Notes: a model not told the origin generated them from the letters alone. DNA of 35,679 bases from a virus (IMGVR_UViG_3300037264_005911:1-35679); one strand, 5' to 3'. Positions 1-35,679 are shown, counted from the stretch's first letter. Made by a program: numbers and translations.

Positions 1-144
1 TTGTGTACTTTCTACTAAAATATAATCATCAATGGATAAATTATGATTAATAATAGTTAAACCAACCGTATCAGTTCCTCCAACAACGATAACATCAGTA
101 ATAGAAAGACCAATGCTATTACTTGCCTTATCGGGATCTACAAT
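1..144. repeat. Left copy of 144-bp terminal overlap (circular contig)
   Basis: Bases 1-144 match 35536-35679 except at position 127 (C here, T at 35662). The difference is a synonymous Lys codon (AAG versus AAA) in the tail gene that runs through it. Because a gene reads straight through, this looks like the closing overlap of a circularly permuted genome rather than a packaged terminal repeat. Confidence 0.9.
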
Positions 145-1719
145 AAACATAAATCCTTCTTGGTTGCCGGCAAGAACCTGTCTAAATTGTGCTTGTGTAG
201 TACCAGAATCCCAGGTAAATTCTGCTTCTTGCCAGGTTTCATCAATAGAACCCCATACAAAATCTTGTTGGTTTTGGAAATACCCAAAAGCAGTTATCGA
301 ATCGTCATTAAATGCCCATGTACCTGTTTTGTAATTAAATACTAAAACACGGGTTGGATATTTAGGGGAATATCCTGGATCTTCAAAGTTCTCTTGACTA
401 GGAAATGTCCAATAGACCATTTCAGTATAATAATCACGAATGCCGTTAACACGGAAAACGCCGTCGTTTTTGTTTTGTATTTGAAATACTGCATCGGGAA
501 TTTTATCGTCAATACGTTCAACGTTAGCGCCGTTACATGCATGAACACCAACATTGGCAATACCAAGAATATATTTATCAAAGGGAACCACTGAAAAAGT
601 AGATTCTACACCAAGCTCAGTGTTAATTTTTTGCCAGGAAAATGGTGTCGCTTGATTGCCGGTATATGCCAATTCCCACGTAGAACGTTCAAAGAACACA
701 ATAAGGCGATCTTTAATGAATTGTGCACCAACTATAGCTTCTGTGGTAGCAGCATCAACAGCATTTCCCTTTCCAGGGATATCTTGACGCCATGCATCGA
801 CTGCTAAGGGAGAACCAACTTGGCTCCAACGTGCTCGACCAGAATAATTACGTAGCGTTGGACCAACACCTTCTGATTCCCATGTGTTAAGGCATACCAA
901 TCTATTCTTGAAAGGAAGAATAATACGCGCAGAATCAAGATCTATTTGTATTACCGGGCCAGCGGCATTAGAAATGCGTGGCCTGAAATTATCCCACGTT
1001 GTGCCATCATACTGCCGCATGAAATTTGGTTCTAATTGATTAAAATTGGTAACAAAAAGAATTTTATCATTGGCTAATGCACCACTATAGGTAGTTCCCC
1101 AAAAGAACTGCGAATCACTGCCTGTCCATGTTGCTGCGCCGGGAGTTGTTTCAGCGGCAATGCGTTCCCAACCAGCACCAAGATATTGATAGGCAAATTG
1201 TGTATCAAAAACAACAGTCTTTTCATTATTAAGATCAACTTGCTCATAATCTACAATGCCCATAACAGGATTGGCAGGATAATAATAAACATCGGTACCG
1301 GCTGGCTCACCAACAAAGGTAACCGTATTGGGAACTACTGTATTATCAATGGCACCAGTCGCTGCAATATTAGTAGAAAACATAAAAACGGCAGCACCAA
1401 GCTGATAGACCGTGAAAATATCATTACCTACAGAAAACAGTTGGCCAATTTTAAGCTGCGTTATGTCACCCGGTAAATTTAAGGGACCAGGCGTAACGCC
1501 AATTTTAATTCTTAAACGGGTATGTAATTGCTCACTTCCCGCAGGAACATTAGTATTACCGTTCATGGCATAAGCGCCGAAACGTTTTCTAACACGACCA
1601 CGAAATACATAGGCATTATTTAATTGAGCAAAGGCTTTATCGTTTATTAACCATGGTTTTACGTTTGTTTCTAAACCATTTTCTCCTAAAGGACCAACAA
1701 AAAACCTATCTCCTGCCAT
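1..1719 (-). CDS. Tail/DNA-stabilisation-type protein, N-terminal 573 codons (gene continues across the circular junction)
   Basis: This is the first 573 codons of a 753-aa protein whose last part lies at the right end of the window. The start is ATG preceded by AAGGAAT. The N terminus (MAGDRFFVGPLGENG, then NNAYVFRGRVRKRFGA) resembles large podovirus tail proteins of the gp10-like stabilisation or tail-tubular-B class; this is a resemblance recalled, not searched. Residues about 72-150 hold a module also present in the 206-aa protein encoded at 3521-4141 (shared pattern GPxNxPGxxTQLxIGQ, then TxxPNTVTFVG). The rest is beta-rich with many aromatic residues. It is the last but one gene of the head-tail group, following a 207-aa protein by 9 nt. 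The frame is open to base 1, and no stop or frameshift was seen. A tail-tube or nozzle role is likely but not proven. Confidence 0.8.
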   Translation of the reverse strand, partial: MAGDRFFVGPLGENGLETNVKPWLINDKAFAQLNNAYVFRGRVRKRFGAYAMNGNTNVPAGSEQLHTRLRIKIGVTPGPLNLPGDITQLKIGQLFSVGNDIFTVYQLGAAVFMFSTNIAATGAIDNTVVPNTVTFVGEPAGTDVYYYPANPVMGIVDYEQVDLNNEKTVVFDTQFAYQYLGAGWERIAAETTPGAATWTGSDSQFFWGTTYSGALANDKILFVTNFNQLEPNFMRQYDGTTWDNFRPRISNAAGPVIQIDLDSARIILPFKNRLVCLNTWESEGVGPTLRNYSGRARWSQVGSPLAVDAWRQDIPGKGNAVDAATTEAIVGAQFIKDRLIVFFERSTWELAYTGNQATPFSWQKINTELGVESTFSVVPFDKYILGIANVGVHACNGANVERIDDKIPDAVFQIQNKNDGVFRVNGIRDYYTEMVYWTFPSQENFEDPGYSPKYPTRVLVFNYKTGTWAFNDDSITAFGYFQNQQDFVWGSIDETWQEAEFTWDSGTTQAQFRQVLAGNQEGFMFIVDPDKASNSIGLSITDVIVVGGTDTVGLTIINHNLSIDDYILVESTQ

Positions 1720-1728
1720 AGTATTCCT

Positions 1729-2352
1729 TTATACACCAATCATAAAATAATATGCAGTCACTGAACCGGCTGCACCCTTGGCGTCCAATGACATGACATG
1801 AGTGCCGGTATTATAACTACTAAAATAAACATTAACGGCAATAGTAGATGATGCGGATACGGTAATCTGTGCTGAAAGAAATGTAGTGAATTCAGGAATT
1901 GGTTTACCACCAGCATCAATTAAAGGAAGTACCGCTGCATTAGATCCATTAATAATATTGGCAGGGAATATACCCCATCGCAGTATGACACCAGAAGGCA
2001 AATAGGTATACCCTTGTTTAAAACCGCCAGAATTAACACCACATGCCGTCATTGGAGTATCAGCACCACTTGATGGATGCACAAATATCTCATTGCGACC
2101 AGTTAATGGATAGGGAGCTGCAGGAATTTTAGCATAAAGACCGGTAACAGCACCGGAAAGAGCTGCAGGAAATGCTGGTGCAGCCGCTTGTGCAGGCAAT
2201 GTTACTTTATTATGTTTACCTTCATCAGTAGTTACCTGAATTCCTTCATGATCTACTGAAAATGCCTGTTGAATTACTTGAAAGTTTTCTCGTATTGTCG
2301 GTTGCGTATCTTTAACCCGTTGTGTTGCCAACGGCACGTCATTATAGGCCAA
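1729..2352 (-). CDS. Tail/fibre-associated structural protein, 207 aa, TTG start
   Basis: The N terminus (MAYNDVPLATQRVKDTQ, then IRENFQVIQQAF) is the type seen on small phage tail or fibre-attachment proteins. The second half is glycine- and beta-rich, with GVILRWGIF, a motif like those in the C-terminal domains of some fibre proteins. The start is TTG. It is chosen because AGGGAGAA lies just upstream and no ATG precedes the conserved AYNDV segment. The gene lies between a 40-aa membrane protein and the 753-aa tail protein. It is probably a virion component near the tail; the exact role is unknown. Confidence 0.7.
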   Translation of the reverse strand: MAYNDVPLATQRVKDTQPTIRENFQVIQQAFSVDHEGIQVTTDEGKHNKVTLPAQAAAPAFPAALSGAVTGLYAKIPAAPYPLTGRNEIFVHPSSGADTPMTACGVNSGGFKQGYTYLPSGVILRWGIFPANIINGSNAAVLPLIDAGGKPIPEFTTFLSAQITVSASSTIAVNVYFSSYNTGTHVMSLDAKGAAGSVTAYYFMIGV

Positions 2353-2369
2353 ATTCTCCCTTTCAGAAT

Positions 2370-2492
2370 TTATTTACTATTGAAAAAAAAGTCATAAACA
2401 TAAACAAGAGCAGTCAATAATGCAATAAGTGCTACAACAGAAAACGTGCGCCATGTATAAATAGTGTCCCAAAGTGTATGTATTATATCCAT
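2370..2492 (-). CDS. Small membrane protein, 40 aa
   Basis: This short ORF starts with ATG eight bases after GGAG. It encodes MDIIHTLWDTIYTWRTF, then a hydrophobic segment of about 20 residues (SVVALIALLTALVYVYDFFF), and a short polar tail (NSK). It sits between the 337-aa head-tail protein and the 207-aa structural protein and fills the gap between them. One transmembrane segment and small size fit a holin-like or tail-tip membrane peptide, but no family was recognised. Confidence 0.65.
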   Translation of the reverse strand: MDIIHTLWDTIYTWRTFSVVALIALLTALVYVYDFFFNSK

Positions 2493-2507
2493 AGTATTAC
2501 TCCAGAG

Positions 2508-3521
2508 TTAGAAGGGATTACCATACCACCAACCACCACCAAAAGTACCCGATGTATTTTCAGTGTATATGGTAGCAACCCGTTCACTTGTTTGTTGTAC
2601 AATAGTTCTACGCAATATTAATCGTTCTTGTTGTTTGAATTCAGGCATTATTTGTGCCACCGATTCAGTTTCCATCTTATCTTCAAATACTTTTTTAGCT
2701 GCACCATAAGCAATATATTGCCACCATTCTTGCAGGTCAGGAGATTGTGTATTCAATAACAGTTCTGTAGGGCGCACATAGACCTCAAGGTTGACCGGAT
2801 AGATATCATCAGGTACAGGTCTTAACGTAAACTCCATATTAAAGTACAGCACAGCCTGAGGCATGCTTGGTTGATAGGGAACGGTTTTAGCATTGACCAG
2901 TTGTCCAGCACCGGGAGCGGCGGGGAAGTTAGCCGTAAATATCCCCGTTGTATAGTCAATTTGGCCATAAGGTGAAGGTAGTGTTTGTGGCACACCAACA
3001 AGTCCTAAGGCACCGGTCGTATTCGATACGGGATAGTCAACTAATTGTATACCAACACCGGTTGTATCAACCGAACTTATTAATACGTTATTTGCTAATA
3101 AGGGAGCACTGGATATAGTGCCCGTAAATGTTGTCGTAAGGCCATCGCCGCCACCAATTTGTTGGGTGACATTGATAAATGGGTACCAGTTATAAAATTG
3201 TGTTCGTGATTGGCTAAAGAACGTACGATAACCAGCAACAAACACCGGTTCATTAACGGTTATATAACGATCTTTAAACTGATAGAGTGGATCATTAATA
3301 TCGGCAATGTTTGTTTTGGTGGTATACGTATCAACAAATGGTTGAGTATAGAATGTTAATGTCTTTTGAAACGTAAATAATCGTACGTGTTCCGGTACAT
3401 CATACAAAAGAAACGTATTTATATATTCATCAATTTGGGCATCGGTAATATCATTAGCCGAAGGCGTACGCGTTAAACGTCTTATCTTCGTGCGGATTGC
3501 GCTTAAAGTAGAATTTGGCAT
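2508..3521 (-). CDS. Head-tail adaptor / tail-tube-A-type protein, 337 aa
   Basis: The N-terminal 60 residues are helical (TLSAIRTKIRRLTRTPS, ITDAQIDEYINTFLLYDVPEH) and resemble the adaptor class that docks under the portal in short-tailed phages (gp4 or tail tubular A type). A beta-rich middle follows, with a helical C-terminal third containing EWWQYIAYGAAKKVFEDKM. That Wxx(I/Y)xxGAAxKxxED pattern is common in such adaptors. The ATG overlaps the previous stop (TAATG), and GGAGTAAG lies upstream. Genes for the 206-aa protein precede it and tail proteins follow, which agrees with a connector role. The family assignment is from memory of sequence style. Confidence 0.65.
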   Translation of the reverse strand: MPNSTLSAIRTKIRRLTRTPSANDITDAQIDEYINTFLLYDVPEHVRLFTFQKTLTFYTQPFVDTYTTKTNIADINDPLYQFKDRYITVNEPVFVAGYRTFFSQSRTQFYNWYPFINVTQQIGGGDGLTTTFTGTISSAPLLANNVLISSVDTTGVGIQLVDYPVSNTTGALGLVGVPQTLPSPYGQIDYTTGIFTANFPAAPGAGQLVNAKTVPYQPSMPQAVLYFNMEFTLRPVPDDIYPVNLEVYVRPTELLLNTQSPDLQEWWQYIAYGAAKKVFEDKMETESVAQIMPEFKQQERLILRRTIVQQTSERVATIYTENTSGTFGGGWWYGNPF

Positions 3522-4141
3522 TATCTTACTCCTCTTGGCAGAACGTTTTTCGTAGCTATGCGTAATTGGGTTGGATTATCAGTTGTTGCACCACTACCCA
3601 TAGATATAGTCTGCGCTGGCGTATAATAATGGCCTGGTGCTCCGGGATGATAAAATATTGGGCTACCTGCTACCGTACCCACAAAGGTAACGGTGTTGGG
3701 ATTAACCGTTGTATCGATCGTTGCTGTTTCTGCTGGTACCGTTGTATAAGTAGCAACACCTGCCCCTAATTGATAAATGGTAAACGTAGTAAATCCTACG
3801 ATAAATATCTGGCCTATTTGTAGCTGCGTTGCGGTGCCAGGAACATTAATGGGACCTGGTGTAAGGCCTATAGGATTAGTAGGCGGTATCACAAAAGCAT
3901 CATAGGTAGTGCTATCAATAGGCATGGTGAATGTCGTAGCATCAATAATGGTAACCGGTGCATATTGTTTATTGATTTGATACATACCAAAACCATTCGG
4001 TACAACTATCCTGACAATCTCTTGATCAAGATAATTATGCGCGAATGTTGTTGTTACCGTTGTTATAGGACCTTTGACAATAGTAGCAATAATGCGCATA
4101 GCCGGTTGAAACATTGGCTGTGTAAATGCTAATATTGGCAT
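3521..4141 (-). CDS. Two-domain virion protein, 206 aa (FCCH-like domain plus module shared with the 753-aa tail protein)
   Basis: Residues about 15-85 (TTVTTTFAHNYLDQEIVRI, MYQINKQYAPVTIID) follow the pattern of the FCCH-like beta domain often found in phage structural proteins: a His, a flexible Gly/Asp, a beta hairpin, then hydrophobic residues. Residues about 95-175 (GPINVPGTATQLQIGQIF, NTVTFVGTVAGSPIFYHP) closely match residues 72-150 of the tail protein that starts at 1719. The two proteins probably share a binding surface or arose by module duplication. The stop overlaps the start of the next gene as TAATG. The specific function is unknown; it is probably a head or tail component. Confidence 0.65.
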   Translation of the reverse strand: MPILAFTQPMFQPAMRIIATIVKGPITTVTTTFAHNYLDQEIVRIVVPNGFGMYQINKQYAPVTIIDATTFTMPIDSTTYDAFVIPPTNPIGLTPGPINVPGTATQLQIGQIFIVGFTTFTIYQLGAGVATYTTVPAETATIDTTVNPNTVTFVGTVAGSPIFYHPGAPGHYYTPAQTISMGSGATTDNPTQLRIATKNVLPRGVR

Positions 4142-4148
4142 AATTATC

Positions 4149-4577
4149 CTATAAGCGAGCGACCTTTTCTACGGTTACAATGCCTGAACCTTGAATAGTA
4201 GAAAAATCTGCATCATCAATAAAATCTAAACTCTGAAAACTACAACGATGAACTTTTTGGCCAATGCGCATAGTTGGTTTTCCCGTATCATCGGTTTCAT
4301 AACTATGGACTGGGTACCAACAATTTTTATTCAAATGACGTGCTACGCCAAGCGGAATATTATAAACCATACCATCGGTAAGTTCATACGTTTCCACGTC
4401 ATCTTCTTTATAAGCCCTAAAAGAAAACTTAATACTGCCACCTGGGCATTCATGAAACCTAAATATTCCCTTAACCATTTCACGATCTCTATCGCGCATA
4501 TTCTTATAGTTAGGTTTCTCTTTAGGTGTTTTTTTAGCTGCTTCAGTAATAATGGGTTTTGCGGTATTTTCCGTCAT
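4149..4577 (-). CDS. Conserved-looking phage structural-region protein, 142 aa
   Basis: The start MTENTAKPII is preferred over an upstream in-frame start because AAAGGAT precedes it at the right spacing and the longer form would read through a hairpin. A lysine-rich N terminus (residues 1-35) is followed by a compact domain. Visible motifs are FRFHECPGGSIKFSFR, LNKNCWYPVHSYETDD and RIGQKVHRCSFQSLDFID. The order capsid, 330-aa proteins, this protein, head-tail proteins suggests a head-completion or virion role. No enzymatic motif was seen and the family is not recognised with certainty. Confidence 0.7.
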   Translation of the reverse strand: MTENTAKPIITEAAKKTPKEKPNYKNMRDRDREMVKGIFRFHECPGGSIKFSFRAYKEDDVETYELTDGMVYNIPLGVARHLNKNCWYPVHSYETDDTGKPTMRIGQKVHRCSFQSLDFIDDADFSTIQGSGIVTVEKVARL

Positions 4578-4606
4578 ATAATCCTTTCTTGGTCTAGCTA
4601 TTTTAC

Positions 4607-4634
4607 TATGTGGGCCCACTAAGGAGCCCACATA
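4607..4634. other. Strong intercistronic hairpin
   Basis: TATGTGGGC and GCCCACATA form a perfect 9-bp stem with a 10-base loop, between the second 330-aa gene and the 142-aa gene. No run of T follows on the transcribed strand, so it looks more like an RNA stability or processing hairpin than a classic terminator. A related hairpin lies upstream of the HNH gene. Confidence 0.6.
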
Positions 4635-4667
4635 CATAATAACACCATTAATTATTTAACAGCAAGA

Positions 4668-5660
4668 CTATTGATTGTCTACGCTAAATGCTTTCGCTGC
4701 TGTCCAATAAATAATATCTGTTGCTGCGCCACAAGGAGTGTTGGCACCACCACCAATTTGCATACCAATAAATCCTGTGTTGATAGTTGCATCATCAAGG
4801 ATATTGTTATTGGTAGAAAGAGCATAGCCGGTATCTTCTCCCATAGGAACCGCTTGCGGGAACGTAAAGTTCAAACCAGCTGCAGCAAGAGGCCATTGAA
4901 ATGCTGTAAATGCACTAGAATCAATATTGACCGTTACAGAATTAAGCGCTAGATCAACTGCTAAAACAGTACCAATCAAGCCATTTAATTCTATAATACC
5001 AAAGTCAGATGTTACGCTAAAACGTAACTCTTGTCCTACGGTATATCCATGAGTAACCGTAAAGAATATTGTTGTAGTAGCACCTCGTATTACAGCATTA
5101 ATAACACGATTTCTAGGATAGAACATCGGTTGGAATTTGATTTGTCGATAAAAACCAGCTGTTGCAACGGCGTTAGGAATGTTATAAAGCGGATACTTCA
5201 TATCAAACGTACCGGCACCACTATTAACATTGGTTATTTCAAAATCAAAGCCACTAAGATTCGTTAAATTATTATCTAATGAATCTAAACGAACAACACT
5301 ACCATCAAACAATCCTACTACTGATGCAGCAGTGACTGTTGGAGCAATATTGTTTGTTGTTCCTGTTACCGCTACTTGTGCGCCAACCGGACTAGCTGTT
5401 GAATCAACTAAAGAAAATCCAAAAGGAGGAACCAAGATGTTCACTTCCATGGTGTCAGCACCACCGCTTTTGAAAAATGCTAAACCTGATCCATCAAGCA
5501 TCCCGCGTTGCCAATAGGCAGCAATAACAAGATTGTTTTGTGCTGCCGATTGACTAAAGTTATAAACCCACATGGAATCTACATCGCCACGCAACGGTAT
5601 TGTTTTAAACGTTCCGTCGGAAGTAAATTTACCCTGTTGGAGTAAAGTATCATAAGCCAT
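4668..5660 (-). CDS. Capsid-associated/structural protein, 330 aa, paralogue B
   Basis: The protein has the same length as, and clear similarity over its whole length to, the gene just upstream. Shared blocks include YWQRGM, ATAGFYR, FYPRNR, VGQELRF, LNFTF, IIYWTA and FSVDN. Residues about 200-260 (TVTHGYTVGQELRF, IIELNGLIGTVLAVD) fit the FCCH-like beta domain. The start ATG follows GAGGAG. Position directly after the major capsid gene suggests an abundant virion protein such as a decoration or head-surface protein; this is inference. The tandem duplicate may allow two distinct surface subunits. Confidence 0.7.
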   Translation of the reverse strand: MAYDTLLQQGKFTSDGTFKTIPLRGDVDSMWVYNFSQSAAQNNLVIAAYWQRGMLDGSGLAFFKSGGADTMEVNILVPPFGFSLVDSTASPVGAQVAVTGTTNNIAPTVTAASVVGLFDGSVVRLDSLDNNLTNLSGFDFEITNVNSGAGTFDMKYPLYNIPNAVATAGFYRQIKFQPMFYPRNRVINAVIRGATTTIFFTVTHGYTVGQELRFSVTSDFGIIELNGLIGTVLAVDLALNSVTVNIDSSAFTAFQWPLAAAGLNFTFPQAVPMGEDTGYALSTNNNILDDATINTGFIGMQIGGGANTPCGAATDIIYWTAAKAFSVDNQ

Positions 5661-5690
5661 AATAGTCTCCTCATTAATAGCCTGATAAGA

Positions 5691-6683
5691 CTATGTATTG
5701 TCTACACTAAATGACTTTGATGCCGTCCAGTAAATAATATCGCCAGTATCTCCAGCAGGAGTATCAACACCACCAGCTAAAAGCATACCAATCAAGCCGG
5801 TATTGACCGTTGCATCAGCAAGAATATTGGTATTGCTGCTGATTGCTGTTCCGGTATCCATACCAAGTGGTACTGCTTGTGCAAAGGTGAAATTCAATCC
5901 AGCTGCTGCGGTAGGCCATGCAAAGGCAGTAAATGCTGTTGAATCAATATTTACCGTAGCAGAGTTCGTTGTAAGATCTACTGCAATAACGGTGCCAACG
6001 AGGCCATCAATTTGTGTTGTGCCAAAGTCAGCAGAAACTCTGAAACGAAGTTCTTGTCCAACGGTAAATCCATGGGTAACTGAGAAGAATACTTCTGTCG
6101 TTGCGCCCAATACCATATCAACGATATAGCGATTACGTGGATAGAAAATCGGATCAAAAGCGATTCTTCGGTAGAATCCTGCCGTTGCAGCTGCTCCGGG
6201 AACATTGGCCAAATTGTAGCGTAAATTAAACGATACGCCAGCAACAATAGTATCTACTTCAAAATCAAATCCTGCGATATTAGTCAAGTTATTATTAAGA
6301 CCTGAAAGACGTACAATGCTGCCATCAACTAAACCGCCGGTATCACCCGTATCAATCGTTGCAAGATCAGTAGCGTTACCCGTTCCCGTAATAGCAATAG
6401 CATTTCCTACTGGACTAGCTGTTGTATCAATGAGAGTGAATCCTGTTGGTGCTGCAAAAAGATTTACACCAATGGTATTAGCGCCGCCTTCTTTAGTGTA
6501 GGCAAGCCCTGATCCTTGTGGCATACCACGTTGCCAATAGGCATATGATACACGGTCATTTTGCTGTGCGATTTCAGTTATATTATATGTCCACATGAAA
6601 TCTACATCAGAACGAATAGCTATTATTTTATTGCTACCGTCTGAAGTAAATCTTCCTTGTTGGATAATTGTGTTATAAGCCAT
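5691..6683 (-). CDS. Capsid-associated/structural protein, 330 aa, paralogue A
   Basis: This is the first of two adjacent 330-aa paralogues. It begins MAYNTIIQQGRFTSDGSNK, against MAYDTLLQQGKFTSDGTFK in its partner. The FCCH-like segment is at about residues 200-260 (SVTHGFTVGQELRF, TQIDGLVGTVIAVD). The start follows AGGGGATAATC and lies 13 nt after the capsid stop codon, so it is probably co-transcribed with capsid at high level. No cysteine or catalytic motif stands out. A decoration or structural role is inferred from position and beta-rich composition. Confidence 0.7.
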   Translation of the reverse strand: MAYNTIIQQGRFTSDGSNKIIAIRSDVDFMWTYNITEIAQQNDRVSYAYWQRGMPQGSGLAYTKEGGANTIGVNLFAAPTGFTLIDTTASPVGNAIAITGTGNATDLATIDTGDTGGLVDGSIVRLSGLNNNLTNIAGFDFEVDTIVAGVSFNLRYNLANVPGAAATAGFYRRIAFDPIFYPRNRYIVDMVLGATTEVFFSVTHGFTVGQELRFRVSADFGTTQIDGLVGTVIAVDLTTNSATVNIDSTAFTAFAWPTAAAGLNFTFAQAVPLGMDTGTAISSNTNILADATVNTGLIGMLLAGGVDTPAGDTGDIIYWTASKSFSVDNT

Positions 6684-6696
6684 GATTATCCCCTTT

Positions 6697-7212
6697 TTAT
6701 GCTAAGGTTACGCGTAAATTGACAACCCATGCATCATTGAGAATGCGAGGTACTTCAGCAAATTTATAACCAACTGAAGCATTCAATGCCAAAGGTCCAT
6801 CATATATTGGTGGGCGATAGATGAAGCTTGCGGAGAATCCGTCTTGTTCAACGGCAGCAATAGCTTCCATACCAACGCAGAAAATATTAAATACATTAGC
6901 GCCAAGTGCAGATGCATTTGGAGTTACGGATCCGATAGATGATATTAAGAAACGTAAGTTTCCAATAGCACCCCATTCAGAACGCAATGCATTCATAGGT
7001 GATGGATATTGGTTCTTTTGCAAGAAGCCTTGAACGTTATCCATATCACCAACTAATTGTGTTGAACATAATGCAAAGTATGCATCACGGACGGGAGCTG
7101 TACCGAATTTGTTTTCGCCTTCGATGTTATCCAATATTGTATATGCATTATTAGACAACAAGGTACGAACAACGGTATCAACGTCTGCGCGCGTCAATTC
7201 TGTAGGGTTATC
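6697..7212 (-). CDS. Capsid gene exon 4 (171 codons plus stop)
   Basis: Encodes DNPTELTRAD to the C terminus NLRVTLA. It appears as an independent ORF only because an in-frame TTG overlaps the intron 3 end. No ribosome binding site precedes it. Confidence 0.9.
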   Translation of the reverse strand, partial: DNPTELTRADVDTVVRTLLSNNAYTILDNIEGENKFGTAPVRDAYFALCSTQLVGDMDNVQGFLQKNQYPSPMNALRSEWGAIGNLRFLISSIGSVTPNASALGANVFNIFCVGMEAIAAVEQDGFSASFIYRPPIYDGPLALNASVGYKFAEVPRILNDAWVVNLRVTLA

Positions 7213-8812
7213 CAAATACTATTACTTCTTGACTTAAATGGGCTCATTTAAGCGGGTAGTCATTTCTGCTACCTCTCATACTTATCGCATGAGACTCGAC
7301 TATCACATCCCATTTCTGGGTCTCTGGGGTTAGTCTGTCAGGCTGCACATCATCAAGATTGCTTGCCCCTTGTTGCCGGTTAGCTACATGCCACTTCGGG
7401 TTTCAAGTCAATTACCAAAGATTTTAAAACGGCAAAAACCCTAATTTATCATACCGTTTAGGCCGCCGACGGCATTGATGAACCCAGCAGTTCCAGCAAG
7501 CATGTTACGCATGAGCTCATCCTCTGTTTGACGTAAGCTCACTCCCAAGCGTGCTGCTGCTTCATTTAATACGGGGTCCTGATTCTGAAGCGTCACCTGT
7601 TCATTCAATTGAATGTATTGCCCGTAAAACCCTATCTGAGCGTCTATATCCACGCTGCTAAGAGTTACCGACGGTGGCGTTACGCCTGTATTTCCAAGCG
7701 GTACTAATGCAGTTGGTAATGGGTTGTAACGTCTCATTCTCAAGATACGTCCACCATTACGCGGCATGCGTTTTAACATGGCAGGTATTTTGTGAATCAT
7801 ATTCAATCTGTTACTTTTATGACCTATTTCTAGGCGGGGATTTTCTCTACTTATCCCTCACTGTGTTTCCACAATGTTCAGAGCACCGCATCTTCTTTTA
7901 AAGAAGTTTCCTCGCTTGCTACGTTCACGCTGCACGGTTGTCCTGCTTGCGCCTTGTTGTCTTCAGCTTTACCTGGCAAGAGTTTCAAGTCCATCAGAGG
8001 AAATTTAAAGTGCCCAATATTATCTAGGCACTGGTACGGAAAGCAGCTTGTAGTCAAACGACTGCTGAACCATTCTATTACTTTCAGGAAGTTATCCTTA
8101 CTGACCATTTCTGGCGGGGAAACCTCTTCGGATCTCCCTCTCATAGTTTACTATGAGATTAGACTATCGCATGCGCTCTCGCGCCCCGGAGACTTAGTCG
8201 TTGCGGCTGCTTTAACACAATTGAGCTTTCGCATTTTTTGATACGACTGCTCTCTGTATTCTACCTCGCTATCACTCAATCTATTATTTCTATATCCATA
8301 AAATTTATATTCTGCTTTTTTACAATAACTCAACAAATGTTCTGCACGATTTTTTTTATTCTGTAAATAAAGCATTATACCTTCTAGAAATCTAATAAGA
8401 TCAGGTCTATTAGTTATTGTCCATTCATATAATGGCTGACTATTAGGCCGCGATATTCGAGGGCCAGCTATTTTTATACGTCCCAGTTTAAGTTCACGTT
8501 GAATATAATTGATAGCGCCATCTTGTATCATGGCAATTTTAACTAAGGGAAGATAATAATTTCCCGTTGCTCGCATGTATCTAGCTATCATAAAACATCC
8601 ATCCGAATCCATAATTGCTGCGGCATATATCCATGGCTGCGCTTGCCTCTGGTTATCTTGCATAAATATCTCCTATTATACCAATTTGTTGTACTGGTAT
8701 AAGTATAACAGAGATTTAAATTTATGTTTAGACTTTCCAAGTAATCACTCCAGGTTTAACGCGCCCATATTCATTTAGGCGCAGGGAGCAGACTTGTAGT
8801 TGTAATAGGCAT
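6697..8812 (-). CDS. Major capsid protein, N4-gp56 family, four exons split by three group I introns
   Basis: Exons 8812-8777, 8070-8026, 7803-7453 and 7212-6697 join to a 315-aa protein. The junctions restore ...LLPAP/VQQSFDYKLLSVPVP/NMIHKIP... and ...GGLNG/DNPTELTRAD..., continuous sequence of the N4-gp56 capsid type as I remember it. Family-like stretches are GRILRMRRYNPLP, LNEQVTLQNQDPVLNEAA, GTAPVRDAYFALCSTQLV, RFLISSIGSV and NDAWVVNLRVTLA. All introns lie between codons. The start ATG follows a perfect AGGAGG (8818-8823) by five bases. Without splicing, exon 1 ends at a TGA right after 13 codons, so capsid synthesis requires splicing. The scaffold and endolysin genes lie upstream and two structural paralogues downstream. 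Confidence 0.93.
7213..7452 (-). ncRNA. Group I intron 3 of capsid gene (240 nt, no ORF)
   Basis: P1: exon AAACGGU pairs with GCCGUUU at 7433-7427, with U.G at the splice site and a 19-base loop. P7: GACTA (7335-7331) in CAGACTAA pairs with TAGTC (7302-7298) in GTGATAGTCG. A P9 stem CTCAT...ATGAG follows, as in intron 1. The intron ends ...TATTTG, then exon GATAACCC. It contains in-frame stops in the exon frame (ATAAATTAG), so translation cannot pass through it. Confidence 0.87.
7453..7803 (-). CDS. Capsid gene exon 3 (117 codons)
   Basis: Encodes the NMIHKIP to GGLNG part of the capsid protein. An in-frame TTG just before it makes it look like a separate 121-aa ORF, but there is no ribosome binding site, and the ORF's last three codons and its stop belong to intron 3. 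Confidence 0.9.
7804..8025 (-). ncRNA. Group I intron 2 of capsid gene (222 nt, no ORF)
   Basis: P1: exon AGUGCCU pairs with GGGCACU at 8015-8009, with U.G at the splice site. The core segment GTGCAGCGTGAACGTAGCAAG lines up with the GTGCAGC...GACTAA segment of intron 3, and an AGCA/TGCT pair is a candidate for P7, which is not the usual GACTA/TAGTC. Near the 3' end, GGGAT...ATCCC and CCTAGAAATAGG stems resemble intron 1. The terminal G is present (GATTG/AATATG). The splice sites are well supported by the restored protein; the P7 assignment is tentative. Confidence 0.82.
8026..8070 (-). CDS. Capsid gene exon 2 (15 codons)
   Basis: Encodes VQQSFDYKLLSVPVP, held between two group I introns. It ends in AGTGCCT, which pairs with intron 2. 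At 45 nt it is too short to be found by ordinary gene calling. Confidence 0.88.
8071..8776 (-). ncRNA. Group I intron 1 of capsid gene (706 nt), encodes a LAGLIDADG endonuclease
   Basis: P1: exon GCGCCU pairs with GGGCGC at 8766-8761, with the U.G wobble at the splice site. P7: GACTA (8199-8195) in the R-like segment CAACGACTAA pairs with TAGTC (8166-8162) in GCGATAGTCT. Between them is a GCGC-GAGA-GCGC hairpin, consistent with P8 and a GNRA loop. P9: CTCATAG-TAAA-CTATGAG follows directly. The intron ends ...AGAATG, giving a terminal G. The endonuclease ORF occupies most of the 5' half and reads into the core. P4-P6 were not drawn in full, so the subgroup is unassigned. Confidence 0.88.
8151..8663 (-). 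CDS. LAGLIDADG homing endonuclease encoded in intron 1, 170 aa
   Basis: Residues about 11-24 (WIYAAAIMDSDGCFMI) are a LAGLIDADG helix with the acidic residue (DSDG) that binds the catalytic metal in this family. No clear second motif was seen, so it probably acts as a homodimer, as single-motif family members do. Its expected target is the intronless capsid gene at the exon 1/exon 2 junction, which would spread the intron. AGGAGATATTT precedes the ATG. The last 25 or so codons overlap the intron's core: P7, P8 and the left arm of P9. The same bases thus serve protein and ribozyme. Confidence 0.88.
   Translation of the reverse strand: MQDNQRQAQPWIYAAAIMDSDGCFMIARYMRATGNYYLPLVKIAMIQDGAINYIQRELKLGRIKIAGPRISRPNSQPLYEWTITNRPDLIRFLEGIMLYLQNKKNRAEHLLSYCKKAEYKFYGYRNNRLSDSEVEYREQSYQKMRKLNCVKAAATTKSPGRESACDSLIS
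8777..8812 (-). CDS. Capsid gene exon 1 (12 codons)
   Basis: Encodes MPITTTSLLPAP. It ends in GCGCCT; the last U forms the U.G pair of the intron 1 P1 helix. Only 36 nt long. Confidence 0.88.
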
Positions 8813-9041
8813 GATTGCCTCCTTAAGTATACGATTAAACTATACACTCAAGTTGGACGAAGACTCAAAACACTTGTTTTAACGTCCGTGAGGTGAACGA
8901 CTTCTCAGATACATTCGATAAGATTGTGCAGTATTGACGATGTACTACGTATTAACGTCTATAACTAGATATATAAGATTTGCAAACAAGAGACAAGCCA
9001 TATGCATATAGGGATGGGGGTCGATATCTACCTATGACTTG

Positions 9042-9386
9042 TCAAATATCTTGCATCTCAATGTGATTGCCATCGCTTCGTGGTTTAAATAGACCACCCC
9101 AGCGATTAGCGGGATTCAATGATTCCCAATAAACACCAAGGGGTTCATAATCGCTTGTATTTGGCAAATATACACCTTCTGGTGAAAATAAATTTATATC
9201 TAATGCCAATCGTTTGCAGTGCAGACTATCCTTTATGCCTTTACCAGATTTTGCATAGATAAGCGCTTGCTCTGGCGTACGAAAACATTCCCCTAAAGTA
9301 CATGTATAACCCTGCTCATAAATATAGGTAATGAGCTTTGCGATGTTAAGAGAAAATATCTGCTGCTTTTTAAGAAGGACCGTCAT
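9042..9386 (-). CDS. M15-type peptidoglycan peptidase (endolysin), 114 aa
   Basis: The protein matches the compact M15 (VanY/D-Ala-D-Ala carboxypeptidase or L-Ala-D-Glu endopeptidase) fold used by several phage endolysins. SLHCKRLALDINLF supplies the zinc-binding His and Asp. NRWGG, then NHIEM near the C terminus supplies the second zinc His and follows the usual W/G signature. RTPEQALIYAKSGKG is the conserved early block. There is no signal peptide, so a holin is expected for export. The start overlaps the scaffold stop (TAATG). Its position between the scaffold and capsid genes is unusual; a virion-associated lysin is an alternative. Confidence 0.88.
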   Translation of the reverse strand: MTVLLKKQQIFSLNIAKLITYIYEQGYTCTLGECFRTPEQALIYAKSGKGIKDSLHCKRLALDINLFSPEGVYLPNTSDYEPLGVYWESLNPANRWGGLFKPRSDGNHIEMQDI

Positions 9387-10096
9387 TACAGATTCTTACG
9401 CGCTTCTTCCATCTCTTTCCAAAGATTCTTTTTCAGATCATCAGTCAGACCTTGAGCAAATGCATTAGCATGGGATAGGGGCGTATCACCTTGTTGTGGT
9501 GATATTGTTGATAATGGTTTAGGTTTTGCAGCATTCTTTGCAGCACGTTCACGATCTGGTTCGTAAGTATCTTCTTTATATATAGCCATTTTTTTAATTG
9601 CCTTATAAGCAGCTGCTGCTTTGTTATAAAGGTTTGGATTATAATTAATCGATTCTGCTAATTCTGGATCGTTCTCACGCAATGTTTGTAGTGTTTCTTG
9701 TGTTACCACTTTATCAAAGTCAGGAAACTGAGAACGAAGTTGTAACTCTACCGTGGATTCTTGAGAAAGTTTTTGATACTTTTGCACTTCCTGCTCAAGT
9801 TTCTGTATCTTCTTGTTAACTCTGCTTAAGTGCTTACCTTCAACAAGTTCATCAGGATTAATCGTAACTTCGTTATCTTCTTCTTGAGCTGGCTGTTGTT
9901 TTTTATGAAGATCTTGCGCATAACGAATCGCTTCGTCACGTTCACGTTCTAACCGTTCAGCTTTATCACGTAATTGTTTCCAGTTTCTATCAATGGGTTT
10001 TTCTTCAGCGGGAGCTGATTGTTGTACTTCTGATGTCGATTCTTGTGTTGCTGGTTCTACCTGTTCTTGAATAGTTTCTTCTTTTTCATCAAACAT
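9386..10096 (-). CDS. Scaffold-like protein, 236 aa, coiled coil
   Basis: The protein is very rich in Glu, Gln and Lys. The acidic, disordered N terminus (residues 1-35) is followed by a long coiled coil (about 38-115; KAERLERERDEAIRY, KKIQKLEQEVQKYQKL) and a helical C terminus (DDLKKNLWKEMEEARKNL). Such proteins directly upstream of the capsid gene in short-tailed phages are usually internal scaffolds that guide capsid assembly and then leave. There is no sequence motif that proves this. The stop overlaps the endolysin start. Confidence 0.75.
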   Translation of the reverse strand: MFDEKEETIQEQVEPATQESTSEVQQSAPAEEKPIDRNWKQLRDKAERLERERDEAIRYAQDLHKKQQPAQEEDNEVTINPDELVEGKHLSRVNKKIQKLEQEVQKYQKLSQESTVELQLRSQFPDFDKVVTQETLQTLRENDPELAESINYNPNLYNKAAAAYKAIKKMAIYKEDTYEPDRERAAKNAAKPKPLSTISPQQGDTPLSHANAFAQGLTDDLKKNLWKEMEEARKNL

Positions 10097-10106
10097 AAGT
10101 CTCTCT

Positions 10107-10586
10107 CTATTTCAATTCACCGTTCAATCTTTTAGCTATCTTGAGTAGGGTGCCATCATAAAAATCTAGTACAAAGTTTAATAAATCTTTTTCATCATCA
10201 GGGATCTGTAATGCATTATCCCGTAACATTAAACAGGTATCTTCTGATGGAATCACCCATATAAATTCAAGCATATCGTCATTTTTATTATAAAGATAGA
10301 CAGTCTGATCATAGTTTGGCGTAGGACATGAAAGACGATGCAAGATGTAATTACGTACGACGTTTTGCATTAATCGTTCTTTTTTCTGTAAAATAACGAC
10401 GTAAAAATTCGTTGAATATTTCTTCTGGCCATCTTCAACACAGTCAATAATCATATCTTCAATTTCAGAACCAGTTGCACCTGCTCGCATAGCACGACCA
10501 AGTTCTATTGCATCAGTTTGCTCTGCTTCTTTTTGAAGAAGATCTAAAGATAATTTGCCTACTGTATCACGTTTTTTAGCTACCAT
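10107..10586 (-). CDS. Uncharacterised structural-block protein, 159 aa
   Basis: The start MVAKKRDT is chosen because AAGGAGA precedes it at eight bases; a longer form would begin in this site. The protein is acidic and probably helical (LSLDLLQKEAEQTDAIELG; SEIEDMIIDCVEDGQKK), with a conserved-looking centre (NFYVVILQKKERL, NYILHRLSCPTPNYDQTVY). No family was recognised. It ends 11 nt before the scaffold gene and is probably co-transcribed with it. Confidence 0.7.
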   Translation of the reverse strand: MVAKKRDTVGKLSLDLLQKEAEQTDAIELGRAMRAGATGSEIEDMIIDCVEDGQKKYSTNFYVVILQKKERLMQNVVRNYILHRLSCPTPNYDQTVYLYNKNDDMLEFIWVIPSEDTCLMLRDNALQIPDDEKDLLNFVLDFYDGTLLKIAKRLNGELK

Positions 10587-10664
10587 AAAAAAGTCTCCTT
10601 GAGGTTTTACCAAAGTATAACAACAAGGAGACCAATAGCTAGAAGAGAATTGCAGTGATGTCTT

Positions 10665-10814
10665 CTATTTGTTTGCGGGAACTTTAGTTTCCGGCATATA
10701 ATTTCCGGTTGTTCCACTATCACCAGTTCCGGTGGTAATAAAATCAGTACCTTCCATACAATAAGAGCCTACTGACATTGTAAGCACAAGAAAAGATAAA
10801 ACTAAGAATTTCAT
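10665..10814 (-). CDS. Short secreted protein, 49 aa
   Basis: The ATG is preceded by AAAGGGATTTCT. The first 20 residues form a signal peptide (MKFLVLSFLVLTMSVGSYC): Lys, a hydrophobic run, then small residues. A Cys lies close to the expected cleavage site, but the preceding residues (GSY) do not form a good lipobox. The mature part is short, Thr/Gly-rich (TTGTGDSGTTGNYM) and polar. It sits between a hairpin and the 159-aa gene. The function is unknown. Confidence 0.6.
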   Translation of the reverse strand: MKFLVLSFLVLTMSVGSYCMEGTDFITTGTGDSGTTGNYMPETKVPANK

Positions 10815-10853
10815 AGAAATCCCTTTCATAAAAGTAGTATGTGTTTAAAAACT

Positions 10854-10896
10854 ATTTGCTATCCTTGAAGCGTACGACTCCTCAAAGATAGCAAAT
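10854..10896. other. Long imperfect hairpin upstream of the 49-aa gene
   Basis: ATTTGCTATC and GATAGCAAAT are perfect 10-base arms; after one mismatch, TTGA/TCAA extends the stem around an inner loop of 13 bases. It lies between the tRNA-like sequence and the secreted-protein gene. No T-run follows, so it may be a processing or attenuation structure. Confidence 0.55.
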
Positions 10897-10992
10897 GAGA
10901 GTTACCCTGAACAATTCAAGATAACCATCTAACCATATATATTATATATAAAATGAAGTGAAAAGTATAACAAATGTTAATTTGTACAGAAA

Positions 10993-11069
10993 TGTCGACC
11001 GGTGGGATTCGAACCACACATCTTGAACAGCTCAAGGCTGAAATGTTTTTCCTTTTAAACTACGATGAC
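10993..11069 (-). tRNA. Degenerate tRNA or tRNA-like RNA (anticodon not assignable)
   Basis: The T-arm block GGTTCGAATCC is canonical and a D-arm GTTT-AAAAGGAA-AAAC is correctly placed after TA at positions 8-9. The T stem pairs four bases only if the loop has eight. The acceptor pairs only partly (GTC/GAC at the ends, then mismatches). No seven-base anticodon loop with U33 can be drawn; CTTGA...TCAAG and CAGC...GCTG stems compete. It may be a decaying tRNA gene, or a sequence kept for another use such as an old attachment site. Confidence 0.35.
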
Positions 11070-11100
11070 ATTAAAATAATATTGAATGAGAAAAACAATA

Positions 11101-11334
11101 TTATTTATTTTTTTTCTTTTTAAGAGGCTTCACTTTCTCGCCGGCTTTACGTGCCTCTGAGAGACCAATCGCAATTGCTTGTTTGCGATTGGTAACTTTT
11201 TTGCCACTTTTGCCCATAGGAAGTTCACCTTCTTTGAACTCGTGCATAACGGTTTCAACTTTGTTCTTTGGTTTTTTAAGAGCTCGAGCTACTCTGCCTC
11301 GAATCTTTTTAAGTTTTTTTCTTGCGCGGGCCAT
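11101..11334 (-). CDS. Very basic DUF6496-type protein, 77 aa
   Basis: Lysine and arginine make up over a third of the protein. The core VETVMHEFKEGELPMGKSGK, then KVTNRKQAIAIGLSEARKAG, is the DUF6496 signature, a small domain seen in phages and bacteria whose function is not established. Basic tails flank it (KKLKKIRGRVARALKKPKNK; VKPLKKKKNK), so nucleic-acid binding is plausible. The ATG overlaps the stop of the 47-aa gene (TAATG). Confidence 0.8.
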   Translation of the reverse strand: MARARKKLKKIRGRVARALKKPKNKVETVMHEFKEGELPMGKSGKKVTNRKQAIAIGLSEARKAGEKVKPLKKKKNK

Positions 11335-11477
11335 TAACGCTCCTTCTTTGTTTCATACATGGTTAATGTTTTTTCTAACTTCTTTTGTTTCTTTTTTTCA
11401 TATTGAAGCGGCAAAGGTCTACCCAAAATAGTGTAGGCAATCTTTGTTGCTTTGCTTTTAACGCGAGGCATGATCAT
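11334..11477 (-). CDS. Small basic protein, 47 aa
   Basis: A short ORF begins ATG ATC ATG (MIMPRVKSKATKIAYTILG) and ends KKLEKTLTMYETKKER. AAGGAC lies five bases before the first ATG, which favours that start. The stop overlaps the start of the DUF6496 gene as TAATG. Basic composition matches that neighbour. No family was recognised. Confidence 0.6.
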   Translation of the reverse strand: MIMPRVKSKATKIAYTILGRPLPLQYEKKKQKKLEKTLTMYETKKER

Positions 11478-11497
11478 ATTAGTCCTTTTGAATACAG

Positions 11498-11803
11498 TTA
11501 TTCCTGAACACTATTATCTTTACCCCAAAAACCAGCAGAAAAATTATTAGCTGGGTACTCTTGTATAATAGCTTTGCCAGATAAATTTGATATCGCAGTA
11601 TTATCTTCTGCTACCATGCCAGCATCTGCTATTTCTACGCGTCTGCGTGGATCAATACTTGCGTAAAAAACACTCGCAGGAGAATCGACGTTATCGTAAA
11701 TATTTTCGTTTACCAAATCACGTTTTACTTCGTATACCTTGTAGCACGATTGTACTTCTTTGCGCGTCTTGCTACGAACCGGAGTATGCATTGATTTTGC
11801 CAT
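11498..11803 (-). CDS. Small virion-block protein, 101 aa, paralogue of the 90-aa protein
   Basis: The start MAKSMHTPVRS is chosen because AAAGGATATTAT precedes it. The C-terminal half carries DPRRRVEIADAGMVAEDN, then TAISNLSGKAIIQEYP. The same pattern (DSRR...EDSGMIKED, AVSNLPQEVMIKDWP) is in the next gene upstream, so the two are paralogues with different N termini. The role is unknown. Position between the portal and scaffold genes suggests a virion or assembly component. Confidence 0.7.
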   Translation of the reverse strand: MAKSMHTPVRSKTRKEVQSCYKVYEVKRDLVNENIYDNVDSPASVFYASIDPRRRVEIADAGMVAEDNTAISNLSGKAIIQEYPANNFSAGFWGKDNSVQE

Positions 11804-11828
11804 ATAATATCCTTTCAGTAAGAAATAA

Positions 11829-11845
11829 GGGGACACAAAGTCCCC
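11829..11845. terminator. Short GC hairpin between the two paralogues
   Basis: GGGGAC and GTCCCC form a 6-bp stem with a five-base loop. On the transcribed minus strand a T-rich stretch (TTATTTCTT) follows, so partial termination is possible. Confidence 0.45.
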
Positions 11846-11855
11846 CTATATATGA

Positions 11856-12128
11856 CTAATATTTTTCAGGGAAAGGACCTTTTTTAAACTTAGAACTATC
11901 GGCTGCAATTTGATGATCAACATTAGTCAACGTATCATCAAGAGAAGACATATTTCCTCGTGGATACTTAGGCCAGTCTTTAATCATTACTTCTTGAGGC
12001 AAGTTTGACACTGCTTTATGATCTTCTTTGATCATGCCAGAGTCTTCTAGTTGAATACGACGTGAGTCTTCAAAGGTAGCAAATTCTCCTGAACTGCTAT
12101 TTTCTGATTTGTAGTAACGTTTTGCCAT
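11856..12128 (-). CDS. Small virion-block protein, 90 aa, paralogue of the 101-aa protein
   Basis: The protein begins MAKRYYKSENSSSGEFATFE, with AAGGAGCCACCC before the ATG. The core SRRIQLEDSGMIKEDHKAVS, then NLPQEVMIKDWPK, is shared with the neighbouring 101-aa protein. The C terminus is basic and polar. It directly follows the portal gene. No domain was recognised. The NLPQEVMIK style is familiar from short phage structural proteins, but I cannot name the family. Confidence 0.7.
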   Translation of the reverse strand: MAKRYYKSENSSSGEFATFEDSRRIQLEDSGMIKEDHKAVSNLPQEVMIKDWPKYPRGNMSSLDDTLTNVDHQIAADSSKFKKGPFPEKY

Positions 12129-12163
12129 GGGTGGCTCCTTTTGGTAGAAACTGTCACGCCGTA

Positions 12164-12177
12164 GCCTAAGCGTAGGC
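12164..12177. other. Small hairpin after the portal gene
   Basis: GCCTA-AGCG-TAGGC forms a 5-bp stem in the 65-base gap between the portal stop and the 90-aa gene. It is one of several distinct intercistronic hairpins in this operon. Confidence 0.35.
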
Positions 12178-12193
12178 GGACAAGGGTTAACCT

Positions 12194-14200
12194 CTAACTA
12201 CCTACCTCAACACCCTGCTGAGGCGGTTGCAATGTGCGCGCTAGAGCTAATAGTTTTTCAAGCTGCATAATATCTATATTTTCTAATTCTTTTAACGCTT
12301 TAACACGATCAAGCAATGCTGCTTCATGATCTCGTTCAGCTTGAGCTTTTCGTTCACCAGCCATTGCATAGTTCTCTTGAATACGACTTACGCGCTCCTG
12401 GCCGAGCCCAGAATCTGCTTCGGCACGTGCGTTTGCAAGGTTTGTACGTGCTTTAATTTCCTCAACAGTAGCCTGGGTCTGCATTTGTTGTTGCTGCTGT
12501 TGTTGTTGATTATTTTGTATGATACGTTCACGAAGTTCTTTTTTGTTTTGTACCGTTGCCGCATTTAACAAAAGATCATCGGGAATGGGCACACCAACTT
12601 CACGAAGATGCAATAACTGTGCAAATTCCATTTGGCGTTGTGTTGTTGTGTTAAGTCCCTCTTCAACAGCAACATCGTACGTACCAAAATTCTTATTATA
12701 AAACTGGGGTGATGGTTCTTGTTCAAGGATGCGTTTAACTTTACCTGGTGCAAAATTAGTTTGTACAATCTTAAGCATCAAAGAACCAAGCAACTTCTGT
12801 GAATAATCAAGTTGATCGAATAATTTTTGTAAGGTTGTAAGGCCAGCGCCTTGACGCAACATTGAAAGTATACCCGCTTTATCATCAACGGCAGAACCCA
12901 AAAGTTCTTCGTTGACGCCAGATACTTCCATAACTTCTTTTGCCAATAATTCTGAAAGCTGAATCATAGATGGTGGTACTTGTGGTGGCTGTATTTGTTG
13001 GACATCGGCCATATTAGCTTCTTCTTTAAGCGCTAAACCACGCCCTTGACCTGACAAAAATACATCTTTGGGATTCACTAAAGCATTCTCTTTATAGATC
13101 CAACCAGAAGCAATCTGTGATTCTAAAATATCGAGTTCTATGCCACGACGTCGATTATATAAATATTGTGCGTCGCGTAATCCTCTAACGACACCCTGAA
13201 CCCTATAAGGGAAATAGGGTATTTCAGGATGATAGTAAGCAAGCACGGGCACAAAGGGGTAAGAATCGATGCCTGATGGTTGTGGTCCATCATACATAAC
13301 CTTACCTTGCACCACGATAGCGAGCCTTACAGTGGGGATATCTTGTTCAACAACGGTAACTTGTGGATACTGTTGCAAAAACTGACGTAACTTGGCTTGA
13401 TCGTCTACCGGCCACTCAAATGTTTCACCCGTTTGCGTATCGACAAGAAGTTCTTGAGAGCGCGTACCACGATAATAGAATTCGTCGTACGTTAATAAAT
13501 TTTTATAGGAATACCCGTACGATTCAGCCATGAACTGGAACTTTCCATCACGACCCGTTCCCGATTCGGTTCCCCATAATCCCTTAATCTCGTCCGCATA
13601 GTCAGGTAATAATGACACTGCTTCACGTTTACTGACAAACGAACGCTTCCATATAGCATTACAGTCAGATAAATCTTGCTTTTTAAAGAATGGATCAATC
13701 AGAAATGAGTTATATGAACAGTTATCAACTTTTATATTGCCCGATATAGGATCAGAACGATAATCAACCCAGACATTGAGCAAATTCATGCCGGTAATAA
13801 GTGATCCCTCAAATGCTTGTGATATAGTCTCTAACACGCCCTCTTGTTTTTGAATCCAGAACATAATCTTGGTGAACTGGTCAGCCGTTATCTCATCGGC
13901 ATTCTCCATGGGAGTAATAATCGTCGACTTACGGTTCTTGCGTTGATAGCCCGATATCATATTAATAACACGCCGTATTCTATTGAATGAAAAATTGCGC
14001 TTTCTATGCACGGGAAGATTGCCATAAATGTCGGTGAGAACTGTTTGATCGCCTGAGTGAAAGCGCATGTCGACATCAGCTTCCCCCCAAAAGGCATAAT
14101 TGGTGGTTATGCTTTCAGAATAGAAAGCTTCCATACGAGCAAGAAGATCTTTGTGCTGCTCGTTGTAATACGTGGGGCCAAGTTGGGGAAAGAGAGCCAT
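12194..14200 (-). CDS. Portal protein, P22-like class, 668 aa
   Basis: The portal is the dodecameric head vertex through which DNA enters and leaves. Length and order fit short-tailed phage portals. The N-terminal helical region has DMRFHSGDQTV and RKRNFSFNRIRRVINMISGY, then QRKNRKSTIITPMENADEI, a stretch typical of P22-type portals. SYNSFLIDPFFKKQDLSD and ELLGSAVDDKAGILSMLRQG are further family-like segments. The C-terminal 120 residues are Gln-rich and coiled (QQQQQQQMQTQA), probably the barrel or crown. The start follows AAGGAAG. The gene lies after two small proteins and before the scaffold-type genes. Confidence 0.9.
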   Translation of the reverse strand: MALFPQLGPTYYNEQHKDLLARMEAFYSESITTNYAFWGEADVDMRFHSGDQTVLTDIYGNLPVHRKRNFSFNRIRRVINMISGYQRKNRKSTIITPMENADEITADQFTKIMFWIQKQEGVLETISQAFEGSLITGMNLLNVWVDYRSDPISGNIKVDNCSYNSFLIDPFFKKQDLSDCNAIWKRSFVSKREAVSLLPDYADEIKGLWGTESGTGRDGKFQFMAESYGYSYKNLLTYDEFYYRGTRSQELLVDTQTGETFEWPVDDQAKLRQFLQQYPQVTVVEQDIPTVRLAIVVQGKVMYDGPQPSGIDSYPFVPVLAYYHPEIPYFPYRVQGVVRGLRDAQYLYNRRRGIELDILESQIASGWIYKENALVNPKDVFLSGQGRGLALKEEANMADVQQIQPPQVPPSMIQLSELLAKEVMEVSGVNEELLGSAVDDKAGILSMLRQGAGLTTLQKLFDQLDYSQKLLGSLMLKIVQTNFAPGKVKRILEQEPSPQFYNKNFGTYDVAVEEGLNTTTQRQMEFAQLLHLREVGVPIPDDLLLNAATVQNKKELRERIIQNNQQQQQQQQMQTQATVEEIKARTNLANARAEADSGLGQERVSRIQENYAMAGERKAQAERDHEAALLDRVKALKELENIDIMQLEKLLALARTLQPPQQGVEVGS

Positions 14201-14304
14201 ACTTTACTTCCTTCTAACAAGAGTGAAATTTTACTCTTAGTCTATGAAGGAGCACATTGTAATGCAAGTAATACCTAGAAGCACCTCCGTTGAAACAACA
14301 CTCG

Positions 14305-14547
14305 TTACTTGTCTTCGTCTTTCAAGAGAGAGATTCTGTATTCAAGCGTTTCTACTTTTCGTATAGTAGGCATGCCCGAAATATCATCTTGATCATAATC
14401 ATAGCCATCGGGGAATTTCTCGATAGCATTTTCATCTGCATTCGTAGCAAAATAATAGACGGAAGATTCTGTTCCTTCGTTATGTTTAAGATATTTCTTA
14501 TGTAAGTAAAAGATAGTTCCATGTTTATTAACAATACAAAATGCCAT
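14305..14547 (-). CDS. Uncharacterised acidic protein, 80 aa
   Basis: The start MAFCIVNKHG is chosen because its ATG shares its A with the stop of the preceding gene (TGATG). The protein is acidic at the C terminus and has an aromatic-rich middle (TIFYLHKKYLKHN, SSVYYFATNADENA) ending in EYRISLLKDEDK. No domain was recognised. It is probably translated by coupling with the helix-turn-helix gene and leads the portal transcript. Confidence 0.6.
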   Translation of the reverse strand: MAFCIVNKHGTIFYLHKKYLKHNEGTESSVYYFATNADENAIEKFPDGYDYDQDDISGMPTIRKVETLEYRISLLKDEDK

Positions 14548-14777
14548 CAACGTGGTTCCTTTTTTGATTCGTTATACAACGTGATATAGTGCTGTATTTT
14601 ACACCAAATGCGAAAATCAATGCGTCGCTCCGCTTTCAAAAAGGATATCAATGAAGGAGTACTAATGCCAATTTCTTTTGCATGTATCGCCAATGAATTG
14701 GGATTGCTATAAATAATATCTGCTAATTGTTTTCTTAAAACATCGTGATCTTGCCAATAAATCTTAATATCTTCCAT
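14547..14777 (-). CDS. Helix-turn-helix DNA-binding protein, 76 aa
   Basis: The start MEDIKIYWQDHDVLRK is taken at the ATG after AGCAGAG; the longer in-frame form would cross the divergent promoter region. Residues about 28-65 (NSLAIHAKEIGISTPSLISF, then LKAERRIDFRIWCKIQHYI) look like a Cro/CI-type helix-turn-helix with its supporting helix. It is divergent from the Erf gene across an 80-base AT-rich region with a 10-base inverted repeat, so control of that region, including its own promoter, is plausible. Confidence 0.6.
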   Translation of the reverse strand: MEDIKIYWQDHDVLRKQLADIIYSNPNSLAIHAKEIGISTPSLISFLKAERRIDFRIWCKIQHYITLYNESKKEPR

Positions 14778-14791
14778 ACTCTGCTTTACCT

Positions 14792-14831
14792 TCTTATATT
14801 TGTATGATATATTAAATGTATAAATATAAGA
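14792..14831. promoter_or_regulatory. Operator-like inverted repeat in a divergent promoter region
   Basis: TCTTATATTT and AAATATAAGA are perfect 10-base inverted arms separated by 20 bases, in an AT-rich gap between two divergent genes. TATAAA-like boxes occur on both strands inside it. The adjacent helix-turn-helix protein is the obvious candidate binder. Confidence 0.45.
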
Positions 14832-14855
14832 TAACATATAAAAGAAAGTATTGCT

Positions 14856-15470
14856 ATGGAAAATAATATATTTCAATTACCGCCGCTGCAATCAGAAACC
14901 ACCGAGCTCTTAGAAGCATCTTTTTGTAAGGCCCAATCAGAATTCTCTACTATCGGAAAAGATTCAACAGCGCGGTTTAAATATGCGTCTTTGCCCAATA
15001 TATTAAAAAGCGTCATACCGGCACTTACTAAATATGGTTTAAATATAAAACAAAAGGGAATCCCTCATAACAATCCAGAATTCCCCTTAATTATCATTAC
15101 TCAACTATCACATGAATCAGGACAATATTCGCAATCATTGTGGCCTGTACCAATGCCAGCAAAAGATGAACTTCGTGGATCAACAACCATTCAGGGATTA
15201 ATGTCCAACAAGTCATACATTGAGCGCCATGCTTTAAAAGCTTTGTTGTGCTTAGCTATTGATGATGAAGATACTGATGGTGAATATGCAGCAACAAAAG
15301 AACCCTACAAAGATACTATTACTGATAAACAATTAGCACTTCTACAATCTAAAATAAATGGTAGCCAAAAAGCAATTGATTATATTAAGCAAAAATATGC
15401 TATTTCCTCAATGGAAGAAATATTAAAGAAAGACTTTGGCGAGATCTTAGATTTATTTAAGAGCAAGTAA
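14856..15470 (+). CDS. Erf-family single-strand annealing recombinase, 204 aa
   Basis: Family signatures run in order: FKYASLPNILKSVIPALTKY (residues about 41-60), GLNIKQ, a His-Glu-Ser-Gly segment (LSHESGQYSQSLWPVP), and KSYIERHALKALLCLAIDDE, then DTDGEYA (about 118-145). ERF proteins anneal complementary single strands for recombination and for circularising or repairing phage DNA. The C-terminal 55 residues are helical and lysine-rich. It is the only plus-strand gene between two long minus-strand blocks, and its 3' end overlaps the end of the fibre gene by 18 nt. Confidence 0.88.
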   Translation: MENNIFQLPPLQSETTELLEASFCKAQSEFSTIGKDSTARFKYASLPNILKSVIPALTKYGLNIKQKGIPHNNPEFPLIIITQLSHESGQYSQSLWPVPMPAKDELRGSTTIQGLMSNKSYIERHALKALLCLAIDDEDTDGEYAATKEPYKDTITDKQLALLQSKINGSQKAIDYIKQKYAISSMEEILKKDFGEILDLFKSK

Positions 15471-17759
15471 CTGCATCTTTAAATCTTCAACTTCTTGTTT
15501 CAACTTTTGAAGTTCATTAAGCAGCAGAACTGGTAAATCATCATATTTAACCGATTCTGGCAATCCTTCTTTGTCATAGACAACAAGTTCTGGCATTATT
15601 TCATCAACTTCTTCTGCAATAAGTCCGCGTTGTTCTTGCCCCGGATGTTTTTTATATTCAAACGTAACGGGACGTAGATCAAAAATAGCGCTACTTGAAG
15701 AATCCATATCTTGGACATTATCTTTATAACGAATTGATGAAGAAACGGTTCCTAATTGTCCTGCTGAATCAATTTTTACGGCAATAGCATCATTTATATC
15801 AGTAGTTACACCACGAATACCATCAATAAATGCTTTTAACAGGCTATCACCAATGCGCATTATATTTGATTCGCCGACAACACCAGAAACATTCGCGCCA
15901 ATTAAAATATTATTACTTTCTGCGCCAGTGTATGCATCTCCGACAGAACTACCAATAATGACATTATAGCTACCCGTAGTTATCCCAGTATTAGCTACTG
16001 AATTAAAACCAGCGCTAGGTCCTATTCCCACATTCGAAAACCCTGTTGTTATTTTACTTAAAGCAAATGAGCCATGGGAATCATTATTATAACCAGTTGT
16101 TAAAGAAAGTAGCGCTGCTGCACCAAAACCATTATTAGATGCGTGACCTGCCGCTCCAGCCAAGGTAAAATTTCCAGCGTTTCCACCAATAAACGTATTG
16201 CCGCCATTGCTTGTAGATGCATCACTTCCTGGATAATTATGTATGAATCTTGTAGCGCCAGCACCGTATCCAATAGCCAAAAGTTCAGTTTTTCCAGCTT
16301 TTCCGGTGTGTCCTATAAGTATATTATTAGATTCTGCTCCAGTCATAGCACTACCAGAACTAGTTCCAATAACGATATTCGGTGTTCCTGTAGTTAATCC
16401 AGCAGCAGCATCTTTACCAATTATAACGTTATCATTAGAAGTAGTTACCGCAACGCCAGCTCCAGAACCAACTATGGTATTATTAGCTGCAGTTGTTATA
16501 GCTTTTCCTGCTTGATAACCAACAGAAGTGTTATTAGTGCTAGTTGTTAATGCTTGCAATGCTAAATAGCCAACAGCTGTGTTTGAAGTTCCTGTTGTTG
16601 AATTTTGTAGAGAACCTGTTCCAACAGCAACATTATCACTAGCAGTAGTTAACAAAGATAATGAAGCTGAGCCAACGGCAACGTTACCTGATCCCGTCGT
16701 TAATTTCTGTAGTGCAAAATAACCATTAGCAGTATTACTACCCCCAGTTGTTAATGAATTTAATGAATCAAATCCTGTAGATGTATTGCCACTTCCCGTT
16801 GTTGCTGACAACAAAGAAGAAGATCCAAGTGCCGTATTATAATTCCCCGTAGTTAAATTAAATAAAGAACTATAACCAACTGCTGTATTATCACTTCCAA
16901 TACAATTAAAACAAGCAGTATCTCCTATAGCAACATTATTAGAAGTAGTTGTTAAAGAAAATAATGAAAGTCGACCTATGCCAATATTCTTAGTCCCTGT
17001 TGTTAATGAGTTAAGCGATTGGCTTCCTATAGCAACATTATCACTACCAGTAGTTAATGATTGTAACACTTCAAAACCAACTGCTGTATTGGCATCGCTG
17101 CCGCCAATTGCTGATTGGAATGCATTTGAACCGAGTATAGTATTGCTAGCACCCATACCAACAGAACCGGTATCCAAACCAATAGTAACGTTATTACTAC
17201 CGTCAGTAACATCTAATATTATTTTGTTAGCACCAGTAAGAAATTTGACTGTTTCGCCACAGTTATTAACGGCATTATATGCTTTAACTTTTAAAAGACC
17301 ATTAGCATCGGGACTAACCGTACCAAAATCTGTTTCAAAATCAGTAGCAACGGGATTACCAGAAACTGTTTCAACGGTTATAGAAGTTGCTCCAGGATTA
17401 CCTACTGTTTGAAGATTATTTGCCGCATCGCCTAAAATATCAATATTGCCAAAGCCATCAGGAAATACGACACCGCCAATATCACCAGTCAATGTTTGTA
17501 CGCCACCCATACCACCAGCTGCAAAATTAACCCAGTGAGCTACATTGCGTTCAATGCTAATAAGAATATACATATCAGCTGCTGTGCCGATATTAGGAAA
17601 TCCTTTTTTATATACAAGCCAAAGATCACCAATATTAAATCCAATATAATCACCCGTTGTTGGTACACGTAGTTCAATAACTAAATTTGGCGGCGTAGGA
17701 GCCTCAACACCCATATATTTTGATGGATTCAATCCTGTAGGACCTTTAGCGCGTACCAT
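15453..17759 (-). CDS. Tail fibre with C-terminal S74 intramolecular chaperone, 768 aa
   Basis: An N-terminal attachment part (residues 1-100; PTTGDYIGFNIGDLWLVYKK, NVAHWVNFAAGG) is followed by about 450 residues of roughly 22-24-residue repeats of the style NTAVGYxALxxLTTGxxN. These resemble trimeric beta-roll heads of surface adhesins. The last 110 residues are a peptidase S74 chaperone: SSIRYKDNVQDM, then FDLRPVTFEYKK, RGLIAEEVDEIMPELV, and a coiled coil (LLNELQKLKQEVEDLKMQLL). In this family the chaperone aids trimer folding and cuts itself off before a Ser near the SxRxK motif. It is the host-recognition fibre candidate. GGAGAT precedes the ATG. Confidence 0.88.
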   Translation of the reverse strand: MVRAKGPTGLNPSKYMGVEAPTPPNLVIELRVPTTGDYIGFNIGDLWLVYKKGFPNIGTAADMYILISIERNVAHWVNFAAGGMGGVQTLTGDIGGVVFPDGFGNIDILGDAANNLQTVGNPGATSITVETVSGNPVATDFETDFGTVSPDANGLLKVKAYNAVNNCGETVKFLTGANKIILDVTDGSNNVTIGLDTGSVGMGASNTILGSNAFQSAIGGSDANTAVGFEVLQSLTTGSDNVAIGSQSLNSLTTGTKNIGIGRLSLFSLTTTSNNVAIGDTACFNCIGSDNTAVGYSSLFNLTTGNYNTALGSSSLLSATTGSGNTSTGFDSLNSLTTGGSNTANGYFALQKLTTGSGNVAVGSASLSLLTTASDNVAVGTGSLQNSTTGTSNTAVGYLALQALTTSTNNTSVGYQAGKAITTAANNTIVGSGAGVAVTTSNDNVIIGKDAAAGLTTGTPNIVIGTSSGSAMTGAESNNILIGHTGKAGKTELLAIGYGAGATRFIHNYPGSDASTSNGGNTFIGGNAGNFTLAGAAGHASNNGFGAAALLSLTTGYNNDSHGSFALSKITTGFSNVGIGPSAGFNSVANTGITTGSYNVIIGSSVGDAYTGAESNNILIGANVSGVVGESNIMRIGDSLLKAFIDGIRGVTTDINDAIAVKIDSAGQLGTVSSSIRYKDNVQDMDSSSSAIFDLRPVTFEYKKHPGQEQRGLIAEEVDEIMPELVVYDKEGLPESVKYDDLPVLLLNELQKLKQEVEDLKMQLLALK

Positions 17760-17780
17760 AACTATATCTCCAATAGTAGT

Positions 17781-18008
17781 TTAACAATTGTCTTCTTGGG
17801 TTACTTTATTTTCTGGCGAATTGGGACTCAAATCAACATCAACACCTGTAGTATCTTTAACAACAACTTCAATAACTTCTTCAATAGGATTATCTTGCGG
17901 AATGGTTTTATAATGCTTATAAAATATACCACCACACGCTACTAAAACAGGTAATCCAATATAGATAAATACTTTTCTCGTTAAAATAAGTGGTAATATA
18001 CTTGCCAT
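17781..18008 (-). CDS. Small membrane-anchored protein, 75 aa
   Basis: A single hydrophobic segment at residues about 12-29 (VFIYIGLPVLVACGGIFY) follows Arg-Lys, with an acidic periplasm-type tail (IEEVIEVVVKDTTGVDVDL). LVAC looks like a lipobox, but the hydrophobic stretch continues beyond the Cys, so a transmembrane anchor is more likely. Size and layout resemble a spanin or holin partner. It begins 2 nt after the preceding stop and is followed by the S74 fibre gene. Confidence 0.6.
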   Translation of the reverse strand: MASILPLILTRKVFIYIGLPVLVACGGIFYKHYKTIPQDNPIEEVIEVVVKDTTGVDVDLSPNSPENKVTQEDNC

Positions 18009-18010
18009 TA

Positions 18011-18310
18011 TTAAGCCTTTTTAGCTGCTTGTTCGCGCTGAGCACGATCTTGATAATTTGGTTGGTTAAACACAAGTTTGGCATAATCGTCTGGATCAGT
18101 TGGTACTGATTTAACACCATTAGCGACAAGCTTTTGATCCCATTCAGTTTTTAAACGATTAAAACACTGTTCATATTTATGCATTAATGCCCATTGAACA
18201 CGTCGCTTCATATCATCTTCAAAAATATCCAAATGAATATCATTTTGTATGACTTGTTTTTGTGTATCTGAAAGAGTAAATAATTCTTTATCGTTTACTG
18301 AAATTTTCAT
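18011..18310 (-). CDS. Conserved-type phage protein of the fibre block, 99 aa
   Basis: Begins MKISVNDKELFTLSDTQKQV with AGGAGAA upstream. The middle (FEDDMKRRVQWALMHKYEQC, FNRLKTEWDQKL) and the segment VKSVPTDPDDYAKLVF are of a style I associate with short phage proteins beside tail fibres. The function is not known. It is helical and charged, with an Ala/Gln-rich end (REQAAKKA). A fibre chaperone or tail protein is possible. Confidence 0.7.
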   Translation of the reverse strand: MKISVNDKELFTLSDTQKQVIQNDIHLDIFEDDMKRRVQWALMHKYEQCFNRLKTEWDQKLVANGVKSVPTDPDDYAKLVFNQPNYQDRAQREQAAKKA

Positions 18311-18320
18311 AAATTCTCCT

Positions 18321-19820
18321 TTAACAAATTAATGAACCACCAAATGAATTGGCTAACCCGGAATCACCCAATAAATCAACAACTTTTGTAGCGCCAGTAA
18401 CATAAACAAGAACATAAGCGATGTCTCCCGCATCCATATCTACAATCGCATTATTTCCCACACAATAAAATGTACTCGTAATAATAGTTCCAACAGACAA
18501 TCTGGCTATATAAATAATACGATTACTAGCAGCAATATTTAATCGCGTATCAGTATTTGCCACAGCTAAACCGCTAAAAAAAACAGACGCGCACAACATA
18601 TATTTACCAGTAACAGGAGCAGTAAAAGCCCCTGTTGAAATATCAAAATCGCTATTTTGATCAAATACTTCTGTATCTTGAATAACATTATAAAATGTTC
18701 CATCGCCAGTAACATTATTAATTGTGTTAGTAACTGACGCCAAAAATGCTGATTGCAAGGGATAGGTAATTTCACCAGTATCTAACGCAGACATCACCGT
18801 ACCCGTTGCCGATGCTAGGGTAAAATCAGAAGTACCATAGCGTAAAGCCAAACTCGATGATGTTGTCGTAGAACCAAGCGTTACTGTTTTTGCTGCGCCA
18901 CCAGTTCCTATATTAATAGTTGTAGCTGAAGCATCATTACTTATAGAAAGTGCACCAGTTCCTGAATTTATAGTTAATATTCCATTGGTTGATGTCACCG
19001 CTAATGCACCAGAACCAGATTGTAGCGTTGTATCACTGGCACCAAATGTTCCCCCAAAATAAGTAGAATGAACATTAGCAGATCCAGCAAATGATGCGCC
19101 ACCAGTACCACAAGCAATTGTTGTTGATGAAGTAGAAAAAGTACTACCTAAAGTAACTGTTTTAATACCCGCTCCAGTACCAAGGGTTACAGTTGTATTT
19201 GCAGCGTCACCGCTAACATCAAGTTGTCCAGTGCCTGAATTAATAGTTGTAGCGCCGGTTGTTACGGTTAAACCATTAGCAACGGTAACCCTTTGTGTAG
19301 CATCAATCTTTAATGCCAATACCGGCGTTTCAGTACCATCAGGACTAGTAGAAAATTCTATACGACCGGGCATATCATTATTTCCAGGAACACCATCAAC
19401 TAAAACTTCAATGCCAGCGGCCCAGGCATAATCGGTGCCATCCCAGCCACCATAGACATGATGTGCTATTGTATCACCATTAACCACTATAAGAGGCGCT
19501 CCTTGGGTACCATCACTTCTCAACATAAATTGATGTGCACCAAACAATGGTATATTGCCATGTCTATCAACTACAAAACCTGCTATATTTGATGCTGATT
19601 CAGTATGGACCGATGCAAGAGCATCTAATGATAAAGCATTAAATGTATAATTTGTTTCTGGAGTTGCAGTTCCAATAGAAATTGCTTCAGGAAAAGCTGT
19701 TCCTGCAGCATTACCAATAGAAACAATGCCAGTATTAGTTGCTATTCCTATATTAGTAGCACCCGTTCCAGCAGTATTTATAGAAACGGGGCCCTGTATA
19801 ACACCTTCTTTGAAAGCCAT
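18321..19820 (-). CDS. Tail fibre protein, 499 aa
   Basis: The start MAFKEGVIQGPVSIN is set by AAGGAGAATAG immediately upstream; a longer form would read back through the end of the preceding gene. The sequence is Gly/Ser/Thr/Ala-rich with repeated units such as TINSGTGxLxxSxDAxxTT and KTVTLGSTFSTSSTT, typical of beta-helical or beta-prism fibre shafts. The C-terminal 120 residues (NVTGDGTFYNVIQDTEVFDQ, then TAPVTGKYMLCASVFFSGL) form a TNF/C1q-like globular head in style, which would be the receptor-binding tip. It is preceded by another fibre-type gene. Confidence 0.8.
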   Translation of the reverse strand: MAFKEGVIQGPVSINTAGTGATNIGIATNTGIVSIGNAAGTAFPEAISIGTATPETNYTFNALSLDALASVHTESASNIAGFVVDRHGNIPLFGAHQFMLRSDGTQGAPLIVVNGDTIAHHVYGGWDGTDYAWAAGIEVLVDGVPGNNDMPGRIEFSTSPDGTETPVLALKIDATQRVTVANGLTVTTGATTINSGTGQLDVSGDAANTTVTLGTGAGIKTVTLGSTFSTSSTTIACGTGGASFAGSANVHSTYFGGTFGASDTTLQSGSGALAVTSTNGILTINSGTGALSISNDASATTINIGTGGAAKTVTLGSTTTSSSLALRYGTSDFTLASATGTVMSALDTGEITYPLQSAFLASVTNTINNVTGDGTFYNVIQDTEVFDQNSDFDISTGAFTAPVTGKYMLCASVFFSGLAVANTDTRLNIAASNRIIYIARLSVGTIITSTFYCVGNNAIVDMDAGDIAYVLVYVTGATKVVDLLGDSGLANSFGGSLIC

Positions 19821-19830
19821 ACTATTCTCC

Positions 19831-20628
19831 TTAATATATTTCGTAGCCAGAACCGTTAAAAATAATTGAAACGGCAGCATATTGTGTATTCATTACATAA
19901 GTAACAGCACCATCTATATTAACGGCACCACCAACAGTCGTTACGGTAATATTTCTACCGGCAATATTTGAACTGCCTGTTCTATCTTTAATATAAAATA
20001 CACGCCCTGTTGATGGAGCATTAGGCAATTGAACCGTAATGGCACTCGCAGAACAATTAACACTCAAAAACTGATCAGTAGGAGTAACAACATAGGGCGT
20101 TACAGCAACATTGGTGTACGTCAATAAAGAAGATGCGGTTGATGTTATAGTTACCGTATTGCCAGCAGCAGAGGTAGTTATATTACTTCCACCAACTATA
20201 TTTAAAACACCTAATACTGGAGTTGCAGTGCCTGCATCTGAAACAAACGAATCAGAAAACTTGCCTGCAACAGCCATATTGAGACTGTTAGCTCCCGGCG
20301 TAAATGTTATAGAACTATCAGTTGATGTTATAGTAGCAAATGCCGGATTAGCTCCGGTAGCACCAATAAGTACTTGGCCGTTAGTACCTACTGTTAATGA
20401 AGTAAGCGAACCCGTAGCATTACCAACTTGAACAGCATGATTTGTGGTTCCGGTAACACTTGCAGTTAATGTATTTGTACCGGGATTACCGGTGATTGTT
20501 ATATTATTTCCACCAACAACATTAATATTGCCTGCACCAGATGGTCCGACAGCTCCGCCGGCATTACCGGTGAGTGTCGTAACGGCTCCTAGTGATGAGG
20601 CTGTGACTTTTACGCCCGCTTGGCTCAT
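19831..20628 (-). CDS. Fibre/baseplate-type beta-structured protein, 265 aa
   Basis: The protein is rich in Gly, Thr, Asn and Val with repeated short strands (GAVTTLTGNAGGAVGPSGAG; NITITGNPGTNTLTASVTGT). The segment TLTGNxGGxVxPxGxGNI is shared with the S74 fibre. The C-terminal part (TPTDQFLSVNCSASAITVQL, then PNAPSTGRVFYIKDRTG) resembles domains at the ends of other phage appendage proteins. It is probably an accessory fibre or adaptor. The gene ends 10 nt before the start of the 499-aa fibre. Confidence 0.75.
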   Translation of the reverse strand: MSQAGVKVTASSLGAVTTLTGNAGGAVGPSGAGNINVVGGNNITITGNPGTNTLTASVTGTTNHAVQVGNATGSLTSLTVGTNGQVLIGATGANPAFATITSTDSSITFTPGANSLNMAVAGKFSDSFVSDAGTATPVLGVLNIVGGSNITTSAAGNTVTITSTASSLLTYTNVAVTPYVVTPTDQFLSVNCSASAITVQLPNAPSTGRVFYIKDRTGSSNIAGRNITVTTVGGAVNIDGAVTYVMNTQYAAVSIIFNGSGYEIY

Positions 20629-20637
20629 GATATCTCC

Positions 20638-20982
20638 TTACGATCCGTAAACAGCAGTTATATAAACAGTGCCCGATGTTGGAACACTCAGGCTTTTAAT
20701 ATACATCTGAGTTCCCTTTTGCAAAAAGAAGCCATCGTTGCCATCTATTTTATTGGAAGAGAAATCAAAGATGATATAGCCCATTGCGGGAACAACAAAG
20801 TGGTCGGTATTGCCCGTAAATGAGAACATCATATCGCCATTGGTCATATTAGTAACATAAATAAGACGCATTGGTCGTGGAAATGATGGTCCAACGGCTG
20901 TGTATGCTGGCGTGATCGCTGCAAAACCAGCACTCCTTATCGCATCAAATCGTACTACTGGTCCTTCAGACGGTCCTGCCAT
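20638..20982 (-). CDS. Small beta-rich structural-type protein, 114 aa
   Basis: Begins MAGPSEGPVVRFDAIRSAGF with AGGGAG upstream. Strand-like segments follow: RLIYVTNMTNGDMMFSF, DHFVVPAMGYIIFDFSSN and YIKSLSVPTSGTVYITAVYG. Composition and size fit a phage appendage or attachment protein with one beta sandwich. It precedes the 265-aa fibre gene by 9 nt. The family is not named. Confidence 0.7.
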   Translation of the reverse strand: MAGPSEGPVVRFDAIRSAGFAAITPAYTAVGPSFPRPMRLIYVTNMTNGDMMFSFTGNTDHFVVPAMGYIIFDFSSNKIDGNDGFFLQKGTQMYIKSLSVPTSGTVYITAVYGS

Positions 20983-21022
20983 GATACATACTCCCTAGTA
21001 AAACTTTAATAATTGTTTAGTG

Positions 21023-21235
21023 TTAATTCTTTTCTTGACAGCAATCTTTCTCATCACTCGCTTTGTCTTCTTTTTTAAGATTGTTTGTAGCTTTTTGAGC
21101 CAACTTAACAGTTTCTTCCAGCATTTCATAAAGAACGTCATAGAGTTCTCCATACGGTGCTCCCATTGGGATACAAAGCGAATAAACATGCTCACCTTTT
21201 TTAACTTCAAAACTAACGACTGATTTCATATCCAT
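21023..21235 (-). CDS. Uncharacterised charged protein, 70 aa
   Basis: Starts MDMKSVVSFEVKKGEHVYSL with AAGGATG upstream. The first half looks like a small beta strand pair ending in GAPYGELYDVLYEMLEETVK, a helix. The tail is Lys/Asp/Glu-rich with two adjacent Cys (EKDCCQEKN). Similar short proteins sit beside fibre genes in other phages, but no function can be given. Confidence 0.65.
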   Translation of the reverse strand: MDMKSVVSFEVKKGEHVYSLCIPMGAPYGELYDVLYEMLEETVKLAQKATNNLKKEDKASDEKDCCQEKN

Positions 21236-21321
21236 TGATAAACATCCTTCTCAAAATAAATCTAACTATTTTTAACGATTTTTATATTAACACACTCTTC
21301 ATCAATATACAGTTTCTTAAT

Positions 21322-21936
21322 TTAATTTATAAATTTCCAGGTTTTGCCATTTCTTATATCAGAAATTGTAGCTCTATTAACTCCATATAATTTTGATAAA
21401 TATACTATTGGGATGTTCTCATTTAATTTATTTTTAATATTCCTAACTTGCCTACCAGTTAATTTTGCAATACGAGATCTTCCCTTTTTTACCATATCAA
21501 CCATATTAAGAGTTGCATCACCCAAAAATAAATGGCGAGGATTGGTACATCGCCTATTGTCGCATTTATGAAGAACAAATAACTTATCGCGTTTTACTAT
21601 TTTTTTATGAAGCATCCAAGAAACAACATGTCCTCCTATGGAAGTAATGCGATCAAAACATTTCATACGCGTATAGCCATCAGGTCTAATAAATCCATTC
21701 CAATCCCAGCATTTATTTTTATCTTCAAATTTAATAACAAATCTTTCAAAATTACGCTTTAATCTTGCCAATATTTCTTTATCAGTAGCATTTTTCCAAT
21801 TAAATATTTTATATATACGTTTTTTATAATTACATTCATAGCAAACGCTTCTTCTTTGCTGTATTTCTTCTTTTTCTTTAATAATAATAAATTCATTAAT
21901 GTTTTTCACTACGTTACATCTTCTACATATTTTCAT
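21322..21936 (-). CDS. HNH homing endonuclease, 204 aa
   Basis: Residues about 4-35 have two CxxC pairs (CRRC...CYEC), a zinc ribbon. A central HNH core follows: GHVVSWMLHKK, then LFVLHKCDNRRCTNPRHLFLG, with the catalytic His before CDNRRC, the Asn and the final His. The C-terminal 50 residues (GRQVRNIKNKLNENIPIVYL, SKLYGVNRATISDIRNGKTW) are a helix-turn-helix of the kind that gives such enzymes DNA specificity. It stands alone between fibre genes rather than in a recognisable intron. Its codon usage is more AT-rich than that of its neighbours, as expected for a mobile gene. Confidence 0.9.
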   Translation of the reverse strand: MKICRRCNVVKNINEFIIIKEKEEIQQRRSVCYECNYKKRIYKIFNWKNATDKEILARLKRNFERFVIKFEDKNKCWDWNGFIRPDGYTRMKCFDRITSIGGHVVSWMLHKKIVKRDKLFVLHKCDNRRCTNPRHLFLGDATLNMVDMVKKGRSRIAKLTGRQVRNIKNKLNENIPIVYLSKLYGVNRATISDIRNGKTWKFIN

Positions 21937-21937
21937 A

Positions 21938-21965
21938 AGTGGGCCCTCGGTTATAAGAGCCCACT
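21938..21965. promoter_or_regulatory. Hairpin that encloses the HNH ribosome binding site
   Basis: AGTGGGC and GCCCACT form a 7-bp stem, with the GAGG that would serve as ribosome binding site in its 14-base loop, next to the HNH start codon. Folding could limit translation of the endonuclease. Homing endonuclease genes are known to use such hairpins for this; here it is an inference from the sequence. Confidence 0.45.
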
Positions 21966-22002
21966 ATAAATGAATGCTAGGTAGTTGTAAAATAAAATAA
22001 CA

Positions 22003-24606
22003 TTACGGAGTAGTTACTACTACCCAGAATGTTACGGAAACGGCGCCATTAAGCGCTGCTGCACCATTATTTTTTAATGTTATAACAGCACTACCTGCTT
22101 GTCGTTTAATGCGGGTAATTTCCATCTGTGCATCATTGGCCCCTTCATTAGATGCAGTAGCCAATATACCCGATGTCGTACTTATTTTTGCATTAGTAAG
22201 TGTTAATACAATCGTACTACCTGCTGCCGTAGTAAATCCGGTCATGGTAGCAATACCAACGTTAGCATCAATAGTAACTGCTGCAGTTGCTGCAGGTCCT
22301 GTAGCGTCAGTTGCACTAGCAACTTGTGAGGTTAGGAATCCAGTTGACATAAAATCAATTGATCCGCCACCAGTAGTTAAATCAATACCACCGGCTGCGC
22401 CTGAAGCAGTGAGAACAATGGCATTAGCTATAGATTCAGTTGAAGTAACATTAACCGATGATCCCGTTGCTATAATATCAATATCTTCACCGGCACCTGC
22501 TCCTGAAGCTAAAATATCGATACCACCAAGAGTCGATTCAACAACAATTGAGTCGGCAGCGTTTTGTGTTGAACGCAAGTTCATTTGCAAGGCAACATCA
22601 ACATCTAATCCGCCGGCAGCTGAAAGAATTCTAACAGCATCAGCAACAGCTTCGCCGCCATTGATAATAACACTACCGGCAGTAGAAGCGAGTGTAAGAT
22701 CAAAAGAAGCACCCGTTACGGTAACATTAGAAGCGGCGGCAGCATCAATAGATATTGCCCCTGTCGAATCAATAGTAATGCCACCTGTTCCAGCATCAAC
22801 ATCAATACCACCATCAGCTGCACTTGCTACAATTCTGACACTATCTGCAACTGCGGCTTGTGCAGAATCAATATTAATTTGCAATGCAGCATTAACATCA
22901 AGACCGCCAGCCGGAGCTTCTAAGTTGAGCGCATCAGCAGTTGCATTACCAGTAGCACGAAGTGTAATACCACCAAGATCAGAAAGAAGATTGATCGAAG
23001 CAACGGCAGTCGATTGATCAGCGTGAAGCTCGATGGTTTCTAAAACACCACCATTGGCATGCAATCTAATAGCTTGTGCAACATTTTCAGTTGAAGAAAC
23101 AAGTACAGAACCACCAACAGAACCAAGATTAAGATCGGCTCCAGCCCCAGTTACGGTAAAGTTAGATACAGTAGCAGCATCAAGTGAGATGCCGGCAGCA
23201 GTGTCAATAGTCATTGCACCGGCAAGAGCATTACCAATTGCAACGCCACCTGTTGAGGTGCCAGTATTAATACTCGTTGCAACGTTAATAGAATCATTAA
23301 TGAGTGTTATTGCATCAATATTAACTGTAGACAATCCATCGGCGTTTCCAAAATTGACAACTTTGGTGCCTGTGCCAGTGGATATATTTACGGTATGGGT
23401 ACCAGAAACACGGTTGCCTGAAGCAATATTTGTTGTGCCTGTACCAAGTGTTATAGAGCCCGTGTTGATATTAACTACTTTAGAAGAACCGGCAAATGTT
23501 ACACCGCCAACGCCAAGATCAAGCGTATCGGCAATAGCTGATCCGATAGCGCCACCATTGATGGTTGTAGTACGTGCAGAAGTTGGGACTACATTGCCAA
23601 GATCAAGAACAGCACAGTCAGCTTGATCGCCAATCAATACGCCATTAGATCCGGCTTGAATTTGAACCCCACCTGCAGCATCAGACGCATTAATAACTAT
23701 AGCATCAGCAACGGCTTGAGCTGCGCTTATATTTATCGATCCGGCGCTATTAACCATATCAATATCAAGGCCACCTGTTCCAGCAATAGTAAAATCAAGA
23801 CCTCCGGCAGATGTCAAGACCATAGAGTTGGCAATAACTTCGCCCGAAGTGATATTTACTGAGCCTGCCGTATTAACAATATCAATATCTTCAGCGGCGG
23901 CACCGGCGGCAAGAATATCAATACCACCAGCAGATGCGGAAAGAACTATCGCATCAGCAGTATTTCTACTTGAAGCAATATTAACTTGTAGGGCACCGTC
24001 AATATCAACACCGCCAGCAGATGCCGTTATATTAATTGCGTCTGCAGAGGCAAGACCTGCATCAAGCGTTATACCACCCGCAACAGAATTTAAATCTAAA
24101 GAATCAACTGCCGTACCTTGTGAAACAGTCAATTGCAATGTTTCTACTACACCGCCGTTTGTTTGTAAGAGTATAGAAGGATCTAAATTAGCCGTTGATA
24201 CAAAATCAATAAGTGCTGCACTGGTTAAATCAAGATCACCGGTAATTGTAGTAACACCACCAACAGTAAGGTCGCCAGCAATGGTTGCATTACCCGTAGC
24301 AATATTAAAATTACCTAGTGCAATATTAATATCACCGGCAGTAACATCAATATCACCAGGATTAACCGTAACACCAGTAAACAGACCGACACCAGAAGCG
24401 GGACTTGTTGTCCATACGGCGGTTCCTGCCGTAATGGCAGCAAGTATATATACAGATTGTGCAGTAGTATCAACCCAGGTTGTTCCCAATTCTGCCAAGT
24501 CGCGTGTTCCGGGAGCGCGAACGCTAATAATAGGTAATGGCGGCATTTGGAGAAGATTGTCCCCAAGGCCATAAGCATATTGTGTAGCTAGACGATTAAC
24601 GGGCAT
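22003..24606 (-). CDS. Large repetitive tail fibre, 867 aa
   Basis: The N-terminal anchor (residues about 20-75; RAPGTRDLAELGTTWVDTTA, QSVYILAAITAGTAVW) resembles the first part of the S74 fibre. Residues about 90-770 are low-complexity strands alternating GGIDI/GGLDV with INIxSxQxxADSI and NVTVTGAxxDL, a regular beta-helix shaft rich in Ala, Ile, Asp and Gly. The C terminus (TGFTTAAGSTIVLTLTNAKI, GANDAQMEITRI) looks like a compact beta tip. It is the longest protein of the genome and opens the fibre transcript. There is no S74 domain. A fibre or spike shaft is likely. Confidence 0.82.
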   Translation of the reverse strand: MPVNRLATQYAYGLGDNLLQMPPLPIISVRAPGTRDLAELGTTWVDTTAQSVYILAAITAGTAVWTTSPASGVGLFTGVTVNPGDIDVTAGDINIALGNFNIATGNATIAGDLTVGGVTTITGDLDLTSAALIDFVSTANLDPSILLQTNGGVVETLQLTVSQGTAVDSLDLNSVAGGITLDAGLASADAINITASAGGVDIDGALQVNIASSRNTADAIVLSASAGGIDILAAGAAAEDIDIVNTAGSVNITSGEVIANSMVLTSAGGLDFTIAGTGGLDIDMVNSAGSINISAAQAVADAIVINASDAAGGVQIQAGSNGVLIGDQADCAVLDLGNVVPTSARTTTINGGAIGSAIADTLDLGVGGVTFAGSSKVVNINTGSITLGTGTTNIASGNRVSGTHTVNISTGTGTKVVNFGNADGLSTVNIDAITLINDSINVATSINTGTSTGGVAIGNALAGAMTIDTAAGISLDAATVSNFTVTGAGADLNLGSVGGSVLVSSTENVAQAIRLHANGGVLETIELHADQSTAVASINLLSDLGGITLRATGNATADALNLEAPAGGLDVNAALQINIDSAQAAVADSVRIVASAADGGIDVDAGTGGITIDSTGAISIDAAAASNVTVTGASFDLTLASTAGSVIINGGEAVADAVRILSAAGGLDVDVALQMNLRSTQNAADSIVVESTLGGIDILASGAGAGEDIDIIATGSSVNVTSTESIANAIVLTASGAAGGIDLTTGGGSIDFMSTGFLTSQVASATDATGPAATAAVTIDANVGIATMTGFTTAAGSTIVLTLTNAKISTTSGILATASNEGANDAQMEITRIKRQAGSAVITLKNNGAAALNGAVSVTFWVVVTTP

Positions 24607-24699
24607 AGCTTTTCCTCTCTAGTAAAGTGAAAATATTTTTATCACTTATAAGAGAATCACTGTTCGCGGCAGAAAACAATGTACAAATTAAAATATTAT

Positions 24700-24727
24700 T
24701 TTACCATTTGTATATTTATGATAGAAT
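24700..24727 (+). promoter_or_regulatory. Putative promoter for the packaging block
   Basis: TTTACC, a 16-base spacer, then TAGAAT, 29 bases before the ATG of the ribbon-helix-helix gene. It fits the sigma70 pattern moderately well. Confidence 0.4.
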
Positions 24728-24756
24728 GATAAAAAACTACAAAAGAGGATTTGATC

Positions 24757-24936
24757 ATGTCAATACAACGGACACGACTTGTGGTAGAATTTCCTGAGAT
24801 ATTACACAGGCAAATACGCATATCGGCTGCTGAGGAAAATATATCATTAAAGGCTTGGCTTATTCGAGCAAGTTTAGAATATATTCGCAAAAATGAAGAA
24901 CTTAAAAATATCACCGCAAGTGACCATAATCAATAG
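24757..24936 (+). CDS. Ribbon-helix-helix DNA-binding protein, 59 aa
   Basis: The start ATG follows AAAGAGGAT; an upstream TTG in frame is less likely. Residues about 4-45 form an Arc/CopG-like ribbon-helix-helix: the strand TRLVVEF, helix A EILHRQIRISAAEEN, a turn, then helix B SLKAWLIRASLEYIRKN. Such dimers bind operators and often control their own operon. It leads the packaging genes on the plus strand. A small terminase function is another possibility. Confidence 0.75.
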   Translation: MSIQRTRLVVEFPEILHRQIRISAAEENISLKAWLIRASLEYIRKNEELKNITASDHNQ

Positions 24937-25078
24937 CAAAGAATGTTTAATCGGGATAATGCGATTGTCATGCATCGTGCCAAAGAAATATCATCGTAAA
25001 GCGCAAGCTCTATTAGACAAAGGTAAAACCGCACGAGAAGTTGAACGCTATTTCAAAAAGAGGGGTGTATGTCCATAA
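24893..25078 (+). CDS. Small helix-rich protein just before TerL, up to 61 aa
   Basis: The start is uncertain: the frame opens at an ATG inside the previous gene with no ribosome binding site, and an alternative ATG at 24959 (MRLSCIVPKKYHRKAQ) would give 39 aa. The C-terminal half (HRKAQALLDKGKTAREVERY, then FKKRGV) resembles one helix-turn-helix unit. It overlaps the terminase start by 10 nt, so it probably couples translation of TerL. It might be a minimal TerS or a regulator; neither is shown. Confidence 0.5.
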   Translation: MKNLKISPQVTIINSKECLIGIMRLSCIVPKKYHRKAQALLDKGKTAREVERYFKKRGVCP

Positions 25079-27495
25079 TCTATCTTGATAAGTTCAATCC
25101 CCGTCCCTATCAAATACCTTTATGTAAAGCATTAGAAGAGCAGGGCTATAAACGCCTTGTTGCCATATGGCCGAGGCGTTGTTTATCGGGTAAAACGCAT
25201 ATAACTATGGCCGATGGTTCCTTTAAACTTTTAAATGAACTGAAAATTGGCGATAAAATACTTTCATGGGACGGTACAAAATTCATAGAAGATACTATTA
25301 AACATATATGGTCAACAGGAATAAAACCAACCAAAATTATTTCATCTCCTTGCTTTGTTCCACTTATTGCTTCTGAAAACCATCAATTCGCAAACACTAC
25401 CTGTACAGGAACAATCGTTCATTGGGACGAATTGGGATCTATAAGAAAATATCGTCGAATTTTACAATATTCTGGAATCAAACATGGTAATGTAGAAAAC
25501 ATAAATCTAGCTTATTTTTGGGGATATATGCTCGCTGATGGATATGTATCAGGATATCAACAACCAAAATTTACCAATACCAACAAAGAAATATTAGATC
25601 ATGTTGACTATCTCGCCCAGGCATTATTTCATGTTACTGTTATATGGAGAAAAAAAGGAAATGCTTACGATTTGGGATTTTCTAATGGAACAAGGGGCGG
25701 TGGAGAAACAGAAAATCCAATTAAGGAACTATTTCAAGCTGAAAGAGTTGCAATACAAAAATGGAAGCGCAGGCTACCAAAAAGCATATGGGAATTCAAT
25801 GAGCAGTCGGTATTAGCATTTTTTGCTGCTCTTATTTCTGCTGACGGCAATATATATAGTCATAAAGAAGGATTTGTCGCTAAAGATACGAAACATGTTG
25901 TTCCTGCTGCCGCTGAAATAACATTAAGTTGCGGCTTAAATGATAATTATGCTTGGGATATATATTGGTTATTAAGAAAAATCAGTATTATGCCACAAAT
26001 ACCCTATAAAGAAAAAACCTCTAACTGGAAAATTAAAATTGCTAAACATGATTCCGTAAAAAAACTTCTTACTTATAAAGTTTATGGAAAAGAAGAAGTG
26101 CAACGAAAAGCACTTAATTTATGTTGCCAAAAAACAAAGGTTCGTGAAATATTTAATGGTTGCTATCGTGGCGGATTTACCATAGAGAATGGTGCCGATG
26201 AAGAATTGTTCGATATAGAAACAAACATAAATCATAACTTTATAGCTAATGGGTACGTAGTACATAATAGCGGGAAAGATGTTTGCGCATTTAATCTCAT
26301 GATACGAGCCGCCTTACGTCGCATAGGAGTTTATTACTATATATTTCCTACCTACTCTCAAGCACGGAAAGTTATTTGGGATAGTATTACTATAGAGGGA
26401 GAACGATTTCTGAATTACATTCCCAAAGAATTGATAGTTAACACTAATACTACTGAAATGAAAATCAATCTCATTAATGGATCACTGATACAACTTATAG
26501 GTTCAGATCATATCGATGCTTTGGTCGGAACAAACCCAATTGGGATTGTATTTTCAGAATATGCATTACAAGATCCAAGAGCATATCAATTCCTGAGACC
26601 AATATTACTTGCAAACGATGGCTGGGCAATGTTTATCAGCACTCCAAGAGGAAAATCTCATCTGTGGGAACTTTATAACGTTACGCTCAAGTCTTCTGAG
26701 TGGTTTTGCTCAAAGTTGTCCGTCGAAGATACAAAGCATATTCCCTTAGAATCAATACAAAAAGAAATAGATGAGGGGTTGATCTCGGAAGATCTTGTCC
26801 AACAAGAATACTTTTGCAGTTTTGAAATGGGAGTCGAGGGTGCTTATTATACAAAATACATAGATAAAATGCGCCTCAAAGGACAGATTGGACAGGTGCC
26901 TTATGAGCCAAACTTTAAAGTTAATACTGCATGGGATTTGGGAGTTCGAGATAGTACATGCATCATATTTTTCCAAATGATTGGACAAACAATCCGCATC
27001 ATTGATTATTATGAAAAAAACAAAGAAGGCCTAGAACACTATGTTCAAGTATTAGCTCAAAAAGGCTATGTCTACGGAAAACATATTGCTCCCCATGACA
27101 TACGTGTTAGGGAGTTTGGTTCTGGCATGACTCGCTGGGAAAAAGCCCGACAATTGGGAATAACATTTACTATTGCCCCTGACGTTTCTATCGTAGACGG
27201 TATTGAAGCCGTACGTTCGACTTTAGGAAAAGTTTGGCTTGATGAATTTCTTGCAGCTAAATTAATTAAAGCGCTAGAAAACTATCGACAAGAATATGAT
27301 CCTAAAAAAAGAATATATAAACCATTCCCTCTTCATAATGAATTTTCTCACGGTTCTGATGCAATGAGAATGTTGTGCGTAAGCCTACCCAAGATTCGCG
27401 AAGGATCTTCTCCCGAAGCACTTGAAAAGCGCTACAAAGAAGCCATGTACGGCGACGATCTACCGGGATTCTTTAATAGCAGCAACAACCATTAA
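25069..27495 (+). CDS. Terminase large subunit with an intein in its Walker A motif, 808 aa precursor
   Basis: TerL packages DNA into the head: an ATPase motor plus a nuclease. N-extein: residues 1-37, ending LVAIWPRR. Intein: residues 38-400. C-extein: 401-808, starting SGKDVCAFN. Splicing restores WPRRSGKD, the Walker A loop, giving a 445-aa TerL, a normal length. Walker B and the catalytic Glu are in GIVFSEYA (about residue 495). The nuclease acidic residues are in TAWDLGVRDS (about 621) and near the end in SHGSDAMRML. ATPase activity is impossible before splicing because the P-loop is split. It overlaps the previous gene by 10 nt. Confidence 0.93.
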   Translation: MSIIYLDKFNPRPYQIPLCKALEEQGYKRLVAIWPRRCLSGKTHITMADGSFKLLNELKIGDKILSWDGTKFIEDTIKHIWSTGIKPTKIISSPCFVPLIASENHQFANTTCTGTIVHWDELGSIRKYRRILQYSGIKHGNVENINLAYFWGYMLADGYVSGYQQPKFTNTNKEILDHVDYLAQALFHVTVIWRKKGNAYDLGFSNGTRGGGETENPIKELFQAERVAIQKWKRRLPKSIWEFNEQSVLAFFAALISADGNIYSHKEGFVAKDTKHVVPAAAEITLSCGLNDNYAWDIYWLLRKISIMPQIPYKEKTSNWKIKIAKHDSVKKLLTYKVYGKEEVQRKALNLCCQKTKVREIFNGCYRGGFTIENGADEELFDIETNINHNFIANGYVVHNSGKDVCAFNLMIRAALRRIGVYYYIFPTYSQARKVIWDSITIEGERFLNYIPKELIVNTNTTEMKINLINGSLIQLIGSDHIDALVGTNPIGIVFSEYALQDPRAYQFLRPILLANDGWAMFISTPRGKSHLWELYNVTLKSSEWFCSKLSVEDTKHIPLESIQKEIDEGLISEDLVQQEYFCSFEMGVEGAYYTKYIDKMRLKGQIGQVPYEPNFKVNTAWDLGVRDSTCIIFFQMIGQTIRIIDYYEKNKEGLEHYVQVLAQKGYVYGKHIAPHDIRVREFGSGMTRWEKARQLGITFTIAPDVSIVDGIEAVRSTLGKVWLDEFLAAKLIKALENYRQEYDPKKRIYKPFPLHNEFSHGSDAMRMLCVSLPKIREGSSPEALEKRYKEAMYGDDLPGFFNSSNNH
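25180..26268 (+). mobile_element. Intein with LAGLIDADG homing endonuclease in TerL, 363 aa
   Basis: First residue Cys (CLSGKTHITMADGSFKLL, block A). Block B has SENHQF with the conserved His. Two LAGLIDADG helices follow: WGYMLADGYV (precursor residues about 151-160) and AALISADGNI (about 250-260). Block F is FDIETNINHNFIANG, and block G is YVVHN, followed by Ser as the first C-extein residue. All splicing residues (C1, block B His, penultimate His, terminal Asn, +1 Ser) are present, so it should be active. The start (CLSGKT) imitates the P-loop it interrupts. Confidence 0.92.
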
Positions 27496-27598
27496 AAAAA
27501 ACTGCATTGCCTTGTCTTTCTGCCCCTGGTTTTAGCTCTTATTATTTCGTAGGCTTTATCGACTACCAAGGAACAGCTTTAAGCAGGAAAGGAGAGGC

Positions 27599-27667
27599 AT
27601 GTTATTTGCATTACTCTATTATTGGTCATTTAAGAAACATAAAAGATCATTTTGGATGCGTTATTAA
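27599..27667 (+). CDS. Possible 22-aa membrane peptide after TerL
   Basis: ATG lies directly after AAAGGAGAGGC, a near-ideal ribosome binding site. The peptide MLFALLYYWSFKKHKRSFWM ends RY: hydrophobic, then basic. The gap between TerL and the convergent TerS-like gene (about 290 bases) otherwise holds only an ATTCCT-AAAC-AGGAAT hairpin. No homologue is known to me; the case rests on the ribosome binding site. Confidence 0.35.
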   Translation: MLFALLYYWSFKKHKRSFWMRY

Positions 27668-27783
27668 ACAACTCTTTAATAAGACGCAAAATAATCATTC
27701 GTTATTAAAGAATTCCTAAACAGGAATATTGCAGCTTTCTATTCTCGAGACAACTCTTTTTAGGGCAATAAGTAGAGGTTTAT

Positions 27784-28407
27784 CTAAAAATCATCCTCTA
27801 TATCTATAGGCTTTGGCTTCTCTATCTTTGCCTGTTCTGGCTGCTCTGATATTTTATCAATAACTATAACTTTAACCTGGTTATCTGCCTGCTCTTTATT
27901 CTTGAGTGCATGCTTCCATTCGATCATTTTCTTCCAAGATTTATCATAAATAGGTGCGGCTGCAAGAACTATTCCTGCATTCATTTCGTTAAACAAACCG
28001 CCCTTTTCTCTGCGAGAGCCGATGATATTTTTGGCTACTTCTATGGCATCCGCTAGGTATTTAGAGTTTTTAGATAACTCCCATAAATAACTTGGTGGCA
28101 TTCTCTTGTACGCAGCAAAGTCATTAAACCTGATAATATCTGGTCTTTCTACCCACTCGAGTAATTCATTGGCTAGATTTGCATAATCTTCTTCAGTCTT
28201 AGGGGATAGTCGATAAAGAGCTACGAACGGATATTTATTTGGATACAAATAATTTTCATTATTACCATTCCCACTATTTTTGTTTTCGCAATTTGAATTT
28301 AATTCCTTCTCCCATATTTTATTCTCGTCAATATTGAAGCGCGGAGCGACAGCTTGTACTTCTTCATCAGTGAGTGCATCTCTTCTTTTGCGTGGGCTAA
28401 AGGCCAT
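27784..28407 (-). CDS. Terminase-small-subunit-like protein, 207 aa
   Basis: The disordered N terminus (residues 1-55, Asn-rich) is followed by a helical core: RFNDFAAYKRMPPSYLWELS, KYLADAIEVAKNIIGSRREK and GGLFNEMNAGIVLAAAPIYD. That order (a helix-turn-helix, then an alpha pair with a GGLFN segment and a Lys-rich KSWKKMIEWKHALK) recalls the P22 gp3-type small terminase. The C terminus is acidic (DIEDDF). AAGGGAATTAC precedes the ATG, which lies within the end of the RusA gene (11-nt overlap). It is convergent with TerL. The assignment is from style; a replication-associated protein is the alternative. Confidence 0.5.
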   Translation of the reverse strand: MAFSPRKRRDALTDEEVQAVAPRFNIDENKIWEKELNSNCENKNSGNGNNENYLYPNKYPFVALYRLSPKTEEDYANLANELLEWVERPDIIRFNDFAAYKRMPPSYLWELSKNSKYLADAIEVAKNIIGSRREKGGLFNEMNAGIVLAAAPIYDKSWKKMIEWKHALKNKEQADNQVKVIVIDKISEQPEQAKIEKPKPIDIEDDF

Positions 28408-28840
28408 GTAATTCCCTTATAGTAAATTCTGTTCTTGGATTAGTAGAATACACTTTTTTGGCAGATATTGAAGCAATTAAACAATCGTCATAATATATCA
28501 CTTTTGTACACACATCCTCAACAAACTTTAAAAGATTAGAAAGATCTGGTTTATAAAAGTGTAGGCCTGACTGAGGAGTTTTAACAGCCTGTCTCATAAA
28601 AAAGGTAACGTCCATATGAATAGGCCCCTCATAAAGATCTCGTTCTCCATGTTGGTCTCTTAGTGATAAGCCAGAAATAAGCTTTTGTTTCTTTTGAGAA
28701 TCATAGACATGATAGTTCACATGCCGTGAGCGGGCGAGCGGTATCGGATCTCCCTCTATAACATAAACGACGTTGAGTTTGGATGAACGTTTATTTGGTT
28801 CTGGGGTGATTGCATCATCTAAAGTTTTTATGCGCGCCAT
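28397..28840 (-). CDS. RusA-family Holliday junction resolvase, 147 aa
   Basis: The early block EGDPIPLARSRH matches the RusA N terminus. The catalytic segment KPDLSNLLKFVEDVC, then VIYYDDCLIASISAKKVYS, carries the first Asp (KPD) and the DD pair. The second catalytic position is Ser (PDLSN) where E. coli RusA has Asp; I believe some phage members share this. RusA homologues resolve branched DNA so that it can be packaged. Order: replication protein, then RusA after 20 nt, then the TerS-like gene overlapping. Confidence 0.87.
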   Translation of the reverse strand: MARIKTLDDAITPEPNKRSSKLNVVYVIEGDPIPLARSRHVNYHVYDSQKKQKLISGLSLRDQHGERDLYEGPIHMDVTFFMRQAVKTPQSGLHFYKPDLSNLLKFVEDVCTKVIYYDDCLIASISAKKVYSTNPRTEFTIRELHGL

Positions 28841-28860
28841 GAGCCATCTCCGTTTGAATT

Positions 28861-30282
28861 TTATAATGCTTCATAGTTGGGATCGATATCCACTATAGAT
28901 ATTCTATCAAGATCATCAGAATTGTCATCTGAAGTGGATGCCTGCTTGTGCTCCACAAAGGATTCCTGCCTAAACGGTGATGCTGGCAAGATAGATTTTG
29001 TTTCTTCTTGGGTACAAAGGGGCTTTGGGGATAAAACTACCTGATCCAAGAAAGGGAATATCCTTAAAAAGTCCTGACGATATTCTTCGTCCACAGAACG
29101 TAACCAATATCTCATGCCACCAGTTAAGCAACTAAAGCAATTCTCACATTGTCCTTCAAGGTTGATATGCTTCTTATACCAAATTCTCATAGGGGCACGT
29201 GCATCGTTGACGTAGTCAGAATAATTTTTCACTGGTTGCAGATACTCGGGATACTCTAAGTATCGAGAATCATTCATATTCCCGTTGGAGGATTCTTGTT
29301 TGTTGTTAAATTCTTTATCCTGAACAGTTTTTTTAAAAAAACCTGTCTGTGGCTTACTTTTGGAGTTGGTAATGGAACTTAAAGATGGCTGTTCCTGTCT
29401 CCTTTTGGCACATCCTAGAAAATAACCAAAGGTAAAAGTATTGTCTGGATTCGAATTAACTTTACGCTTAAACGTTTCGTAAGCGCTTTGAAGTACTTCA
29501 TCACTGTAATGCTCTACCGCTTCTTGATGATCATCTGTCCAGTCAATGAGCTTCATCGTCTTTAAAATTGGTCGCATTATCCCATCGGAAGATTTTTCGT
29601 ACACAAATTTCCTTTCTCTATTGGAAGTTAACTTAATATCGTAAGCTTTCAGACAGACAGTTACATTCAATTTAGTATATAAACTATAATTATTCTTAGT
29701 TCGTAGGCAACTTTTTTCATAATCCTTTGTGGTTGCTGAAAATGCTAATTGTTGAAAAGAGATCAAAGCGGCTAAAATTGTGTGTAAAATTTTGCGTATT
29801 CTTGGATCATAAAACCATTCACTAATTTTATAGCGCGAAGTCTTATTTGATTGAGGAAATGTTAACAACAACCCCAGCTTTTTAAGATTCCTTATATAAT
29901 TTTTTACAGTACTGACACAGACGCCTAAATATAATGCTAAATGTTCAAGAGAGAAATAAACTTCTCCGTATATTTGTTTATAACGAATAATATAATTAAG
30001 AAGCTTTATTTCATTTGCAAGAAGCTTATCGGTAATTATTAATGGATTTTTTCTTATCTCTTCAGTGGGCAATTGTATGGTAGCACGAAATCGATTATAG
30101 GCGTTCTTGTTTTTAGGTAACATGCGACAGGGTGATGGAACATTGTTTTTTAATTGATAGTTTTTGTTCTGCGAGGAATTATTTTTAAAAGAAGCTTGCT
30201 TTTTAGGCAATATATCTTTATGATTATCTTTACTAATAAAACGAGGCAAAACATTTGAAATACATTCAGAAAAATGTTTCAT
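28861..30282 (-). CDS. Winged-helix replication-initiator-type protein, 473 aa
   Basis: Residues about 88-152 (EIKLLNYIIRYKQIYGEVYF, SLEHLALYLGVCVSTVKNYI, RNLKKLGLLLTF) form a winged helix of the HTH_36 kind common in phage replication proteins. The centre is basic and helical; a CENCFSC motif near residue 375 may bind zinc. The C terminus is Ser/Asp-rich. The start lies inside a 34-bp repeat, and the ATG overlaps the stop of a 22-codon leader ORF (ATGA), with only a weak AAAGAA before it. This suggests coupled translation. No polymerase gene was found, so host replication enzymes are probably recruited. Confidence 0.7.
   Translation of the reverse strand: MKHFSECISNVLPRFISKDNHKDILPKKQASFKNNSSQNKNYQLKNNVPSPCRMLPKNKNAYNRFRATIQLPTEEIRKNPLIITDKLLANEIKLLNYIIRYKQIYGEVYFSLEHLALYLGVCVSTVKNYIRNLKKLGLLLTFPQSNKTSRYKISEWFYDPRIRKILHTILAALISFQQLAFSATTKDYEKSCLRTKNNYSLYTKLNVTVCLKAYDIKLTSNRERKFVYEKSSDGIMRPILKTMKLIDWTDDHQEAVEHYSDEVLQSAYETFKRKVNSNPDNTFTFGYFLGCAKRRQEQPSLSSITNSKSKPQTGFFKKTVQDKEFNNKQESSNGNMNDSRYLEYPEYLQPVKNYSDYVNDARAPMRIWYKKHINLEGQCENCFSCLTGGMRYWLRSVDEEYRQDFLRIFPFLDQVVLSPKPLCTQEETKSILPASPFRQESFVEHKQASTSDDNSDDLDRISIVDIDPNYEAL
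30246..30279. repeat. 34-bp direct repeat, copy 1 (inside the replication gene start)
   Basis: Identical to 30302-30335, offset 56 bp. The unit is itself an inverted repeat: AAACATTT and AAATGTTT arms around a 15-base centre. This copy encodes residues 2-12 of the replication protein. Confidence 0.9.
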
Positions 30283-30347
30283 AAATTCTTTCGATTATGA
30301 AGCAAAACATTTGAAATACATTCAGAAAAATGTTTGACATCACTCAT
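30279..30347 (-). CDS. Leader ORF 2 of the replication gene, 22 aa
   Basis: MSDVKHFSECISNVLL, then HNRKNL. Eleven residues (KHFSECISNVL) repeat the start of the replication protein. Its ATG overlaps the stop of leader ORF 1 and its TGA overlaps the replication gene ATG, both as ATGA. It may be a translational coupler or the remnant of the original gene start after a repeat was copied in. Confidence 0.5.
   Translation of the reverse strand: MSDVKHFSECISNVLLHNRKNL
30302..30335. repeat. 34-bp direct repeat, copy 2 (in the leader ORF)
   Basis: Perfect copy of the repeat at the replication gene start. Here it encodes KHFSECISNVL inside a 22-codon ORF. It could be an iteron or operator for the replication protein. 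Confidence 0.9.
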
Positions 30348-30412
30348 GAACGTTGAACCTTTCGCTTTTCGCTTTCGGGTGAGATTGTGTTTTCGAGGCC
30401 TCTTTTTTTCAT
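30344..30412 (-). CDS. Leader ORF 1 of the replication gene, 22 aa
   Basis: MKKRGLENTISPESEKRK, then VQRS: highly charged. AAGGAGC lies eight bases before the ATG, the only strong ribosome binding site of the replication gene cluster. Ribosomes probably enter here and pass to the next ORFs by ATGA coupling. Confidence 0.5.
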   Translation of the reverse strand: MKKRGLENTISPESEKRKVQRS

Positions 30413-30450
30413 ATCGTGTTGCTCCTTAAACTGGGTAAGTTTTTTGTTTA

Positions 30451-30478
30451 ATTATACATACAGATGATGATTAAGCAA
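30451..30478 (-). promoter_or_regulatory. Putative promoter for the replication block
   Basis: On the minus strand, TTGCTT and TATAAT are 16 bases apart, about 40 bases before leader ORF 1. TATAAT is a consensus -10. Confidence 0.5.
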
Positions 30479-30531
30479 GTGAGGAAACAATGCGATATTT
30501 TTTTTTGCTAATTTTTTGTTATACTCCAAAA

Positions 30532-30564
30532 GTCATGCTCAAAAGTAACCTTGATGAGCGTGAC
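30532..30564. other. 10-bp hairpin in the divergent region
   Basis: GTCATGCTCA and TGAGCGTGAC pair over ten positions, one as U.G in RNA, around a 13-base loop. It may be the 5' part of an untranslated RNA or a DNA cruciform. Confidence 0.45.
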
Positions 30565-30728
30565 CCAACAAATACACATTTTCGACACTCCGGGATAGAG
30601 GCACGCTGCCTTTGCCTTGTAGAATCTAAGTAGATGTTTCATTACCTGCAAAGTGTATGCGGCTTGTTTCTATTCCCTGAGTCACCGAGACTGTCTTGCA
30701 ATCGAGGTGCTTCTAGTCGTTGACAATC

Positions 30729-30744
30729 TGTCGACAACTTGTCG
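30729..30744. promoter_or_regulatory. Overlapping palindromes TGTCGACA and CGACAACTTGTCG
   Basis: Two perfect palindromes overlap by five bases. They precede the GTGAC operators and contain the same GACA/TGTC core, so related proteins may bind both. Confidence 0.4.
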
Positions 30745-30755
30745 GCAGTTCACTC

Positions 30756-30800
30756 CGTGACAAAACGTCACGATCTCTTCAACCCGTGACAAAATGTCAC
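30756..30800. promoter_or_regulatory. Paired operator-like palindromes GTGAC-N5-GTCAC
   Basis: Two sites, GTGACAAAACGTCAC (30757-30771) and GTGACAAAATGTCAC (30786-30800), differ at one base. Their centres are 29 bp apart, close to three helical turns, and the second ends 12 bases before a -35 box. They look like a repressor or activator pair. Confidence 0.6.
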
Positions 30801-30812
30801 ATCATCAACAAA

Positions 30813-30841
30813 TTGACTTACATGTTTACATTGGATATACT
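30813..30841 (+). promoter_or_regulatory. Promoter of the accessory block with operator half-site in its spacer
   Basis: TTGACT, 17 bases, TATACT: close to the sigma70 consensus. The spacer contains CATGTTTACA, half of the palindrome found in the promoter at 31837-31864. Confidence 0.65.
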
Positions 30842-30884
30842 TTAAAGAGATAGCCTTAAACCATCAAAATAAGAAGGATAGTGT

Positions 30885-31088
30885 ATGGAAGAATATCTAA
30901 AACAAGCGTTTATCTATTTATTTATGGCAATGATCACGGTTAATTTCGTCGTATTTTATATACAGCTTAAATCAATCAAGAAGGAACTGCGCTATATCCA
31001 TGAAAAGCTAGATAAGCGACAAGAGCATCATGATAATATTGTATTTATGCTTAAGAATGATAAAAAAGCATTGGTTGCAAAAAAATGA
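30885..31088 (+). CDS. Small membrane protein with cytoplasmic coiled tail, 67 aa
   Basis: One transmembrane segment at residues about 8-26 (AFIYLFMAMITVNFVVFYI), followed by a charged helix (KSIKKELRYIHEKLDKRQEH). AAGGATAG precedes the ATG, and a good promoter lies 44 bases upstream. Its stop overlaps the next start (ATGA). The N-terminal anchor plus charged helix is a layout shared by holin-like and exclusion proteins; no family was recognised. Confidence 0.65.
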   Translation: MEEYLKQAFIYLFMAMITVNFVVFYIQLKSIKKELRYIHEKLDKRQEHHDNIVFMLKNDKKALVAKK

Positions 31089-31294
31089 GTCGTCCGTTAA
31101 AAAATAATACTGCCTGTGCTGGGCTCAATAAGGGTTGGCGTAGAGCAACGTTTATTGTGCGTGAAGATCACTATGATTTCGTAAAGAAAATGGCTTATAT
31201 TAGAAAGGAGTCTATAAAAGATTTTTTGGATAAACTGCTTGAGCGAGAATATAAACGTATTACTCTATCAACGAAAGATCTTAAAGAATCCTAA
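31085..31294 (+). CDS. Ribbon-helix-helix-like DNA-binding protein, 69 aa
   Basis: A basic N terminus, then the strand RRATFIV, helix A (EDHYDFVKKMAYIRKE) and helix B (SIKDFLDKLLEREYKR) fit a ribbon-helix-helix dimer. It is the second gene of the operon, coupled by ATGA to the membrane protein. It is the best local candidate for binding the palindromes upstream and at 31.85 kb. Confidence 0.6.
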   Translation: MSRPLKNNTACAGLNKGWRRATFIVREDHYDFVKKMAYIRKESIKDFLDKLLEREYKRITLSTKDLKES

Positions 31295-31309
31295 AACCGG
31301 AGGAAGTTT

Positions 31310-31705
31310 ATGAAGCAGTCGGTAGTACTCTCCATCATAATCATATATTTTCTTGCTTCAATGAAGTCTCTTGTTGGCATGGAAGATGAAACAGCCTCAA
31401 AACAGATTGTTTCTCGTCCACGGCATAACACCATCAGTTGTTCAACAACCACCAAGCATGAGCGAGAATTGTTTGATTTGAATGTTTCTCGTGCTGGCTC
31501 AACGCCCCTTGATTTATCATCACACGATCTCTATAAAATAGATATTGAACAGAATATCTATAATCGCTCAAAAACTCCCCCATCTTTGACAGAAACAAAA
31601 GCAAACAATAACCTAAAATTACAAATAGCACTCATCGGTCTGGGGGCAACAACCATTTCTGCTCTTGCAGGATTGATTGTTTCTCTTGCTAGCTGCTCTC
31701 ACTAA
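31310..31705 (+). CDS. Exported or membrane protein with N- and C-terminal hydrophobic segments, 131 aa
   Basis: The signal peptide or anchor is MKQSVVLSIIIIYFLASM, with a polar middle (residues about 25-98, Ser/Thr-rich, no motif). A second hydrophobic segment lies at about 103-128 (IALIGLGATTISALAGLIVS), ending CSH. GGAGGAAGTTT precedes the ATG. The layout would hold the middle outside the cytoplasm. It may be a superinfection-exclusion or lysis accessory protein; this is only a guess. Confidence 0.65.
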   Translation: MKQSVVLSIIIIYFLASMKSLVGMEDETASKQIVSRPRHNTISCSTTTKHERELFDLNVSRAGSTPLDLSSHDLYKIDIEQNIYNRSKTPPSLTETKANNNLKLQIALIGLGATTISALAGLIVSLASCSH

Positions 31706-31708
31706 ACC

Positions 31709-31840
31709 ATGGGAAATGCCATTCTCTTTCTGGCAATATTCTTAATGATCGTTAACTTTGAACATTCAACCAGTAACGCTATCTTCTTTATACTGATACT
31801 ATTCACTATCCAGTTATATGAGTTATATAATATCTCTTGA
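31709..31840 (+). CDS. Small two-segment membrane protein, 43 aa
   Basis: MGNAILFLAIFLMIVNF, then EHSTSNAIFFILILFTIQLYE: two hydrophobic stretches joined by a short polar turn, as in small holins or antiholins. The ATG lies 3 bases after the preceding stop and has no clear ribosome binding site, so it depends on reinitiation. Its end overlaps the -35 box of the next promoter. Confidence 0.5.
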   Translation: MGNAILFLAIFLMIVNFEHSTSNAIFFILILFTIQLYELYNIS

Positions 31841-31864
31841 CTTTCATGTAAACATGTTTACAAT
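31837..31864 (+). promoter_or_regulatory. Promoter containing a perfect 16-bp palindromic operator
   Basis: TTGACT, 16 bases, TACAAT. TGTAAACATGTTTACA (31847-31862) is a perfect palindrome covering spacer and -10, so a bound protein would block it. The half-site recurs in the promoter at 30813-30841. Confidence 0.6.
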
Positions 31865-31908
31865 TGATAGTAGATAGTTAGTAGTTCAATAGCCTAGAAA
31901 GGGAATAC

Positions 31909-32145
31909 ATGGAAATCGTTAATCTTGAATCGTTAGAAACGCCATTAAAAAACGTTCTTATTAAACGAATAGAACTCGGCAAGACATTGGGTGATGATAG
32001 CTTTTATATTATCGCTACACCTAACATGGTTGGTGTAACTGATTGTTTACCACAACCTTCATTTGGCGATACAGTATATAAGTATTACTCAAAAAAGAAT
32101 GCTTTGTTTTTACTGTGGGCTCTCGATGAAAGATTTGTGTACTGA
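31909..32145 (+). CDS. Uncharacterised small protein, 78 aa
   Basis: Begins MEIVNLESLETPLKNVLIKR with AAGGGAATAC before the ATG. It is a soluble mixed protein with IIATPNMVGVTDCLPQPSFG and an aromatic end (KKNALFLLWALDERFVY). It is the first gene behind the palindrome promoter and overlaps the next by 20 nt. No family was recognised. Confidence 0.6.
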   Translation: MEIVNLESLETPLKNVLIKRIELGKTLGDDSFYIIATPNMVGVTDCLPQPSFGDTVYKYYSKKNALFLLWALDERFVY

Positions 32146-32254
32146 AATAATCGGCGTGTTGTTGCAATTACAATTTATAGGGTTTATGGCGCTTATTGTG
32201 AGCGCCCCCTGCTATGCATTATGGTATTATCTAATGGAACAAAAATGGAAATAA
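32126..32254 (+). CDS. Small membrane protein, 42 aa
   Basis: MKDLCTEIIGVLLQLQFIGF, then MALIVSAPCYALWYYLMEQK: a hydrophobic protein with one or two membrane segments. This ATG is preferred because the longer frame lies inside the previous gene. It overlaps both neighbours, so translation is coupled along the trio. Confidence 0.5.
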   Translation: MKDLCTEIIGVLLQLQFIGFMALIVSAPCYALWYYLMEQKWK

Positions 32255-32388
32255 GTCGTTTTTATCGAGCAGCGCTCTATCTTTTTCTTATACCGCTATG
32301 GTTTTTTCTCATATTCAATCCATTATTCTGGATTGTGTACTTCGTCATCTATTGCTTTGAAGATGAGAATTCTGAAGAAAACTTTTAA
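32245..32388 (+). CDS. Small membrane protein, 47 aa
   Basis: MEISRFYRAALYLFLIPLWF starts a strongly hydrophobic run to about residue 37, followed by an acidic tail (EDENSEENF). The ATG lies inside the previous gene (10-nt overlap). The stop overlaps that of the convergent ejection gene by 4 nt, leaving no room for a terminator between the two transcripts. Confidence 0.55.
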   Translation: MEISRFYRAALYLFLIPLWFFLIFNPLFWIVYFVIYCFEDENSEENF

Positions 32389-33785
32389 AAAAGCGAGCCA
32401 ACACTTTTAAGAATTCCCTTAACAGGATTCTTGCGTCCTTCATATTCACGTCTTAATTCTTGTGGCGATACATACGATTCACTAAATACTTTTGCAATCT
32501 CATCAAGCTGCGGTTTAGCGCGTTCTTCAATTAAACGATCAATATGTGCAGGTCTAAAGCCACCATTCTCATTAATAATATCATCCATAGCATTTTTTCT
32601 CGCTAAAGCAGCATTATTAAATGCAGAAAGATCACGAATAACGCGACGTTTACCTTCATCGCTTTGCGTTAAGCTTGGTATTCGTTGTAGATACATTTGA
32701 ACTTCTTGCTGCGTAACACGAGAACCGAATGTTTTTTTAACATCACGTAAAAAATCTGTTTGTAACTTTTTAAATTCTTGTGCTTCGGGAGATGCTAAAC
32801 CAAAAAGATCTAATCCTACTCCTAAAAATGGTATGCCATGTTTAAGAGCTTCTAAAGCTGATCCTGTTAATGGACCGGGTAATTTACCAGAATTTATTAA
32901 TTCTACCATGCGTTCCAAACGAAGATTACCTTCTTTAGCACCATCTGCTTCTTCATTAATTTTTGCATATGCTGGTTCGGTTGTTTTATCAACTTGTTCT
33001 TGTTGTTTTTCAAACTTCTCTTGTCTACGTGATATTTCTTGTCGCAAACGTGATTTGTCGAGAGAACTTAATGCAGGATTTGCCATAGCTTTATGGAGTC
33101 CTTGAAGCTCACGGGTTGATTTAGCCATTGGTGCTGATTCATATCCCAATGGTTTAGCCATGCTGAATTCTTTAATTTGTTTTTGCGTATCTTTAAATGT
33201 TGGAGCAACTTCTGGCTGAGTTTGCTCTTGCATACCCATTGGCCTGCCATTCGAAGCCCCTTGGGCGGAGTATGGCTGTTGTTGAGCACCAAATTGTGGT
33301 TGCTGCGTCATTTGTTGTTGAGGCATCTGTTGCATGGCTTGTGGTTGTTCAAAACCGCCTTCGCTTTGACCAATCAATTCTTCAAGGCGTGCTTGTTCTG
33401 CTTCGGGCAACATTCTTTTAATAAGGGCACTTTGAGTTGGTGCGGGAAGTTGGCTAATTTCTGGTGGAAGACCAAGGCTTTGCAAAATAGAAGCCTGTGC
33501 TTGTCGTTGTGGCATTAACATTTGTTGTTTAATCATTTCTCGTTGAACAGCTGGATCCATAAAAGCAGCTTCTTCAGGTAATCCCATAGACTTAAAAAAT
33601 GGCGCTTGTTGACGAGCAAGATTTTGCTGTTGTATTTGTTGTAATTTTGATTGTGCTAATGATTGAATGCCACTACCAAGTCCAGTAGCCACACCACCAA
33701 GAGCTTCACCAAGCATAGACCCAAGACCATATTGAGGTTGTTGCTGGCTATAAACAATGCCAGGCATACGTACTGTTTTTGCCAT
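32385..33785 (-). CDS. Ejection/internal virion-type protein, 466 aa, Gln-rich
   Basis: An N-terminal amphipathic and Gly-rich part (LGEALGGVATGLGSGIQSLA) is followed by long Gln/Met-rich stretches (residues about 45-195) and a helical C-terminal half. KLPGPLTGSALEALKHGIPF and EFKKLQTDFLRDVKKTFGSR are the most distinctive blocks. Such Gln-rich helical proteins encoded next to tail genes in short-tailed phages are usually internal proteins injected with the DNA (like P22 gp7, gp16 and gp20). The ATG shares its A with the upstream stop (TAATG). The function is inferred from style and place. Confidence 0.65.
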   Translation of the reverse strand: MAKTVRMPGIVYSQQQPQYGLGSMLGEALGGVATGLGSGIQSLAQSKLQQIQQQNLARQQAPFFKSMGLPEEAAFMDPAVQREMIKQQMLMPQRQAQASILQSLGLPPEISQLPAPTQSALIKRMLPEAEQARLEELIGQSEGGFEQPQAMQQMPQQQMTQQPQFGAQQQPYSAQGASNGRPMGMQEQTQPEVAPTFKDTQKQIKEFSMAKPLGYESAPMAKSTRELQGLHKAMANPALSSLDKSRLRQEISRRQEKFEKQQEQVDKTTEPAYAKINEEADGAKEGNLRLERMVELINSGKLPGPLTGSALEALKHGIPFLGVGLDLFGLASPEAQEFKKLQTDFLRDVKKTFGSRVTQQEVQMYLQRIPSLTQSDEGKRRVIRDLSAFNNAALARKNAMDDIINENGGFRPAHIDRLIEERAKPQLDEIAKVFSESYVSPQELRREYEGRKNPVKGILKSVGSLF

Positions 33786-34453
33786 TATCGTGCTCCTCTA
33801 ATTTGTGCAAGTAATCCCATTAAAGCATTTGTACGATCTTGACCTGACATACCTTGCATACCCATTGGCGATTGCTGCATACCCATCATACTCATTGGAT
33901 TTTGTTGAGGCATCTGTTGTTTATTACCAAAAAGAGAACTTAATCCAGACATACCACCTTGCGCTAGAGCACCACCAAATCCAGGCAAAAGATAACTACC
34001 TGCAGCTTGACCAAGCATATTTAATCCGCCACCAAGCCCTTGCATAAACTGTTGACCAAAGGTTGGTTTTTCTGGTTGTTGAAATAAAAACGATTGTGGT
34101 TGTAATGCAGTACCCAAAAGAGAACTTAATAACTGAGATTGTAGTTGCTGTTGTCCTAATTGATATTGTGAACCCATGCCAGCCAATCCCTCTTCAAGCC
34201 CTGCACCAGCAGCACCAAGTTGTGAAGCAAAAGCAGGAGAAGATACTTTGTTGCTACCCATAGAGGTAAAACGTTCAGCAAGGGTAGGCACTGTTTGTTG
34301 TGCAAATTGTGATCGGGCTTGTTGGGCTATTGGCTCAAAACTGGGAGCATTCTGTATTCTACCCATCAAAGAACCCAAAAGTTGTTCTAAGCCGCCATAG
34401 AGTTGTTGTTGCCCTGCAGTTTGGGGTATCGGGATTGATTGAAATTGTGCCAT
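33785..34453 (-). CDS. Ejection/internal virion-type protein, 222 aa, Gln/Gly/Met-rich
   Basis: The start MAQFQSIPIPQTAGQQ follows GGAGATGG; the upstream in-frame start is weaker. Gln-rich helices (LGQQQLQSQLLSSLLGTAL) surround a Gly-rich hydrophobic stretch (GGGLNMLGQAAGSYLLPGFG, then GALAQGG) that could insert in a membrane. The C terminus is Met/Gln repeats (MSMMGMQQSPMGMQGM). Composition matches the next gene. The two probably form part of the injection apparatus. There is no enzymatic motif. Confidence 0.6.
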   Translation of the reverse strand: MAQFQSIPIPQTAGQQQLYGGLEQLLGSLMGRIQNAPSFEPIAQQARSQFAQQTVPTLAERFTSMGSNKVSSPAFASQLGAAGAGLEEGLAGMGSQYQLGQQQLQSQLLSSLLGTALQPQSFLFQQPEKPTFGQQFMQGLGGGLNMLGQAAGSYLLPGFGGALAQGGMSGLSSLFGNKQQMPQQNPMSMMGMQQSPMGMQGMSGQDRTNALMGLLAQIRGAR

Positions 34454-34483
34454 ACCATCTCCACGTTCTACCAAGTTGGTAGG

Positions 34484-34996
34484 TTATTGTTTACTATATT
34501 CTATAATTATCAAAGACTTATTAAATACTATACCACTCGTATTATTAATTATTATATTGGTGTTATCAAGAACTACCGAAATAGTAGAGCTGGGTAATGG
34601 ATAGTAGTTGCCACCAACGTTATCAGTTGCAGCACCACGTATTGATACAAACTGCCATGTTGATGCTATAGTCAATCCATGTGGAACGTTTTTTACGCCG
34701 GCATTCAATGTACCAGTGTCAACTAACTTTCTAAATACGGGGCGATTTTGTAACGGATCGTTCGTCGTCGGATTGAATAACTGAATGCCCGTATTAAATT
34801 CATCTTTAACGTACATACCCGTATCTTTAATGTTCAATGACTGTGCTATGTTGTTGATGTTTTGATAAAGACGAATTAATAATTCCTTAAACTCTGGTGA
34901 AGTAACTTCAATTTGTGCTAGTTGACTGACATCCCAAATATTCGTGGTGGGAACAAATGAGCCAGTATTTGCAACTTGATCTGGTACATAGGTCAT
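34484..34996 (-). CDS. Tail-associated protein, 170 aa
   Basis: Residues about 20-55 are helical (SQLAQIEVTSPEFKELLIRL, then YQNINNIAQSLNIKD), followed by a beta-rich domain with FRKLVDTGTLNAGVKNVPHG and FVSIRGAATDN. The NVPHGLT block recalls short beta domains of phage neck and fibre proteins. The ATG overlaps the 753-aa tail gene stop (ATGA), with GAGGCTCC upstream, so it is made with that protein. A tail needle, plug or fibre-anchor role is possible; none is proven. Confidence 0.6.
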   Translation of the reverse strand: MTYVPDQVANTGSFVPTTNIWDVSQLAQIEVTSPEFKELLIRLYQNINNIAQSLNIKDTGMYVKDEFNTGIQLFNPTTNDPLQNRPVFRKLVDTGTLNAGVKNVPHGLTIASTWQFVSIRGAATDNVGGNYYPLPSSTISVVLDNTNIIINNTSGIVFNKSLIIIEYSKQ

Positions 34997-35679
34997 TGGA
35001 GCCTCGATACTGATTGAGCATAAAATATCATGGCATGCAGTTCAAAATCATTATACACAATTGATTTATCTTTCATTTGCGCATCAGACAATGTCAGCTC
35101 AATTTGAATAACTTGCCCTTCTGCCTGAATATATGCAGGATGCCATAAACGATCTTGAAATTTCTCCAAATTAATAAGAGGATATGGTTTGGTATCTAAT
35201 ACGCCATTACCAAGTTGTGAGCCAGAATTAGTCGATTCTTGTCGCATTTCTAATGGTGCAGATGAAACATAGTAATTGACGGTAACTTCACCATTAACGG
35301 TTTTATCCACCATGAAATCTATTTTATTAATAAAAGCGTTTTTGCCTTCAGATTGATAAAAATTATATTGTTTAGTCATAATATCAATCTGGCTAACCCG
35401 TGTTACTGTACCGCCACCAAGATAAAGATCTGCTGGAACTACCTGTGATAAAACTATCGTAATGTTATCAGCATCAACAACTTGATCAACTTGATAAATT
35501 TTATCATTAATTACAGCACCAGTAGCAGCAGTGAATTGTGTACTTTCTACTAAAATATAATCATCAATGGATAAATTATGATTAATAATAGTTAAACCAA
35601 CCGTATCAGTTCCTCCAACAACGATAACATCAGTAATAGAAAGACCAATGCTATTACTTGCTTTATCGGGATCTACAAT
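34993..35679 (-). CDS. Tail/DNA-stabilisation-type protein, C-terminal part (same gene as at the left end)
   Basis: The frame is open from the right edge of the window to a TGA. It is the direct continuation of the protein that starts at 1719: the overlapping residues (IVDPDKASNSIGL) are identical at both ends. An internal ATG (MTKQYNF) could be mistaken for the gene start, but 100 upstream codons are open, continue the left-end protein and have no ribosome binding site before that ATG. The region includes an NHNLSIDDYILV stretch followed by INDKIYQVDQVVDADNITI. That layout matches the FCCH-like beta domain seen in the 330-aa and 206-aa structural proteins. The stop codon overlaps the next start as ATGA, so the 170-aa protein downstream is probably translationally coupled. 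Confidence 0.8.
   Translation of the reverse strand: MVDPDKASNSIGLSITDVIVVGGTDTVGLTIINHNLSIDDYILVESTQFTAATGAVINDKIYQVDQVVDADNITIVLSQVVPADLYLGGGTVTRVSQIDIMTKQYNFYQSEGKNAFINKIDFMVDKTVNGEVTVNYYVSSAPLEMRQESTNSGSQLGNGVLDTKPYPLINLEKFQDRLWHPAYIQAEGQVIQIELTLSDAQMKDKSIVYNDFELHAMIFYAQSVSRLQ
35536..35679. repeat. Right copy of 144-bp terminal overlap
   Basis: This is the second copy of the overlap described at the left end. Removing one copy gives a circle of 35,535 bp. The single mismatch suggests two sequence variants in the sampled population, or an error. Confidence 0.9.

What the first reader, a model, noticed from the sequence alone, without database searches (positions are those of the whole stretch)
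6697..8812. Major capsid gene split by three group I introns with 36- and 45-nt micro-exons
Each proposed 5' splice site ends in U and pairs with a guide in the intron through a perfect P1 helix ending in U.G. Each intron ends in G. Introns 1 and 3 show canonical GACTA/TAGTC P7 pairs. The four exons join, all between codons, to one 315-aa N4-gp56-type capsid protein. Unspliced, the gene stops after 13 codons. Three introns in one phage capsid gene, two of them around a 15-codon exon, is exceptional as far as I know, and ordinary gene calling would report a broken gene.
Basis: partly seen in the sequence, partly recalled or inferred. Interest (0 to 1): 0.93.

Follow-up and report, generated by a model that had tools for sequence, protein, structure and literature searches.

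The report
Phage capsid gene with three introns
A phage's main shell-protein gene is cut into four pieces by three self-splicing (group I) introns, and relatives of the same gene carry introns at about thirty places, including tiny 'introns' with no catalytic part that appear to be cut out by the ribozyme of a neighbouring intron, which as far as I could find is not known in nature.

Summary
The exons on the minus strand (36, 45, 351 and 516 nt) join to a 315-aa N4-gp56 capsid protein (TIGR04387, E 1.1e-39). Of the relatives aligned, 55 carry the same gene as one uninterrupted frame, so all three junctions are supported by comparison. Rfam's group I model finds nothing, even at E <= 10. A covariance model built from 27 introns at other sites of the same gene finds intron 3 (99 bits, E 1e-20), intron 2 (84 bits, E 3e-17) and, weakly, intron 1 (E 0.007; an ORF splits its core). 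They are small group I introns; intron 1 carries a LAGLIDADG-like ORF.

The larger finding lies in the relatives. The gene is an intron hot spot: 31 sites, up to five full introns. At codon 88, 62 of 163 genes (many pattern-selected) carry 28-40-nt inserts with a guide (P1, P10) and a final G but no core. P10 pairs in 61 of 61 distinct ones, and the insert's tail pairs with exon sequence abutting the P1 of the next full intron. This reads as natural core-less group I mini-introns excised by a neighbour's ribozyme. There are no RNA data.

The parts
8777..8812 (-). Capsid exon 1, 36 nt (MPITTTSLLPAP), preceded by AAGGAGG Shine-Dalgarno
   Evidence: the gene runs uninterrupted here in 55 intronless relatives
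8071..8776 (-). Group I intron 1, 706 nt, at codon 12/13; P1 GCGCCU/GGGCGC, P3 CCUGGAG/CUCCGGG, P7 GACUA/UAGUC; core interrupted by an ORF
   Evidence: 21.7 bits, E 0.007; 71% identical to the intron at the same site of L191
8151..8663 (-). ORF of 170 aa inside intron 1, LAGLIDADG-like (YAAAIMDSDGCFMI), own Shine-Dalgarno; its 3' part overlaps P6-P8 of the core
   Evidence: phrog_5046 E 2.4e-9; LAGLIDADG_1 only E 0.13; 65% identical ORF in L191
8026..8070 (-). Capsid exon 2, 45-nt micro-exon (VQQSFDYKLLSVPVP)
   Evidence: the same 45-nt exon between introns 12 and 27 occurs in L062/L063/L066
7804..8025 (-). Group I intron 2, 222 nt, at codon 27/28; P1 GUGCCU/GGGCAC, P10 AAUAU/AUAUU, P3 UUUCCUC/GAGGAAA, P7 GUAGCA/UGCUC
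   Evidence: core 8009-7880, 84.3 bits, E 3e-17; 78% to L036 site-27 intron
7453..7803 (-). Capsid exon 3, 351 nt
   Evidence: phrog_1357 major head protein E 2e-11
7213..7452 (-). Group I intron 3, 240 nt, at codon 144/145; P1 AAACGGU/GCCGUUU, P3 UCUUUGG/CCAGAGA, P7 GACUA/UAGUC, P8 CCC/GGG
   Evidence: core 7427-7297, 99.1 bits, E 1e-20; 87% over 194 nt to L057 site-144 intron
6697..7212 (-). Capsid exon 4, 516 nt with stop codon
   Evidence: phrog_1357 E 3e-10; 85% identical in relatives

Best explanation
The window's capsid gene is a functional N4-gp56 major capsid gene interrupted by three group I introns. In the transcript each intron folds into a P3-P8 core. Its internal guide pairs with the end of the upstream exon (P1, U.G at the cut); guanosine attacks after that U; the freed exon end then attacks after the intron's last G. 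The three excisions give one 948-nt reading frame. Intron 1 carries a LAGLIDADG-like gene that probably made it mobile; introns 2 and 3 are ORF-less. Shown: exact gene interruption, guides, core covariation, intronless relatives. Inferred: actual splicing, autonomy, homing.

In relatives of the same gene, I infer that one core can serve two splice-site pairs: a core-less 28-40-nt mini-intron at codon 88 is first excised with its own P1/P10 hairpin while its tail is paired to the exon next to the neighbour's P1, and then the neighbour removes itself. The stated confidence is for the window's three introns; the mini-intron reading is rated separately in the section on the most novel reading.
For: Spliced protein: TIGR04387 E 1.1e-39 over profile positions 1-321 of 324; 24 of 27 matching phage records cover at least 80% of it in one place. 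Intronless homologues: 55 of 163 distinct genes. Group I core: 27 introns from other sites, 28 pairs including the P7 pseudoknot, 99.2% of cells paired versus 40-46% when slid, 150 double changes versus 38 in shuffles; that model hits all three window introns and nothing else in the window. Homologous introns at the same sites in relatives.

Mini-introns: 67 of 67 end in G and 67 of 67 have a full intron next downstream; all 45 introns at 97.2 and all 16 at 105.2 come with one. P10 61 of 61 versus a permuted mean of 31 and maximum of 41; at least 13 changes of the P10 pair type on the tree. The tail stem ends 7-9 nt before the partner splice site in most class-97.2 minis and in all of the other classes; 0 of 5000 permutations in classes 97.2 and 105.2. 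A single capsid gene per record in 13 of 13, in pieces.
Against: No RNA evidence at all: every sequence is a metagenomic contig and no isolate is near (best capsid identity in phage records about 26%). Rfam's group I model gives no match in the window. Intron 1's core is matched only weakly (E 0.007). P10 is clear only in intron 2. The spliced aligner rewards U at the 5' site and G at the 3' site, so those two rules are partly built into the calls; without the reward the boundaries slide by one base. For the mini-introns, class 117.2 (5 sequences) is too small for the permutation test (1500 of 5000), and 7 of 41 class-97.2 minis pair over only 5 bp without a break.
Confidence: 0.95

Rival explanations
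1. The gene is a decaying pseudogene and the inserts are random debris.
For: Unspliced, it has stops everywhere.
Against: Exons are 86% identical to an intact relative without a single frame error over 315 codons; no second capsid gene in the record; the inserts are group I introns with a covarying core.
Confidence: 0.02
2. The four pieces are translated separately (split capsid), with no splicing.
For: Exons 3 and 4 lie in open frames of 121 and 172 aa with possible starts.
Against: The 12- and 15-codon exons have no plausible independent use; 55 relatives have one continuous protein; guides match exon ends exactly.
Confidence: 0.02
3. For the 28-40-nt inserts at codon 88 in relatives: they are not excised as such; exon 88 is spliced straight to the partner intron's 3' exon (exon skipping), the exon between being part of one long intron.
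For: The mini P1 and the partner core are on one molecule; exon skipping is known in Twort orf142 (PMC10136302).
Against: The skipped exon is 26, 50 or 86 nt in three of the four partner classes, not a multiple of three; the guide's P10 part covaries with the first codon of that exon, not with the partner's 3' exon; the exon keeps its protein sequence.
Confidence: 0.07
4. The 28-40-nt inserts at codon 88 are skipped by the ribosome (translational bypassing, as in T4 gene 60).
For: They follow a glycine codon (GGU) inside a hairpin and contain stops, as in gene 60 (from memory).
Against: No matching landing codon before the resumed frame; terminal G in all; covariation of the guide with the 3' exon and of the tail with the exon next to the partner's splice site, which bypassing does not predict.
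Confidence: 0.05
5. The mini-introns are excised by a free ribozyme or host factor in trans, not by the adjacent intron.
For: Engineered group I ribozymes can excise short segments in trans (PMC6155759, PMC4094466).
Against: Strict presence of an adjacent full intron (67/67) and the tail stem placed directly against that intron's P1 in all partner classes.
Confidence: 0.15

Closest known systems
Staphylococcus phage Twort orf142 (three group I introns, 23-nt exon, exon skipping; Landthaler and Shub 1999, cited in PMC10136302 and PMC11878797)
   Same: Three group I introns in one phage gene, two of them around a micro-exon.
   Different: Not reported there as a capsid gene; two of its introns are near-copies (IA2), while here the three share little sequence beyond the core.
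Capsid-gene introns of mycobacteriophage LittleE (PMC3706429) and lactococcal phage Tuc2009 (cited there)
   Same: Intron in a phage major capsid gene; LittleE spliced in vivo by RT-PCR.
   Different: One intron each described; no micro-exons.
Faustovirus E12 major capsid gene (PMC6247863)
   Same: Capsid gene with many introns, five of them group I by Rfam.
   Different: Virus of amoebae, 12 introns of which seven were called spliceosome-like; not a phage.
Bastillevirinae DNA polymerase and terminase introns (PMC11878797)
   Same: Phage genes with up to three group I introns, one gene alternatively spliced.
   Different: No capsid introns mentioned (text search); core-less introns not seen in the passages read.
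Engineered trans-excision-splicing ribozymes and spliceozymes (PMC6155759, PMC4094466)
   Same: A group I core removes an internal segment that has no core of its own, using P1/P10-type pairing.
   Different: Engineered; in the relatives here the substrate lies upstream on the same transcript and is held by a stem next to the ribozyme's own P1.
Group III introns of Euglena plastids (degenerate group II introns; from memory, background in PMC4424553)
   Same: Introns that lost the catalytic parts and must borrow catalysis.
   Different: Group II chemistry and eukaryotic organelles; here group I chemistry in a phage.

Membership tests
Group I intron (window introns 1-3) | P1: end of 5' exon pairs with an internal guide, U.G at the splice site | tested here: met
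   All three, 6-7 bp ending U.G
Group I intron (window introns 1-3) | Intron ends in G | tested here: met
   All three; lengths unchanged when this is not rewarded
Group I intron (window introns 2 and 3) | P3-P8 core with P3/P7 pseudoknot | tested here: met
   84.3 and 99.1 bits to a model built only from introns at other sites; covariation of P3, P4, P5, P6, P7, P8 in the training set
Group I intron (window intron 1) | P3-P8 core with P3/P7 pseudoknot | tested here: met
   Weak as a whole (21.7 bits, E 0.007, ORF inside the core); P3 CCUGGAG/CUCCGGG, P7 GACUA/UAGUC, P8 GCGC/GCGC identified
Group I intron (window introns 1-3) | P10 pairing of guide with 3' exon | tested here: inconclusive
   5 bp in intron 2; only about 2 bp in introns 1 and 3 (sequence). 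Not present in all group I introns
Group I intron (window introns 1-3) | Self-splicing with guanosine | not testable with these tools
   Needs RNA
Rfam RF00028 model (a detection tool, not a definition) | Score at or above gathering threshold | tested here: not met
   No match in the window at any threshold; one relative's intron reaches 27.6 bits, E 0.0046, below the cut-off of 50
N4-gp56 major capsid family (TIGR04387) | Full-length match above curated cut-off | tested here: met
   136.6 bits, cut-off 60, profile 1-321/324
LAGLIDADG homing endonuclease (ORF in intron 1) | Family match above cut-off | tested here: inconclusive
   Pfam LAGLIDADG_1 E 0.13, below cut-off; phrog_5046 'HNH endonuclease' E 2.4e-9; weak I-CvuI match E 0.31
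Group I intron (codon-88 mini-introns of relatives) | P1 and P10 with the same guide, terminal G | tested here: met
   61/61 P10 over 3 bp, all four Watson-Crick pairs at the wobble base; 67/67 terminal G
Group I intron (codon-88 mini-introns of relatives) | Catalytic core inside the intron | tested here: not met
   28-40 nt long. They work like group I splice-site pairs but are not self-sufficient group I introns

The most novel reading that the evidence does not exclude
Nature contains core-less group I mini-introns. In relatives of this capsid gene, inserts of 28-40 nt (and perhaps of 4-5 nt) keep only the guide and splice sites and are excised by the ribozyme core of the neighbouring intron, to which they are tied by a covarying stem placed against that intron's P1. 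This would be a small natural analogue of the step from self-splicing introns to introns that borrow a shared catalyst.
Probability: 0.75. Interest if true: 0.93.

Novelty: new variant of a known kind. Interest (0 to 1): 0.8.

Why it matters
A widespread, uncultured phage group tolerates up to six interruptions in the gene for its main structural protein. Rfam scans miss them and ordinary gene calling would split the gene, so surveys probably undercount phage introns and report broken capsid genes. If the core-less mini-introns in relatives are real, they are a natural case of one ribozyme processing a second, dependent intron. That makes a long-argued step in intron evolution (loss of the catalytic part, dependence on a shared core) directly testable in a test tube with RNAs of a few hundred nucleotides.

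Tried and rejected
Rfam scan of the window and of the region at E <= 10: nothing. RF00028 over the whole record: nothing.

Nucleotide search of the region in phage records: no match.

Spliced alignment with a low intron penalty and a 140-nt minimum intron length produced spurious chains of small introns inside ORF-bearing ones. It was replaced by a version that allows short inserts, which exposed the mini-introns. A dozen truncated or divergent loci that still gave noise were left out.

First test of the mini-intron tail stem looked only at the first 26 nt of the next exon and failed for classes 105.2 and 117.2. The full exon showed the stem lying next to the partner's P1.

P10 for the 4-5-nt inserts at codon 118 is 3 bp in three of five and 2 bp in two, so no claim is built on it.

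Host: the two hits in genome assemblies are contigs in metagenome bins (Thermotoga, Parachlamydia), not trusted.

Full report
OBSERVATION. On the minus strand of the window, ATG at 8812 (Shine-Dalgarno AAGGAGG) opens a frame that stops after 13 codons. Exons 8812-8777, 8070-8026, 7803-7453 and 7212-6697 join in phase 0 to 315 aa. The product matches the N4-gp56 major capsid model from end to end (TIGR04387, 136.6 bits, cut-off 60, profile 1-321/324); exons 3 and 4 alone match only parts of the head-protein family. It is the only capsid gene in the record.

COMPARISON. Eighty relatives (73-86% identical over exon 4) came from IMG/VR with exon 4 as query, and more from two further protein queries and one DNA pattern. 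I wrote a spliced aligner and ran it against an intronless relative (L022) and then against a profile of intronless relatives. It returns the same three introns in the window. With all splice-site bonuses removed the intron lengths stay the same and boundaries slide by one synonymous base. Of 163 distinct genes covered over at least 300 codons, 55 have no intron; their frames run straight through codons 12/13, 27/28 and 144/145. Each window intron has a homologue at the same site in relatives: 71% to L191, 78% to L036, 87% to L057.

GROUP I IDENTITY. Rfam's Intron_gpI gives nothing in the window and only 27.6 bits (E 0.0046, cut-off 50) for one relative's intron. I therefore aligned the cores of 27 short introns from sites other than 12, 27 and 144. 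The consensus has P3, P4, P5, P6 and P8. With P7 added as a pseudoknot, 99.2% of cells pair (40-46% when slid), 22 of 28 pairs show double changes, and there are 150 double-change cells against 38 in shuffles. The model built from the alignment finds in the window exactly three places: 7427-7297 (99.1 bits), 8009-7880 (84.3 bits) and 8309-8161 (21.7 bits, E 0.0072), one in each proposed intron. Intron 1 is weak because a 170-aa ORF with its own Shine-Dalgarno sequence lies inside the core; P3, P7 and P8 can still be written down. The ORF is LAGLIDADG-like by motif and matches phrog_5046, but is below Pfam's cut-off. These are small group I introns of a kind the Rfam model does not reach.

HOW IT MOST LIKELY WORKS. 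Standard group I splicing of three introns (P1 shown; core shown in 2 and 3, partly in 1; chemistry inferred). Intron 1 is probably a homing intron (inferred). An untested possibility: the guide of intron 1 (GGGCGC) can also pair with the end of exon 2 (GUGCCU, 6 pairs with wobbles), and exon 2 is 45 nt, so skipping it would stay in frame; exon skipping does occur in Twort orf142 (PMC10136302).

WHAT THE RELATIVES ADD: A HOT SPOT. In 163 genes there are 31 insertion sites, up to five full introns per gene and internal exons down to 22 nt. All introns called end in G after a 5' exon ending in U, which the aligner rewards, so this is not independent; 195 of 200 have P1 of at least 5 bp. The sample is biased: queries lay in exon 4, and one scan selected for the codon-88 guide.

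CORE-LESS MINI-INTRONS. At codon 88, 62 of the 163 genes (28 of them not pattern-selected) have a short insert of 28-40 nt; one further gene (L167) has a full 706-nt intron there with the same guide AGGUGCCGUA. The minis start after UAYGGU, contain GCCRUA (P1) and end in G in 67 of 67 (which also counts partly covered genes). The bases just before the guide pair with the first bases of the next exon (P10): 61 of 61 distinct minis over three base pairs, permuted mean 31 and maximum 41. At the synonymous third base of codon 89 all four Watson-Crick pairs occur (C-G 43, T-A 9, G-C 5, A-T 5). The pair type changes at least 13 times on a tree of the flanking gene, at least 5 of the changes of the commonest type being forced by well supported branches; recombination between capsid genes could inflate that count. 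The scan pattern fixed the two bases next to the guide but left this base free on both sides.

PARTNERS. Every mini-intron is followed by a full group I intron: 97.2 (45), 105.2 (15), 117.2 (6), 104.0 (1). Conversely all 45 introns at 97.2 and all 16 at 105.2 occur with a mini-intron. Cores are found in partner introns by the model, for example one core in the 199-nt 97.2 intron of L153. The tail of the mini-intron (after the guide) pairs with the exon segment that ends 7-9 nt before the partner's 5' splice site in all minis of classes 105.2, 117.2 and 104.0 and in 34 of 41 of class 97.2, that is, directly against the partner's 8-bp P1. Own pairings beat permuted ones in classes 97.2 (19.4 versus 12.5) and 105.2 (25.4 versus 19.5), 0 of 5000 each; class 117.2 has too few sequences. 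Thirteen mini-bearing records of 34-40 kb show matches to one capsid gene only, in pieces, so these are not spare copies.

READING. The simplest reading: one core, two P1 helices. The mini-intron's P1 docks first while its tail and the partner's P1 form a stacked helix in the place of a P2-like element; 28-40 nt are excised, which destroys the tail stem; the partner's P1 then docks and the partner leaves. Shown by sequence: guides, covariation, obligate neighbour, stem position. Inferred: that excision happens, that the neighbour's core does it, and the order. Exon skipping is unlikely because the exon between is 26, 50 or 86 nt in three classes and because P10 follows that exon's first codon. 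Ribosomal bypassing has no landing codon and does not predict the covariation.

CODON 118. Five distinct genes have 4-5-nt inserts ending in G (TACG, TTCG, TACG, TAATG, TATG), always with an intron at 144. A 7-bp guide for ACUCCGU lies in the exon at GCGGAGU, ending 7 nt before the partner's splice site. P1 of 7 bp or more to codons 119-144 occurs in 5 of 131 control genes without the 144 intron and in none of 12 with it but without the insert. This resembles the codon-88 arrangement with the guide moved into the exon; it is weaker evidence, because the five share the same motif.

KNOWN AND NEW. Three introns and a micro-exon in a phage gene are known (Twort orf142); multi-intron phage genes (PMC11878797), single capsid introns (PMC3706429) and a many-intron capsid gene in Faustovirus (PMC6247863) are known. 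Removal of a core-less segment by a group I ribozyme is known as engineering (PMC6155759, PMC4094466); [quoted passage not shown] My searches of the open literature found no natural core-less group I intron, but subscription papers are mostly not held. The window is therefore a new member or variant of a known kind; the codon-88 system in its relatives would be new.

Noticed in passing
L004, L064, L088, L114, L153 and others: capsid codon 88: 28-40-nt inserts with a group I guide (P1 and covarying P10) and terminal G but no core, always followed by a full group I intron to whose P1-adjacent exon their tail pairs; one full intron with the same guide at the same site in L167.
   Followed up: yes
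L047, L057, L059, L062, L164: capsid codon 118: 4-5-nt inserts ending in G, always with an intron at codon 144, and a 7-bp guide GCGGAGU lying in the exon against that intron's P1.
   Followed up: partly
Capsid gene across L001-L292: 31 intron insertion sites and up to five full introns in one phage gene family; internal exons down to 22 nt.
   Followed up: partly
window 25069-27495 (+): Terminase large subunit ORF of 808 aa with an intein (LAGLIDADG_3, intein C-terminal region at residues 380-401) after about 45 N-terminal residues.
   Followed up: no
window 8151-8663 (-): Intron 1's ORF has its own Shine-Dalgarno sequence and runs over P6-P8 of the ribozyme core; Pfam does not reach its cut-off although the LAGLIDADG motif is readable.
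   Followed up: partly
window 8776-8026 (-): The guide of intron 1 (GGGCGC) can also pair with the end of exon 2 (GUGCCU), and exon 2 is 15 codons, so in-frame exon skipping or cross-splicing is possible.
   Followed up: no
window and relatives: Rfam RF00028 misses these group I introns in the window and all but one in eight related loci scanned; surveys that rely on it will undercount phage introns.
   Followed up: partly
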